Below, in pieces: positions 1 through 64,000 of a stretch of 64,000 nucleotides of DNA. Each line of letters opens with the position of its first letter. Positions within the stretch are counted from its first letter, which is position 1. A model generated the notes under the pieces. That model was not told the DNA's origin. It worked only from the letters and a program-made list of their open reading frames with translations, and ran no database searches. Source of the DNA: Pseudomonadota bacterium (GTDB lineage: Bacteria > Desulfobacterota > Binatia > Binatales > Binataceae); the NCBI GenBank assembly GCA_021323675.1, contig JAJPKP010000016.1, positions 1 to 64,000 of the forward strand. The letters are read 5' to 3'. The position numbers and the translations under genes are program-made.

Positions 1-563
1 CCGTTCTCGGCCTCAGTGAGAGTTTGGGATGGATCGCGGGGCCCGTCGGCGGGGCGGTGGCTCTGGCGGTCGATCTCGCTCTTTTCTTTGACGACCTCTT
101 TGGCGGCGGTTCCAGCATCCCCTACCAGTTACTCTACCCCGGCCATAGTCCGGAGGGACTGGTGAGGGTCGGATGGCAAGATTCCGTGGATCAGAATCCT
201 GTCTACCACACTATTGACGATGCCGTCAGAGGCGCGTCGCGTGCCGCTCTGGCACTCTCCCGAAAGACGGGAAACGAATCGTTCGGGACAGTCGTGCGCG
301 CAGGGACAGGATACACATACACCAATCCAGTTGACGTCGGCAGCCCATATGGGGGACGGGTTTCCGTCCCAGGTAGCGCTGTCGCGACTTATCACACACA
401 TCCAGCCACATGCGAAGGTGGCGTACCGGAGCTGCTTTCGCCGCGAGACAGAGATTTTGTTGCGCTGGATCCGCTACACAGACCCCTTTACTACATTACA
501 CCGCCAGGCGAGATCTACAGATACTCCGGCGGTGACGGTCCGCCGGTTGCTCTGCAACGGTGA
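1..563 (+). CDS. Rhs/polymorphic toxin C-terminal fragment, cassette A: hydrophobic pre-toxin segment, SIPY..HSPEGL junction motif, DUF4329-like C-terminal domain with JAMM-like HTH...SPRD motif (5' end outside window)
   Basis: Frame is open to the window start (VLGLSESLGWIAGPVGG...); GGGSSIPYQLLYPGHSPEGLVRVGWQDSVDQ aligns with three further copies in the window; YTYTNPV...VPGSAVATYHTHP...SPRDRD resembles DUF4329 domains of Rhs proteins. Confidence 0.7.
   Translation, partial: VLGLSESLGWIAGPVGGAVALAVDLALFFDDLFGGGSSIPYQLLYPGHSPEGLVRVGWQDSVDQNPVYHTIDDAVRGASRAALALSRKTGNESFGTVVRAGTGYTYTNPVDVGSPYGGRVSVPGSAVATYHTHPATCEGGVPELLSPRDRDFVALDPLHRPLYYITPPGEIYRYSGGDGPPVALQR
102..197 (+). repeat. junction motif copy 1 (SIPY..HSPEGL..VDQ)
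   Basis: Translated motif conserved with 2545-2638, 4106-4255 and 5174-5323. Confidence 0.65.
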
Positions 564-575
564 GGAGAGAATGAA

Positions 576-1073
576 GTGCGTATGCGATTGAAACGACCAG
601 CGACTGCGGTAACGATACTCGTGACCATCTTTTCACTGGCCTGGATCAGCACTCTGGCAGCTACAGACGCCAAGGGCTCTCGACGAGAAGCGGTCTCTCT
701 GGTGTCGCTGATAGCCGAACCGCAACAATATGATGGGAAAGCCGTGTTGGTGACTGGTTATGCTCTGCTTGGATTCGAACAAAATGAGCTTTTCCTGAGC
801 CCGTATGACGCACAGGAATTCAATACGTTGAATGCGATTTCGCTCGACTTTGGTAAAACCGATGGAGCTCTGCGGAGGCAATGGACCGCCCTCTTCGATC
901 ACGAAACAGTAGATATCGAAGCGACCTTCTACTATCCGAAAGAGGCTGGTGCTAAGGCCGGCAGCTCCTACTGGACAGGATATCCCAACGGATGGTTGGT
1001 GAACATCACGAGTATGCGACTGCACGACTTTCATCCTCGAATTCCGACTCAACCACCCCCGCACACACAGTAG
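576..1073 (+). CDS. putative cognate immunity protein of cassette A (N-terminal signal/TM segment)
   Basis: ORF immediately downstream of the toxin cassette; hydrophobic N-terminus TAVTILVTIFSLAWISTLA; function inferred from position only. Confidence 0.5.
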   Translation: MRMRLKRPATAVTILVTIFSLAWISTLAATDAKGSRREAVSLVSLIAEPQQYDGKAVLVTGYALLGFEQNELFLSPYDAQEFNTLNAISLDFGKTDGALRRQWTALFDHETVDIEATFYYPKEAGAKAGSSYWTGYPNGWLVNITSMRLHDFHPRIPTQPPPHTQ

Positions 1074-1250
1074 AGGCAATAGGCATAGAGTGTACCCACC
1101 GATCACTGTGCAGAGAGGCTCGAAACAAGGCGCCAGAAAACCTAGATGTCCGTACAATCCTTCAGAATGCTCTGGTTATTCGACAAATACGAATCCTGCG
1201 TACAGAGGATGACAAGTGGTAAGGTATGCGGATGATGATCGCACCACGAC

Positions 1251-1475
1251 GTGGGTGGATCGATGATCGGGCTGTTCGATGCGTACAACCGGGCGATCAC
1301 CACACAATATACGTACGATCCTACCAGAGTGGTTAGAGCGAGCCGCGCACCGAACTCGTATCCGTACCTGTATCAGCGGATGGAGTACGATGTGTGGACG
1401 GGGCTGTACCACTCGATGTCGAGTACCCGGCGATGTCACTCGGAGAGTCGAGATTGCCACACAGGATCTATTTGA
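1251..1475 (+). pseudogene. Rhs core remnant
   Basis: GLFDAYNRAITTQYTYDPTRVVRASRAPNSYPYLYQRMEYDVWTGLYHS matches the end-of-core pattern TYDPFG...GMEYDxxTGLYHARYY but lacks the RYYSP..RFLSEDP continuation. Confidence 0.55.
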
Positions 1476-1480
1476 GGCAT

Positions 1481-1903
1481 ATGACGTGTCTTCAACATCG
1501 CGCATTTTGGGCCGTTCGGAGTGGGCTGATAGCCTTGCTCATTCTATTTCTGCTGCAGTTACTGCCGATTCCCGTGATACCTCAGGCATATTTCGATTCG
1601 GCCCCAATCGTGGCTGTCGCCGAGTTCGTAGTAAGACACCAGTGGAGTTACGTAGCAACAATTGTCGGAGCCGCGGGCATTTGGCCAATTTCCCAGTATC
1701 GTAGCGCTCGCTCATCTGCGGATCGTTGGATACTGGCCGGGTCTGTGGTGTGTGCCTTCCTGTTTTTTGTGTTTAGCATCCTTTCTTGGGTCCATCCTGG
1801 CCTGAGCTCTAGCGTTAATCTACTCTCAAAGATCAACGCGATCGCGTTTGCCGTCTTGTTAAGTGCTTCATTCTGTAGAGTTCGTCGACTTCGAAGAGAG
1901 TAA
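1481..1903 (+). CDS. polytopic membrane protein, possible orphan immunity protein
   Basis: ATG at 1481; several hydrophobic helices (LIALLILFLLQLLPIPVIP, WILAGSVVCAFLFFVFSILSW); sits between toxin cassettes. Confidence 0.4.
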   Translation: MTCLQHRAFWAVRSGLIALLILFLLQLLPIPVIPQAYFDSAPIVAVAEFVVRHQWSYVATIVGAAGIWPISQYRSARSSADRWILAGSVVCAFLFFVFSILSWVHPGLSSSVNLLSKINAIAFAVLLSASFCRVRRLRRE

Positions 1904-2108
1904 TTGGTACCCGTTCTGTGAATCGCGCACGCTTGGCTCCCGCTTGTCGATCAACTTCAACATCGGTGGCGTCCTGCTTCCGCGGGCTCGCACCGGGCGT
2001 TTCGTATCTCAAGTGTTTGTGGTTCCCGGGCGCTTGGACTATCTGGTCATCGCCGCCGATGTTGTCCTTGAGAAACTGCAAGCCGTGCGTACGTGACAGA
2101 GAGATTGA

Positions 2109-2423
2109 TTGGAAACACGGGAAGGAAGCGGTATCTTCACTTGTATTTCCGCAACCGTGCACACTCCCGGACGAAACATCTCCTTGGCGCTTCGACGAAC
2201 GCCTGCGATGCTACTGCTGACGCTGCTGTACGTGTGGCAACGCTCCACAGTAGCCTGCGTGGTAGCGCATGCCTTTGAAGATATCGGCGTACCATGCATC
2301 GCTCGCTCCCAGCCTGCCTTGCTTCGCTGGGTATTCGTGCCGCGTTACGTCTGGCTGCCGCTGCTGATGGTCGGGGGTGCAAATGCGTTGGCGCAATATT
2401 ATGCCGCAAGACGCTCCGCATAG
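2109..2423 (+). CDS. hydrophobic protein fragment, possibly a membrane protease (CPBP-like) or immunity remnant
   Basis: MLLLTLLYVWQRSTVACVVAHAFEDIGVP resembles the last conserved helix of CPBP proteins; otherwise weak. Confidence 0.25.
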   Translation: METREGSGIFTCISATVHTPGRNISLALRRTPAMLLLTLLYVWQRSTVACVVAHAFEDIGVPCIARSQPALLRWVFVPRYVWLPLLMVGGANALAQYYAARRSA

Positions 2424-2980
2424 CGGTGCGCCGGTGCGAATGCATCGCACTATGCCCGGGAACATCGTGGCTCGGATGGGTCGCGGGGCTGGCAACTGTC
2501 TTGTTGGAGAAGGTGCTCGGCTTCGATCCGTTCGGCGGTCCCTTTGGCGGCGGCCACAGCATCCCCTGGGAAATGCACGCCCCAGCGCACAGCCCCGACG
2601 GATTGAAGCGTGCCGGCCAGACCGATCAGGTGAACCAAGCATCCTCCTCCCAGACAATTTCGGATACGCAGCCTCTAACGAAACCTCAGCCTGCGCCCCC
2701 GAGTGCATGCTCGCAATATGATAGCGAATGTACGCAGAGTGCAGGGTCGGACAAGTACTCTTGTAGCGCCGGCAACTGCTGCCGCGCGTTTGGTAATAGC
2801 GGTCCTGCAAACTGTGTTCGAGGGTGCCTGCTCGAATTCGAAAAGAGATGCTTTCAGAGTCCGAATAGTGGAGCGTGCAGAACGGAGGCCCACATATTTT
2901 GCTACATGACCTGCGGAGCGCTGACTCATCTAGCGGACTTCTCTGCCGCCTTCTCACCGTCGTGTAGCTCGCTTTACTGA
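2294..2980 (+). CDS. orphan Rhs-type toxin tip, cassette B: pre-toxin segment, SIPWEMHAPAHSPDGL junction, Cys-rich C-terminal domain
   Basis: GGGHSIPWEMHAPAHSPDGLKRAGQTDQVNQ repeat; about 12 Cys in the last ~90 residues; no Rhs core upstream. The true 5' limit of homology is nearer 2460 than the ORF start. Confidence 0.6.
   Translation: MHRSLPACLASLGIRAALRLAAAADGRGCKCVGAILCRKTLRIAVRRCECIALCPGTSWLGWVAGLATVLLEKVLGFDPFGGPFGGGHSIPWEMHAPAHSPDGLKRAGQTDQVNQASSSQTISDTQPLTKPQPAPPSACSQYDSECTQSAGSDKYSCSAGNCCRAFGNSGPANCVRGCLLEFEKRCFQSPNSGACRTEAHIFCYMTCGALTHLADFSAAFSPSCSSLY
2545..2638 (+). repeat. junction motif copy 2 (SIPW..HAPAHSPDGL..TDQVNQ)
   Basis: Translated motif repeat. Confidence 0.7.
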
Positions 2981-2998
2981 AACTCCGGGACGGCTGGT

Positions 2999-3550
2999 AT
3001 GGAAAAGATTGCCCTGATTCCCCTGCATTTTTGGCTCCTCTTCGCGATACCGATAATAGGAAGTGCCATAACTTATCGCTTGGTTCGACACAGGCGGTTC
3101 GAGCTTGTGGTCGCGCTCCTGATTCCACCCTTCGTAGGCGAGCTGGTGTTTGTCTACGCGACTCTGCAAGGTGGCGCCCAGATTTCGGCGTTCGCCACAG
3201 CATCCCTTTGGCGTGCCGTGCTCTATCTGTATCCTTTCGCATTGATTCCGCTAGGGCTATGGTCGCCGTTCGTCGGTCTCCTTGCGTGGCTGGTGCTCGA
3301 GCGGCGCATCCCACAGGATCCTCGAACAGTTGTGAACTATCTGCCCCTCGCCGCTGTCCTGGGCGCAATCGTCGGAGCGGGTTTGCTGGGCGGATTCTAC
3401 GGCTCGCTTCGCATACTCGATCTAAGCGACCAGAATCCGGCTCTCTGGGCGCTGATTGGTGCAGCCTCAGGGCTGACTGGAGGTGTCATTGTTGGGCTCT
3501 TTTTCTGCCTCGAGAGCAGGCGTCGCGGCGTAAGGCATGCTGCCATTTAG
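2999..3550 (+). CDS. polytopic membrane protein, putative immunity of cassette B
   Basis: ATG at 2999 shortly after the cassette B stop; about five hydrophobic helices. Confidence 0.5.
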   Translation: MEKIALIPLHFWLLFAIPIIGSAITYRLVRHRRFELVVALLIPPFVGELVFVYATLQGGAQISAFATASLWRAVLYLYPFALIPLGLWSPFVGLLAWLVLERRIPQDPRTVVNYLPLAAVLGAIVGAGLLGGFYGSLRILDLSDQNPALWALIGAASGLTGGVIVGLFFCLESRRRGVRHAAI

Positions 3551-3722
3551 ACCCAGCCGACACTGATCGAACCGAACAGGTGCGACACCATGAGCAATTC
3601 TTCGCCCAACCGCAGCGTTCGGGCTTGAGGATATCCTCATCGACAACATCGCTTGGCTGCTGCGGACACTTCCACTCTTTGCAATCCCAGGGTCCGGCAA
3701 TTACCGTCTGCAGCCGATTTTC

Positions 3723-4559
3723 GTGGAGAATCCGGCCGAACTGGGGGTTAAAGCCATCGACAGCGAAAGCAATTTCATCCAAGACGCGGTCGGTCCGGAG
3801 GCCTGCACCTTCAACGAGCTGGTTATCGCCGTCCCCACGCAGTGGGCAGCCCTGCAGTTGACCCGGCCGGCTTCGGAGGTGGGAGCGACTTCGAGCCGAA
3901 GCGCGGGCAATCCGAGTTCGCCGACAGATATTCCGGGGTTCAGCGGGGGCGGGGGATTTATGTGGACCTTCAACAACGTAAGCGATCAGGCCTGTTATTC
4001 GATCGCTGCGGGAATGGGAGCGGCGGGGTTGACCGCTGGGGCTGCCGAGTTGGCCACCGTTCTCGGCATCGACATTGGAATCAAAATGTCGATGGCTGGT
4101 TCGGTGGGCGTCGTGGTAGGGGGACTCACCGAACTAGGTTTTCTTATCGCGGATCTGCTCAGCGGCGGCCCCAGCATCCCCTGGCAAGTGCATGCCCCAG
4201 CGCACAGCCCGGAAGGATTGAGCGACGCCGGCCAAACCGATCAGGTCGACCAGAAGCTGGTCTCAGAATTCCGCGAGCCAGATGTCTCGCTAAACGGCGG
4301 CTGTCAGAGCGGGGGAACCTTCACGCCTGTCTCGTTGACGGAAGCTCTCGGCACACGCAAGGAAGTATCTTGCGGGTGGCTAGACCGCAGCATCTGCGCC
4401 GCAGAATGTGCCGCTCAAGGCAAGGGCCTGAAACGATGCTACTATATTCAAGATTTCGGATTCATAGGCAGGAAGGGCCGCTTGGGATTACTGGGCTATA
4501 AGCAATTGGGCGGGCGGCAGTGCGAGTGTAGCGAGCAGCCGCCCTGTGGATGTCGATAG
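3723..4559 (+). CDS. orphan Rhs-type toxin tip, cassette C: pre-toxin TM region, SIPWQVHAPAHSPEGL junction, Cys-rich C-terminal domain
   Basis: LGIDIGIKMSMAGSVGVVVGGLTELGFLIADLLSGGPSIPWQVHAPAHSPEGLSDAGQTDQVDQK; same frame is open back to 3594 without an obvious start. Confidence 0.6.
   Translation: MENPAELGVKAIDSESNFIQDAVGPEACTFNELVIAVPTQWAALQLTRPASEVGATSSRSAGNPSSPTDIPGFSGGGGFMWTFNNVSDQACYSIAAGMGAAGLTAGAAELATVLGIDIGIKMSMAGSVGVVVGGLTELGFLIADLLSGGPSIPWQVHAPAHSPEGLSDAGQTDQVDQKLVSEFREPDVSLNGGCQSGGTFTPVSLTEALGTRKEVSCGWLDRSICAAECAAQGKGLKRCYYIQDFGFIGRKGRLGLLGYKQLGGRQCECSEQPPCGCR
4106..4255 (+). repeat. junction motif copy 3 with nucleotide-level repeat
   Basis: About 9 mismatches, no indels, over 150 bp against 5174-5323. 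Confidence 0.85.
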
Positions 4560-5042
4560 CACGGACAATTGTAAGAAGAAGATGTGCCAGTGTCATAACC
4601 TTGATGGCACGTATTCATCGCGCGAGCCGCTTTATCGGTTCGATGAGGTTTCGAGGCCTGGACGCGTACGACGCGGTCGGGAGCCCGAATATGAGAGAGT
4701 TCAAAGTCGGCGAATTGTACTTCATGACGTGGTATGCGGATCAGGAGTCTCAGGATTCGCAAGACGGACTTTTCCTCGTTCCTGACCCCATCCTTTTTTG
4801 TCGAGAGAAATCTCGACACAGGACTCGAGGGCGAACGATGGTACTTTCAAGACACGAGGTCCTACTGCAAGTACGGTAGCTATCCTATCGATCACGTCGA
4901 AGGGCTAGCCGAAGACGAACTTGTCGGGCAGCTGGTTTGCCTGCGCGAACAAGACCTCTTTCAGATCGTGGATTGTGAAGGGCTCGCTAAGGTCGTCCTT
5001 GAATGCGCGCAGCGAAGACGCGCCGCGGGGGCAAAAATGTGA
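4550..5042 (+). pseudogene. putative immunity gene of cassette C, frameshifted at a T6 run near 4794-4799
   Basis: Frame +2 reads ...MREFKVGELYFMTWYADQESQDSQDGLFLVPDPILF, then frame +3 continues ...FFVERNLDTGLEGERWYFQDTRSYCKYGSYPIDHVEGL...; removing one T joins them. Confidence 0.5.
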
Positions 5043-5095
5043 GGGCGAACCACAGACCGACACCCGGAGAATTGTCGATTGACGTCTGAAACGCG

Positions 5096-5645
5096 GTGTT
5101 TGCAAGGTTCGGGCTGAAGCGCAAGCGCGCGCGGCCTCGACGTCGGGATTACCTCGTCGATGGCGGGTCCGGCGGGCGTCGTGGTAGGGGGACTCACCTA
5201 ACTAGGTTTTCTTATCGCGGACCTTCTCAGCGGCGGCCCCAGCATCCCCTGGGAAATGCACGCCCCAGCGCACAGCCCGGAAGGATTGAACGACGCCGGC
5301 CAGACCGATCAGGTGGACCAGAAATCAAGAGGTTTGGACGGAGGGGGGCCGGTACGCGTTGAGTTCCAGTTAGCAGCGCCGGGAGTATTGGCTGTTTCAG
5401 AAGACCACGTTTGGAAGGAACCGGGACCTTCGGGCCGCTATACCAATCCTTGGACCTCCGGGCGGAGGTTGAAGCCGGAGAGGGAAAAAGTTACGCCACT
5501 GAATCGTTTCGAACCGTGGGAACCGCCTCTGCCGTGGTGGCTTCATATGGAGCCTATGCCTTGGGTCATTCTTCCAAAGGCGTTTTGCGATACTTACAAC
5601 AGCGCGGGAGTGCGGCCCCCTTCCTGGTATCCCCAAACAGAATGA
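5096..5645 (+). pseudogene. orphan Rhs-type toxin tip, cassette D (in-frame stop in pre-toxin region)
   Basis: 5174-5323 is about 94% identical to 4106-4255; GAA(Glu) of cassette C is TAA at 5199-5201 in the frame leading to SIPWEMHAPAHSPEGLNDAGQTDQVDQK. Confidence 0.6.
5174..5323 (+). repeat. junction motif copy 4 with nucleotide-level repeat
   Basis: About 9 mismatches, no indels, over 150 bp against 4106-4255. Confidence 0.85.
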
Positions 5646-5676
5646 AAATCGTTCGGCGCGCAGAGGACCCCTAAAA

Positions 5677-6111
5677 ATGAACTCCAAAGATAGCCAACTA
5701 CGAAGTGCGCTCTCGATCTTGCTCCAGGCGGCCTCTCAGTACAAGGCGAGTCCCGACGAGTTTGTTTCTGAGCTAGCCTCGGAGTTGGAGACGCTAAAGC
5801 CCTTGCCGCGAGACCTTGAGGCCATGGTTGCCGGGTTGCGGTCGGCCGTGAAAGTGCATATGTCACCGGAAAGCGCCGCCGAGGAGGAACCGAGATGCGC
5901 GTTCTGTGGAAAACCGTATGCAAAAGTTCGAACGATGATTGTGTCCGCGAACAGCTGCATTTGCGACGAGTGTTCAATCTCGACCTTGCGCACTCTGAGT
6001 CTTCGCTCCGGATTCAGGTTCATTCGACTTGGATATAAATTGTTCGAACTAGTTGCGAAAACAGGCTACTTCATGACTCGGCACCACAATGATATGGCAG
6101 CATCGCGCTGA
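5677..6111 (+). CDS. ClpX-type C4 zinc-finger protein, putative immunity of cassette D
   Basis: CAFCGKPYAKVRTMIVSANSCICDEC matches the ClpX zinc-binding domain pattern; immediately downstream of cassette D. Confidence 0.6.
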   Translation: MNSKDSQLRSALSILLQAASQYKASPDEFVSELASELETLKPLPRDLEAMVAGLRSAVKVHMSPESAAEEEPRCAFCGKPYAKVRTMIVSANSCICDECSISTLRTLSLRSGFRFIRLGYKLFELVAKTGYFMTRHHNDMAASR

Positions 6112-6143
6112 AGGAGTTACAGGGTTCATCTCAGCCTCCACGA

Positions 6144-6428
6144 TTGCGCAAGGTTCGCAAGATGCCCTCGAAAAACAGCATGAGCAGCGAACCGTTTCTG
6201 AGTAAGCCCAAATTGCCTATGGTGAGAATTGGGGCGGCTCTTCTGCTCTTCCTCTTCCTCGTCGCTCTGGTCCCCGGGATTCCCGTCGTAGGTCGGATGT
6301 CGGAGCTGGTGGGCTTCGTCGGAATTCCCCCGGACTATTCACACTATCCTCGGGATGCAGAAAGATATACGTCGATTCGCCGCTTTCGTTTCGTTCGCGG
6401 CGGGGAAAAATCGGGAGTGACCGATTGA
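6144..6428 (+). CDS. small hypothetical protein with one hydrophobic segment
   Basis: GAALLLFLFLVALVPGIPVVG; position after the cassette array. Confidence 0.3.
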   Translation: MRKVRKMPSKNSMSSEPFLSKPKLPMVRIGAALLLFLFLVALVPGIPVVGRMSELVGFVGIPPDYSHYPRDAERYTSIRRFRFVRGGEKSGVTD

Positions 6429-6485
6429 AGGGACTTTCGCCATCGTTGTTCTTGCGGGCGATCTCCGCGTGGTAAGCTTCGGGCC

Positions 6486-7376
6486 ATGAGCCTCGAAGTC
6501 GGATTTGTTGGTCTTGGCGCGATGGGATTGCCGACGGCGGCCAATCTGATCGCGGCTGGTCATCGCGTTATCGTCTGGAACCGCACGGCTTCGAAGGCCG
6601 CGCCGCTCGCCGCCAAAGGCGCAATCGTCGCGCCGAGCGCGGGCGATACCGCGAAACCCGGCGGTATCCTCATCACGATGGTCGCCGATGACGCCGCGCT
6701 CGAGGAACTCGTGCTCGGCGAGGCGGCGGTCGCGGAGCGGCTCGGGCCGGGCGGCATTCACATCTCGATGAGCACGGTCGCGCCGGCGACCACGCGCAAG
6801 CTTGCCGAACTTCATCGGAAGGCCGGCTCTACGATGATAGCGGCCCCGGTTTTCGGGCGTCCGGATGCGGCCGCGGCGAAGCGGCTATGGATTTGCGTAT
6901 CGGGTCCCGCGCCCGCGAAAGCCTCGGCCCAGCCGCTGTTCGACGCGATCGGGCAGGGGGTGTTTGACTTTGGCGAGATGCCCGAGGCCGCCAACGTCGC
7001 CAAGATCTGCGGCAACTTCCTCATTGCGGCGGCGATGGAGGCGATGGGCGAGGCGTTCGCGATGGCCGAGAAGAGCGGGCTCGATCGCGGCGCGCTGGCG
7101 GCGATGCTCGGCAAGACGTTGTTCGCCTGCCCCGTCTATCAAGGATACGGATCGGCGATCGCGAGCAGGCGCCATTCTCCGGCCGGATTCCGGTTGCCGC
7201 TCGGGCTCAAGGATATCGAGATCGTTCTCAGCACCGCGCGCGAGGCGAATGCGCCGATGCCGGCGGCCGGACTGCTGCGCGATCGATTCCTTCATGCGCT
7301 CGCGATGGGGCGCGCCGATCTCGATTGGTCCGCGCTGGCGCTCGCCGCGCGCGAGGATGCCGGGCTCGGCGACTAG
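6486..7376 (+). CDS. NAD(P)-dependent oxidoreductase, 3-hydroxyisobutyrate dehydrogenase family
   Basis: GFVGLGAMGLPTAANLIAAGHRVIVWNRT; HIBADH-like fold motifs. Confidence 0.9.
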   Translation: MSLEVGFVGLGAMGLPTAANLIAAGHRVIVWNRTASKAAPLAAKGAIVAPSAGDTAKPGGILITMVADDAALEELVLGEAAVAERLGPGGIHISMSTVAPATTRKLAELHRKAGSTMIAAPVFGRPDAAAAKRLWICVSGPAPAKASAQPLFDAIGQGVFDFGEMPEAANVAKICGNFLIAAAMEAMGEAFAMAEKSGLDRGALAAMLGKTLFACPVYQGYGSAIASRRHSPAGFRLPLGLKDIEIVLSTAREANAPMPAAGLLRDRFLHALAMGRADLDWSALALAAREDAGLGD

Positions 7377-7409
7377 CAAACGCCGCGGGCACTCGGCGGA
7401 ATCGGGCGC

Positions 7410-8183
7410 ATGAATGCTCGCGTTCTCACGGCAGTCGCCGCCTGCGCGGCGCTTTTGGTCTTCGGGCAGCGCGCCTGTGCAATCGACTTTTACGAAATTC
7501 AGATTTACCAGGTCGAAACCGCGCCGTATCACCATCTGACCCTCGAGCTGCATTCGAACAGCACCACCACGGCGACCGGACAATGGGCGAAGGAAGCGAT
7601 CGATCCGTACCAGGTTCACGAAACCTTGGAAGGGACCTACGGCGTGCTGCCCTGGCTCGAAGTCGGACAATACCTGTGCACCGCGAAGCTCAGCGACGGG
7701 CACTACGAATACGCGGGCTCGCGCAGCAAGCTGCATTTCGGGGTGCCGCAATCGGAAAGCTGGCCGCTCGAGATCGGCGGCAACATTGAACTCGAATACA
7801 TGCGGTTTCAGGCCGAGGAAAATCCGCTGACGCTTGAAATTCGTCCGATTGTCGAAAAGAAGTTCGGCCGCTTCATGCTGGTCGGCAACTTCGCATTCGA
7901 AAAGCCGTTCAGCGGCTCGGGAACTCATCAGGGCGTGCAGTTCGATCCGTCGGGCGAAGCGGTTTTTCGGCTTACGGATTGGGTTTCGCCCGCGGTCGAA
8001 TATTACGGCGACATGGGCGCGATCTCGTCGATGCCCGGCGTGCAGCATCAGCAGCATTTCATCGTGCCCACGCTCAATTTCGATTTTCTTCCCGAACTCG
8101 AGCTGAATCTGGGAGTGGGCGTGGGGGTGACTCGCGCGAGCAACGGGCTGTTCCTCAAGTCCATCGTGGGATGGACGTTCTAG
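7410..8183 (+). CDS. exported hypothetical protein
   Basis: Signal peptide-like N-terminus; β-rich sequence; no recognised family. Confidence 0.6.
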   Translation: MNARVLTAVAACAALLVFGQRACAIDFYEIQIYQVETAPYHHLTLELHSNSTTTATGQWAKEAIDPYQVHETLEGTYGVLPWLEVGQYLCTAKLSDGHYEYAGSRSKLHFGVPQSESWPLEIGGNIELEYMRFQAEENPLTLEIRPIVEKKFGRFMLVGNFAFEKPFSGSGTHQGVQFDPSGEAVFRLTDWVSPAVEYYGDMGAISSMPGVQHQQHFIVPTLNFDFLPELELNLGVGVGVTRASNGLFLKSIVGWTF

Positions 8184-8294
8184 CCGCAAAAAGCCTCGTC
8201 AATACTGGGCTTTCCGTATCGGCTTGCGCGCGAGATTTCCGCATTGCCTGGTCTGATGCGCTTGGTTAGTCTGATTAAAGTTTCGCTTATCGAC

Positions 8295-9665
8295 ATGCCG
8301 GTTTCCGTTCAGGTACCGCGAGCCCAGGAAAAGCTCGATATCATTCTGGACCAGGTCACGAGCCTGCGTTCACGGCTGAATTGGCTTGCTTTTCAGCATG
8401 CTTTTTACCTGGTGACGGCGATCGGAATCGCCGCGACCGCCGCCATTTTCGCCGCCGCGGCGCTGCTGTCTCCGCTCCAATTCCTCGTGGTCGCCGTCGT
8501 CGTTGCGGTCCTGGCGATCTGTTCGCTGTGGATTTCGATACGGTCGGGATGGCGGCGGCGATCGAACGCGGTGCGCGCCGCGGCCCTCGCCGACGAACGC
8601 GCGGGCCTGAAGGGCAGGCTGACCACGATCGTCGAGACGTTCTCGAATCGCCGGCGCGGGATGCTCTGGTCGTACCTGGTCGAAGACGCCCTCGAGCGGC
8701 GCGAAGACTTTGCGCCGTCGAGAATCGAGCGCCATCGAATCGCCCGCTCATGGTGGGCTCCGGTGGTGGCGATGATATTTGCGGCGGCGATGGTGCCGCT
8801 GGCGCGCTTTCATCGAAGCCTCAAGATGGCGGCAAACGCGGGCGCTCCGGATATCACCGTCGATCTCGACGATCTTCATCTTCGTCCCGCCGAGCCCGGC
8901 GACGACGATGGACTTGACATTCAGGCGGATGCGGCGACGATGGCGCGTCTGCGTGAGAAGCTCGCGCGTGAAGGCGTCGCGCCCGACAACTCCGGCACCG
9001 GCAAGCTCGGCGGTCTGGTCGATCGGGCCCGCAACTTTGCCGGCAACATGCAAAGCCGCCTGCGCGGAGATTCGAAACAGAAGCAGCGTCTCACGCTCAG
9101 GCTCGCCGACAACGGCGCCGGACTCGACCCGACCAATCCGCGCGGGGCCGATCCGTGGCGGCGCGACTCGCGCCGCGGCGATCAGGCCGGCCAGTTCAAG
9201 CGCGAAGACGGCTCCAACGACAACGAACCTGACCTTCCGCCGATCGATGAATCGCGCCATGAACCGCAGGCGCAGCCGTCCGCCGGCGAGAACGGCGAGG
9301 GCGGACAGGATCTGAAGCAGCGCGCGGACGCATCCGCGGCCGCGGACGATCCGAGCAAGCAGGCGCAGGACGACGATCAACTGCGCGGCGAACAATCCAG
9401 CAACGGCGGATCGATGCACGGGATCGGCGCCGACCCGGACAGCCTGTTTGGCGAAGCCTCCAAGACCCGGATGAGCACCGAAGGCTTTGAGATCGCGATC
9501 GAAGCGCGCGCCGTCGACCACGGTGCCAAGGGCGCTGGACAGGCATATTTGCCGCCGAAGGTGCATACGCCCCTCAACGCCCGCCAGCAGCCGGACGAGC
9601 CGATCGCGCGCACCGAGGTGCCTTCCGACGACCGAACTACAATCCAGCGAGTATTCGAGAGATGA
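8295..9665 (+). CDS. hypothetical membrane protein (DUF4175-like architecture) in MoxR operon
   Basis: Two TM helices near the N-terminus, long charged C-terminal region; stop overlaps moxR start. Confidence 0.6.
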   Translation: MPVSVQVPRAQEKLDIILDQVTSLRSRLNWLAFQHAFYLVTAIGIAATAAIFAAAALLSPLQFLVVAVVVAVLAICSLWISIRSGWRRRSNAVRAAALADERAGLKGRLTTIVETFSNRRRGMLWSYLVEDALERREDFAPSRIERHRIARSWWAPVVAMIFAAAMVPLARFHRSLKMAANAGAPDITVDLDDLHLRPAEPGDDDGLDIQADAATMARLREKLAREGVAPDNSGTGKLGGLVDRARNFAGNMQSRLRGDSKQKQRLTLRLADNGAGLDPTNPRGADPWRRDSRRGDQAGQFKREDGSNDNEPDLPPIDESRHEPQAQPSAGENGEGGQDLKQRADASAAADDPSKQAQDDDQLRGEQSSNGGSMHGIGADPDSLFGEASKTRMSTEGFEIAIEARAVDHGAKGAGQAYLPPKVHTPLNARQQPDEPIARTEVPSDDRTTIQRVFER

Positions 9666-10708
9666 CAGAGACCCAGGCCGCGCTTGAAACGCCGACCGTA
9701 GCGGACTTCGCACGCACCTTCCGGCGTATCCAGTCGGAAATACACAAAGCGATAATCGGACACGAACAGGCAGTCGAGCAGCTTCTGAGCGCGCTGTTCG
9801 CTGGCGGACACGTCCTGATCGAGGGAGTTCCCGGCACCGGCAAGACCACGCTGGTCAAATCGCTCGGCCTTGCGCTCAACCTGAGCTTCAACCGTATCCA
9901 GTTCACGGTCGATCTGATGCCGGCGGACATTACCGGCACTCGGGTAATCGCGACGGGCGAGGACGGACGGCGAGAATTCACGTTTCAGCCCGGCCCGGTC
10001 TTCTGCCATATCCTGCTCGGCGACGAAATCAATCGCGCGACGCCGAAAACGCAATCGGCGCTGCTCGAGGCGATGGCGGAGCTGCAGGTGACGGTTTCGG
10101 GCACCACCTATCCGCTCAAGCCGCCGTACTTCGTGATGGCGACGCTCAATCCGATCGAGATGGAAGGGACCTATCCGCTGCCGGAAGCGCAGCTTGACCG
10201 GTTCCTGTTCAAGGTGCGGCTCGACTATCCGGAAGAGGACAACCTGGTTCGAATCATCTCTTCGACCACCGGCGCGGAGGAGGCGAAAGTCTCGCCGGTG
10301 TTTCACGGCGACGAAGCGCCGCACCGCGTCGAGGCGCTCAAGAAGCTCGTGCGCGAAGTGATTGCGGCGCCCGCGATGGAGCAATACGCGGCACGAATCG
10401 TGCGCGCAACGCAGCCGGATCATTCCCGCTTCGTGAACGATTCGGCCCGGTCGCTGCACGACGAGATGGTCAACCGGTACGTGATGTTCGGATCGTCGCC
10501 GCGCGGCGCGCAGGCGCTGATTCTGGGCGCGAAGGTGCGGGCGCTGCTCGACGGCCGCGCCAATATCGCCCGCGAAGATATCGAGAGCGTGGCGGTAGCC
10601 GCGCTCGCCCATCGCATCATGCTCAACTATGCCGCCCATACCGACGGAATCGACGCGGCGCAGATCGTCGAACGCGTGATCAAATCGGTTCGGACGGTCC
10701 GCGCCTGA
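9662..10708 (+). CDS. MoxR-family AAA+ ATPase
   Basis: LIEGVPGTGKTTLVKSL Walker A; GDEINRATPKTQSALLEAMAE; NPIEMEGTYPLPEAQLDRFLFK. Confidence 0.95.
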   Translation: MTETQAALETPTVADFARTFRRIQSEIHKAIIGHEQAVEQLLSALFAGGHVLIEGVPGTGKTTLVKSLGLALNLSFNRIQFTVDLMPADITGTRVIATGEDGRREFTFQPGPVFCHILLGDEINRATPKTQSALLEAMAELQVTVSGTTYPLKPPYFVMATLNPIEMEGTYPLPEAQLDRFLFKVRLDYPEEDNLVRIISSTTGAEEAKVSPVFHGDEAPHRVEALKKLVREVIAAPAMEQYAARIVRATQPDHSRFVNDSARSLHDEMVNRYVMFGSSPRGAQALILGAKVRALLDGRANIAREDIESVAVAALAHRIMLNYAAHTDGIDAAQIVERVIKSVRTVRA

Positions 10709-10718
10709 GGTAGCCGCA

Positions 10719-11624
10719 ATGCTCGAGGCGCGCGCGTTCGAGCCTGAGTTTCTCAAAAAACTCGACCGGCTGATTCTGGGCATCAAGCGCGCCCGCACCG
10801 TGCGCGCGGGACAGCGCACGCTCGGCCGGGTGCAGGGGCTCGGAATCGAGCCGGAAAATTTCCGCGAATATAACGAAGGCGACGACCTCCGCTTTCTCGA
10901 CTGGAATACCTACGCGCGCCTTGACGAACTGGCGATCCGCACGTTTCGCGCCGAGCGGCAGGTGGAGATGACGATGCTGGTGGATGCGAGCGGGTCGATG
11001 GCGTTTCCCGAGCGCGACGACAAGCTCGGGCTGGCGCTCGCGATCGCGGCCTCGATCGCCTACGTCGGAATGAACGACAACGACGCCGTGCGCATCGGCG
11101 CCTTTGCGATGCGCCGCGGGGAGATGCAACTGGACCTGTCGCCGTTCCATCGCCGGCGCGAGTCCTATCTGAATTTTCAGCCGTTCGTCGCCGCGGTCCG
11201 CACCGGCGGCGAAACGCGGCTTGGCGCCGCGGTCGATTCGCTGCTCCATCAGCGCCGTCCCGCCGGAATCGTGATGATCATCTCCGACTTCCTCGTCAAC
11301 CGCATCGACTACGAGGACGCGCTCTCGCGGCTCATCGCCGCGCGCCATGAGGTGAAGGCGATCCACGTGATGGGCGAGATGGAGTCCAACGGGGCGTATC
11401 CGCCCGGACTTTACCGGGTCCGCGATGCGGAGAGCGGCGAGATGCGCGAGACGGTGTTCGGACCCGAGACCGCCGCCGCATGCCGCCGCAAGGTCGAGCA
11501 GCTTTCCGGCGCGGTGCGCGAGTTCTGCAACAGCCGCGGAATCGCATACGCGCATGCTTTCGGCGCCGGCAGCCTGGAGCCCTTCGTGGAGCGAGAACTG
11601 CCCGCGCTCGGGGTGGTGCGTTAA
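10719..11624 (+). CDS. DUF58 domain protein
   Basis: RTVRAGQRTLGRVQGLGIEPENFREYNEGDDLRFLDWNTYAR. Confidence 0.92.
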   Translation: MLEARAFEPEFLKKLDRLILGIKRARTVRAGQRTLGRVQGLGIEPENFREYNEGDDLRFLDWNTYARLDELAIRTFRAERQVEMTMLVDASGSMAFPERDDKLGLALAIAASIAYVGMNDNDAVRIGAFAMRRGEMQLDLSPFHRRRESYLNFQPFVAAVRTGGETRLGAAVDSLLHQRRPAGIVMIISDFLVNRIDYEDALSRLIAARHEVKAIHVMGEMESNGAYPPGLYRVRDAESGEMRETVFGPETAAACRRKVEQLSGAVREFCNSRGIAYAHAFGAGSLEPFVERELPALGVVR

Positions 11625-11629
11625 GCGCC

Positions 11630-13507
11630 ATGGGCTTTCTGAACCCCATCAATCTGCTGTGGGCGGCCGCCCTGGGCGTGCTCGTTTTCATTTATCTGCG
11701 ATCGCGATCGCGCCCGACTATAGCGGTTTCGAGCCTGATGCTGTTCGATGAGGTTCCGGCGCCGGTCGCGCGGATGCGCCATGTGCGCATCGATCTCCTG
11801 TTCTGGCTCGAGATAGCCGCTCTGACCGCGCTGGTTCTGGCCGTGGCGGGACTCTACGTGATGGCGCCCGTGCGCGCGCATCATGGACGCAGCCACGCGC
11901 TGGTGTTCGACCTGGGCGCGGCGATGAGCGCGAAAACCAGCGGCACTTCCAGCCTCGAAGAGGCGAAGCGGCAGGCGTTTGGAGTTATTGATGACGCCGC
12001 GGCGGGCGACGAATTCAGCGTGATCACGTACGCGCTCGAGGCGCAGGTTGCCGCTCCGCAGACTCGCAACATCGCCTCCGTGCGCAAGACCATCGATGCG
12101 CTCAAGCCGTACGCCGTTCCGGCGCGCGCTTCCGCTTTGGAAGCGGCGATGATGAGAGCGCGCGGCGCTTCAACTATCGACCTGTTCACGGAGCGTCCGC
12201 CCTCGCAGCGCGCGATCGCGGACGCGGGGACGACGGCGCAGGTCCGCGTCCATCGGGCAGCGCACGGCGACGACAACGTCGCGATCGTGTCGCTCGATCC
12301 GGGGACGCTCGATGCGTCGCGCGGACGGGTGGTGCTGAGGAACTTCTCTTTGAAACCTCGCCTGGCCGAGTTGCAGATCAAAATAGCGGACCGCGAAGTG
12401 TTCCATCAGACGCTGATGTTCGCGCCGCGCGAGCAGATGGTCGTCGGATTTGAGCCGCTCAAGGAGCGCGGTCTTATCTCCGCCCAGATTCTTACTCCCG
12501 ATGCTATCGAAGCGGACAACCGGCGATGGGCATACGGGCAGACCGACGCGGCGGGCCGCATCCTGGTGCTATCGCCGGATGCCGCGGTGCGCGAGGATCT
12601 GGCGCGCGTGCTGATCGCGGTCAATCCCAACCTTCAGATCGAAACCGCCGATCCGGCGAAATTCGACTCACACGCGAATGGCGCCCGGCCCTTTGATCTT
12701 GCGGTCATGCACGATTGCTATTTTCCAGGCGTGCCGGCGGCGTCCGTGCTGCTGATTTATCCGCCCGCCGCTATACCGCCCGCGGCCAGAATTCCCGGAC
12801 TCGCCGTTTCCGCGAAAGCGGGTCCCGCGGTCCTGAACTCGGCGCGCGACCGCGGCGATGAAGCCGGGCAGGGCGCGGTCGTTCCCGCGGTTCGCACTCT
12901 GTCGTTGCCGGATTGGATGGACACGCTGGCGCTGGGGACCAGACCGGGGACGTATGATCTTGCTCCCATCGCCGCAATCGGCAGCGTTCCGGGCGGCCGC
13001 ATAGGGATCCTCGCCTTTGACGTTCGCGACCGCCTGCTGCTCGACCCCGATCGCCTCGACGCGCTGGTGATTACGGTCAATCTGATGAAGCGGTTGATGG
13101 CTCCCGCCAACCTCCAGATCGTATCGACGGGGTCATACCTCAACATCCCGGTTACGGGCCCCGCCGCGATTACCGCTCCTGGCGGAGCGGCCAGCACCGC
13201 CACGCCCGACCAGTGGGGACGGGTGCGGCTTCGTCCGCTGGAATCGGGACGTTACACGATCGAATCGGGCAACCGGACGGTGCAGGTTTTCGCGAACTAT
13301 TTCGACGCATCGGAATCGGATTTGGCGATGGCTGCGTCCGCGCCCGCGGCTCGCGCGACGGGTTCCGCGGCGTCATCGAACAGCGCCGGTCCGCGCGAGG
13401 TCCAGCCTTTACTGATTATTCTTGCCGCGATGGCGATGGCGGCGTTTGTGATCGAAGCGGCGGTGCTGCTGCGGCACGCGTCGCGCTGGGGACTCGGCCA
13501 TGTTTGA
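11630..13507 (+). CDS. BatA-domain / vWA-like membrane protein
   Basis: MGFLNPINLLWAAALGVLVFIYLRSRSRPTIAVSSLMLF is a BatA N-terminal signature. Confidence 0.85.
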   Translation: MGFLNPINLLWAAALGVLVFIYLRSRSRPTIAVSSLMLFDEVPAPVARMRHVRIDLLFWLEIAALTALVLAVAGLYVMAPVRAHHGRSHALVFDLGAAMSAKTSGTSSLEEAKRQAFGVIDDAAAGDEFSVITYALEAQVAAPQTRNIASVRKTIDALKPYAVPARASALEAAMMRARGASTIDLFTERPPSQRAIADAGTTAQVRVHRAAHGDDNVAIVSLDPGTLDASRGRVVLRNFSLKPRLAELQIKIADREVFHQTLMFAPREQMVVGFEPLKERGLISAQILTPDAIEADNRRWAYGQTDAAGRILVLSPDAAVREDLARVLIAVNPNLQIETADPAKFDSHANGARPFDLAVMHDCYFPGVPAASVLLIYPPAAIPPAARIPGLAVSAKAGPAVLNSARDRGDEAGQGAVVPAVRTLSLPDWMDTLALGTRPGTYDLAPIAAIGSVPGGRIGILAFDVRDRLLLDPDRLDALVITVNLMKRLMAPANLQIVSTGSYLNIPVTGPAAITAPGGAASTATPDQWGRVRLRPLESGRYTIESGNRTVQVFANYFDASESDLAMAASAPAARATGSAASSNSAGPREVQPLLIILAAMAMAAFVIEAAVLLRHASRWGLGHV

Positions 13508-16085
13508 TCATCCGGCCGCGCTGTGGCTTTTGGTGCTCGCGCCGGTGGTGGCCTATCCTGCCGTGGCGGCGTTTGCGCGCGGGCTCAGGCTGGCCGGAGC
13601 CGCGTCGCTGATTTTCAGGCTCGGCTTTTTCGTGGTCCTGGTCGCGCTGGTTGCGGGTCTGCGAATTACCGGAACGATTTCCGCGCGCAGCGTTGAGGTT
13701 GTCGCTCTGCTGGACGAGTCGCGATCGATTGCGCGCGATCAGGGCGACTGGATGTATCGCAAGATGCGCCAAGTGGCGGGCGCGATGTCGCCGCAGGACC
13801 GGATGGGGGTAATCGCGTTCGGGCGCGAGGCGCAACTCGCCGCACCCCTTTCCGACCCGCGTCTCGTCAGCAATCCCGTCGTGCATCCCGATCCCGGCGC
13901 AACCGATATCGCCGCGGCGCTCACCGCCGCGCGCAGCCTGTTTTCGCCCGAAAGCGAAAAGCGGGTTCTCCTGTTAAGCGACGGAAACCAGACGCGCGGC
14001 GACGCGGCCGAGGAAATTCCCGCGATGGCGGAAGACGGGGTGAAAATTTTTGCCGCACCGCCTCCGCCTTCCGAGGCCAGGCGCGTCGCGCTGACCGACT
14101 TTCACGCTCCGGAGAACATCCGGGCCGAACAACAATTCGTGTTTGCAATCGAAATCGAGAGCGAGGCGCCCGGGCCCGTCGATGCGCAGTTGCGGCTGCT
14201 GAAGGACGGCAAGCCGGTTGGCGGGCAGCATATCGGACTGCATCCCGGACTCAACCATTTCGAGCTGCCCTACCAGATTAACAAGTCGGGCGCATACCTG
14301 ATGAGCGCGGAAATCGCGGTGGCGCCGCCGCTCAGCGCAATCAACGCGCGCGCTGAGACCGCCGTTTCCGTCAGCAAGCCGCCGCGCATCCTGGTCGCTT
14401 CGATGACCCGGCCGGAGAGCCTGATGAGCGCTCTCAAGGCGCGCAACTATCAGGTGGATCTCGTCTCGCCGCGCAGCCTGTCCAGCCGCGCGGCCGACTA
14501 CCTGCCGTATCAGCTTGTGATCCTCGACGATGCGCCGGCGGCGTCGCTGGGCGCGGGCGTGCAACACGCGATCAATCGTTATGTCTCCGAACTTGGCGGC
14601 GGGCTCGTGGTCACGGGCGAAGCGCTGCGCGACGATCGTTACCGCGGGGGCGAGATGGAAAAGACACTGCCGGTTAACTTCGAGCCGCAGCCGCCGCCCC
14701 CCTCGCGCGAGCCGATTGCCGTCTATTTGTGCATCGACCGGTCCAACTCGATGAGCTACGACTCGCGCTACCCGGCGGTGCGCGACGGCGAGCGGATCCG
14801 CTACGCGAAGCAGGCGGCGATCGCGCTGCTGCGCCAGCTTGACGATACCGACTACGCGGGCGTCATCGCGTTCGACTCCCAGCCCTACGTGCTGGGCCAT
14901 CTCCAGCCGCTCAGCGAAGATCGCGCCGAACTCGAAAACCGGATCGAGCGGCTGCAGCCGGGCGGAGGGACGGACTTCAAGGATGCGCTCGAAATAGCGC
15001 AGCGCGAGATCCTGCAAAGCGGCATCCCCGTGCGCCAGATCATCCTGCTTACCGATGGCGATACCAACCGGCAGTATCACGACCACGACGCGCTCATTTC
15101 GGATTTCGCCAACGAGCACATCCCGGTTTCGACCATCCGCATCGGACCCGATCTCGCCAATCTCCGCCTGCTGCAGGATTTCGCGCAGGCGACGGGAGGC
15201 GTCTTCTACCGCGTCCAGGACATCGAGAAGCTGCCGCTGCTGCTGGTGGGGCTCACGCGCGAGGCGATGAATCGGCGCAAGCAGGGCCGGACCAGCGTGC
15301 AGGCCGGGCCTCCCAGCGCGATCCTGACCGGAATCGACGCGCAAAGCATCCCGCCCATCGACTTTTACGCGACGACAGCTCCGAAAAACGGCGCGCAAGT
15401 GCCTCTGCGCATCTCGCGCGGCGACAAATCGGCGCCGCTGCTTGCGGCCTGGCAGTACGGGCTGGGCCGGGCCGCGGTGTTCGCCGCCGACCCCGACTCG
15501 CTTGCGACTCTGAGCTGGATCAGATGGGACCGGTATGCGCAGTTCTGGTCGCAGCTCGTGACCTGGACGATGCGCGAAGGAGAACCCGGAGCGTTCGCGC
15601 TCAGGATTCACACCGGGAGCGACGGCGCATTGTCGATCGAAGCCGAGAAGGCCGACACGAGCCCGGTTCCGAATCTCGTCTGCAGAATCTCCGGTCCGGG
15701 CCGCGCCGTTGATGTGCCGATGACGCAGAGTGATGCGTCGCTGTACACGGGGGAAGTCGGTCCGTTGCCGCGCGGAAAATTCGTTGCGACGCTGATGGTG
15801 AAAGCGGGCGATACCGAACGCGTTCTCACCCAGCGCGATTTCGCATCACCGGGAGCGCTTCCGTCCGACGCGGCCGAACTCAGGCTGCGGCCTGCGAACG
15901 TCGAGCTGCTCGAACGGCTCGCGCAGGCCACCAGGGGCGCGTACGACGCGGCTCCCTCCGCGGTCGCCGCGCACGGCGGCGGATCGATCACGGTTCGGCG
16001 CGATGCGTCGCCGATGTTGCTGCCGCTTGCGATTTTGCTCTTTCTGGGCGAAGTTTTCGTGCGCCGCAGATTTCTCGGCGATTGA
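13500..16085 (+). CDS. vWA-domain membrane protein with glutamine-amidotransferase-like region
   Basis: VALLDESRSIA and VYLCIDRSNSMSYD...GVIAFDSQPYVL; C-terminal TM. Confidence 0.85.
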   Translation: MFDHPAALWLLVLAPVVAYPAVAAFARGLRLAGAASLIFRLGFFVVLVALVAGLRITGTISARSVEVVALLDESRSIARDQGDWMYRKMRQVAGAMSPQDRMGVIAFGREAQLAAPLSDPRLVSNPVVHPDPGATDIAAALTAARSLFSPESEKRVLLLSDGNQTRGDAAEEIPAMAEDGVKIFAAPPPPSEARRVALTDFHAPENIRAEQQFVFAIEIESEAPGPVDAQLRLLKDGKPVGGQHIGLHPGLNHFELPYQINKSGAYLMSAEIAVAPPLSAINARAETAVSVSKPPRILVASMTRPESLMSALKARNYQVDLVSPRSLSSRAADYLPYQLVILDDAPAASLGAGVQHAINRYVSELGGGLVVTGEALRDDRYRGGEMEKTLPVNFEPQPPPPSREPIAVYLCIDRSNSMSYDSRYPAVRDGERIRYAKQAAIALLRQLDDTDYAGVIAFDSQPYVLGHLQPLSEDRAELENRIERLQPGGGTDFKDALEIAQREILQSGIPVRQIILLTDGDTNRQYHDHDALISDFANEHIPVSTIRIGPDLANLRLLQDFAQATGGVFYRVQDIEKLPLLLVGLTREAMNRRKQGRTSVQAGPPSAILTGIDAQSIPPIDFYATTAPKNGAQVPLRISRGDKSAPLLAAWQYGLGRAAVFAADPDSLATLSWIRWDRYAQFWSQLVTWTMREGEPGAFALRIHTGSDGALSIEAEKADTSPVPNLVCRISGPGRAVDVPMTQSDASLYTGEVGPLPRGKFVATLMVKAGDTERVLTQRDFASPGALPSDAAELRLRPANVELLERLAQATRGAYDAAPSAVAAHGGGSITVRRDASPMLLPLAILLFLGEVFVRRRFLGD

Positions 16086-16115
16086 AAACTTCGATCCGGG
16101 CGGAGGAGGCGGGCG

Positions 16116-16652
16116 ATGCGACCATTGGCGAACAGGGCGGCGGCTTCCCAAACATTCTTCCTGCTGACAGCGCTGCTGATCGCGCCCATCGCCGCGCGGT
16201 CCGAAACCTCGACGCGCGATCTCGCCGCGCTTCAGAACGCGAGCCTCGTCTACATCGCAACGGTCCGCAAGGACGGCAATCAGAGCAAGCCCGCGCCGGT
16301 ATGGTTTGTCGTCAGCTCCGGCAACCAGGTGCTGATCGAGACTTCACCCGCGAGCTGGAAGGCCAGGCGGATTCGGCGCGGAAGCCCGGCGATTGTGTGG
16401 ATCGGAAAGGCGGACGGGCCAGCGTTCGTGGGCAAGGCTGAAATCGTTTCCGATGAATCCGATCTAAGCCGGATCGTGGGCGGGTATCCGGCCAAGTACC
16501 TGGCGGCGCGCGCGGGATTCTTTCGGCCCACGATGGAAAAATTCTCGAGCGGACGAATCTGCGCGATTCGGATTACGCCGATTCGCGACCTTCCGGACGG
16601 ATACGCTTCGGCCCCCGGATCGCCGGCGCCGAAGCTCGATGGCGCCCCGTAA
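16116..16652 (+). CDS. pyridoxamine 5'-phosphate oxidase-like protein
   Basis: LVYIATVRKDGNQSKPAPVWFVVSSGNQVLIETSPASWKARRI. Confidence 0.75.
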   Translation: MRPLANRAAASQTFFLLTALLIAPIAARSETSTRDLAALQNASLVYIATVRKDGNQSKPAPVWFVVSSGNQVLIETSPASWKARRIRRGSPAIVWIGKADGPAFVGKAEIVSDESDLSRIVGGYPAKYLAARAGFFRPTMEKFSSGRICAIRITPIRDLPDGYASAPGSPAPKLDGAP

Positions 16653-16719
16653 GCATCGGCGCGGACGGCATCGAGAGCACGCGCGTGCCTCATTCTTTGG
16701 GATGGGATAATCTGAAGTT

Positions 16720-17115
16720 ATGGCTGTTCAGGAGAGCGGATTGACTCTGATTGCGCGGGCGATTCGCCGGAAATGCCCGGTGTGCGGGTGCGGGTCGATT
16801 TTCGCCTCGCACTTCCGGATGAACCGGAACTGCCCGCAGTGTAACGTAGTGTTCTGGGCCGACCCGGGAGAATCGCTGGGAGCGATGTATCTCGACTACG
16901 CGGTGGCGACGGCGGTTTTTTTGGTCGCGTGGGCGATTCTTGCCTGGACCACCGCGCTCTCCGATTTTGCGCAGTGGATCATCATCTCGATTCTTGCGGT
17001 CGCAAGCGTGCTGGTCTGCTATCCGATCACGCGCAGCATCTGGACCGTGCTGGTTTATATCTCAGGCGGAATCGAGCGGCCGCGGCTGAGAATGGTCCGC
17101 GGCGGAAGGACCTGA
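16720..17115 (+). CDS. DUF983 family membrane protein
   Basis: RKCPVCGCGSIFASHFRMNRNCPQCNVVF...DPGESLGAMYLDYAV. Confidence 0.85.
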   Translation: MAVQESGLTLIARAIRRKCPVCGCGSIFASHFRMNRNCPQCNVVFWADPGESLGAMYLDYAVATAVFLVAWAILAWTTALSDFAQWIIISILAVASVLVCYPITRSIWTVLVYISGGIERPRLRMVRGGRT

Positions 17116-17124
17116 GCGCGCGAG

Positions 17125-18309
17125 TCAGGCCCGCCAGCGCATCGCGGCCCGATCGGGAAGCCGCCGCAACCTCTCTGCCGCCATCGCGATCGTTTCGTCG
17201 CTCTTCGAGAACGTGAAGCGCAACTTGGTCTTTCCCAGTTCCGGGCGGCTGTAGAAGCTCGATCCGGGGACTGCCGCGACACCGATCTCATCGAGCATGA
17301 AGTCCGCCGCCGCGAAGTCATCGGCAAATCCGAGATGCGCGACGTCGGCCATGATGTAGTAGGCGCCCGCCGGCGAGCTGCAGTCGAGGCCCGCGTCGCT
17401 GAGCGCGCGAAACAGCATCGCGCGCTTACGTTCGTACATCGCGGACAACTCCACGTAGAAGGATTCCGGCAGCCGCAGCGCCACCGCTCCGGCTTCCTGC
17501 AGAGGATGCGGCGCGCCGACGGTCAGAAAATCGTGAACCTTGCGGATTGCCGACGTGATCCGATCGCTCGCAATCGCGTAAGCCAGCCGCCATCCGGTTA
17601 CCGAGTAGGTCTTCGAGAGACCGCTGATCGTCACCGTTCGATCGGCCATACCCGGCAGCGTCGCAATCGAAACGTGGCGCGCGCCGCCGAAGACGATGTG
17701 TTCGTAGATTTCATCCGTGATCGCCAGCGAGTCGTAGCGATTGCACAACGCCGCGATCATCTCCAGCTCCGGGCGCGAGAACACCTTGCCGCTCGGATTG
17801 TGGGGAGTGTTGATGACGACGGCCTTGGTGCGCGAACTGAAAGCCGCCTCAAGCTCGGCTCGATCGATCGAAAAGTCGGGGTCCCTCAGCGCGACATACT
17901 TCGGCGTCGCGCCTGCCAGGATGACGTCGGGCCCGTAGTTTTCATAGAACGGCTCGAAGATAACGACCTCGTCGCCCGGATTGATCACCGCGAGCATCGT
18001 CGCGATCATCGCTTCGGTCGCGCCGCACGTCACCGTGATGTGGCGATCGGGGTCGCAGGCGATACCGTTGTAGGAGCGGGCCTTGTCGGCTATGGCCCGG
18101 CGAAAGTTCGGCGAGCCGTGCGTGATCGCGTACTGGTTGTATTCCTCGTCGATCGCCCGCTTGGCGGCTTCCTTGAGCTCCACCGGAGCGGCGAAGTCCG
18201 GGAAACCCTGCGCCAGGTTGACCGCGCCGCACTTGAGCGCGCGCCGCGTCATCTCGCGGATCACGGATTCGGTAAAGAATCGAGTCTTGTTCGAAACTTC
18301 GGTCGGCAT
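17125..18309 (-). CDS. PLP-dependent aminotransferase class I/II
   Basis: NLAQGFPDFAAP; NTPHNPSGKVFSRPEL; SGLSKTYSVTGWRLAY. Confidence 0.95.
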   Translation of the reverse strand: MPTEVSNKTRFFTESVIREMTRRALKCGAVNLAQGFPDFAAPVELKEAAKRAIDEEYNQYAITHGSPNFRRAIADKARSYNGIACDPDRHITVTCGATEAMIATMLAVINPGDEVVIFEPFYENYGPDVILAGATPKYVALRDPDFSIDRAELEAAFSSRTKAVVINTPHNPSGKVFSRPELEMIAALCNRYDSLAITDEIYEHIVFGGARHVSIATLPGMADRTVTISGLSKTYSVTGWRLAYAIASDRITSAIRKVHDFLTVGAPHPLQEAGAVALRLPESFYVELSAMYERKRAMLFRALSDAGLDCSSPAGAYYIMADVAHLGFADDFAAADFMLDEIGVAAVPGSSFYSRPELGKTKLRFTFSKSDETIAMAAERLRRLPDRAAMRWRA

Positions 18310-18465
18310 CGACCGGTCAGTCTAATCGCGAACGATAATCGGGGCTATGCCGTCACACCGCGCAGGAGATACCGCAGATACGGTTCAGAGCGCCAGAGGC
18401 CCCGGGATATTGTGATTGATGGGGGGCGAAGTTGAAGATCGAAGTAAAGTCGAGCAGGGGCAACT

Positions 18466-18708
18466 TCAGTTGCCTTTGATCTCTTTGTCATCATTTAGGA
18501 TGACTTCACCCTGTTTCATCCTCCATTCGTCGATTATCTCCACGTTGAAGCGCCAGTCGCTCCCGATCTTGAATCCCGGAAGCAGTCCCTTCTTGAGCAA
18601 GCGGTAGATTGTGGAGCGATGGACGCGCAGGTAGTCGGCGAGTTCGTTTACTGTGAGCACTTTAGTTGGTTGTTGCATGGAGCTGTCAAAGCCTCCCCCC
18701 AATCTCAT
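18466..18708 (-). CDS. helix-turn-helix excisionase-family DNA-binding protein
   Basis: LTVNELADYLRVHRSTIYRLLKKGLLPGFKIGSDWRFNVEIIDEWR. Confidence 0.9.
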   Translation of the reverse strand: MRLGGGFDSSMQQPTKVLTVNELADYLRVHRSTIYRLLKKGLLPGFKIGSDWRFNVEIIDEWRMKQGEVILNDDKEIKGN

Positions 18709-18710
18709 CC

Positions 18711-18805
18711 TATCCTAGCTTATTTCATGTGTGTAAAGCCATAGATTCCGCATTAGTGCGGGTTCACGTTAAGAATCACTATTTAAATGCGATATATCCT
18801 AGCTT
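18711..18805. repeat. two copies of TATCCTAGCTT (18711-18721, 18795-18805) upstream of the HTH gene
   Basis: Exact 11-bp direct repeat, 84 bp apart, in an AT-rich intergenic region. Confidence 0.6.
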
Positions 18806-19038
18806 TTTTTGTGGCTTCACTTAGCATCTCTCCTGTGCAGATTGCAAAGGGTCGTTTTCGCATTTCGGAAGCGTGAAGCCAGAGCTCGAAAATTGATCAC
18901 GAGTGTCAATCTTTAACGCCTCGCCGTTGCGATCCTTGTTCGCCCGCGTCTGCCCGATTAGGTTGGCTGGATGCCGCCGTTAGACAACTTCGTGTCGGCA
19001 AGCGATGCTCTTGCACGAGGGCGAGCTTACGGACATCG

Positions 19039-19623
19039 ATGATCGTACCCACGGGTCCCTATCGCTATGAAATTCGCCGCGGAGGCGAACTTGTTGCCTT
19101 GGAAGAGATCACCTTCGACGGGCGCCTGATTTCCGGATCGAGGCGTGCGCCCGATGGTTCCAGCCGCAACGAGGTCGAGGCCGAAGTTTCGGACGAGGGT
19201 CTTGTGGTGCGGGTGCGGGTCCGATACGCGCGCGGACCGTTCTCGCGCAATGCCGCTTATGAAGCCGGCGAGGAATATCTGCGCGGCAGCGTGAGCGCGC
19301 TGGGGGGACGCAACGCGGTTACAGCGAAGTTGGGAAGATTTCGAGAGGTGGATGCGGATTTCGTCATCTTTCGCGCGCTCACCCTCGCGCATATTCGCGC
19401 CCGCGGACAGACGCGATGGACCGGGAGGGTGGCGACGATCGATTCCGGCACCCTCGTGGCCGCATCCAACAAGCAATCGGCGCGCGTGATCGATCAGAGC
19501 GGCCTCAGGTGGACCTACGAACCGCGGATGGGAGACTCGGAGGAGATCGAGATCGATTCCGCCGGGCGCATCCTGCGGCGCATCGACAATCGCGGCAACC
19601 GCGCGGACCTGGCGGGCGTTTGA
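19039..19623 (+). CDS. hypothetical protein
   Basis: MIVPTGPYRYEIRRGGELVALEEITFDGRLISGSRR; coherent coding-like sequence. Confidence 0.65.
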   Translation: MIVPTGPYRYEIRRGGELVALEEITFDGRLISGSRRAPDGSSRNEVEAEVSDEGLVVRVRVRYARGPFSRNAAYEAGEEYLRGSVSALGGRNAVTAKLGRFREVDADFVIFRALTLAHIRARGQTRWTGRVATIDSGTLVAASNKQSARVIDQSGLRWTYEPRMGDSEEIEIDSAGRILRRIDNRGNRADLAGV

Positions 19624-19639
19624 GCGTGCGACGCAGTTC

Positions 19640-19984
19640 TTACGCGGCGATCCGGGTGCGCGGCATCCGGCAATCGCCATCGAACGTCGCGCCTTCGTTG
19701 AGCACCAGGCTCGGCGTGCTGATCGTGCACTGCACCCGCGCGGTGGAAAGCAATTCCACTCGCTCGCGCGCGGTCACTTCGCCGGTGAATACACCCGCGA
19801 TTGTCACGCGCGTGGCGGAAATGCGCGCGCTGACCACGGCTCCATTGGCGATAGTGAGTTCTTCGCCGGTTATCTCGCCCTCGGCTTCCCCTTCGATTCT
19901 GGTGGCTCCGCTAAAATTCAGCTTTCCGGAGACCTTGGTTCCCTTGCCGATTTTCGATTCAAATGCTTCTTCCGGCAACGCCAT
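19640..19984 (-). CDS. bactofilin (polymer-forming cytoskeletal protein)
   Basis: SKIGKGTKVSGKLNFSGATRIEGEAEGEITGEELTIANGAVVSARI. Confidence 0.9.
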   Translation of the reverse strand: MALPEEAFESKIGKGTKVSGKLNFSGATRIEGEAEGEITGEELTIANGAVVSARISATRVTIAGVFTGEVTARERVELLSTARVQCTISTPSLVLNEGATFDGDCRMPRTRIAA

Positions 19985-20140
19985 GGAGATTTCCTTTCAA
20001 GATTGATCTACCAATAGCGGATGATCGTTGAGCGCCGCAATCGAACGAGGTCTTGCGAGCGTAACGCGGACGTCATCGTGAACAGCTCCCAGCATTTTCA
20101 CTTTTGCGCCTGGTGACAGCAGGAGTCAGAATACGCATCG

Positions 20141-22066
20141 ATGGAACAACAGAAGCTGCAATTGTGCGGACCCGAACGCCCCGGCGGGCAGGGACTCGAT
20201 CGCAATCAATACGAATCCGGCGATCGCGCGATTTTGGCCCTGCTCAAGGACACGCGTGCCGCCGACGAAGTCGATCTCGTCGCTACCTTTCGCGACGGCG
20301 CTTACGAAGTCTGGGCGCGCCGCGGGATGATTCGATTTGAGCGCTGCGCGGATCGAACCGGCGCGCTGAGCTTCAGGATAATCGAACAAGTCGGCGAAAA
20401 TCCCATCGCGAATCAGGATCCCTTCGCGGTTGCATCGATCGATGAAGAACTCGAGGCGGCGCGTCGGTGCGGCTGCGAGGCGACCGATCCGAATCAAGCC
20501 TTCTTCGAGCCGCACGTCCTGAGCCATCCCTACGCGTACGAGCGCATTGCGCAGGTCTTCGACAGTCCACGCGGCCCGGACCTGATCGTCAGTCCGAAAG
20601 CGTATGCGTATGGAATTCAAGCCGGCCAGCACGGCGCGCTCGATGTGGTTCAATCGCGCGCACCGCTCGCATTCGCGGGGCCCGGAGCCAGGCGCGGCAG
20701 CTACAAGTTGCCCGCGCGCCACGTCGATATCGCACCCACTATCGCGCGGATAATGCGCTTTCCGGAAATCGACGGGCGCGGCGCGGACGGCGCTCCGCGC
20801 CGCGTAATGCTCGGGCGGCAGGACGGCGCGCCTCTCGAGGATCTGATCGATGCCGCCTCCGAACGTCCCAGGCTCGTGTACCTGATCCTGCTCGATGGGT
20901 TGTCGCACACGGAACTGGCGTGGCAGTTGCAAAACAACCGCGATGCGATCCCTTCGATCGCTTCGCTCATCGAGCGCGCAGCCTTTCTGACTCACGGTTC
21001 GATCGTCAACTTTCCAAGCATCACCTGGCCGAGCCATTCGACGATCATGACCGGCGCCTGGTGCGGGCATCATGACGTCGTCAATCCGACCTTTCACCTG
21101 CGCGAGCATCGCGAGACCGTTCCGATTCAGGGCAACATCTTTGAGATGGAGCATCATCTGAACCCGGCGGTGGAAACGCTGTACGAGGCGTTCAAGCGGG
21201 TGTTGGGCCCGGGCGCGATTACCGCTTCGATTCACGAGCCGCAAAGCCGGGGTGCCGATCACGCGGTCTTCGAACGCCGGATCATCGGCGATCGCGCGCG
21301 CCTCAAGGCGCTCACCCAGGAGATGTCGGACGACGTGAGCCCGCGATGGATGGCGGACAATCTGCCCGCGATGCATCGCGAGGAAATAATCGACGTGCGC
21401 GGGATGGCGCAGGTAATCAATCTGTTCGATCACTGCGGCGACAAGCCTCCGGTCCTGGTCGCCCACGAATTTGTTCTGACCGACGGCGCGGGCCACGATT
21501 ACGGGCCGCATCACGACGGCCTGCGCGAGGCGCTGTATCGCACCGACCGGCGGATCGCGCGGATTTTCGCGATGCTGCGCGAGCGCGGCTTGTTCGACTC
21601 GACGCTGTTCGTGGTTACTTCCGATCACGGGATGGCCGCGCAGAAGGTCGAGCTTAAAGCCAATCCGGCGTGCGAGCCGGAAGCCGCGGGACTGAAGGGC
21701 GTATTCGCCGAACCGATGATCTATCTGCGCGACCTTGCGGTCGAATGCGAACGCGCGCGCGACCTGCGAAGTCTTCGCGTAATCGTGTCCGACAACGACC
21801 ATCTGCCCGACGGAGAGCATCCTCCCGTCGCCGGCGCGCAGGTCACCGTGTTGGGCCGAGGCGGCCGCCTTATCGGCGAAGCGATCACGCCCGAGTCCGG
21901 CAGGGTGGCGTTCTCAACCCCGGCCGATTTGAGCGACGCGGAGCTGACGGTGCGAATCGAGCATAAGGATTTCAATGCGCGCACGGTGGCGGGGGACGGC
22001 AGTCCGATCCGCCTCGACCTTAAATCCCTGCTCTACGGGAATTCGCAACCCGGCCGGTCGTGCTAA
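20141..22066 (+). CDS. alkaline phosphatase / nucleotide pyrophosphatase family protein
   Basis: YLILLDGLSHTELAWQLQ; SITWPSHSTIMTGAW; VVTSDHGMA. Confidence 0.85.
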   Translation: MEQQKLQLCGPERPGGQGLDRNQYESGDRAILALLKDTRAADEVDLVATFRDGAYEVWARRGMIRFERCADRTGALSFRIIEQVGENPIANQDPFAVASIDEELEAARRCGCEATDPNQAFFEPHVLSHPYAYERIAQVFDSPRGPDLIVSPKAYAYGIQAGQHGALDVVQSRAPLAFAGPGARRGSYKLPARHVDIAPTIARIMRFPEIDGRGADGAPRRVMLGRQDGAPLEDLIDAASERPRLVYLILLDGLSHTELAWQLQNNRDAIPSIASLIERAAFLTHGSIVNFPSITWPSHSTIMTGAWCGHHDVVNPTFHLREHRETVPIQGNIFEMEHHLNPAVETLYEAFKRVLGPGAITASIHEPQSRGADHAVFERRIIGDRARLKALTQEMSDDVSPRWMADNLPAMHREEIIDVRGMAQVINLFDHCGDKPPVLVAHEFVLTDGAGHDYGPHHDGLREALYRTDRRIARIFAMLRERGLFDSTLFVVTSDHGMAAQKVELKANPACEPEAAGLKGVFAEPMIYLRDLAVECERARDLRSLRVIVSDNDHLPDGEHPPVAGAQVTVLGRGGRLIGEAITPESGRVAFSTPADLSDAELTVRIEHKDFNARTVAGDGSPIRLDLKSLLYGNSQPGRSC

Positions 22067-22076
22067 GCTTCGCGCC

Positions 22077-22856
22077 ATGCACGATCTGAATGGCAAGACC
22101 GCTCTGGTAACCGGCGGGACGCGCGGACTTGGCCGCGCGATCTCGCGCCGCCTTGCGGCGATGGGTGCGACGGTCGCGATGAACTATCGGCGTGACGAAG
22201 ATTCCGCGGCCTCCGCCCTCGAGGAAGTCCGCGCGATCGCGCCGCGCTCGATTCTTATCAAGGCCGATCTCGAAAACGATTCCGAAGTGCGCGCGATGGT
22301 GGCGAGGGCGGCGTCGGAATTCGGCAAAATCGACATCCTGATCGCCAATGCCGCCGCCACCGCGTTCAAGCCGCTGCTCGAAACCAAACCTCACAACATC
22401 CAGCGCACCTTCAGCCTGAGTGTCGGGGGATTCGTCGCCGCGGTGCAGGAAGTCTCGCGCGTGATGCCCGACGGCGGGCGGGTGCTGATGGTCTCGGGCA
22501 TCGACTCGATTCGCAATCTGCCGGGGCATGGCGTGCTCGGCGCGGCGAAGGCCGCGCTGGAGAGCATGGTGCGCGACTTCGCGTTCGAGCTCGGCCCGCG
22601 CGGCATCACCGTCAACGGCCTGAACGTGGGATACATCGACACCGATTCGGCGCATTTCTACACGCGCTACCTCGGCATCACGTGGGAGGAGTTCAAGCGG
22701 CGATGCGAAGAGCGATCGGCGATGAAACGGCTGCCGACCCTCGATGAGATCGCGGCGGTCGCCTGCCTTATCTGCCTGCCCGAAGCGAGTTACCTCACCG
22801 CACAGACCATCCTGGTGGACGGCGGCTTCACGCTTCACTTTCCCGGCGCGGAATAA
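22077..22856 (+). CDS. SDR family oxidoreductase (FabL-like)
   Basis: GKTALVTGGTRGLGRAISRRLA; GVLGAAKAALESMVRDFAFELGPRGITVNGL. Confidence 0.9.
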   Translation: MHDLNGKTALVTGGTRGLGRAISRRLAAMGATVAMNYRRDEDSAASALEEVRAIAPRSILIKADLENDSEVRAMVARAASEFGKIDILIANAAATAFKPLLETKPHNIQRTFSLSVGGFVAAVQEVSRVMPDGGRVLMVSGIDSIRNLPGHGVLGAAKAALESMVRDFAFELGPRGITVNGLNVGYIDTDSAHFYTRYLGITWEEFKRRCEERSAMKRLPTLDEIAAVACLICLPEASYLTAQTILVDGGFTLHFPGAE

Positions 22857-22880
22857 ATCAAGCGCCGTGAGCGAGGCCGC

Positions 22881-23513
22881 TCAATGCGCCCAGGGTGCGC
22901 CCACGCCGAACAGTTCGGTGATCGCGATAGTTGTGTAGTACAACGCGCCGAACGCGGCCACGCGCCATGGCTGCTCAGCCCACAGCCCGCCTCCCGCAAC
23001 CGGCTGGGCCGCCTGCACCGCGTCGGTGATGCCGAGGCGGGGCACCGAAGCGATCGAGGTCAGAAACACGAATCCGAGGTAGCAGGCCACCGCGGTGGCC
23101 CATCCCACCACGATGAAATCCAGGTCGCCCTCGCGCGGCGCGGGCCCCATCACGACCGAGAGCATCCTGTTAACCAGCAGCGCCCGGAACGAAACCAGCG
23201 GCGACCAGGTATGGAACGAGAGCGCGAAGGAACCGACGAACATCGTGTAGAAAAGTCCAAGTCCGATAACCGCGCCCAGGCGGGTGATACGCCGGCGCGG
23301 CGCCGTCATCGCGAAAGCGAGAAATGCGGAGGAGTGCACGATGATGAACTCCATCAGCATGATGAGTTCGAGCCGCTCAAGCGCATGAGTGCCGAACGCG
23401 TAAGGTGCAAGCCAGGTAACGGCGAAAAATCCGGCCAGCGCGAAATCGGGAAGCGCCGAGAACATTCTCGCCAGCGCAACCCTGTGAGCCGGCGCCCAGG
23501 CAAAAAATCGCAT
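22881..23513 (-). CDS. hypothetical membrane protein
   Basis: Multiple hydrophobic helices; codes on minus strand. Confidence 0.65.
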   Translation of the reverse strand: MRFFAWAPAHRVALARMFSALPDFALAGFFAVTWLAPYAFGTHALERLELIMLMEFIIVHSSAFLAFAMTAPRRRITRLGAVIGLGLFYTMFVGSFALSFHTWSPLVSFRALLVNRMLSVVMGPAPREGDLDFIVVGWATAVACYLGFVFLTSIASVPRLGITDAVQAAQPVAGGGLWAEQPWRVAAFGALYYTTIAITELFGVGAPWAH

Positions 23514-23566
23514 CGCGCCGCACTATACCAGCTTAGGGCGAGGATTAGCCGCGAGGCCGCCGGCTT

Positions 23567-24211
23567 TCAGCCGGATTCGCGCGCACCCGGCGCCGGTACC
23601 ATCGACGCGCGCCAGCCAGGCAGAGACTCCAGTCCCGCATACCAGCGCGTGATTTCCGGATAGTTTTGGACGGGAAGGGCCAGGTTTTGAGCCGACGGAA
23701 TCCATGCGCCAACCGCAAAATCCGCGATCGTGAGAGCATCGCCAGTCAGCCATCGGCGGCCGGAGAGCATCTGGTCGAGGACGGCGGCAAAGCGCGCAAA
23801 GTTGCTTTCGCCGCGCGCGATGAAGGCAGGCTCGGCAGGTCCGAGACCGAGCACGCCCCGAGAGACTCTCTCGTAACCGACCATCCCGCACGATTCCGCA
23901 TCCCAGTGCGCGCTCTCCCAGGCAAGCCAGCGCAATACATCCGCCTGACCCCTGGGATCGGAGGGCCAGAGTCCACTCCGCGGGCGTTTCGAAGCGAGAT
24001 AGCAGAGAATCGCATTCGACTCCCAGAGCACGAACCCATCGTCCTCGAGCACCGGCATCTTGCGATTTGGGTTCATCGCGACGTAGCTCGGAGCAAGCTG
24101 ATCGCCCTTGCTGAGATCGACAATCCGCGTTTCACAATCGAGGCCGAGATGATTCTTGAGTGCGATAACTTTGAAAGCGCGTGGAGAGGGAGGCAGAACG
24201 TAAAGCTCCAT
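23567..24211 (-). CDS. glutathione S-transferase family protein
   Basis: MELYVLPPSPRAFKVIALKNHLGLDCETRIVDLSKGDQLAPSYVAMNPNRKMPVLEDDGFVLWESNAILCYLA. Confidence 0.93.
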   Translation of the reverse strand: MELYVLPPSPRAFKVIALKNHLGLDCETRIVDLSKGDQLAPSYVAMNPNRKMPVLEDDGFVLWESNAILCYLASKRPRSGLWPSDPRGQADVLRWLAWESAHWDAESCGMVGYERVSRGVLGLGPAEPAFIARGESNFARFAAVLDQMLSGRRWLTGDALTIADFAVGAWIPSAQNLALPVQNYPEITRWYAGLESLPGWRASMVPAPGARESG

Positions 24212-24455
24212 GAGCGATCCTTTCTTTGCGTTTTTTTCCTCGTAGAGCCAGGCTCGCGAGGGAATTGTTCCACTCGTCGCAGAATATGTAACCTTATAGT
24301 TACGTATTATGTGACCGGCTACGCGATTGTCAAGGTGCACCAAGTCCGCTCAACCTTGTCGGTGTCGGGGCTGATAGGCGAACCCGGAAAGGACTGCATG
24401 CGATGCGAGGGCGGCGGTTTGGCAGCGTCGAGGTATGAAAGACTTCGCGAAGATT

Positions 24456-25706
24456 CTAGGTGATTTCTGTTTGTACCCCAAATCGCGCCACGTAGGAGAA
24501 GTACCGATGCCGTTCCGTTGCGGGGTTCAGTCCGTAGTCTTCGAATCGATACGAATTGCGACCGTAGCCGCCATTGGGCCGCTCCTCGATCGCGCGCCGA
24601 AAAAGCTCTTCGCCGCGCGTATCAAACGTGAGTCCAAAGTGCCGGTACAGACTGGAGAGTGTGCCGAGAGGGTCCTTGATCAACTCAGGGTAGCGAACGT
24701 GAAATGCGCGATGAGGCATCGATCGCAACGAATCGGCGGCGTCGATGAGCATCCGCGCTCCGAGCCTCCATCGTTCGCTGACCTGTCGCCCAATCTGGAT
24801 GCGATCGATGTTGCGTGAGAAGGGCTGACGCAATACCTCGGTGAGGCGTGCCACCGACGGAAGTACTTTCATTGGATCGCGATGCACAAACACGAAGCAT
24901 GCGTCCGGATAAACCGCGCGAAGGGCATCAATCGCGAAGATGTGGTCCGGGCTCTTCAACACCCATCGAGTACGTCCGTTCTGATGCTGAAGATGCTGCA
25001 GAAAGCGCTTGTGAAATCGATATGCCTCCAGGTGCCCTTCCCGATCGAGCCATGCCTGATACGAGGGAATGTGATGGGTAGTATCGAAGCGCAGGCTGCG
25101 AAACACGTGGCCGGTTATCTCGATACATTCCTGTGCGGCATCGGCCTCGAGCGGATGAAGGCTCGGAAGCTCCGGCGCCAGCAACAGGAAGCGAGAATAC
25201 TGGCGCGCGGTGAGTTTTGCCCTCTGATCGGTCGTGTCGGAGGCCATTCCGGCTATGGGATACGGAAAAAGCGTCTGCCAGCATCGCGGCACAACGTTCG
25301 ACGGATCTCGCGCAACCAGATTGTGCAGGAATGTCGTCCCGCTGCGTGGCAACCCGAGGATAAAGATCGGGCGCTCGATCGGTTCATCAAGAATCGACGG
25401 ATCTTTGAGTTCTTCATCGCGAAGGCGAAGAAGATTAGTCAGGAATCGGAGCACGTCCCAGCGTGTGCCGATGCGCCCGAAGATGCTCAAGTCGGCTTCG
25501 GTCTCATATGATTCCAGGAGAACCGATAGCGGCACCTCGAACTGCCAATCGCCAAAATCTGTGAGGCCCGTGCGGCGACGAGCCCGTTCGATTAGCTCTT
25601 CGGCTCGAATTGGACGGCGAAAGACCCCCAACTTCAGCGCCAGCCTGTCCGCTGCAATCAAGATCTTTGCCGGTAAACCTGGAAAAACCGCTTGGAGAGA
25701 CATCAC
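24456..25706 (-). CDS. sulfotransferase family protein
   Basis: PIFILGLPRSGTTFLHNLVARDP; RWVLKSPDHIF; FVHRDPMKVLPSVA. Confidence 0.9.
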   Translation of the reverse strand: MMSLQAVFPGLPAKILIAADRLALKLGVFRRPIRAEELIERARRRTGLTDFGDWQFEVPLSVLLESYETEADLSIFGRIGTRWDVLRFLTNLLRLRDEELKDPSILDEPIERPIFILGLPRSGTTFLHNLVARDPSNVVPRCWQTLFPYPIAGMASDTTDQRAKLTARQYSRFLLLAPELPSLHPLEADAAQECIEITGHVFRSLRFDTTHHIPSYQAWLDREGHLEAYRFHKRFLQHLQHQNGRTRWVLKSPDHIFAIDALRAVYPDACFVFVHRDPMKVLPSVARLTEVLRQPFSRNIDRIQIGRQVSERWRLGARMLIDAADSLRSMPHRAFHVRYPELIKDPLGTLSSLYRHFGLTFDTRGEELFRRAIEERPNGGYGRNSYRFEDYGLNPATERHRYFSYVARFGVQTEIT

Positions 25707-26180
25707 GTTGTCCGGGCCTTAAATTCCTTGCCAATTTCGGCCACGAAATGCGCCGGCCACTCAGCCCATCGCGGCGCTCGATAGCAACATTACCCGCGAT
25801 GACGCTGCCCACGGCCCGCATCGCCGCTCCCAACTCGAAAGCGGCGTTTTGAACCGCCCGAGCACGGCATTCGCAGCGCTCTCAATTCTGTGTCTATGGC
25901 AGCCGTCCTTCCGTCAGTCAGAGTCACACTTCGGCGGTCTGCATCGTCCGGAATCGACAAGTTCGCTGCAACGGACCTCAGTGCCGCGCCTCAACATACT
26001 CGCACCTCGAAGCGAAGCGCGATTCGAAAGGATCTTTCTCCTCCCAGCCGAATATCTGACGGATTCGATTGGCGTGCTCTATCAGACCAAAGTCCGATTC
26101 ATGGCTGAATTCCGCACAAGGCAGGATCCGGAGTGTCAGAACCAACGAGGACGCGAGCAGTTTGGAAAGACTAACGTACC

Positions 26181-26378
26181 ATGAAGGTGCGAACTCTTAT
26201 CGTGGTGACTCTGGGCGTGGGGGTGGCTATTATCGTCGCCTTGGGATTCTGGCGCGTGACCTATGCCTGGCGCCCAGGCGCATTGGCGCTGCTCCTGTTT
26301 CGAGATATCCCGCTCACCGTATGCTCCGTGATCGTCGTTCTGGTGCTCGAACTTCTGATCTTCAGGAAGGAGGCCTGA
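26181..26378 (+). CDS. small hypothetical membrane protein
   Basis: Two hydrophobic stretches in 65 aa, ATG start. Confidence 0.4.
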   Translation: MKVRTLIVVTLGVGVAIIVALGFWRVTYAWRPGALALLLFRDIPLTVCSVIVVLVLELLIFRKEA

Positions 26379-26522
26379 ACTACAGTGGTCGGCGCTGAAG
26401 CGCCGATAAACAAGACGGGCGGCCGACCACGCACCGGCACCACTGCGGAAACCCGCCGACGGACGTTTGCGAGGCTTGTGGCAGCGGAGACGGCTTCTCG
26501 CAAAGCACACTGCCAGGTCACG

Positions 26523-27863
26523 CTATCGAAGGAAGCGGAGTTTCAAATAGATTGCGCTGACCAGCAATTGGACGATCATCGTGGGTATTCCGAAGCGAGC
26601 GAATTCGACATAGCCCAATGGACGTCCCTCCTGTATGCATATCCCAGCCGCGACGATGTTCGACGAAGCTCCGAAGATGGTGCCATTCCCGCCCAGAGTT
26701 GCTCCGAACATCATCGCGTAGAACAACGGCATCGTGTGGGCAGGGAGGCCACCGTGTCCGGCGTTGAGTTGCGCGGCAGTAGCCCACCCCTGGCCCATGG
26801 CGTATTGGCCAACAATCGGCACCATTGCCACTACCAACGGGATATTGGGAACGGTGCTCGAAAGCAAACCGACCGTCAGCAAAATGATCAGGCAGGCAGA
26901 GCCGATCTCACTGCCGAATATATTGCGCAGTCGCGATCCGACTGCGGCGATGACTCCCGTGCTGTCCAGCGCGCCGACCATCACGAAAATGCATACAAAG
27001 AACAGCAAGGTCTCCCAATCGATATCGGCCAGAACGGCGGACACCTCATCGAGCTTGCTCAGATAAATTGCGAGGAGCATAAGTGACGCGCCGATGATAG
27101 CCACACCAGGTGGAGCAAGCTGCATCGGGAGGCTTTCGCCAACGATGAAAAGGGCCACCATCAGTACCACCGTAAGCACACCAACGATCAGCACGCCGAA
27201 GTGCTCGATGCGAGGAATCTCGACTTCACTCACGGATGCCCTGGTATTCCACACCGGTCGAAATAGAACCGGCAGCAGCAGAACCAAGGCGACTACGGCA
27301 AGGATCCCTCCGGGGCTCAGCAGACTCAGATAGCTGCCAAAACTCATCCGAATCGAACTGCCGACAATGAAGGTGGCCGGGTCGCCGACCAGCGTGATCA
27401 GTCCGGAGGCATTAGCGACCAGCACGAGGAGTATGACGGGCGATGCGAAATCGACTCGCATCATGCGACATACGCGGATGAGCAGGGGGGCAAACAGGAT
27501 GACAACGGTCGCGTTAGGCAGGATCGCGCAGATCGGCGCGGTGAGCGCGATTACTGAGAGCAGTAGCAATCGGCCGTCGCCGTGGACAAGGCGGAGCACG
27601 CGCGCACCCAGATAATCAAAGATGCCTGTAGGGATCAGGGCCCGTGCCACGACCATTCCACCAAAGAACAGACCGATAGTGTCAAAGGCCGCGTTGATGC
27701 TGGATACGGCCGTCTGCGGTGAGACGATACCCAGAATTCTGAGCAGCATCGCACCGAGCAGGCCCGCGACAGCCAGGTTCAACCAATTGAGGGCGATGGA
27801 GAGAATTATACCGGCAAAGACCAGTACCGTGATGATCGCTGGAATGTTGGGATGGGCGGACAC
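26523..27863 (-). CDS. SLC13/ArsB-NhaD-type permease
   Basis: FGGMVVARALIPTGIFDYLGARVLR; ILPNATVVILFAPLLIRV; SGLITLVGDPATFIVGS. Confidence 0.85.
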   Translation of the reverse strand: MSAHPNIPAIITVLVFAGIILSIALNWLNLAVAGLLGAMLLRILGIVSPQTAVSSINAAFDTIGLFFGGMVVARALIPTGIFDYLGARVLRLVHGDGRLLLLSVIALTAPICAILPNATVVILFAPLLIRVCRMMRVDFASPVILLVLVANASGLITLVGDPATFIVGSSIRMSFGSYLSLLSPGGILAVVALVLLLPVLFRPVWNTRASVSEVEIPRIEHFGVLIVGVLTVVLMVALFIVGESLPMQLAPPGVAIIGASLMLLAIYLSKLDEVSAVLADIDWETLLFFVCIFVMVGALDSTGVIAAVGSRLRNIFGSEIGSACLIILLTVGLLSSTVPNIPLVVAMVPIVGQYAMGQGWATAAQLNAGHGGLPAHTMPLFYAMMFGATLGGNGTIFGASSNIVAAGICIQEGRPLGYVEFARFGIPTMIVQLLVSAIYLKLRFLR

Positions 27864-28299
27864 GAGCGAAGCTATACCAGGGTTATGTTGGTCATTGCGG
27901 GGGCGGTCTCGTTGCGGGCGTGTTCACCTGGATTGAACGCACGACAGCCCGAGCACCTGCTTTCCCGATCGTATTGCCCGATCCTTCGTTACGCGAATTG
28001 TACACATAGGTATGTCCGACCGATAACGAGGCGGTGTTCGCTCCAGTGCACCTCCTGAAATGCGAGCAAAGACTCGTCCAACGTTGCCACCATCGGCACC
28101 TCGTTGAAGGTGCGGCGATTCAAGTGCAAACCTAATTGCCGCATTCTGTGAATCCCATCCGACCTTCGTCCGATAGAAATCGGGGAGCCTTTCTGCCCAG
28201 TCTGCGGTGGCCCTGCAAAAGAGTGCGGCAGAGGTGCTCGGGGAAGAACACCCTGGCTTCGTTCCCGAGTGCTTCCGATAGCTCCAGAGGAGACGAAGG

Positions 28300-28875
28300 A
28301 TGTCGAAGCTGAAATGTCCCGCGCTGAGCACGATCGCGATCGCGAGCGTTGTCATGCTTGCTGGCTGCGTCTCGCAGCAGACCTATGAAGCCCAGGTCCA
28401 GAAGACCGATGCACTACAGCAGAAGTACGATCAGTTGAACCAGCAGATGTCCTCGGAGATCGCCGCCAAGGAGTTGCACGTCGAGCGGCTGCAAAACGCC
28501 CTGAGGGTCACGATCAACGATCAACTCCTCTTTCCGTCGGGCGATTGGCAGATGCCGGCCGATGCGCAACAGAGCATATCGAAGATCGCCAAGATCCTGG
28601 CTCCAATGCAGCAAACCAGGATCAATGTGAACGGCTATACGGATAATGTCCCTATCGGCCCGGGACTGATGCGCCAGGGGGTCACCAGCAACTTGATCCT
28701 GTCGCAGAAGCGGGCTGAGAATGTTGCGCAGTACATGATTTCGCAGGGCGTTAGCCCAGCCCTTGTTTCGACGCAAGGCTTTGGCGATGCCGACCCGGTC
28801 GCCTCGAATGACACGGCGGAAGGCCGCGCTCAGAACCGGCGCGTCGAAATCGTGCTGGCGGGCTCGGGTAACTAA
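28300..28875 (+). CDS. OmpA-family peptidoglycan-associated lipoprotein-like protein
   Basis: Lipobox-like LAGC; VNGYTDNVPIGP...LSQKRAENVAQYMISQGVSPALVSTQGFGDADPVASNDTAEGRAQNRRVEIVL. Confidence 0.92.
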   Translation: MSKLKCPALSTIAIASVVMLAGCVSQQTYEAQVQKTDALQQKYDQLNQQMSSEIAAKELHVERLQNALRVTINDQLLFPSGDWQMPADAQQSISKIAKILAPMQQTRINVNGYTDNVPIGPGLMRQGVTSNLILSQKRAENVAQYMISQGVSPALVSTQGFGDADPVASNDTAEGRAQNRRVEIVLAGSGN

Positions 28876-29010
28876 GACTGCGTACGGCGGCCGGGTTCCC
28901 CGGCGAATTGCGGCCGCCTTAACAACCGGCTCGAGGATATTTGGCCGGCTTTGCCGCACCCGTTTCATTTGCTTGAACGGGCGCCCCGCGCTTCAGCGTC
29001 CGGTCGAAGT

Positions 29011-29580
29011 CTAGTTGGGTGTGATTTGGGTTATCTTGGATCCCTCGATCCCGACACCGCCCATCAAACCCTGCTGATTGAAGACGAAGGCGTACACGTC
29101 CGAGCGCAAGTTGGTGGTAGTCAAGGAGCGCGCGAAGCCTTCGTCGACCACGACGACGCTCGGGCCGGTTCCGATTGCCCAGCCACCGCTCTGATTGAGA
29201 TAGTTCAGGGCCGAGTTGGTCATGAAGAACAGGGCGTAGCCGAACTGTTTGACCCCGGCCTGGAACCCATAGGATGCGGCGGCAGTTCGATAGTATCCAA
29301 CCGTCCGGCCGTTTTGGCGCAGCGCGCCGAAGCCGAACTGCGCGCCGATCAGAAAGGCCCCCTTCTTGATGTCGGGAAAGATAAGGATTGCCCTTGCCTT
29401 GGCGCCCAGTTCCCGCGCCTTGCCGTTGTGCGCATAGAGATTGTTGAGCGCGGCGGTGACACTCTGATCTATCTGGCTCGCCGGCGGTGCGAGAGGAGCG
29501 CTGGCCTGGGCAAAGGCCGGCAACGCAAGACCGAGCGCCAACACAGCCTGAAGCAATACGACTACGATTGAACTTTTCAC
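29011..29580 (-). CDS. SYLF (YSC84-related) domain exported protein
   Basis: AKARAILIFPDIKKGAFLIGAQFGFGAL; signal peptide. Confidence 0.88.
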   Translation of the reverse strand: MKSSIVVVLLQAVLALGLALPAFAQASAPLAPPASQIDQSVTAALNNLYAHNGKARELGAKARAILIFPDIKKGAFLIGAQFGFGALRQNGRTVGYYRTAAASYGFQAGVKQFGYALFFMTNSALNYLNQSGGWAIGTGPSVVVVDEGFARSLTTTNLRSDVYAFVFNQQGLMGGVGIEGSKITQITPN

Positions 29581-31364
29581 CGAACCGAATCCTCCCTCAG
29601 GTTTCGTACGGCGTTCACCAGAGAAACGTGGGTAAATGCCTGCGGAAAATTGCCCAGGAGCCGCCGCGATGCCGGGTCGTATTCCTCGGCGAACAATCCG
29701 ACGTCATTTGAAAGCGCGGCGAGTCGCTCGAACAGCTCGCGCGCCTCGCGATGCCGTCCCATCAAGGTAAGGTTATCCACCAGCCAGAAGGAGCAAGGAA
29801 GGAAAACTCCCTCGCCGGGCGGGAGCCCGTCAACTGCACTCTCGGAGCGATATCGCAGCACCAGGCCGTCGGAAACGAGTTCACGCTGGATTGCCTCTAC
29901 GGTCCCCACCACGCGTGGGTCATCGGCGGGGAGAAATCCTACCATCGGAATCATAAGAAGCGCGGCATCAAGCGCATCGCTCCCGTAGTACTGCACGAAC
30001 GCATTGCGCCGCCGGTTGAAGCCCCGCTCGCAGACGTCGCGATGGATCCGATCGCGTAGCTGGCGCCATCGCGCAAGCGGTCCGGTCTGAAAGCCTGCTT
30101 CGAGGGCCCTGACCGCTCGATCGAAGGCGACCCACGCCATTATCCTGGAGTGGGTGAAATGACGGCGCGGGCCTCTGACTTCCCAGATTCCCTCATCTGG
30201 ATGCTGCCAGATCTTTTCCAGGTTCTGCATGAGAGCGGTCAGAAGCCGCCACGATTGCGGCAGCGAACTCGCACCGCTGCGCCGGCCAAGATCGAAAACG
30301 CCCATTATTTCGCCATACACGTCGAGTTGGAGCTGCCCGTGTGCCGCGTTGCCGACCCGCACCGGTCTGCTGTTTTCGTAGCCGGTCAGCCATGGCAACT
30401 CCATCTCAGTGAGCCGGCGCTCGCCTCTGATGCCATACATGATTTGCAAGGCGTCGGGGGTTCCTGCGACTGCGCGCAGTAGCCACTCGCGCCAGGCAAG
30501 CGCTTCCGCCGTGTAACCCGAAACCATCAGCGCAAACAGGGTCAGAGTTGCGTCACGCAGCCAACAGAAGCGGTAATCCCAGTTGCGCGAACCTCCGATC
30601 CATTCGGGGAGGGAAGCAGTCGGCGCGGCCACGATGCCTCCGGTGGGGCCGTAAGTCAGCGCTTTGAGAGTGATTAGTGATCTCAGCGCGAGGTCTCTCC
30701 ATGGACCGGTCACCGCGCAGCGCGACGACCATTCGCGCCATCTGTTATCCGTCTGTCGCAGCATTTCTATCGGGTCATTCGCAGCGGGCTCCGTCTGGTG
30801 AGACGGGTACCACGTCAGCGTAAACGGGATGCTTTGGCCTTCCGCAATAGTGAACTTGCCGGACGTAATTCCTTCTTCATGGCTTACGGCCACAGGTGTT
30901 TTGACTGCGAGAGCATCGGGACCCGCAGTCGCGCGAAACCCGGTTTCATCAGGCGATATCCATGGCAAGATGCTGCCGTAGTCGAAGCGAACGGCCATCT
31001 CCATCTTCATTGGCACCGTCCCTGTCACACCACGAACGATCCGTATGACATCGGTGCGTTGTTCGGACCGTGCAATCGGCATGAAGTCTATGAGTGCGAC
31101 TGTGCCGCTGTCGGTGACGAATTCGTTTTCGAGGATCAGAGTCGGACCCGCGTAGCGCCGGCGAACTGCGCGCTCCTCCCCGGCGGGTGCGATTTGCCAG
31201 TAGCCGTTTGCGCGGGTGCCGAGGAGCACGGCGAAGCAAGCCGGCGAGTCGAATCGCGGCATGCACATCCAATCGATCGAGCCGTTGTTTCCAACCAGCG
31301 CAGCGGTGCGGGTGTCTCCGATTATCGCGTAGTCTTCGAGTTTCAGGCTCACGGCGATTTCCAT
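29577..31364 (-). CDS. glycoside hydrolase family 15 (glucoamylase/trehalase-like)
   Basis: YAIIGDTRTAALVGNNGSIDWMCMPRFDSPACFAVLLG; SRNWDYRFCWLRDATLTLFAL. Confidence 0.93.
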   Translation of the reverse strand: MEIAVSLKLEDYAIIGDTRTAALVGNNGSIDWMCMPRFDSPACFAVLLGTRANGYWQIAPAGEERAVRRRYAGPTLILENEFVTDSGTVALIDFMPIARSEQRTDVIRIVRGVTGTVPMKMEMAVRFDYGSILPWISPDETGFRATAGPDALAVKTPVAVSHEEGITSGKFTIAEGQSIPFTLTWYPSHQTEPAANDPIEMLRQTDNRWREWSSRCAVTGPWRDLALRSLITLKALTYGPTGGIVAAPTASLPEWIGGSRNWDYRFCWLRDATLTLFALMVSGYTAEALAWREWLLRAVAGTPDALQIMYGIRGERRLTEMELPWLTGYENSRPVRVGNAAHGQLQLDVYGEIMGVFDLGRRSGASSLPQSWRLLTALMQNLEKIWQHPDEGIWEVRGPRRHFTHSRIMAWVAFDRAVRALEAGFQTGPLARWRQLRDRIHRDVCERGFNRRRNAFVQYYGSDALDAALLMIPMVGFLPADDPRVVGTVEAIQRELVSDGLVLRYRSESAVDGLPPGEGVFLPCSFWLVDNLTLMGRHREARELFERLAALSNDVGLFAEEYDPASRRLLGNFPQAFTHVSLVNAVRNLREDSVR

Positions 31365-31581
31365 TCAGCCGCGGGCCCCGACCCGGCAGGGAGAGGACCA
31401 CTGTTGCCTGCTTGTCATCGATGACGCGGAACGCGCGGTCCCATCCTGCAGCCGGGTCTTTCGGCCGCGACAGGGCCCGCGTGTCTTCATGTTCCGGCAA
31501 GCGGCGAAACGGGTGCAGAGTCGCGCCGCATTGGTCCGCACGGCTTTGCGAGCCACCATCGACAGACCGCCGCAACCGTGC

Positions 31582-32169
31582 TCAACCGGCGGCTTCCTTC
31601 TCGATTGCGATAGCCGTGGCGCGAGAGACGGTAACTACCAGCTCGTCTCCTGCCTTGACGTGCGCGAGGTTCCTGGGATCTCTTGCCTTGACCTTCTCAA
31701 CCGACCCGTCCGGCCCCTTCAAAGTGATCGTTCCATTGGCGGGATCGACCTCAACGACCTTGACCAGCACTGTCGCTTGCTGCTGAGCGACGGCGCCAGG
31801 CGTTCCACTCCGCGCCGTCGTAATTCCTTCTTTCAGCGAGACGGACGGCACTTGTTCTTCGGCCTTCTTCTTTCTCACGGACACAACTTCGTAGTAGCGC
31901 ACCACGACCGGGTCCCCGGCTTTGACTGCTTTGAGGTTGTAGGGATTGTCAACCTTGAAGGTCACCCTCTTTCCGTTGGCTTCGAGTGTGACGGATTTTG
32001 CGCTCTCATCCACCGCGGCGATCTTGCCATGGATGGTCAGCACCGTTGCCGAGCGGATACTTTCCGGCTCTTCCGCGGCCGCAGATGGGTTGCTGGTCTG
32101 TGCTGTAGCATTCCCAAAAGCCAGACAGAACGCCAAGATCGCAAGAACACCTCCGCTTCGAATCGCCAT
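31582..32169 (-). CDS. exported hypothetical protein with internal duplication
   Basis: Signal peptide; two copies of GKI..VD...VTL...V.F.V..P.NL..VKAGD..VV. Confidence 0.7.
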   Translation of the reverse strand: MAIRSGGVLAILAFCLAFGNATAQTSNPSAAAEEPESIRSATVLTIHGKIAAVDESAKSVTLEANGKRVTFKVDNPYNLKAVKAGDPVVVRYYEVVSVRKKKAEEQVPSVSLKEGITTARSGTPGAVAQQQATVLVKVVEVDPANGTITLKGPDGSVEKVKARDPRNLAHVKAGDELVVTVSRATAIAIEKEAAG

Positions 32170-32579
32170 TAAACGTGCCTCCGTATTTTTAGGCCCCCTT
32201 GTTTGAAACAGACGGAAACCTGACGCGCCGCGAAGGGAGCGCCGCTGCGCCTGTTTGGCCACGCAGTTGAACCGGTCCTATCCGGATCGCTCCAACCGCC
32301 AAAGCCCGCAGCGAACAGAGCATATGGTGCGTCCGCAGGACATCCGACCAAGGTCCGATAGCCGCCAAGTCTTCCTCCGGAAATAGTCTTTCAACCACCG
32401 CTTCAAAATCGATGGAACGTTCTGGTTTGGAATTAACCCCCGCCCCGAAAGTACCGTCGCTCGAGAATCATCGAAGAGGCGGAATCATTCGGGTGTTCGG
32501 ACGGGCAGGACCCTCGTGGGTTTGGATGCGACGGAAGGTTATCAAAAGCGGCCAATGCCTTGGTAAGCGGAGACTAACG

Positions 32580-33824
32580 ATGGGAATTCGTGGCCGTCTG
32601 GTTTGGACGACCTTACTCGCCCTCCAATTGCTGGTAACAACCGCGGAGCAGCTTTCGGCGGAGCAATTCGAACAGCCGCCGAGCTTGCCGGGCCAGCAGC
32701 TAGTGCAGGCAAGCCTCCTTTCCGGCAACGGTTTTCATGTGAACTCGCCGGTTCCAACGGACGGTTTGATGGCGCACTTCACCATCGTGAGCGACGTGGG
32801 AACCTTCGATGCGCCGAGCGAGGAAATGCTGAGAATCCGGGTGGCCGAACTTCCCGCAATCGTTGAGCTTACCAGGACCAGCAAGACCCACGTATTTGCT
32901 CAAGCTCTCGCAGAGAACGCTGCGCGCCCGGTGCAGGCGGCAGGGCAAATGCTGATGAATCCGGTCGAGACGATCCAGGGACTACCTTCCGGGGTGGGCC
33001 GCTTCTTTGGTCGAGTAGGTCTTGGCGCGGAGAAGATACAGCAAGCTGCGAGCTCGTCCGAAGGGAATGTCGCAGCAACTACAGGTCAGGCCACCAGAGA
33101 TGTCTTCGGCTACGAACAGGAACGGCGAGGCTTGGCAAAGAAATTGGGAGTCGATCCTTACACCACCAATCCCGTACTTTCAAAGCAACTCGATGACTTT
33201 GCCCTCACGGCATTCAGAGCGCACGTGGGGGTCACCACCACCATGTCCGTGTTCATTCCCGGTTCGATGGCTATCACGGCGACGAGAATAGTCTCAACAT
33301 GGGTTTGGGACACACCCAAGGCGGACCTGATACTGAAGAACCAAAAGGAGCTGCAAGCGCTGGGGGTTCCCGCCACGACGATTGACGCTCTGACGCGAAA
33401 TCCCACCTTCCCGCTCAGTGTGCAGACGGCGTTTGTTGAAAATCTCGGCCGTCTTTCAGGCGTTCCAGGCAGTGTGGAAGCAGTCATGCTGGCCAGTACG
33501 GCGCAGTCAGAGGTGCAGGCAAGATTTCTGACCGCTACGGTCGGGATGCTGGCTCGCTACCATCAAACCCGGGTACCAATTCGCAGGCTGCTGGTCCGCA
33601 GAGGGATCATCGGACAAGATCAAAACGGCGCTATCATAGCGCAAGCGCCGGTTGACTACGTCTCATGGACTCAACTGGTGGCGGACTTCGCGAATCGTCC
33701 AGACCTGCGCAAGTCAAGGCGAACTCTGTGGGTCACAGGTCAGCTGTCGCTCGCGGCAAAAAGGAACTTTCAAACCGCTGGATGGGCCGTGGTCGAGGGC
33801 GCCAACCCGATACCGGGTAGCTAA
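32580..33824 (+). CDS. exported hypothetical protein
   Basis: MGIRGRLVWTTLLALQLLVTTAEQLSA signal; long coherent ORF. Confidence 0.75.
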   Translation: MGIRGRLVWTTLLALQLLVTTAEQLSAEQFEQPPSLPGQQLVQASLLSGNGFHVNSPVPTDGLMAHFTIVSDVGTFDAPSEEMLRIRVAELPAIVELTRTSKTHVFAQALAENAARPVQAAGQMLMNPVETIQGLPSGVGRFFGRVGLGAEKIQQAASSSEGNVAATTGQATRDVFGYEQERRGLAKKLGVDPYTTNPVLSKQLDDFALTAFRAHVGVTTTMSVFIPGSMAITATRIVSTWVWDTPKADLILKNQKELQALGVPATTIDALTRNPTFPLSVQTAFVENLGRLSGVPGSVEAVMLASTAQSEVQARFLTATVGMLARYHQTRVPIRRLLVRRGIIGQDQNGAIIAQAPVDYVSWTQLVADFANRPDLRKSRRTLWVTGQLSLAAKRNFQTAGWAVVEGANPIPGS

Positions 33825-33885
33825 GCTCGGCAGCACCCTGAAGCTCGACACTTGCGACGGCCGCCGAGATGGCTTCGCGGAAAGC

Positions 33886-35136
33886 TCAACTGCCAGGGGT
33901 CTCGAGGACGGGCGGCGCCTTGCGCCACGAGAATCCGGCAGCTCCTTTCGCGTAGGCATAGTCGAACAATGAATTCATGTACTCGGGGTCAAATTTGGAG
34001 TGCTTCGTGTTGGGAAAATCCGTCTCGATAAAGGCCAGATTGTAGTCGATGCCATCGTGCTTCGCCTGTGCATAAATGCGCAGAAGGTCATTGTAACCGA
34101 TGTAGTGAATCATCGTGGCGATAGCTCGGCCGCTGATGTTCAGAAATCTCCGGTTGACCGATGCCCAGTCCGGATCGAGCCGGCTGTTGCGGATGATATA
34201 CGCGTGGCGATCGCGCGCGAATTCCGCGGACCTCAAGTTCGCTCGCATCCCGACGCCGGGCGGATAAAGAAAGGTTTGGGCTACCACTCCGCCGTCGACA
34301 TTCATCTCCTGGTAGCGGTGTCCGTCGGCCTCAACCTCAATCATCATCGGCGGGAACGCGCCGGGTATGGAGGCGGAGGCGAGTATTATCGTGCGAATTA
34401 CTTCCAGGGCGCCGGGCCGACCACTGGCCGCGATCGCACCGATGTTCCAGATGACCGGCCGCTGGGCGTCCAGACTGGTAGTGCCGATCAGCAAAAGACG
34501 GCCTTTGTTGTACTCGGATGCGATGTCGGCAAACGCCCGCTCGTTGATGTAATGGGTAATCAGGCCATAGAGTGGCGCCGTATCAGCCAGCGCTTCACCG
34601 AATACGGCGTTGTGAACTCCGCGCCTCTTCAGGACATCATCGGGTCCAATCTTGGTGTACACGGCGCGCAAGCCGCTCATATATGAATGGCCCAGAAAAG
34701 CGAAAGGGGCAATCATCGCGCCTGTGCTGACTCCGGTCACAATTTTGAAGGTCGGCATCGTGCCGGCATCGGACCATCCGCAGATCAGCCCGGCACCAAA
34801 AGACCCGTCGTCGCTGCCTCCTGAGATTGCCAGGAAACTCGCGGGCGGCAAGCGTCCATCCCAGCCTTCGTCTTGCTGCAGGGCCGCTTTTTCTCGTTCC
34901 AACGCCTGTTCCGCTTCTCGCACCAGACTGTCGACTTGCGAATCTGCCCAGAACCGGGCGCCCTGAATCCCGAGAACCGTAACATGGTCGGCCAAATCGG
35001 CCGGTGCAGGAGGTTCTCGCTGGTAGCCAATGCAGCGGCCCATCAGCCGCGTCAACCAACTTTCACTAAGCTGAGTTGCAAGCTCGGAGGGTTTGTTCCG
35101 GGCGGCGTTGCTAGCCGATGGAGCAGGCGGTTTCAT
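33886..35136 (-). CDS. patatin-like phospholipase
   Basis: ISGGSDDGSFGAGLICGW oxyanion/Gly motif; VTGVSTGAM nucleophile elbow; NVDGGV. Confidence 0.9.
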   Translation of the reverse strand: MKPPAPSASNAARNKPSELATQLSESWLTRLMGRCIGYQREPPAPADLADHVTVLGIQGARFWADSQVDSLVREAEQALEREKAALQQDEGWDGRLPPASFLAISGGSDDGSFGAGLICGWSDAGTMPTFKIVTGVSTGAMIAPFAFLGHSYMSGLRAVYTKIGPDDVLKRRGVHNAVFGEALADTAPLYGLITHYINERAFADIASEYNKGRLLLIGTTSLDAQRPVIWNIGAIAASGRPGALEVIRTIILASASIPGAFPPMMIEVEADGHRYQEMNVDGGVVAQTFLYPPGVGMRANLRSAEFARDRHAYIIRNSRLDPDWASVNRRFLNISGRAIATMIHYIGYNDLLRIYAQAKHDGIDYNLAFIETDFPNTKHSKFDPEYMNSLFDYAYAKGAAGFSWRKAPPVLETPGS

Positions 35137-35630
35137 TGCTGCCGATCCCGAAAAGTCTTCTGTTCATCGACTGCTCGCGGCGCGCGAAGAGTTCGCACTG
35201 CGTCTGTCTCGCGCGGAGCGCGCGCCGCAAAAGGCGCAAAACGCTTGCCAACACCCGGGCAGATCGTCACTCGTATGGGACGCAAAAGTGAACGCGCCTT
35301 GAGAGTTCCCATCAACAACCTGGCGGAACGCCGCGCGTTCAGACTCCCCGCACGTTGACCCAACGCTGAGGTGATGTCGATGTGATGGCAGAAAGACTAT
35401 GTCCAACAGAAGACTCGAAGCCTATAGGACCTTGGTCGGATATTGGCAGACGCGGATGGTGTGCCTGACGTCTATCGACGCGCGCGCTCGAGGGGGGATT
35501 GGGTCCGCTGATTCATTTCGCGCTTGCGGGCGGAGACGAAGCCTGAGGCCAGCGCGCCTTTCGCGCATCAAGGGTTTAACAGGCCAAAAGTGGATTCGCT
35601 CGGAAACCGCAACGATTATCGGGAGAAAGT

Positions 35631-35716
35631 TGGTGCCGAGGGCGGGACTTGAACCCGCATGTGGTTGCCCACGGTGGATTTTGAGTCCACTGCGTCTGCC
35701 GTTTCGCCACCTCGGC
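35631..35716 (-). tRNA. tRNA-Leu (anticodon CAA), CCA encoded
   Basis: Reverse complement GCCGAGGTGGCGAAACGGCAGACGCAGTGGACTCAAAATCCACCGTGGGCAACCACATGCGGGTTCAAGTCCCGCCCTCGGCACCA folds as a class II tRNA. Confidence 0.95.
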
Positions 35717-35821
35717 ACTTCCGGGAGATAGCGGCAACCCCTAGTTTTAGCGGCGGGGAACGAGGCGGGCAACCGCGCCGCTGTGGCGGTCAGCCGGAGA
35801 CCCGCGATGCGAGGTTCAGGA
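35677..35821. repeat. left direct repeat of Rhs-tip island (145 bp)
   Basis: Matches 39852-39996 with one mismatch (35744 G vs 39919 A), constant offset 4175. Confidence 0.97.
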
Positions 35822-37330
35822 CTCACCGCGATGACCAACGCGGCACTGAGCTACGCGCCGGACGGGCAACGTTCGATCCTTGGGGTCACCAACACAAATA
35901 CTACGGTAACGACGACCTACACCTACGATGCCCTTTCCCAGCGGCTCACGCTCTTGAACTTTGCTTCCAGCCAGAATCCCTCGCTCGGCACTCTGAGCTA
36001 CACCTACGACGCCGACGGTCGGGTCATCACCAAGGGTGGAACCCTCGCCAACGTCAACCTGCCGCCGGTTTCGCCACAGGCCGCAACGTACGCGAGCACC
36101 AACCAGATTCAGACCTGAACCAACGGGATGTCACCCTCTGTCGATGCCAACGAGGCGATCACCACAGACCCGGCCACCGCCCTAACCTACAAGTATACTT
36201 CCCGCGATGAGATCTGGAAGGCAGGAAGAGATCAATACACCTACGACGTAAGCGGGAGAAGAGAGACTGCCGCTGGCGTCAGCTATCTTTACAATGGACA
36301 CACGCCGGTTTGGATGTCGTCCGGATCAGGTATGAACATCGCGGCGCTCCCCGATTCCAACGAAATCCTCAACCTTAACGGAGTAGTGCCTATCCACGAT
36401 GCGCTCGGTACGGTCCTTGGAGGGGTCAATTCAAGCGGGACTTTTGCGTTCCAAAACACCTACGATCCGTTCGGTGGCTTCACTACCAGTGGTAGCCCAC
36501 CTTCGGGATACGGGCAGGTGTACGGGATGGCCGGAATCGAGTACGACTCAACTTCGCTCTATCACGCAGGGCCACGGTACTACAGCCCAGTCTTACAGCG
36601 GTTCCTGTCGGAGGATCCGGTACGCGGCAAGGCCAACATGTATCTGTACGCTACGAATAACCCGGTCACAGGAAGTGACATATCCGGCCTGCAGGGGTTC
36701 TGCCCCAATGGCGACTGCGCCAGTGGAGCTGGCGGGCAGGAAAATGCACCAACCGACTCGACGGGTCTCATTGGTCTGGTCGCCAGCATAATACAAGACA
36801 TCCTTGGGGCAGCCAGCGGCGGAAATCCTGCACCCAACTACCAACGGTCTCAGAACGCTATGGCCTTTGGTCGATTCAACCGCACCGGGGGAATTGACCG
36901 GGCTAATGTCTACGCTCAGTCCGGTGGAATCGTCGAGGTTCAGGACGAAGGAGACGACGCAGAGGAAGAGGAAAAGGCACAAGAGGAAGAAGAAAGTGAA
37001 GATGAGGGCATAATAGCTGGGGTTTTGGGCGGGCTCATCGACAGTACGGAAGAGGACGCGCCTGGAATCGTCGCAAAAAATGGCACGAGGATCAGCGGCT
37101 TCACTAAGCACGGGGTCGATCGCGCGATTGGAGACATGGCCGAAAGAGCTGGGACAAAACCTGACGCAATTTTAGATGCGCTGAAAAACCCGGTTCGAAT
37201 TCAGAGCGGTGTGAATCCCAAAGGACCCTTCGAGGTTTTTACGGGCCAGAATGCTCGCGTGATTGTGAATCCTGCGAGTGGTAAGATTATAAGTGTAAAT
37301 CCGCTGTCCGCCGCCGGTGCGGTAAAGTGA
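35822..37330 (+). pseudogene. 5'-truncated Rhs core plus toxin tip E, with in-frame TGA at 36116-36118
   Basis: YD repeats (TYTYDALSQRLTLL, SYTYDADGRVI, QYTYDVSGRRE); end-of-core GIEYDSTSLYHAGPRYYSPVLQRFLSEDPVRGKANMYLYATNNPVTGSDISGLQG; both halves share one frame. Confidence 0.85.
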
Positions 37331-37339
37331 GCGCTACCT

Positions 37340-37615
37340 ATGGAAGAATCCTCTCATGAGTTCAAAGTTTCGACCGAAGAGTTGAACTTTCTGCAGCGGG
37401 TTACAGCTGGCGATCGAACCTTCTCACGTTTACTTAGCGAGCAAGCACTCAGGCGTGGCGACAAAATTTCTGTGCGGATGGGTCTTGCGGAAGCGGAGCA
37501 ACTCAGAGATCGGCTGACACTGTGGCTGGCGCAATTTGGTTTCAATGACGACGATTCTCCAAACATAGCAGGAGAAATGTGCGAGGGTCTCATCGATCGC
37601 TTTTATGTCCGCTGA
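37340..37615 (+). CDS. putative immunity protein for tip E
   Basis: Small acidic protein 9 bp after the tip; L..RLTLWLAQFGF..D...G...EGLIDRFYV pattern. Confidence 0.6.
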   Translation: MEESSHEFKVSTEELNFLQRVTAGDRTFSRLLSEQALRRGDKISVRMGLAEAEQLRDRLTLWLAQFGFNDDDSPNIAGEMCEGLIDRFYVR

Positions 37616-37675
37616 AGCAGCCTGGGTGGTGTCGTGTTTCTGAATTAAGTTTAGGGTTTTGCTCGTCTAAGCAGC

Positions 37676-37873
37676 ATGGCGATAAAGACTGACGGTGTGG
37701 AAGTGAGCAGGACGGATCGAGCGAAGCTGGAAGCGTGGGTGCGATCGCAAACCATCGCTCACAGCCTGGCGGTCAGGGCTCAGATCGTGCTCGGTAGCGT
37801 GCAGAGCGAGAGTATCCGGGACTTGACGGACCGACTGGGAGTGAGTCAGCCCACGGTCTGCTTGTGGCGTTAG
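37676..37873 (+). pseudogene. IS630-family transposase N-terminal (HTH) fragment
   Basis: DRAKLEAWVRSQTIAHSLAVRAQIVLGSVQSESIRDLTDRLGVSQPTVCLWR; ends where tip F homology begins. Confidence 0.7.
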
Positions 37874-38475
37874 GCGACTGTGCCGGAGGGACGGGCGGGC
37901 AGGAGAACACTCCCGGGGACTCTTACGGACTGATAGGCCTGGTGGCTAGCATCATCCAAGACATCTTCGGTAGCGGCAGCGGCGGCAATCCTGCCCCCGA
38001 CTATCAACGTGCACAGAACAAGATGGGCTTCGGGAGATTCAACGACACGGCAGGAATCTCAAGTAACACTCTGGTCCTGACCCAGAGCGGCGATCCGAAC
38101 GGTGATACTTTATACGGCATCGCCAGCTACTACGAGCCCACGGGCAACCTGACTCGCAGCGGGCTCCCATACAATGACAGGAATGAGCTGATTGCGGCGA
38201 TGCATCCAGAAGAGGTGGGGTTTCACGGAAAGTTTCCATACGGCACTGAGGCAGATGTTACCTATGTCCCGCCGGGCTCGAAAATCGAGCGAACCGTCAC
38301 CGTTAGGGTAATCGACAAAGGGGGCCCGGCGCTGAAGAACCGCCTCATCGACTTGTCGCCAGGCGCCTTCAAATTTTTGACACAGCAAGACCTCACTCCA
38401 GGAATCAAGCCGAAGGTTGGTCTTATATTCGTCAAGGTAGAGATTCCAGCTAGACCGACCCCACCGTTGCAGTGA
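37864..38475 (+). CDS. orphan Rhs-type toxin tip F with RlpA-like double-psi β-barrel domain
   Basis: GDCAGGTGGQENTPGDSYGLIGLVASIIQDIFGSGSGGNPAPDYQRAQNKMGFGRFN repeats tip E junction; GIASYYEPTGNLTRSGLPYNDRNELIAAMHPE...YGT...VRVIDKGGP...IDLSPGAF resembles RlpA DPBB. Confidence 0.75.
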   Translation: MALGDCAGGTGGQENTPGDSYGLIGLVASIIQDIFGSGSGGNPAPDYQRAQNKMGFGRFNDTAGISSNTLVLTQSGDPNGDTLYGIASYYEPTGNLTRSGLPYNDRNELIAAMHPEEVGFHGKFPYGTEADVTYVPPGSKIERTVTVRVIDKGGPALKNRLIDLSPGAFKFLTQQDLTPGIKPKVGLIFVKVEIPARPTPPLQ

Positions 38476-38969
38476 TGGCAGGATCTATGGGAAGTCGTAA
38501 GATAATACTCGTAGCTGTTGTCTTCATACTGGTCGCAAGCGGAGCAGTTGCTGCGGGCAATCCCATTTCTTTTCGCCGGGGAAATATCACATATGCCTTG
38601 TTCGATGTTTCGGTAAGAAAGCTGCCTCTCCTCAAAGGCGATCGAATTGAGGGATTCGAGTGCGATGTCCTGGGTACCGTCGAACGCATCGACATACCGT
38701 TCGAGTGGAAGGTGATCGTCGACAACCCCACCGGCGACCATACCAAGGTCATGGCAGAAGCGAGCGTGGGAGCAGCTGCGTTTCCAGATGATACGAAATA
38801 TTTTCGGAGATTCGCGCGCGTGGGAAAGATGTCCATCTCCGGTGAAACGCCGCATTTCGACATGAGCATAACCCTTCGGATCTCCGACAAGGACGACAAG
38901 GTAAGGAAAGCTAAACTGTCGCTCCGAGCGTTGGACTTGACTCCGGCATCATCCGCAATAGGGGATTAG
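38472..38969 (+). CDS. putative exported immunity protein for tip F
   Basis: Overlaps tip F stop; signal-peptide-like IILVAVVFILVASGAVAAG. Confidence 0.6.
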   Translation: MMAGSMGSRKIILVAVVFILVASGAVAAGNPISFRRGNITYALFDVSVRKLPLLKGDRIEGFECDVLGTVERIDIPFEWKVIVDNPTGDHTKVMAEASVGAAAFPDDTKYFRRFARVGKMSISGETPHFDMSITLRISDKDDKVRKAKLSLRALDLTPASSAIGD

Positions 38970-39032
38970 AATTCCATAGACCAGTCTAATATCGTTACAA
39001 GGTCGAATATCGTTACAAGAAGGAGTGGTTCG

Positions 39033-39410
39033 GTGCCATTCTGTACCTGCAGAACGTACGTACGGATGTTCTTGACGATCGGGCTCCTCAATTGGTTGCT
39101 CATAATTCCTCCGCAGGCCGAGCGAGCCGGAGTCCCGCTCGTCGGTCCAGACACTTCGGCGCCCCTAAATCAGTGGCAAGCGATGCGTGCGCCGGGCAAA
39201 AATGGACCAGGAACGTTCCCAACAAAGGCCGATTGCGAAAACTACCGTTCGAAGATGATCGATGATGCAAAGATTCGGCTGTTAGTGGACGCGCCCGAGA
39301 ATGTCGAAGCGCTACCTTCTGACACTGGTAGAGCCAAATGGACTTTTGGCCTGGGGGCACTCAACGCCAAGTGCATTGAGAGGAGCGATCCTCGCTTGAA
39401 GTCTAATTAA
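39033..39410 (+). CDS. small exported hypothetical protein
   Basis: Hydrophobic N-terminus; PLNQWQAM...FPTKADCENYR pattern. Confidence 0.45.
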   Translation: MPFCTCRTYVRMFLTIGLLNWLLIIPPQAERAGVPLVGPDTSAPLNQWQAMRAPGKNGPGTFPTKADCENYRSKMIDDAKIRLLVDAPENVEALPSDTGRAKWTFGLGALNAKCIERSDPRLKSN

Positions 39411-39851
39411 CCCCAATGCGAAATAATTCCGCGGCTGGAGCATGCAAGTTTCGTTGAGCCGCAGGCAGTTGCTCTGTTTCAACGCGAATCTGCCGCTCCG
39501 CTCGACTTACCACATGCGGCAGGCGCCGCTCCGTGGCGGGGAAAATGGCGCTGTACCAGCGTATCGCCAAAGTCACCGCGAAGTGTCCGCGCGACGACTA
39601 TCGGTGCATGATGCGGAGCCAGCGCCGCGCCGCGAGTGCGCGGCTCTTAGTTAAGGTCCTCGCGGAACATATGTGGCGGCCGGAATAGAGAACGGCCGGT
39701 CAGAGTGTGACCAAAACTGTGACCAAACGCAGGCGATAAGGCAGGTTATGCAGTGCGACACCGATCCTCAGGCGAACGACAAAGTTCAATAATCTCGCGG
39801 CCTTATCTGTGGTGATGCCGCGGTAACCCTCAGTGACCAGGAGCTGGTTTA

Positions 39852-39996
39852 GATTTTGAGTCCACTGCGTCTGCCGTTTCGCCACCTCGGCACTTCCGGG
39901 AGATAGCGGCAACCCCTAATTTTAGCGGCGGGGAACGAGGCGGGCAACCGCGCCGCTGTGGCGGTCAGCCGGAGACCCGCGATGCGAGGTTCAGGA
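39852..39996. repeat. right direct repeat of Rhs-tip island (145 bp); includes tRNA-Leu 5'-half remnant 39852-39891
   Basis: Matches 35677-35821 with one mismatch. Confidence 0.97.
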
Positions 39997-40405
39997 GTTC
40001 CTGCAGGGTCTGATTGTAGCGGTAGAACTTGTCTTCGCGCAGTTGGTCGCTCGATTCTAGCCACATCTCCTCGCCCACCAGCGCGAGCGAACTCAGCGTA
40101 TGGCGCAGCGACGGGCGTCCCGATTCGGCGATCTCCGCGAGCATCCGCTCCCACACCGATCGCTTCGCGCAGATCACGAAGTCGGGATCGAACCGGTCGA
40201 GGTCGTCCACCGATGCGGCTTCGGACAGGCGATAGCCGTCGATCACCAGGCCGATCAGCTTCTCTCCACCATTGGCGCCCTCGTCGGGGATGACGCGGAC
40301 GACGAAGCGCGTCTCGGCGAAGCCAAGGCGCTGAAACAAAGCGCCCTCGGCCTCCATCAGGCGGCCGAGGGCCAAAAACCACTGCGGTTCAGGAAACGAC
40401 GGCAT
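39965..40405 (-). CDS. hypothetical protein, partner of ferritin-like gene
   Basis: MPSFPEPQWFLALGRLMEAEGALFQRLGFAETRFVVRV; overlaps upstream gene end; its last codons lie in the direct repeat. Confidence 0.7.
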   Translation of the reverse strand: MPSFPEPQWFLALGRLMEAEGALFQRLGFAETRFVVRVIPDEGANGGEKLIGLVIDGYRLSEAASVDDLDRFDPDFVICAKRSVWERMLAEIAESGRPSLRHTLSSLALVGEEMWLESSDQLREDKFYRYNQTLQELLNLASRVSG

Positions 40406-41525
40406 TCTGGGGCGCCTCGAACAGCTTCGAGAAGTCGGTCGGCAGGATGCATCGGGGACGCCGGTCGAGTCCGGCTGAGTCGCAGCGCTGCAGGTATTCA
40501 TGGACGATTCGGCGCCACAACTGCCCCTGCATCTCCATCCCCTTGTCGAAGTGTTTGATGCCGCCGCCCATCAGTATCGCCATCGGCTCCACCTGTTCGG
40601 GCACGCTGAAGGTTTCGAGCAGGATGCGCTCGGCATCGTCGAGCTGCTCATGGATTTCTTCCGCGACGGCGGGATTTGCCTTGAGCTGCGCCCGCAGATG
40701 CATCGTGCCGTAGCCGACGTGGCGCGATTCGTCTTGCATGCATCGGCGGAAGATTTCCTGATCGACGCGGCTCGGCGCGATGAACTCGCCCTGGCGAAAC
40801 AGGGTCAGCACGAAACCCTCGCCGAGCAGATGCAGCCTTCCGGTTTGCGCTGAAAAGCTGGGCGCGTCGAAGATGCGCTTCAGCGAGAGCTCGCTGAGCG
40901 CGCTGGCAACGCCGAGTCCGCCGCCATTGGCAAGCGCCCGCTTGCGGAACACGTCGGTATGCCGCGCTTCATCCATCGCCTGCGTGGCTAGGAACATCTT
41001 CACTTCGAAGAAGTCCTGGTTCATGTGGCTCATCCATCGCGTCGGCGCATCGGCGGCGATGAACTCGACTTCGGTAAGGAACGTGCAGAGCTGGCACATC
41101 GCGCGTTCGAGGTCGTCGGGCAGGGGTTTCAGCTCCGACCACGGAATATCGCGCGCCGAACTCCACTGGCGAGCGACCGCTTCTTCATAAAGCTCCGCTG
41201 CGTTCTCGGCCCATACTTCGGCTTTTTCGTTCAGCGTGAATCCGAGCGACGGTACGCCCTCGGGAATCACCGACCCTCGCGGCGCCATCGAACGATGATC
41301 GCTGCCGTGATCGGGAACGATGCCGTAGCTGCCGATCTCGATATCCTTGAGGCGGAGTCCCAGGTTTCCTGGCTTCGCGCGGATACCCCATTCGGCCATG
41401 TTGTTCATCCAGCCCAGGTCGGGCGTGCCGGTCTGGTAGAGTTTCTGAAGATAGACTGACGGCTCGAGTTTGACTCTTGCTTCGGAGCCGATCCGTTCCT
41501 CGTCCTTGATATGCACCGTTCCCAT
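40389..41525 (-). CDS. ferritin-like / ribonucleotide reductase R2-like diiron protein
   Basis: FLTEVEFIAADAPTRWM...ATQAMDEARHTDVFRKRA...MQDESRHVGYG. Confidence 0.8.
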   Translation of the reverse strand: MGTVHIKDEERIGSEARVKLEPSVYLQKLYQTGTPDLGWMNNMAEWGIRAKPGNLGLRLKDIEIGSYGIVPDHGSDHRSMAPRGSVIPEGVPSLGFTLNEKAEVWAENAAELYEEAVARQWSSARDIPWSELKPLPDDLERAMCQLCTFLTEVEFIAADAPTRWMSHMNQDFFEVKMFLATQAMDEARHTDVFRKRALANGGGLGVASALSELSLKRIFDAPSFSAQTGRLHLLGEGFVLTLFRQGEFIAPSRVDQEIFRRCMQDESRHVGYGTMHLRAQLKANPAVAEEIHEQLDDAERILLETFSVPEQVEPMAILMGGGIKHFDKGMEMQGQLWRRIVHEYLQRCDSAGLDRRPRCILPTDFSKLFEAPQNAVVS

Positions 41526-41869
41526 GATGAGCCTCGCGATCGAGAATCAGGAGTTTCCGTCTTATTGAGCGGACTATCAAAACAATTCGTTGTTTGTCAA
41601 ATCAGGTGTGCTTAACCGGGCGCAAAGCATTCGCGCCCAGCCGGAATTCATCGCTCTGTGAGTTCGCGAAGGAGCCGGCGCGCCCGTCGAAATTCAAACC
41701 TCCGATGGCGATTGGTGCGGCTGACGTTGCCAGAAGGGCGTCCGAGGCGCCCGACCGCCGATGGGGCAGGGCGAAGAAATTAGTTGCGAAGGCGCGCCAA
41801 AAGTATTTGGACTGAATACACAGAATTTTTTTTCGTCGAGCATAGCGATATGGCGGCGCGGGGAATCCC

Positions 41870-43531
41870 TTGCTCAAACTTCGACTCCTGACTCCCGGCT
41901 TGATCTGCGCCTGCATCGGTATCGCGGCGTTTGCGGCTTCGCCGGGCGAGGCCGCCGGAGCGCAGGCGCGCTTCAAGGTTGTCCCGCGCGCGATTCGTTT
42001 CGCCAGGATGAGTGTTCCTTCGAATGGCGGCGGCGAAAGCGAAACATTCGCGATCTCCAACGCCGGCACGACACCTATGACCATCAGCGTTGGTCCTCCG
42101 AACGCTCCGTTTGTCATCATTTCCGGCGGGGGAATAGTCAGTCTCGCTCCGGGCGAAAGCGATACCGTGGTCGTGTCGTTCCGCCCATCATCACCCGGCA
42201 AATATCACTCGGCGGTCAAGGTTAAACTTGAGAGTCTGCAAAACGGCAGGGCGACGGGGTCACATTCGCGGAAGGTCGCTCTTGCGGGTGTCGCGGTCGC
42301 GGGTCCGCCGCCGTCGCCGACTCCCACGGCGACGCCCACCGCCACCCCAAGCCCAACGCCGACGCCGACCGCGACTCCCACCAGCACGACGAGGCCAACT
42401 CCGGTTCCGACTCGAACCGCAACGCCGACTCGCACTGCGACGCCAACGCGGACCGCGACTCCGACTCGAACTGCGACGCCAACTCCGACTGCGACACCAA
42501 CGTGGACAGCGACCGCGACTCCATCGCACACTCCTACACCGACCGCGACCGTGACGCCCACGCCGACCGCTTCGCCCACCTCGACTCCGGGAGCGGGCGC
42601 GTTCCCCGCGCATTTCTTCGCGCCGTATGTGGACATGACGCTGTGGCCGACCTTCGACATGACCGGCAATTTGTCGAGCGTGGGCAAGTACTACACGATG
42701 GCATTTATCGTGGACAAAACCGGCAACGGATGCACCGCGTCGTGGGGCACTTACTATGTTCTGTCGGATAACTTCCCCGATGCGGACATCGGGGGAGTGC
42801 GCGCGGCGGGCGGCGATGTGGTCGTATCCTTCGGCGGCCAGGCAAACGTCGAGCTGGCGCAAAGCTGCGGTTCGGTGGCCGCGCTCGAAGCTCAATACGA
42901 CGCGGTGGTCGCTCGCTACAAGCTGAAGATGATCGATTTCGATGTAGAAGGGGCGGCGGCCGCCGATCCTGCTTCGATCTCGCGGCGCAATCAGGCGATC
43001 GCGATGCTGCAGGCGGCGCATCCCGGCTTGCAGGTCACCTACACGCTGCCGGTGATGCCCGACGGACTCACGCAGGATGGAATCAGCCTCGTCTCCGACG
43101 CGATCGCCAAAGGCGTTAACATCACAAACGTCAACGTGATGGCGATGGACTATGGCGGGAGCGACGCGCAGATGGGCCAGGACGCGATCAATGCCGGCAA
43201 CGCGACCGCAAGCCAGCTCGCCGCGCTGTATCCCTCAAAGAGTACGGCGCAGATTTGCGCGATGATCGGCGTGACACCGATGATCGGTTATAACGACGTC
43301 GCGAGCGAGGTGTTCAGGCTCGCCGATGCGCAGCTTCTGCTTTCTTATGCGCGGCAGGGCGGAGGCGGCGGCTTTTGCCAGAATAGCGGTTTCGGCACGC
43401 TGGCGTTCTGGTCAATCGCGCGCGACCAGGCGTGTCCGGCCGGACAGCAGGGAACCACGCAGAACACCTGCAGCGGCATCGCGCAGACGCCGTTCGAATT
43501 CTCCGGGATTTTCAAGCAGATAAATCAGTGA
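41870..43531 (+). CDS. exported protein: N-terminal ASPM/choice-of-anchor-like domain, Pro/Thr-rich linker, GH18 chitinase-like domain
   Basis: TP-rich linker 42301-42594; [10 protein letters not shown] (DxDxE) and [20 protein letters not shown]. Confidence 0.8.
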
Positions 43532-43562
43532 AGCGGCGGCAACTTCCCGGCTTCGCGAGCCG

Positions 43563-44201
43563 TCAGGGCTTGTAGAGATCGGGGTATTTCTCCTCGAGCA
43601 GCTTCAGCTTGGGGAGATCGTTGATGGCGATGTACGGGTTGTTCGGATGAAGCTCACAGAAGTTCTGATGATATCCCTCGGCAGGGTAGAAGTGGGTCAA
43701 CGGAACGACCTGCGTCACAATCGGATGTGAGAACTCACCCGACTTGTTCAGCTTCGCAATGTATGCCTCCGCGGCCTTCTTTTGGTCTTCGTTTGAATAA
43801 AAGACCACGGACCGATACTGCGAGCCTTCGTCGGGTCCCTGACGATTCAGTTCCGTAGGATCGTGCGCGACCGTGAAGAAGACCTTCAGGAGATCATCGT
43901 AGGATACTTGCGCCGGGTCGAAGACGACCTCGACCGATTCGGCGTGGCCGGTCAGCCCCGTGCTGACGATGTCGTAATGAGCGGTTGCCGCGCTGCCGCC
44001 CGAATAGCCGGAAGTGACGTTCAGAACGCCCTTGACGTGCTTGAAGACGGCGTCAACGCCCCAGAAACATCCCCCGGAAAAGACCGCGACCTGATGATTG
44101 TTCTGATCGGTCGCCGCCGACGCGAAGCAAACCGTGGTAGTCGCGATCGTCACGATTGCGGCAAGCAGGAGCGTAGCCAAACTTTTCCGAACCTTCGCCA
44201 T
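43563..44201 (-). CDS. msrA: peptide-methionine (S)-S-oxide reductase
   Basis: VAVFSGGCFWGVDAVFKHVKGVLNVTSGYSGG; exported N-terminus. Confidence 0.95.
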   Translation of the reverse strand: MAKVRKSLATLLLAAIVTIATTTVCFASAATDQNNHQVAVFSGGCFWGVDAVFKHVKGVLNVTSGYSGGSAATAHYDIVSTGLTGHAESVEVVFDPAQVSYDDLLKVFFTVAHDPTELNRQGPDEGSQYRSVVFYSNEDQKKAAEAYIAKLNKSGEFSHPIVTQVVPLTHFYPAEGYHQNFCELHPNNPYIAINDLPKLKLLEEKYPDLYKP

Positions 44202-44316
44202 CGATTCTTCACCTTTTCTATCAGGTAGAACCGTGGCGGCAAGCCGATCGGTTCCCGCAACCGGCGCGTGTCGGCCGCGCGGCGATCAATCCGAACGATA
44301 CTGCGGGGGCGGCCTT

Positions 44317-44613
44317 TTATTGAGGCTTCTTGCGGGGGCGGTCGGCGCCGTGGCGGGCGAAATCGCGATGGCGCACGCAATTCGGCGGCACTTCGAGATT
44401 GTCGGGCGGATCGATTTTGCTCAGGCGCACCTTGATGCCGGCATCCGTGATCGCGACCACCGTTGCAGCCTGCCATCGGCCGGGGTCGGCCCATACCCAT
44501 ACCGTGCCGCCGACCGTGAAGTTCCGCTTTTCGTCGGGCATTGACGCCGTCTCCGTCGCGCGTGCTGTCTCTGTGTCCATAAGCAGCCAGTAGGGGCAGC
44601 CGATGACTAGCAA
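44317..44613 (-). CDS. hypothetical protein
   Basis: Coherent small ORF (FTVGGTVWVWADPGRWQAATVVAITDAGIKVRLSKIDPPDNLEVPPNCVRH). Confidence 0.45.
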   Translation of the reverse strand: MLVIGCPYWLLMDTETARATETASMPDEKRNFTVGGTVWVWADPGRWQAATVVAITDAGIKVRLSKIDPPDNLEVPPNCVRHRDFARHGADRPRKKPQ

Positions 44614-44655
44614 ACTTTTGCTACGGAAATGTTAAGAGCGTGCTACGCGCTTCGG

Positions 44656-44730
44656 ATTCTTCATTTGAAGAATGCGCGTATGCGTCGGACGGCCGGTCCG
44701 GATTTGGAAGGCGTATGGATTCCATACGCC
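44656..44730. promoter_or_regulatory. three successive palindromes
   Basis: ATTCTTCA-TT-TGAAGAAT (44656-44673), CGGAC-GGCCG-GTCCG (44686-44700), GGCGTATGGA-T-TCCATACGCC (44710-44730). Confidence 0.6.
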
Positions 44731-44741
44731 GCGCGCCCTGA

Positions 44742-45518
44742 TTATTTGATTAGGGCTTTGAACCGGGCTGCCATGCGATCGGCAGCCTGCGCGAGCAGCA
44801 GAGTGTCGGCGCTGACGGCGATGAAAGTGCATCCCAGCTCCAGGTAGCGTTTAACCAGAGTTTCGTCGCCCATCAGGATGCCGGCTGCTTTTCCGGCGGC
44901 GCGAATGTGACCGATGCATTGTTCGATGGTCGCCAGGACTTCAGGATGCGTCATGTTGCCGAGATGCCCCATCGAAGCTGACAAATCGGCAGGACCGATA
45001 AACACGCCATCAACTCCGGGAGTTGCGGCGATCGCGTTGATGTTCTCGAGGCCGCGGCGCGTTTCGATCTGCACCAGCAGGCACATCTCCTCGCCGGCCT
45101 GCTTGAGGTAGGACGGCATCCGGTTCCATCGCGATGATCTTCCGAGGGCGGCTCCCACGCCGCGAACTCCGGCGGGCGGATATTGCATCGCCGCCACCAG
45201 CGCGGCGGCCTGCTCCGCCGTCTCGACCATCGGGATAAGCAGGGTCTGGGCGCCGATTTCCAGCACCTGCTTGATGAGGTGAGTGTCACCGATGCGGAGG
45301 CGGACAATCGGATGGCCGGGGTAGGGTGCGACCGCCTGAAGCTGCGCGAGCAGAGTGCGGAGATCGTTGGGCCCGTGTTCCGCATCGAGCAGGAGCCAGT
45401 CGAAGCCGGCACCCGCGCAGATTTCCGCGCCGATTGCATCGCCGAGCGCGACCCACAGGCCAATCTGAGGCTTGCCCTCGCGGATCGCGCGTTTGAACTG
45501 ATTTAGCGGAACATCCAT
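44742..45518 (-). CDS. hpaI: HpcH/HpaI aldolase family protein
   Basis: [56 protein letters not shown]. Confidence 0.92.
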
Positions 45519-45519
45519 G

Positions 45520-46329
45520 TTATCGTTCTCCGACAAAGCGGCAGGAAATGGAACCGAGCGGCCCGTAGTCCACGTGAAAGGTGTCGCCGGCGCGCGCGGC
45601 AACCGTTCGAGTGAAGGAGCCGGCCAGCACCAGTTCGCCTGCGTCCAGTCCCTGGCCGAATGGCGCCAGCTTGTTTGCGAGCCAGGCGATGCCGTTGGCG
45701 GGATGGTTGAGGACGGCAGCCGCGATTCCCGATTCCTCCAGCACGCCGTTGCGATAGCAGAGCGCACCCACCCATCGGAGATCCACATCCATTGGGCGAA
45801 TCGGACGCCCGCCCACTACCAGCGCGGCGTTGGCGGCGTTGTCCGCAATCGTATCCACCACCCATCGGCGCCGCTTGGTTTCGGGATCGTCGAGCCGCGT
45901 GCGCAAATCCACGATTTCCAGCGCCGGTATCACGTACTCGGTCGCGTTCAGCACATCGAAGATGGTGCAATTCGGACCTTTGAGCGGCTTGCCAAGGATG
46001 AAGGCGAGCTCGTTCTCGAGCATCGGCGTGATGAACCGGCCGGCCGCAATCTCGGCGCCGTCGTGATAGAGCATGTCGTCCAGCAGCACGCCGTAGTCCG
46101 GCTCGTTGATGTTGGAAATCGACTGCATCGCGCGCGACGTGAGCCCAATCTTGTGCCCGATAATCTTGCGGCCTTCCTTGAGCTTGATATCGACCCAGGC
46201 CTTCTGGATCGCGTAGGCATCCGCGATTGTCATGTCGGGAAACTGCGCGGACAGAAACCGGATTACCTTGCGGCCTTTTTCGGCCTCGTGAAGCTCGCTG
46301 GCGAGCCGTGTGATGGTGGCGGTGTCCAT
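45520..46329 (-). CDS. hpaH: 2-oxo-hept-4-ene-1,7-dioate hydratase-like protein
   Basis: [50 protein letters not shown]. Confidence 0.9.
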
Positions 46330-46350
46330 GATGATCCTCGAATGCGATAA

Positions 46351-47199
46351 CTAACGGAGTTTCGCGGCAAGCTCCGCGAAGTTTTCGATCGCGGGCATTG
46401 CCTTGTCCGGTCCCGCGCTCGGCACGAAAGTATCTACTTCCTGAAAACCGAGATCGAGCGCCTGCTTCACCGAGTCGGCGGTGGGAGCGATGATCGACAC
46501 CTTGAGATGAAAGTCCTCGAAGCGACGGTCCGCGGCCAAGGCCGCCTCACGCAGCATCCTGACTCCGCGCGCCAGGTCGTAACCGGGGCGCAGCAGCGGA
46601 CACCATCCGTCGGCGTAGCGCGCGATACGCGCAAAGACCTTGTCCGACCGCGAACCGATGAGGACCGGCGGGCCGCCCGGTTGCAGCGGCTTCGGATACA
46701 TCCACGACGGCTCGAAGTTGACGAACTCGCCGTGAAATTCGGCGACTTCCCTGGCCCACAGCTCTTTCATCGCGCAGACGTGCTCGCGCACCGCCGGCCA
46801 TCGGCGTTTGAACGGAATTCCGTGGTCAGCCATTTCTTCCGCGTTCCAGCCGGCGCCGCATCCCACGACGACTCTTCCGCCTGACAGGCGATCGAGCGTC
46901 GCAAACTGCTTGGCGGTGATTATGGGATCGCGCTGGGCGATCAGGATGATAAACGTGCCGAGCGTGATGCGGCTGGTGACCGCCGCCGCGGCGGTCAGCG
47001 CGACAATCGGGTCGTAAGCGTAATAGAAGTCCTTGTGATAGTCGGTGCCGCCCGGGTATCTGGATTTCTTGCTGGTCGGAATATGCGTGTGCTCGCTCAC
47101 GTAGAACGCATCCAGGCCGCGCTGCTCGATGGCCCGCGCGACTTCGCCCGGCGGCATCGAGTACTCGGTCGCGAACGTGATCATTCCAAACCGCGGCAT
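46351..47199 (-). CDS. LLM class (F420-type) oxidoreductase
   Basis: AIEQRGLDAFYVSEHTHIPTSKKSRYPGG; VVGCGAGWNAEEMADHGIPFKRRW. Confidence 0.92.
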   Translation of the reverse strand: MPRFGMITFATEYSMPPGEVARAIEQRGLDAFYVSEHTHIPTSKKSRYPGGTDYHKDFYYAYDPIVALTAAAAVTSRITLGTFIILIAQRDPIITAKQFATLDRLSGGRVVVGCGAGWNAEEMADHGIPFKRRWPAVREHVCAMKELWAREVAEFHGEFVNFEPSWMYPKPLQPGGPPVLIGSRSDKVFARIARYADGWCPLLRPGYDLARGVRMLREAALAADRRFEDFHLKVSIIAPTADSVKQALDLGFQEVDTFVPSAGPDKAMPAIENFAELAAKLR

Positions 47200-47234
47200 G
47201 GTTCAGTCTCCGTGCGGGATGCGGGAGTTCGTCG

Positions 47235-48128
47235 CTATTTCTGCGGCGGAGGCCCGAAGCCGCCGGATTCCGGCGCGTGACCGTAGAAATCCTCGCTGTA
47301 GTATTCGGATTGATAGGTGGCGCCCCGCGCACCCCATCCGTACTCCAGCATCCATCCCGACGGAGTCTGGAAATAGAACGAGAACATGTGATCGTTGGAA
47401 TGTTTGCCGGGCGTGATGTTCACCGGGATCCTTTCCCGCCGGACGAGATCGTAGGTGAGACCGACGTCATCGAGGTTGTCCACTTCGATCATCAGATGGT
47501 TGAAGCGCTTGCCGGGGCCGGCCAGGCCGAAGGCGACGGTGTGATCGCGTTCGTTGCAGTGCATGAAGATCGGCATAACGGTCTGCTTTCCGAACCGGAT
47601 CTTGTACTCGACTCCGCCGCGCATTCCGAGCGCGCGATAAAAGCGGTAGGCGGCTTCCGGGTCCTTCTCGCGCACGATGCAATGGCCCATGCCGCCGTCG
47701 CCGGTCTTGAACCGCCCATGCATCCCGCGTCCCGGATGAAACGGGCGCGAAAACTGAACGTAGGGGCCGTGGAAAATCTCAACCGGATTACCGTCCGGAT
47801 CCTCGAGTTTCATGATCTCCAGGACCCGGCGTTCCGCAGCTTCGGCTTCGGATCCGACACGGAATGCGATTCCCGCCTCGTTAAGCTGGGATTGCATCTC
47901 GCGGAATTCCTCGGCGCCGGCCACGCGAAAGCCGAGATACATCAGATCGTCGGAAGGGTCGGAGTGGAGCACGATGCGATGGTGCCAGTAGTCCATCCGC
48001 AGATAGCAGCGGTCGCGCTCGCCCTCGTCGACGACCTGGAGTGCCAGGATGTTGGCGGCGAACTTCTTCCATGCGTCTAGGTCTTTGACGCCGAATCCGA
48101 TGTAGCCGAGCTCGGTTACCTGGACCAT
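47235..48128 (-). CDS. type I extradiol (VOC) dioxygenase
   Basis: LGYIGFGVKDLDAWKKFAANILALQ; GLGHC-like GMGHCIVREKDPEAAYRFYRALGMR; FNHLMIEVDNLDDVGL; FYFQTPSGWMLEYGWG. Confidence 0.9.
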   Translation of the reverse strand: MVQVTELGYIGFGVKDLDAWKKFAANILALQVVDEGERDRCYLRMDYWHHRIVLHSDPSDDLMYLGFRVAGAEEFREMQSQLNEAGIAFRVGSEAEAAERRVLEIMKLEDPDGNPVEIFHGPYVQFSRPFHPGRGMHGRFKTGDGGMGHCIVREKDPEAAYRFYRALGMRGGVEYKIRFGKQTVMPIFMHCNERDHTVAFGLAGPGKRFNHLMIEVDNLDDVGLTYDLVRRERIPVNITPGKHSNDHMFSFYFQTPSGWMLEYGWGARGATYQSEYYSEDFYGHAPESGGFGPPPQK

Positions 48129-48179
48129 TGTGTTTCCTCCCAAAGCGATCTCCTTTGTGCGACCGCCGGTTTCAATCGG

Positions 48180-49031
48180 TTACTTCTTTTCGCTCCGCAC
48201 CCAGTCCGAGCCGAGCGCAACCCGGCGCACCGCATCGGTGTCGGTCGGCTGATGACCGACCTTGTGCGCCGGCGCGGGAGCTTCGACCACCCTGTTCGAC
48301 AGCCGGCCGAGCCCGGTCACTTCGACCTCGACCAGGTCGCCGACGTTCATCGGACGCGAGTTCTTGGGCGTGCCGCTCAGGATAATGTCTCCGGGCAGCA
48401 GGGTGATGAAGCGGCAAAGGTCGGCAAGAATGTAGTCAATCGGGAAGATCATCTCGGCGATCGCGCCCTCCTGCACCACCTTGCCGTTGATATAGGTGCG
48501 CAGGGTGGATTGGCGGACATCCACGCCGCTTACGATGCCGGGGCCGATGGGGCAGAAGCCGTCCTGTCCCTTCACGCGCAGCATCGAGCCGGCGTCGGTC
48601 TCGCGATAGTCCTGGCATCCCACGTCGTTGGCCGGCGCGAATCCGGCGATATAGTCCCATGCCTCTTCGCGGCCGACATTGCGCATCGGCCTGCCGATAA
48701 TCACGCCGACCTCGCCTTCGTAGTTGAGGTACTTGTGGCCGGCGGGGCGACAAAGCGACCCGCGATGGGAATTCAAAGCGGTCACGGGTTTCTGGAAGTA
48801 AGTCGGCGTCTCAAGCATCGGCGCCCGAAATTCGACGCGGCGCGATTCGTAGTTCAGGTGGATGCAGAGAATCTTGGTCGGATCGCATGGCGGCAGATAG
48901 GTGGCTTCGGCCTCCGCGACCACGCGGCCATCGCCGAGGATCAGCCGGTCGCCGGCCGGCCTTACCCACCTGGGCTGTCCTTCATGAAGAATACGGCGCC
49001 ATTCCTGTCTTGGTCCGTCGAGAACGCTCAT
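48180..49031 (-). CDS. fumarylacetoacetate hydrolase family protein
   Basis: LNYEGEVGVIIGRPMRNVGREEAWDYIAGFAPANDVGCQDYR; GDIILSGTPKN. Confidence 0.93.
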   Translation of the reverse strand: MSVLDGPRQEWRRILHEGQPRWVRPAGDRLILGDGRVVAEAEATYLPPCDPTKILCIHLNYESRRVEFRAPMLETPTYFQKPVTALNSHRGSLCRPAGHKYLNYEGEVGVIIGRPMRNVGREEAWDYIAGFAPANDVGCQDYRETDAGSMLRVKGQDGFCPIGPGIVSGVDVRQSTLRTYINGKVVQEGAIAEMIFPIDYILADLCRFITLLPGDIILSGTPKNSRPMNVGDLVEVEVTGLGRLSNRVVEAPAPAHKVGHQPTDTDAVRRVALGSDWVRSEKK

Positions 49032-49067
49032 TGTGAATACCTCCGCGGTTGTCGTCGTTATGCGGAA

Positions 49068-50522
49068 TCAGGCGAAGGAACCCTTCATCGCCGCGATGTT
49101 TTTCACGTCGCAGTAGAAGTCGAAGCTCCAATTGCCCCCTTCGCGTCCGATCCCCGAGTTGCGGCTTCCGCCGAACGGCGCGGCGAGCTCGCGAACGAAA
49201 AAGCAATTTACCCACACCGTGCCGGCCACCAGGCGCCTGGCGATGCGCATCGCGCGTTCCTCACTTCGGCTGAACACCACGGCGGCGAGCCCGTAATCGG
49301 TTCCATTGCCGAGTTCGATCGCTTCTTCATCGTCACGGAAGGTTTGCCAGGTCAGAACCGGACCGAAGACTTCGCGCTGCACGATTTCCATCTCCTGCGA
49401 GACGCCCTCGAGCAGCGTGGGTTCGAAGTAGAGGGAGCCGGCGGGATGGCGATGGCCGCCCCAGATGGGCTTGACGCCGGCCTTGAGCGCGCGATCGACG
49501 AAGCCCTCGACTCGTTTGTAATGTTCGGGCGTGATGAGCGGGCCGACGCGAGTGCTCTTTTCGCGCGGATCTCCGACCGTCATTTGCGACGCGGCGGCGC
49601 GGAATTTCGAGAGGAATTCGTCCGCGACCTTCGCGTCCACCATGATGCGGGTGCCGGCGAGGCAGACCTGGCCGGCATTGAAGTACTGCCCGGCGGCGGT
49701 CTGCGCGGCTGCATCCAGATCCGCATCCGCGCAGATGATAAACGGAGACTTTCCGCCCAGCTCGAAGCTGACCGGTGTCAGCGACCGGGCGCATGACGCG
49801 CCGATCAGCCGTGCCGTGTCGGTCGAGCCGGTAAAGCTCAGGCGATCGATGTCGGGATGGGCGGAAAGGGCGGCGCCTGCCTCCTCGCCGATCCCCTGCA
49901 CGATGTTGAGCACGCCGGGCGGGATGCCCGCTTCGGCCGCCAGGTCGGCCATCATCGAGCAGGTGAGCGGCGCCCACTCGGGCGGTTTGACGACGGCGGT
50001 GTCGCCGGCCGCAAGGCATGGTCCCACCTTCCAGGTGGTCAGCATGAAGGGGCCGTTCCAGGGAGTGATCAGCGCGGCGACGCCGGCGGGATCGTAACGG
50101 ACGTGGTTCACCACTTCGGGCGAATCGATCTTCTCGTCGTTGAGCTTGAGAGCGCGGTCGGCGAAGAACTGGATGTTCAGGGCGGCGCGCGGAACCATTC
50201 GCATCGCATTGCCGATCAGCAGCGAGCCGTTGTCTTCCGTCTCGACTGCGGAGATCTCTTTGGCATGATCCTGAATTGCTCTGGCAAAGCGGCTCAGGAT
50301 CGGATGGCGTCCCTCGGGGCCGAGGGACGCCCACTTGGGAAAGGCGCGCCGCGCCGCGGCCACGGCGGCATCGACCTCGTCTGCGCCGCCCGCGCTGACG
50401 TCGGCCAGATGCTTGCCGTCGATGGGTGAGCAATTCGGAAAAGTTCGCTTCGAGGGCACGCGCTTGCCGTCGATGTAGTGATCGGTGGAAACCTGGACTC
50501 CGGCGACCTTCGTTGTTGGCAT
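49068..50522 (-). CDS. aldehyde dehydrogenase (hydroxymuconic semialdehyde dehydrogenase-like)
   Basis: ITPWNGPFMLTTWKVGPCLAAGDTAVVKPPEWAPLT; FELGGKSPFIICADADLDAA; FNAGQVCLAGTRI. Confidence 0.95.
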   Translation of the reverse strand: MPTTKVAGVQVSTDHYIDGKRVPSKRTFPNCSPIDGKHLADVSAGGADEVDAAVAAARRAFPKWASLGPEGRHPILSRFARAIQDHAKEISAVETEDNGSLLIGNAMRMVPRAALNIQFFADRALKLNDEKIDSPEVVNHVRYDPAGVAALITPWNGPFMLTTWKVGPCLAAGDTAVVKPPEWAPLTCSMMADLAAEAGIPPGVLNIVQGIGEEAGAALSAHPDIDRLSFTGSTDTARLIGASCARSLTPVSFELGGKSPFIICADADLDAAAQTAAGQYFNAGQVCLAGTRIMVDAKVADEFLSKFRAAASQMTVGDPREKSTRVGPLITPEHYKRVEGFVDRALKAGVKPIWGGHRHPAGSLYFEPTLLEGVSQEMEIVQREVFGPVLTWQTFRDDEEAIELGNGTDYGLAAVVFSRSEERAMRIARRLVAGTVWVNCFFVRELAAPFGGSRNSGIGREGGNWSFDFYCDVKNIAAMKGSFA

Positions 50523-50588
50523 CGTTCTACATCTCCATTGCGGGTTCTTTATCGATCGACCGTGGCGGGGCTGGCAAACCGGCGGCGT

Positions 50589-51710
50589 TCAGCCCCAGAC
50601 TTCGCGCGCGACCTCGACAACCCTGCGCAGCTTCGCGCTCTGATCCTCGGGCGTAAGCTTGTTGCCGGGCGCGGTGCTCGCAAAGCCGCACTGCGGGCTC
50701 AGGCCGAGCTGGTCGAGGTCGATATACTTCGCCGCCGCGTCGATTCGGCGTTTCAATTCATCCTTGGTTTCGAGCCGCGGAACCTTGCTGGATACGATTC
50801 CCAGCACGACGGACTTGTTTTTCGGCACGAAACGCAGCGGCTCGAAGGTGCCTGCCCGCGCCGTGTCGTACTCGAGGAAATAGGAATCGACGTTGATTCG
50901 ATTGAACAGCATCTCGGCGACGGGATCGTAACCGCCTTCGGTCAGCCATCCGCTCTGATTGTTCCCCCGGCACAGATGCATCGTGACGTGCAACGATGGA
51001 GGCCGATCAGCCAGCGCCGCATTGATCAGATTCGGAAAGGTCTCGAACAGAAGCTTGTTCACGTCGAGTCCGCCGCGCGACATGCGTTCGACCCGCTGCG
51101 GGTCGCAGTACATCGCGATCGGCACCTCGTCGAACTGGACGTAGCGGCATCCCGCATCCGCGAGCGCGCGAAGCTCCCGGCGGTATGCATCAACGATGTC
51201 ATCGCGAAGCAGAGCGAGGTCCGGATAAACGCCCGGCCTGATGTTGTGGCCGTCGGCCGAGTACGCGATGGTCGGCGACGGCATCGTGACCTTCACCGTT
51301 CGCCGCGTCAGTCCCTGGAGGTATTTGAATTCGTCGGCGTGAACCGGCGCGGTCCACTTGAGCCGGTCGTGAATTCTCAGGAGCGGGACGGCGATTTTGT
51401 TGCCGCGATCATCCACGAAGAACATCCGCTCGATTTCGTAGTAAATGCTGGCGCCGCCGAGGCCGCGGCAGATGAAATCGGCGTAAAAGACGCCACGGCG
51501 GAATTCGCCGTCGGTGACCGCCTGCAGCCCGATCTCTTCCTGCATCGCCACCGCCTTGCGGATGAGTTCGTTTTCGAGCTTGCGCAACTCCGCCGCGGGC
51601 AGGCGGCCGGCCTCGTGATCGGCGCGCGCCCGCAGCAGTTCGGGCGGCCTGAGCAGCGAGCCGACATGTTCAGCGCGAAAGGGAGGATTGTGGGGTGCGA
51701 CGTTCGCCAT
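50589..51710 (-). CDS. cobalamin-independent methionine synthase (MetE C-terminal-like) family protein
   Basis: AEHVGSLLRPPELL; AVTDGEFRRGVFYADF; HLCRGNN; VVLGIVSSKVPRLETKDELKRRIDAA; LSPQCGFAST. Confidence 0.92.
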   Translation of the reverse strand: MANVAPHNPPFRAEHVGSLLRPPELLRARADHEAGRLPAAELRKLENELIRKAVAMQEEIGLQAVTDGEFRRGVFYADFICRGLGGASIYYEIERMFFVDDRGNKIAVPLLRIHDRLKWTAPVHADEFKYLQGLTRRTVKVTMPSPTIAYSADGHNIRPGVYPDLALLRDDIVDAYRRELRALADAGCRYVQFDEVPIAMYCDPQRVERMSRGGLDVNKLLFETFPNLINAALADRPPSLHVTMHLCRGNNQSGWLTEGGYDPVAEMLFNRINVDSYFLEYDTARAGTFEPLRFVPKNKSVVLGIVSSKVPRLETKDELKRRIDAAAKYIDLDQLGLSPQCGFASTAPGNKLTPEDQSAKLRRVVEVAREVWG

Positions 51711-51728
51711 CGTAAACTCACCTCCGTT

Positions 51729-52388
51729 TCAACTATCGCGCGCGCCGCGGCAGGCGGCGGACGAGGTCAGGAGCCCGCGGATCTGCAGCTCGAGCATCTG
51801 CCGCAATGACGGCTTGTCGGGCGATGGGCGCGGCAACTGGCTCCCCATCCACACAATCAGGAAAGAGAAATAGAGCGCGAACAGGTTGTACGCGAGCAGA
51901 AAGGGATCGACCGAGCGATTGATTTCCCCCCGTTCCTGCGCGCGGCGCACGAGCGCCCCCATCCGCTCGAAGAACGCGTCCGTAACCGCGTCGATTCCGT
52001 GATGGTCCCCTTTCACGAAGGCGAGTTCCTTCGCGAAGACGCGGGCCAGTTCGAGGTCGCGCTGGTTCTGCCGCAACATCGCTCCGAACACGTGCGTCGC
52101 CTGTTCGAGCAGCGGGGCGTCTTTCGGCACGCTCGCGAAGGCGCGATCGATCGTGCGCCCCATGTCCTCCTGGAACACCATCACCAGCAGCTCGTCCTTC
52201 GACCTGGCGTGAAAAAAGAGCGTTCCCTTGCCGACGTCGGCGCGCTCGGCGATCTCGCCGGTGGTTGTCCGGTCGAAGCCCTTGGAGCGAAACAACTCGC
52301 GCGCGGCTGCGATGATGCGCCGGCGCTTGTCGCGCTTGTTGCGCTCCGCGCGCCCGACCACCTCGAGAAGTCCCGAAGCGCCCATCAC
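51729..52388 (-). CDS. TetR family transcriptional regulator
   Basis: RRIIAAARELFRSKGFDRTTTGEIAERADVGKGTLFFHARSKDELL. Confidence 0.93.
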   Translation of the reverse strand: MMGASGLLEVVGRAERNKRDKRRRIIAAARELFRSKGFDRTTTGEIAERADVGKGTLFFHARSKDELLVMVFQEDMGRTIDRAFASVPKDAPLLEQATHVFGAMLRQNQRDLELARVFAKELAFVKGDHHGIDAVTDAFFERMGALVRRAQERGEINRSVDPFLLAYNLFALYFSFLIVWMGSQLPRPSPDKPSLRQMLELQIRGLLTSSAACRGARDS

Positions 52389-53446
52389 GCCTGTTGCCTC
52401 TCCTCGGTCCCCGCCGCGCCGCCGCGCGCTTCAGCCCGAATCATCTCGTCCATGATGCGGTGGAACTGCGATATTCCGGCATCCAGCGCCACCGTCATCA
52501 TCTTCTCATCGCCGAAGCGATGGATGTTCTTCTGCTGCGCTTCGATCATCACGCGATCTTCGTTGAACGCTTTGAGTCCGAGCTGGTAGAAGGCCTCGAT
52601 CAGGCCGGCCTCTTTTGCCCACGGGCCATAGCCAAAGAAGTAGCAGCTTCGATCTTCCGTCAGCGGAGTCACCGCCTGGCAGGTGAACTGGCGATGGAGC
52701 GGCTCGACGCCCGAGGGCTCGCGATCGGGAAACGCATCCGTCGTTCCGAACGGGTAGAAGTCAGCGTGAAGCAGGAACACGCCCGGAACCAGGAATTCAT
52801 AAGCTTGCCAGATATTGGTTTTGCGATTGGCGATCGACGGAATCATGTGCGAAGGCTCGCCGATGATCCAGTTCTGGATACGCACTCCGCGCGGGATCTT
52901 CGTGACGGTGGGGCGGGACACGCCCTCCGGAGTCAGGGCGGCACCCAAGCTCCGATTGTGGAGAAAGGGAATGTGCGACAGATCGAGCAGATTGTCGTTG
53001 ATCAGTACGTAGTTGGCGTTGTAGTCCATCCGCCCCGGCTTCATCGCCCAGCGCGGATCTTCGATGCCCACGAATTCAGGAATCAGCGACTCGTCCGCGA
53101 GCGCGGAGTCACCCATCCAGATCCATACGCCGCTGTGCCTGTCGGCGATTGGGTAGCTGCGCACGCGGGCGTGCGGCGGAATTTTCGGCTGGCCCGGAAT
53201 CTCCACGCATCGGCCCGACGCCGCGAACCTCATCCCGTGATACATGCATCGCAGGTCATCGCCTTCCACCCTGCCCAGCGAGAGCGGGGCGAACCGATGG
53301 CAGCATCGGTCCTGCAGCGCGACGGGGCTGCCGTCGCTTTGGCGATAGATGACGATGGGTTCATTAAGGATGGTGGCGGCGACCGGCTTTTCGGCGCTGA
53401 AATCGCGGCTCCATCCGGCCATATACCAGCAATTGTGAAGAAACAT
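52385..53446 (-). CDS. Rieske [2Fe-2S] aromatic oxygenase (VanA-like)
   Basis: MFLHNCWYMAGWSRDF; CCHRFAPLSLGRVEGDDLRCMYHGMRF Rieske motif; INDNLLDLSHIPFLH. Confidence 0.93.
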   Translation of the reverse strand: MFLHNCWYMAGWSRDFSAEKPVAATILNEPIVIYRQSDGSPVALQDRCCHRFAPLSLGRVEGDDLRCMYHGMRFAASGRCVEIPGQPKIPPHARVRSYPIADRHSGVWIWMGDSALADESLIPEFVGIEDPRWAMKPGRMDYNANYVLINDNLLDLSHIPFLHNRSLGAALTPEGVSRPTVTKIPRGVRIQNWIIGEPSHMIPSIANRKTNIWQAYEFLVPGVFLLHADFYPFGTTDAFPDREPSGVEPLHRQFTCQAVTPLTEDRSCYFFGYGPWAKEAGLIEAFYQLGLKAFNEDRVMIEAQQKNIHRFGDEKMMTVALDAGISQFHRIMDEMIRAEARGGAAGTEERQQA

Positions 53447-53557
53447 GGCGGCGCTCCCTTGCCTCCGAGATGCACCCGCTCGGGATGAGCGGGTTGGGTT
53501 ATCAGCGTGTCTAGCGCCGTTCATGACCAAAGTCAATTCCGACCACAGTCGAAAATT

Positions 53558-55075
53558 TTACTTGCGCATTTCCCACAGGCTTCGGGGCAAACCCATGATG
53601 TGCCGCTCGCATTCCTCGCCGCCTTCGGAAGCGATGCGCGCGGCGATCCCGAGAATCTGGCTTACCAGCCGCTTGCCGCGCTCGCGCGGAGCGAGCGCGT
53701 GGGCGAGCGCGTAGTTGCGCTGCCCGGAGGCGAGATAGAAGCGCTCGTACAGTTCGTTGCGGCCGGCCAGCGCGCTGCCGACGAAGTCCCAGGCAAGCCG
53801 GAAAATCCGCGCGCGGTCGCGCGCCGACACCTCTTTGGCCCCCCTGAGGTAGCGTTCGATGAGCGGCCGCAGTCCGGGGTCGTCGAACTGAGCCTCGGCC
53901 GGAGTCGCGATCAGATTATGGGATCCGATCAGGGTGAGGATTTCGCCGACGCGGGGAAACCAGCTCGGCAACGCGGCGCGCAACGCCGCGAGCGGGCCGC
54001 CATTGGGGAACCAAACGCCGTTGCCGTACTCGAAGGCCTCGGTTTCTGCGGCCCGCACCGCAGCGCGCGCAAACTCGGAATACGTCCAGATCTCGCCCAG
54101 CATTTGCGAAGTTGCGGGCGACCGGTCGTTGATAATTTCCGCCATCGCGCAGCCCAGCCCGTACGCAAATTCGAGCTTGGTCTGCGCCCGAATCATCGTC
54201 TGCTGCATGACGTTCGGGTACCACCCGGTCGTCATCACGGTGTTGTAAGCGACCCAGTTCGAGTTGATGAAAAGGCGATCCCGCGGCACTTCGACGTCGT
54301 CGAAAATGACGAAGGCGTCCTGCTCGTCGAAACGGCTGGACAACGGATTGTCGAAGCGGCTGCGGTTGGTCGAACAGCGGTCGCGGCACAGGAACTTGAG
54401 CCCCGGCGTGCCCATCGGGATGCAGAATGCCAGCGCGTACGCGTCCGCGCCTTCCGGCAGAGGCACCGCCGGATAAACCGCGAGTTCATCGGCGAACGGG
54501 GCGAGCGTCGCCAGGATTCGCGCACCGCGCACGATGATGCCGTGTTCGGTGTCGGCCACCTTGTGCAGCGCCACGTCATTGCCCGGCGCGGGAGCGTCCC
54601 CGAGCGCCTTGTCGATCGTCGGATGCACGATAGTGTGGGTCAGCGCGATATCTTTGCGGGCGAGGAATTTCTGATAGGCAACCAGGTTGGCGGCTCCGTT
54701 GTCGTTGCCATTGACCGCCCATTCGTCGGCCCGCCCGGCGAAACCGGCGTAGGTGACATTCATGTAGTCAGGCGTTCGGCCCATCAGGCCGACGGTGTAT
54801 TCGGCGATATGGCGCAGGCCGCGATGGCGCCGTTCGAGGTCAGCCTTCGATCGCGGGATCATATGGCTGATATTGACGGGCTCGCCGGTCTCCGGATCGG
54901 GCATCAGGCAGATATCCGCGGCCTGATGCTGCAGATCGTAAACTTCAGCCAGGGTGGCGGCGGCGCCGGCAAGCGCCGGATGCGCCGCGACGTCGGTTAT
55001 CTTCTCGCCGTCAACCCAGACCTCGCGCGGGCTTTTGAGTCCGGCGAGAAATTCTTTTCCGGTCCGAGCTGGCAT
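53558..55075 (-). CDS. 4-hydroxyphenylacetate 3-hydroxylase (HpaB) family oxygenase
   Basis: RTGKEFLAGLKSPREVWVDGEKITDV; RSKADLERRHRGLRHIAEYTVGLMGRTPDYMNV; FDEQDAFVIFDDVEVPRDRLF. Confidence 0.94.
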   Translation of the reverse strand: MPARTGKEFLAGLKSPREVWVDGEKITDVAAHPALAGAAATLAEVYDLQHQAADICLMPDPETGEPVNISHMIPRSKADLERRHRGLRHIAEYTVGLMGRTPDYMNVTYAGFAGRADEWAVNGNDNGAANLVAYQKFLARKDIALTHTIVHPTIDKALGDAPAPGNDVALHKVADTEHGIIVRGARILATLAPFADELAVYPAVPLPEGADAYALAFCIPMGTPGLKFLCRDRCSTNRSRFDNPLSSRFDEQDAFVIFDDVEVPRDRLFINSNWVAYNTVMTTGWYPNVMQQTMIRAQTKLEFAYGLGCAMAEIINDRSPATSQMLGEIWTYSEFARAAVRAAETEAFEYGNGVWFPNGGPLAALRAALPSWFPRVGEILTLIGSHNLIATPAEAQFDDPGLRPLIERYLRGAKEVSARDRARIFRLAWDFVGSALAGRNELYERFYLASGQRNYALAHALAPRERGKRLVSQILGIAARIASEGGEECERHIMGLPRSLWEMRK

Positions 55076-55077
55076 AA

Positions 55078-55758
55078 CTAATGGTCTCCTGAAGGGCGTA
55101 AGCCCGATAGTTGCAGTTCCAGGGCCGAGCGGAGCGCGACATCGCGCTGATCCGCGGCCAGGCTTCCCGTCCCCAGCCATTCCTGCAGGCATCCGAAATA
55201 GATGGCGAACAGGTTCTGGGCGAGTCGAAACGAAGGAACGTCCCGGCGCAGCTCGCCGCGCTCCCGCGCGCGGTCGATGAGCGCGGCGATTCGCCGCAAA
55301 AGACCCGCCATGAACGCCGCGCGTCCGTGGCGTTTGTTGTCCACGAACGGCAGCTCCTTCACGAATACGCGCGCCAGTCCCGGGTTGCGCTCGTGATGGG
55401 CGATGAGCGCGCCGAACACCGCGAGGAGCTGGTCGAGCAACGGCGCAGGCTTCATTGCGGCGAATGCCGCGTCCACCGCCTGCCCCGCCTCTTCGCGGAA
55501 GATCGTGACCAGCAAATCCTGCTTGCTGCCGCCATGAAGGAACACGGTTCCGACGCCGACATCGGCCGCGCGCGCAATTTCGCGCGTGGTGGCCGCTTCA
55601 AATCCTTTGCGCGCGAACAGCATCCTCGCCGCGCGTTTTATTCGCTCGCGGGTATCGCGTTTTCGGCGCTCGGCGCGGTTCTGCGCCGCCGGCGAAGGAT
55701 CGGTCGGTTCAATCGAGACGGCGACTGCGGCGCAGGGAGGCATATTGAGCACGCTCAT
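55078..55758 (-). CDS. TetR family transcriptional regulator
   Basis: RIKRAARMLFARKGFEAATTREIARAADVGVGTVFLHGGSKQDLL. Confidence 0.93.
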   Translation of the reverse strand: MSVLNMPPCAAVAVSIEPTDPSPAAQNRAERRKRDTRERIKRAARMLFARKGFEAATTREIARAADVGVGTVFLHGGSKQDLLVTIFREEAGQAVDAAFAAMKPAPLLDQLLAVFGALIAHHERNPGLARVFVKELPFVDNKRHGRAAFMAGLLRRIAALIDRARERGELRRDVPSFRLAQNLFAIYFGCLQEWLGTGSLAADQRDVALRSALELQLSGLRPSGDH

Positions 55759-55936
55759 TCCTGAGTAGGCTCAACAACTAGCGCGTCTCCTTCCTCAATG
55801 TCAAATGCCGCCGCCCAACTAATGCGATGAAGCCCGGATCGAACCGCAGGCAGAGCGTCCACTTCCGAGAAGTGGGGCCCGTGCGGCTGTACGGCTGCGC
55901 ATCGGCGGAGTATATCGGCAGGAAAAGGAGCGAGAC

Positions 55937-56878
55937 GTGGAATATCGCAATCTGGGAGATTCGGGACTCAAGGTTTCGCTGGCGGGACTCGGATGCAACA
56001 ACTTCGGGATGCGATGCGACGCGGAGCAGACGCGCGCGGTGGTGCATCGCGCCCTCGATGAAGGAGTCACTCTTTTCGATACCGCCGATATCTACGGTAA
56101 TCGCGGCGGCTCCGAAGAGATGCTCGGCAAGGCGCTGGGTAATCGTCGCCGCGACGTTATAGTGGCGTCGAAGTTCGGGATGCCGATGGGCGACGGACCC
56201 TACCTGCGAGGAGCCTCGCGCCGTTACATCGTCGCAGCCGCCGAAGCCAGCCTGAAGCGCCTCGGCACCGACTACATCGATGTTTATCAAATCCATCAGC
56301 CCGACCCGGACACGCCGCAGGAAGAAACGCTCGCCGCGCTCGACGATCTCGTTCGCACTGGGAAGGTCCGGTATATCGGCAACAGCAACTTCAGCGGATG
56401 GCAGATCGCGGATGCGGACTGGATATCGCGCACCCGCGGACTCGCGCGATATATCTCGGCGCAGAATCAGTACAGCCTGCTTGACCGGAGAATCGAGCGG
56501 GAAGTGCTGCCGGCGTGCCGCAAGTACGGGCTCGGGATGCTGCCATACTTTCCGCTGGCCAGCGGATTTCTGACCGGCAAGTATCGCCGGGATGCGGACC
56601 TTCCGGCCGACACCCGGCTTGCCCTGATGCAGCCGATGGCGAAGCAGGTGCTCACCGCGCAGAACTTCGAGATCCTTGAAAAGCTCGAGCAATTCGTCCG
56701 CCGTCGCGAGCATACGATCGTTGAACTCGCGATGAGCTGGCTCGCCTGTCAGCCCGCGGTCTCCAGCGTGATCAGCGGAGCTACCAAGCCGGAGCAGGTA
56801 ACCGAGAACGTGAAAGCCTGCGGATGGAAGCTGAGCGCGGAGGAACTGAAGGAAGTCGATACCATCACTCGTCGCTGA
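55937..56878 (+). CDS. aldo/keto reductase
   Basis: MEYRNLGDSGLKVSLAGLGCNNFGMRC; VTLFDTADIYGNRGGSEEMLGKALG. Confidence 0.95.
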   Translation: MEYRNLGDSGLKVSLAGLGCNNFGMRCDAEQTRAVVHRALDEGVTLFDTADIYGNRGGSEEMLGKALGNRRRDVIVASKFGMPMGDGPYLRGASRRYIVAAAEASLKRLGTDYIDVYQIHQPDPDTPQEETLAALDDLVRTGKVRYIGNSNFSGWQIADADWISRTRGLARYISAQNQYSLLDRRIEREVLPACRKYGLGMLPYFPLASGFLTGKYRRDADLPADTRLALMQPMAKQVLTAQNFEILEKLEQFVRRREHTIVELAMSWLACQPAVSSVISGATKPEQVTENVKACGWKLSAEELKEVDTITRR

Positions 56879-57039
56879 CGGGTAACCGCTCACCGGCCAG
56901 GCTCGCCGCGCGACGCTCGCGCGGGCTGCGGCCGCCGCAGCCTGGGGTGGGGCGGTTTGCGACCCGCGGCATTCGCTTTTCAGCCGCGCGCAAGCTTTGT
57001 TACGATTCGGGCCCGACGAATTCCCGGAGGTCTTCAAGC

Positions 57040-58059
57040 ATGAAGCTGGATACCGGTCTGTCCACGCGCAATCTGCGCGAAGTTCCCGCCGCCGCAAAGG
57101 CCGCCGAAGAAGCGGGGTTCGACGCGCTCTGGTCGATGGAGGCCGGCAACGACGGCTTTCTGCCGCTCGCGCTCGTCGCTGAGCACACCCGGCGCATCAA
57201 GATGGGTCCTTCGGTGGCGATCGCATTTCCGCGAAGTCCGATGGCGATGGCGTATACGGCGTGGGACCTTGCGGGGATGTCGGAAGGCCGGTTCATCCTC
57301 GGTCTTGGAACCCAGGTAAAGGGACACAACGAGCGGCGCTTCAGCGTGAAGTGGGAAGCCCCGGTACCGCGCCTGCGCGAGTACATCCTGTCCTTGCGGG
57401 CGATCTTCAAGTGCTGGGCGGAAGGGGGCACGCGGCTCAAGTTCGAGGGTAAGTACTACAACTTCTCTCTCATGACGCCGTTCTTTACGCCGCCCCAACA
57501 CGCCTATTCGAACATCCCGATCTGGATTGCCGGCGTGAACGAGCACATCCTGCGGCTGGCGGGCGAATTGTGCGACGGACTGCACGCTCATCCCTTCAAC
57601 TCTCCGAAGTACCTGCGTGAATTCGTGATCCCTCATGTCGAGGAAGGCCTCCGAAAGTCGGGCCGCGGCCGCAAGGATTTTCAGATCGGCACGACGGCAT
57701 TCGTCGCGGTGGGAAAGAACCAGGAGGAAATCCAGCGCGTACGCGAGGGGTATCGCCAGCAGATCGCCTTCTACGCATCGACACGCACTTACCGGGTCGT
57801 CCTGGAGATGCACGGATGGGGCGATGTGTCCGCGCGGCTCAATGAAAAGGCCGCAAAGGGCGATTGGGCCGGGATGGCGAAGGAAATCACCGACGAGATG
57901 CTCGATACCTACACGGTCAGCGGCACCTACGATGAGATCGCGGAAAAGGTGAGAGCGCGCTACGACGGCCTGCTCGACCGCCTCGCTTTCTACATTCCGT
58001 ATCGCGCCGGCGTCGACGACGCCGAATGGCGCAAGCTGGCGCGCGCGTTCAACGGATAA
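57040..58059 (+). CDS. LLM class oxidoreductase
   Basis: AKAAEEAGFDALWSMEAGNDGFLPLALVAEHTRRIKMGPSVAIAFPRSPMAMAYTAWDLAGMSEGRFILGLGTQVKGHNERRF. Confidence 0.93.
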   Translation: MKLDTGLSTRNLREVPAAAKAAEEAGFDALWSMEAGNDGFLPLALVAEHTRRIKMGPSVAIAFPRSPMAMAYTAWDLAGMSEGRFILGLGTQVKGHNERRFSVKWEAPVPRLREYILSLRAIFKCWAEGGTRLKFEGKYYNFSLMTPFFTPPQHAYSNIPIWIAGVNEHILRLAGELCDGLHAHPFNSPKYLREFVIPHVEEGLRKSGRGRKDFQIGTTAFVAVGKNQEEIQRVREGYRQQIAFYASTRTYRVVLEMHGWGDVSARLNEKAAKGDWAGMAKEITDEMLDTYTVSGTYDEIAEKVRARYDGLLDRLAFYIPYRAGVDDAEWRKLARAFNG

Positions 58060-58144
58060 CCGATTCGTTCCAGACCTGCGCCGCAGTTCGGGCGCATCGC
58101 CACCCCGGCCGCCGCACGTAGTGGCCGGACAAGGAGACGCCGGC

Positions 58145-58699
58145 ATGAGCAAGACGAAACCCGTTACCCTAATCACCGCTGCGGCAGCGCTCGTCTGCGC
58201 GAGTGTATTGTGGAGCGCAGCGGCGGCGCGCGCCGACACAGCCAAGGCGACGGTCGCAACCGTTACATCGAGCGGAACCGGCGCCACTCTCGGCACGGTA
58301 ACCTTCGAGGACACCAAGTGGGGATTGATGGTCAAGCCCGATCTGTCCGGATTGGCTCCCGGAGCTCACGGCCTTCATATTCACGCGAAGCCCGCCTGCG
58401 GTCCGGGGCAGAACGAAGGAAAGATGGCGGCGGGATTCGCGGCCGGCGGCCATCTCGACCCCGCGAATACGAAAAAGCATCTCGGTCCCTACGATGCCTC
58501 CGGCCATCTCGGTGATCTGCCGCCACTGATCGTGGGTGCGGACGGGAAGGCGACGACGCCGGTGCTTGCTCCGCGCCTGACGGTGAAGGACGTAACCGGC
58601 CATTCGATCATGATTCATGAGGGCGGCGACAACTTTTCCGATCAGCCCAAGCCGCTCGGGGGCGGTGGCGCGCGTATCGCGTGCGGCGTGATCCAGTAG
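58145..58699 (+). CDS. sodC: Cu-Zn superoxide dismutase family protein
   Basis: GLAPGAHGLHIHAKPAC...GGHLDPANTKKHLGPYDASGHLGDLPPL...SIMIHEGGDNFSDQPKPLGGGGARIACGVI. Confidence 0.95.
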   Translation: MSKTKPVTLITAAAALVCASVLWSAAAARADTAKATVATVTSSGTGATLGTVTFEDTKWGLMVKPDLSGLAPGAHGLHIHAKPACGPGQNEGKMAAGFAAGGHLDPANTKKHLGPYDASGHLGDLPPLIVGADGKATTPVLAPRLTVKDVTGHSIMIHEGGDNFSDQPKPLGGGGARIACGVIQ

Positions 58700-58764
58700 C
58701 CGCTTTTGCCGGCGCCCGGTTGAAATCGCCTGGCGGCGGCAGAACCTGTACTCTTTTCGGCACG

Positions 58765-59634
58765 ATGCGCATGCAGGTGCTCTATGCGCGCGAGCCGCGA
58801 TGGCGTGAAATTGCGGAACGTGCCGAAGAATTGATTCGGGGCTCTGACTTCAGGCCCATCAAGTCTGAAGGGCGCACGATCGGCGGGGTGCTGAAGCTCG
58901 CCGATGGCGGCGCGGTCTTTGTCAAGAAATCAGCGTCAAGCTCGTGGCTGCGCGGGGTGATGATGCCGATTGCGGGGTCGCCGGCGATGCGCGCGCTCAG
59001 GGGGGCCGCGATGCTCGAGGCGGCCGCCGTGCCTCATCCCCGGCCGCTGGCGGCATCGGAATCGGTCGGACGCGGATCGGTTCGCGCTTCCTATCTTGTC
59101 AGCGAAGCACTGCTCGATGGCGACACGCTGAGCCGGTTCACTCTCGGGCCAGGGGAAATCAAGGGGCGCGATGCGCGCCGGCGCCGGCGCATTCTCGATA
59201 CGGTCGCGCGCGAGGTCAGACGCTTTCATGATGCCGGCCTTTACACCCGGGACCTCCAGGAAACCAACGTGATGGTCGCGGACAAGGAAGACGGCGGCTT
59301 TCGCGTGTGGTTCCTGGACCTGGAGGATTTCCGGCGTGTCCGGCGGCTCGGATGGCCGTATCGGATGCGCAACCTCGTCCACCTCGATCGCAGTATCGGA
59401 CGCTTTCTGTGCCGCGCGGCGCGGCTGGCGTTTTTCTATGCGTATTTGGGGCGAAAGCCTGAGCGGGCAGAGGCCCGCCGGCTGGTCGCGGAGTACTTGG
59501 CGATGCGCGCGCGGATCGATCGTTCCCGAGCGCATCGGCCCCGCAACTCCGGTTCGTCCCATCCAGGGTCAAATTCAGCGCGCATCCGCGAATCGAAGGA
59601 GATCGGAGATGGCGATCACCATTCGCAGGCGTGA
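58765..59634 (+). CDS. lipopolysaccharide kinase (WaaP/KdkA-like) family protein
   Basis: VREVRRFHDAGLYTRDLQETNVMV...FLDLEDFRRVRR. Confidence 0.8.
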   Translation: MRMQVLYAREPRWREIAERAEELIRGSDFRPIKSEGRTIGGVLKLADGGAVFVKKSASSSWLRGVMMPIAGSPAMRALRGAAMLEAAAVPHPRPLAASESVGRGSVRASYLVSEALLDGDTLSRFTLGPGEIKGRDARRRRRILDTVAREVRRFHDAGLYTRDLQETNVMVADKEDGGFRVWFLDLEDFRRVRRLGWPYRMRNLVHLDRSIGRFLCRAARLAFFYAYLGRKPERAEARRLVAEYLAMRARIDRSRAHRPRNSGSSHPGSNSARIRESKEIGDGDHHSQA

Positions 59635-60331
59635 GTACGACTACCATACGGAGCAGGTGCACGCCGCCGGCGGAAGCTGGGTGCGGGACCTGATGCTGGG
59701 GCTGAATGACGGACTGGTCGCGTCATTCGCCGTAACCTCCGGCATCGCGGGGGCTTTCTCCTCTTCGCATGTTGTGGTGATGGCTGGGATGGCGGAGATG
59801 CTGGGCGGAACGGTTTCGATGGGCCTTGCGGCGTTCATCTCGGCGCGGTCGCATATCGAATTTCACGAAAGCGAAATCGAGCGCGAACACGACGAGATTC
59901 GCAAATGGCCGGAGCGCGAGCGCGAGGAAATCAGGACGATCTACAGGGCGAAAGGCTTTTCCGGAGAACTGCTCGATCGCATTGTCGCTCACATCAGTTC
60001 CGACGAAGATCGATGGGCCAGCGTAATGATGCGCGAGGAGCTCGGATTTGCCAGCGAGTCGTTCGATCCTCCGACGAAGTCCGCGCTTACGGTTGGGGGA
60101 TCATACCTGGCGGGTGCGGCCGTTCCAGTCGTACCGTACCTGTTTCTGGCGCCGGCCGAGGGCGTAATCGCATCGGTCATCGTCACGGTGGTGGTGCTGT
60201 TCGCGGTGGGAGCCGCCAAAACGATCATCACGACGCGGTCATGGTGGCGCAGCGGACTCGAGAGCATGCTCACCGGTATCGTCGCCGCGGCCGTGACTTA
60301 CACCGCGGGCCGAATCTTCGCGGCGCGCTGA
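59609..60331 (+). CDS. VIT1/CCC1 family transporter
   Basis: WVRDLMLGLNDGLVASFAVTSGIAGAF; EMLGGTVSMGLAAFISARSHIEFHESEIEREHDE. Confidence 0.93.
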   Translation: MAITIRRREYDYHTEQVHAAGGSWVRDLMLGLNDGLVASFAVTSGIAGAFSSSHVVVMAGMAEMLGGTVSMGLAAFISARSHIEFHESEIEREHDEIRKWPEREREEIRTIYRAKGFSGELLDRIVAHISSDEDRWASVMMREELGFASESFDPPTKSALTVGGSYLAGAAVPVVPYLFLAPAEGVIASVIVTVVVLFAVGAAKTIITTRSWWRSGLESMLTGIVAAAVTYTAGRIFAAR

Positions 60332-60364
60332 AGACTACCGGCGCCTTTTCGCGTGATCGTGCGG

Positions 60365-60688
60365 TCAGGCCTCGACCAGAATATCGTCGCCTTCGACCTT
60401 GACGGCGAAACATCCCACCTTGACGTTGGGATCGTCCAGGCTTTCACCCGTAGTGATGTCGTATTCCCATCCGTGCCACGGGCAGGTCACGTAGGTGCCA
60501 TCGAGCTCGCCCTCGGCCAGCGGTCCGCCGCGATGTTTGCAGTCGTTGCCAATCGCGTAAAACTTTCCGCCAGCGTTGAAGAGGGCGATCTTCTTTCCCT
60601 GAGCCTCGACCAGCTTGCCGCTGCCTTCGGGGATGTCGCTGCGCGATGCGACCTTGACGAAATTGCCCACGATGAACACCTCCAACAT
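60365..60688 (-). CDS. Rieske 2Fe-2S ferredoxin component
   Basis: CKHRGGPLAEGELDGTYVTCPWHGWEYDITTGE. Confidence 0.93.
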   Translation of the reverse strand: MLEVFIVGNFVKVASRSDIPEGSGKLVEAQGKKIALFNAGGKFYAIGNDCKHRGGPLAEGELDGTYVTCPWHGWEYDITTGESLDDPNVKVGCFAVKVEGDDILVEA

Positions 60689-60785
60689 TGGCGATTCTAT
60701 GGAGGCCCGCAACGGCCGGCAAACGCCCAGTTGCCCTCGCAATGATGCTGCGATAATTGGGGACAACGGCGAAAGGGAGAAAGCT

Positions 60786-61160
60786 ATGAAGGTTGCCGTC
60801 AAGATCGCAAGAATTCTGCTCGGCCTGATCTTCTTTGTCTTCGGACTAAACGGCTTTCTGCATTTCATTCCGATGCAGCCAATGGCCGGTGGGGCCGGCG
60901 CGTTTCTCGGCGCATTGGCCGCCACCGGATACATGTTTCCGATTCTATTCGCCGCGCAGGTTGTGTCCGGTGTGCTGCTGCTGGCGGGGGTGTGTGTGCC
61001 GCTGGCGCTGACGATCCTGGCGCCGGTGATCGTCAACATCGTCTTCTTTCACCTGGCGCTGGCGCCGCAGGGACTGCCGCTCGCGATTATCGTCGTGATT
61101 TTGGAACTGTGGCTCGCGTGGTCGTATCGTGAGAAGTTCCTTCCGCTCTTTTCGAGTTGA
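60786..61160 (+). CDS. DoxX-like membrane protein
   Basis: RILLGLIFFVFGLNGFLHFIPMQPM; four TM helices. Confidence 0.8.
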   Translation: MKVAVKIARILLGLIFFVFGLNGFLHFIPMQPMAGGAGAFLGALAATGYMFPILFAAQVVSGVLLLAGVCVPLALTILAPVIVNIVFFHLALAPQGLPLAIIVVILELWLAWSYREKFLPLFSS

Positions 61161-61244
61161 AGCACTCGCGCAGAGGCGCCCGCAATTTGAGAGGGGGAGC
61201 TTCAAGCGCCGAACAGGCCCCGATGCGGCCGGCCTGGCCGCGCT

Positions 61245-62441
61245 TCAGGTCGTGTACTCGGCGTTGATCTTGACGTAGTCGTAGCTCAGATCGCAGGTCA
61301 GAATCGTCGCGGATGCGCGACCCAGCCTGAGATCGAGCCGCACGTCGAACTCGCGCTCGCGCATCTTTGAGGCGGCCGCCGCAAGCGCATCGACGAGCAG
61401 CGCCCCTCGCGCCGCGACTTTTACGCCTCCGATGTAGAGGACGAGCTTGTCCGAATCGACCGCGGCTCCGGATGAACCCGCCGCCATCAGGATTCGGCCG
61501 ACGTTGGGGTCGCATCCGAAGAAGGCGGTTTTCACGAGCGGCGAGTTGGCGATTTGCCGGGCGCATCGTTCCGCGTCCGCGGCGGACCTCGCGCCCGCCA
61601 CTCTTACGGTAACCAGCTTGGTCGCGCCCTCGCCGTCGCGCACCAGCTCGGTTGCCAACGCGGAGCAGACGCTCGCCACGGCGTCGTTGAACGCGTCGAG
61701 ATCGCGCCGCTTCATTGCGCCGTTTCCCGCGACTCCGTTAGCCATCAGCACCACCGAATCGTTGGTGGACATATCGCCATCGACGGTTATCGCGTTGAAG
61801 CTTGAGGGCAGGGCGGACTTGAGCGCGGTTCTAAGTTGGGCCGCGGTCGCGGAAGCGTCGGTCACCACGTACGCGAGCATCGTCGCCATATGCGGCGCGA
61901 TCATCCCGGAGCCCTTTGCGATGCCGGCGACGGTTACCGTCTTGCCGCCGAGCCGGGTGCGGACGGATGCGATCTTTGGCCGGGTGTCGGTCGTCATGAT
62001 CGCGCGCGCGAAATCTTCCATCGCATCCGCCGACAGCGCCGCGACGGCGTCTTTGACGCCGGCGCTGAATTTTTCGAAATCGAACAGATGCCCGATGACG
62101 CCGGTGGAGCTTGGCGCGACCAGCGTCGCCTCGATGCCCAGTTCGCGCGCGACCAGCGCGCAGGAATCCTTGGCGAGCCTGAGTCCGGCCTTGCCCGTGA
62201 AGCTGTTGGCGCATCCCGAGTTTGCAACCAGCGCCTGAAGCCTGCCTGCGCGCAGGCGCTCGATCGTCACATAAACCGGCGCGGCCTTGACCTTGTTCGC
62301 GCTGTTGACCGAGGCCGCCTGGCACGGATGGTCGGCGACGATCAGGCCCAGGTCTTTGGCGCCGGCAGCCTTCTTGAGGCCGGCGCTGACACCGGCAAAT
62401 CGGAAACCAGGCACACGCACGGGAGCGAGTTCAGCTTTCAT
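61245..62441 (-). CDS. argJ: bifunctional glutamate N-acetyltransferase/amino-acid acetyltransferase
   Basis: GFRFAGVSAGLKKAAGAKDLGLIVADHPCQAASV; NSGCANSFTGKAGL; SSTGVIGH; AITVDGDMSTNDSVVLMANG. Confidence 0.95.
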   Translation of the reverse strand: MKAELAPVRVPGFRFAGVSAGLKKAAGAKDLGLIVADHPCQAASVNSANKVKAAPVYVTIERLRAGRLQALVANSGCANSFTGKAGLRLAKDSCALVARELGIEATLVAPSSTGVIGHLFDFEKFSAGVKDAVAALSADAMEDFARAIMTTDTRPKIASVRTRLGGKTVTVAGIAKGSGMIAPHMATMLAYVVTDASATAAQLRTALKSALPSSFNAITVDGDMSTNDSVVLMANGVAGNGAMKRRDLDAFNDAVASVCSALATELVRDGEGATKLVTVRVAGARSAADAERCARQIANSPLVKTAFFGCDPNVGRILMAAGSSGAAVDSDKLVLYIGGVKVAARGALLVDALAAAASKMREREFDVRLDLRLGRASATILTCDLSYDYVKINAEYTT

Positions 62442-62568
62442 TCGGAGCCTCCGTCGGCGGCACTATACGCGGACGAAGCGGGAGAGAAAACGAAAGGGCC
62501 GATGTGCCGTTTGCACGGATTCAAAACATTCCTGAAAGCCGCGCGAAACGAAGCGTGGATGTCCCGAT

Positions 62569-64000
62569 CTATTTGCCGTGGCAGCGCTTGTACTTCTTGC
62601 CGGACCCGCACGGACAGGGATCGTTGCGGCCGACCTTGTCCGCCTCGCGCTTGACGGTTTGATGGCTGGTGTCCTGCGCCTCGCCGCCGTGGCTCATCAC
62701 CATCTTCTGCGGCTTGGGCTGTTCCTGCATCTGCTGCACGTCCTGCTGGCGCGTGACCTGGACGGAGAAGCATTTTTCGACGACGTCTTTCTGCATCGTC
62801 GCCATCAACGCCTCGAACATCGTGAAGCCTTCCTTCTGGTACTCCACGAGCGGATTCACCTGCGCATAGCCGCGCAGTCCGATTCCCTCCTTCAGATGGT
62901 CCATCGCGAGCAGATGGTCCTTCCAAAGCGAATCGAGGGTTTGCAGCATCACGATTTTCTCGATCTGCCGCATGACCGGCGCCGTGAACTCGGCCTCGCG
63001 CTGGTCGTAGGCCTTTCGCACACGGTCTTCCGCGGCCTCGATAAGATCGTCGGGGGTTTGAATCGCTCCGCCGTCGAGGGCGCCGTTGTCGGGATCGATC
63101 GCGGGATGAAACTTGAACTGCTGAAAGAAGGCGTCGTCGAGCGCCTTCCACTCCCATTCCTTGGGATCGACCTCGGGGTCCGCGTGCGCGGCGACGATGT
63201 CCTCGATGAGCTGGCCGCACATGTCCAGAACGTCATCCTTGAGCGACGCGCCGGACAGCAGTTCGCGGCGGCGGCCGTAAATGACCTCGCGCTGCTTGTT
63301 CATCACGTCGTCGTATTCGAGCAGATGCTTGCGGATGTCGAAGTTATGGGCTTCGACCTTCTTTTGAGCATTCTCGATTGCGCGCGAGATCCAGCGATGC
63401 TCGATCGGGACGCCGTCTTCCATCCCGATTTTTCCCATCAGTCCCTTCAGCCGATCGGCGCCGAAGATGCGGAGCAGGTCGTCTTCCAGCGACATGTAGA
63501 AGCGCGACGACCCCGGGTCTCCCTGCCTGCCGGACCGGCCGCGAAGCTGATTGTCGATGCGCCGCGATTCGTGGCGCTCGGTGCCGAGGATGTGCAGGCC
63601 GCCGGCGGCGAGCACTCGTTCGCGTTCGGCGGCGCATTGCGCGCGGAACTTGTCGAGCGCCTCCTGGAATTTCGGATCGGACGGGTCGCGGGTGCCGGCT
63701 TCCGCCGCCGCCATGAATTCGGGATTGCCGCCGAGCACGATGTCGGTGCCGCGGCCGGCCATGTTGGTGGAGATGGTCACGGCGCCTTCGCGTCCCGCCT
63801 GGGCGACGATCTCGGCTTCGCGCTCGTGGTTCTTGGCGTTGAGCACGAAGTGCCTTATGCCGGTCTTCTTCAGCTTTTCGGCCACCCGTTCGGATTTTTC
63901 GATCGAGACGGTGCCCACCAGCACCGGCTGTCCGCGCTCGTGGCAGTCCTTGATTTCCTCGATCACCGCATCGAACTTCTCTTCTTCGGTCTTATAGACC
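62569..64000 (-). CDS. secA: preprotein translocase subunit SecA, C-terminal part (continues past window end)
   Basis: [55 protein letters not shown]-terminal [14 protein letters not shown]. Confidence 0.97.

Follow-up and report, generated by a model that had tools for sequence, protein, structure and literature searches.

A probable orphan Rhs toxin/immunity cassette lies displaced in the window, by which we mean the whole 64,000-nucleotide (nt) stretch of DNA analyzed, and it is probably aimed at the glycan strands of peptidoglycan. Its candidate toxin tip has the fold of an RlpA-type double-psi β-barrel (DPBB) and follows an Rhs linker, and the adjoining gene encodes an exported protein that is probably the immunity partner. 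The features of the locus are collected in Table 1.

Table 1. Features of the probable orphan Rhs cassette and its surroundings (positions are those of the window)
Feature	Positions	Strand	Basis or remark
Left copy of 145-nt direct repeat	35677..35821	.	Holds 5' half of tRNA-Leu; flanks Rhs segment
Upstream Rhs fragment: core end, same linker, different tip	35822..37330	+	TIGR03696, E 7.8e-16
Small cytosolic-type ORF after upstream tip, candidate immunity gene for that tip	37340..37615	+	Position only
Transposase-like ORF fragment with HTH_23, cut off at Rhs linker start	37676..37873	+	HTH_23, E 3.1e-5, below cut-off
Rhs post-core linker of orphan tip (GDCAGGTGGQENTPGDSYGLIGLVASIIQDIF...)	37873..38091	+	DNA identity to two other Rhs linkers
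RlpA-type DPBB, candidate toxin tip	38095..38475, including stop codon	+	PF03330, TIGR00413, AlphaFold2/PDB, homologue on Rhs core (L082)
Exported candidate immunity protein	38472..38969	+	Signal peptide; family members beside G042 Rhs-DPBB tip and G277 GH25 muramidase
Second small ORF, signal-like N terminus, same segment	39033..39410	+	No Pfam/NCBIfam match
Right copy of 145-nt direct repeat	39852..39996	.	99% identical to left copy

By ORF inspection, the frame of the tip is open from 37798 to a stop codon at 38473-38475, and this stretch (37798-38475, + strand) codes for an Rhs post-core linker followed by the DPBB. The tip matched PF03330 (DPBB_1) of Pfam with an E value of 3.6e-5 and 24.3 bits, missing the curated cut-off of 28.8, and TIGR00413 (rlpA) of TIGRFAM with an E value of 4.5e-5, also below the cut-off. 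Structure prediction, which the initial annotation had proposed as a check, gave an AlphaFold2 model (pLDDT, 73; pTM, 0.73) for which a fold search returned five PDB matches at E ≤ 0.001. All five are solved DPBBs, the best at 2.5e-6; the structural matches include the hub DPBB of phage A-1(L), which was the best, a Streptomyces papain inhibitor, loosenin, and expansins. Over the aligned barrel, the tip is 39 to 44% identical to 11 RlpA proteins of the class. The fold is therefore that of an RlpA-type DPBB, as the initial annotation had claimed, with sequence scores above chance yet under curated cut-offs; the motifs and the two ORFs that it described are also present in the sequence. Close relatives of the tip were found in none of the 85k genome contigs, viral contigs, or plasmids searched, and a search of phages yielded only distant DPBBs of the hub or lipoprotein type.

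The tip shares with the RlpA septal ring lytic transglycosylases (PF03330/TIGR00413; PDB 4avr, PA4485) the DPBB fold and the TxSG, His-xxx-P-x-G-T, xxD(R/K)G, and IDLS motifs. Unlike RlpA, it lacks the Glu of the TASGE motif, has an 8-residue insert before the His, and carries GGPAL and IDLSPxAF; GGPAL and IDL[ST]PxAF are common to this tip and a homologous tip in another genus (genome G042, described below) and are missing from the aligned RlpAs of the class. A further difference is its placement: the N terminus is the Rhs linker, with no lipoprotein export signal, second domain, or SPOR domain.

At the position of the TASGE Glu there is a Leu in the window tip (TRSGL) and an Ala in the G042 tip. 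The window tip keeps the His (HGKFPYGT aligns with HQTLPLGT of RlpA), which the G042 tip has lost; VIDK aligns with INDR, and both Asp columns (VIDK and LIDL) are conserved in the window tip. The corresponding residues of Pseudomonas aeruginosa RlpA are reportedly E120, H131, and D157, said to come from work by Jorgenson and colleagues in 2014. The initial annotation was right that the Glu is missing, a Leu following TRSG, but its suggestion that catalysis may differ for this reason was not borne out. Glu is also missing from 6 of the 11 aligned class RlpAs, which have Leu, Ala, Val, or Thr instead, and because about half of these proteins lack it, its absence is not diagnostic for the tip. 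After this alignment we dropped Glu loss as a mark of new catalysis. Among the housekeeping RlpAs of the class (L005-L023), Ala, Val, Leu, or Thr often takes the place of the Glu, and two of these proteins have no His.

The DNA of the linker (37873-38057) is 72% identical to 36710-36894, where the upstream Rhs fragment has its linker, and 78% identical to the linker in an Rhs ORF of another contig of the genome, C10. The in-frame codon differences between the two linkers in the window are 23 synonymous versus 14 nonsynonymous, which indicates that the linker has been selected as coding sequence. One type of linker thus precedes three different tips in the genome (the window tip, the upstream fragment, and C10), which is the pattern of Rhs genes. 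This common linker, together with the homologous tip of G042, which shares its reading frame with an Rhs core, supports the Rhs origin of the tip.

At its present site the tip is an orphan without a core, a convincing start, or an export route. The Rhs core is absent from its frame, which from 37798 holds the linker and tip only. Rhs-like DNA begins at ∼37873, and GTG 37864 is an unconvincing start because it sits in the junction between the transposase fragment and the Rhs sequence. An intact Rhs gene with this type of linker was not found in the genome, an assembly of 87 contigs that may be incomplete. Lacking core, start, and export route, the tip probably stays silent unless recombination joins it to a full Rhs gene. 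The initial reading of the tip as a toxin tip stands for its RlpA-type DPBB, its Rhs origin, and its exported partner, but has to be modified in that the present tip is an orphan and its missing Glu is not distinctive.

The locus has the properties of orphan rhs cassettes: a displaced tip, a linked candidate immunity gene, homology to Rhs genes, and no start or export signals. In these respects it resembles the orphan rhs-CT/rhsI cassettes of Salmonella enterica LT2, likewise core-less and displaced, with a linked immunity gene and homology for recombination, in which recombination between the main gene and the orphan activates the toxin (Koskiniemi et al. 2014, PMC3967940). In Salmonella the toxin is another domain, of demonstrated activity, whereas the window has a DPBB tip whose partner is exported, and an intact main gene with its linker was not found.

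The neighboring gene has three possible starts, GTG 38472, which overlaps the stop codon of the tip as GTGA, ATG 38475, and ATG 38487, which has AGGA just upstream. The genes overlap if either of the first two is used and nearly so if the third is. The claim of an overlapping next gene with a signal peptide is thus correct, the overlap holding for the starts GTG 38472 and ATG 38475. The N terminus, RKIILVAVVFILVASGAVAA|GNP, is a plain Sec signal peptide with no lipobox. The AlphaFold2 model of this protein is weak (pLDDT, 62) and had no PDB match at E ≤ 0.001; the fold search gave weak cohesin/Ig-like matches, which we take no further than "β-sandwich." The protein matched no family in Pfam, NCBIfam, PADLOC, or PHROGs, and a five-member profile of it matched PDB sequences at chance level only.

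The pair occurs a second time. Two or three Rhs-core modules spaced ∼1.1 to 2.5 kb apart are frequent in relatives of the same family. In G042, one of these relatives but of another genus, a single 455-amino-acid frame (contig C5, L082) runs from the end of an Rhs core through a different linker into a DPBB tip, which scored 29.7 bits against PF03330, above the Pfam cut-off of 28.8. At ATGGTGA the stop codon of this frame overlaps with the start of a gene for an exported protein of 160 amino acids, a homologue of the neighbor in the window. Identity over the alignment is 30% between the two tips and 23 to 25% between the two partners, which suggests that the pair either has been kept together over a long divergence or was assembled twice. 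The known Rhs-DPBB tips number two, those of the window and G042, both in draft genomes, a count that leaves out long-frame DPBB matches in G027, G029, G032, G095, G112, G117, and G395.

The exported family is rare, with about eight copies in 150 genomes of the class, so a member is unlikely to stand by chance directly behind another Rhs-DPBB tip; on the assumption of roughly 600,000 genes, we put the chance that one directly follows a given tip at ∼1e-5. G042 has three copies, all of them situated among Rhs fragments and one frameshifted. In G019, G020, G078, G393, and G468 the members stand alone, no Rhs core lying within the 3 to 18 kb examined, and the family is therefore not dedicated to Rhs immunity. 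In a distant genome, G277, a GH25 muramidase gene (PF01183, E 1.8e-41) is ATGA-coupled to an exported protein of the same family (contig C4, L136 710-1932). The family is thus linked to two kinds of enzyme that act on peptidoglycan glycan strands, which fits an inhibitor role. A signal peptide alone is no evidence of immunity, because in a genome of the same family as the window's (L081) an exported gene follows another Rhs tip too. The homologous recurrence of the pair, which backs the pairing made in the initial annotation, is the best evidence that the neighbor may be an immunity protein.

The Rhs-like segment begins exactly at the end of the left copy of a 145-nt repeat (35821), and the segment between the two copies is 4.0 kb long. 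No integrase was recognized in it. It is unusual for such a repeat to hold the 5' half of the tRNA-Leu, since duplications at tRNA sites normally contain the 3' half; homologous recombination between the copies could remove the segment. The upstream Rhs fragment has lost its 5' end, its homology to the C10 Rhs beginning abruptly at 35821, and is interrupted by a single in-frame stop at 36116-36118. The C-terminal tip that it carries (HGVDRAI...ARVIVNPASGKIISVNP; 36128-37615 with the small ORF downstream) differs from the DPBB tip and looks nuclease-like by eye, and that small ORF matched no Pfam/NCBIfam family. The ORF at 39033-39410 is perhaps an orphan immunity gene. The transposase-like fragment has one copy in the genome. 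Elsewhere in the window, 103-5323 holds four copies of a 91-nt repeat (60 to 91% identical to the reference copy) and a 203-nt pair, situated in ORFs without Pfam matches. Elsewhere in the genome data (G000, contig C74, L123 5065-9999), a very large RHS_repeat protein lies downstream of large proteins that by eye resemble parts of a contractile injection system cluster.

We propose that the orphan tip would acquire a core by recombining, through the common linker, with a full-length Rhs gene, and that the Rhs-fused DPBB would then be delivered into a rival's periplasm. There it would bind, and probably cleave, the glycan strands of peptidoglycan; the two conserved Asp residues could provide carboxylate catalysis of the kind found in the broader DPBB/expansin/MltA fold group. 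The β-sandwich partner, exported by Sec, would stay in the producer's periplasm and block the groove of the barrel.

It is quite possible, if short of probable, that the DPBB tip is instead a noncatalytic glycan binder or wall loosener of the expansin kind, not a lytic transglycosylase, and that the partner protects by masking. The RlpA Glu is missing in both tips and the His in one, and expansins and loosenin are among the best structural neighbors that are small domains. However, both Asp columns are conserved, and half of the class's RlpAs, which are presumably functional, also lack the Glu. A protease-inhibitor-like DPBB, as in the Streptomyces papain inhibitor, or a target other than peptidoglycan, is very unlikely: a weak match to NF041659 (E 0.019) and the presence of 5ntb among the structural matches point that way, but RlpA and phage-hub DPBBs score better and the partner family is linked to a GH25 muramidase.

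The pair might also be decaying debris without a present function, left over from a broken Rhs locus that is trapped between a transposase fragment and a tRNA segment present in duplicate. The tip without core or start, the abutting transposase fragment, and the 5'-truncated upstream Rhs fragment with its in-frame stop are what such decay would leave. Nevertheless, both ORFs are intact and the architecture of their junction is preserved, orphan cassettes can serve as functional reserves (PMC3967940), and a standing immunity gene may still protect; we consider this explanation rather unlikely. That the neighbor is an unrelated exported gene that came to follow the tip by accident is very unlikely, for although most of its relatives are solitary genes, a family member again stands behind the DPBB tip of G042, joined to it by the same overlap.

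RlpA-type DPBB domains occur as housekeeping septal enzymes and as parts of phage hubs. Periplasm-acting Rhs/T6SS peptidoglycan effectors with exported immunity (Tae/Tge types) likewise combine an attack on the wall with protection in the periplasm, and their toxin folds and immunity families are unrelated to those of the DPBB tip pair. The baseplate hub of cyanophage A-1(L) (PDB 8kea), the source of the best structural match, carries its DPBB on a phage delivery structure; that domain differs in being part of the virion hub, and we know of no immunity gene for it. In the open-licence literature we found no description of an RlpA-type DPBB as an Rhs toxin; the two papers that mention both RlpA and Rhs deal with other topics, judging by their titles and abstracts, and the first 300,000 characters of a 2012 survey of polymorphic toxins name neither RlpA nor DPBB. 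As far as these sources go, the orphan Rhs cassette is already known and a DPBB tip with this kind of exported partner was not found described.

The Rhs-DPBB tip and its exported partner make a good candidate for a cell-wall toxin, complete with a protective partner, that has not been described before. More tentatively, and with some doubt, the tip and the "SxPxxxLxxxERI" β-sandwich family may form a new class of Rhs toxin and immunity protein, the family being a general periplasmic inhibitor of enzymes that cleave glycan strands. Acting on both RlpA-like DPBBs and a GH25 muramidase, the family would then have a role comparable to that of lysozyme inhibitors. If confirmed, the pair would add a class of cell-wall toxin and, for the first time, assign a role to this exported family, which has no Pfam entry, and the family's link to a GH25 muramidase makes the wider inhibitor role directly testable.
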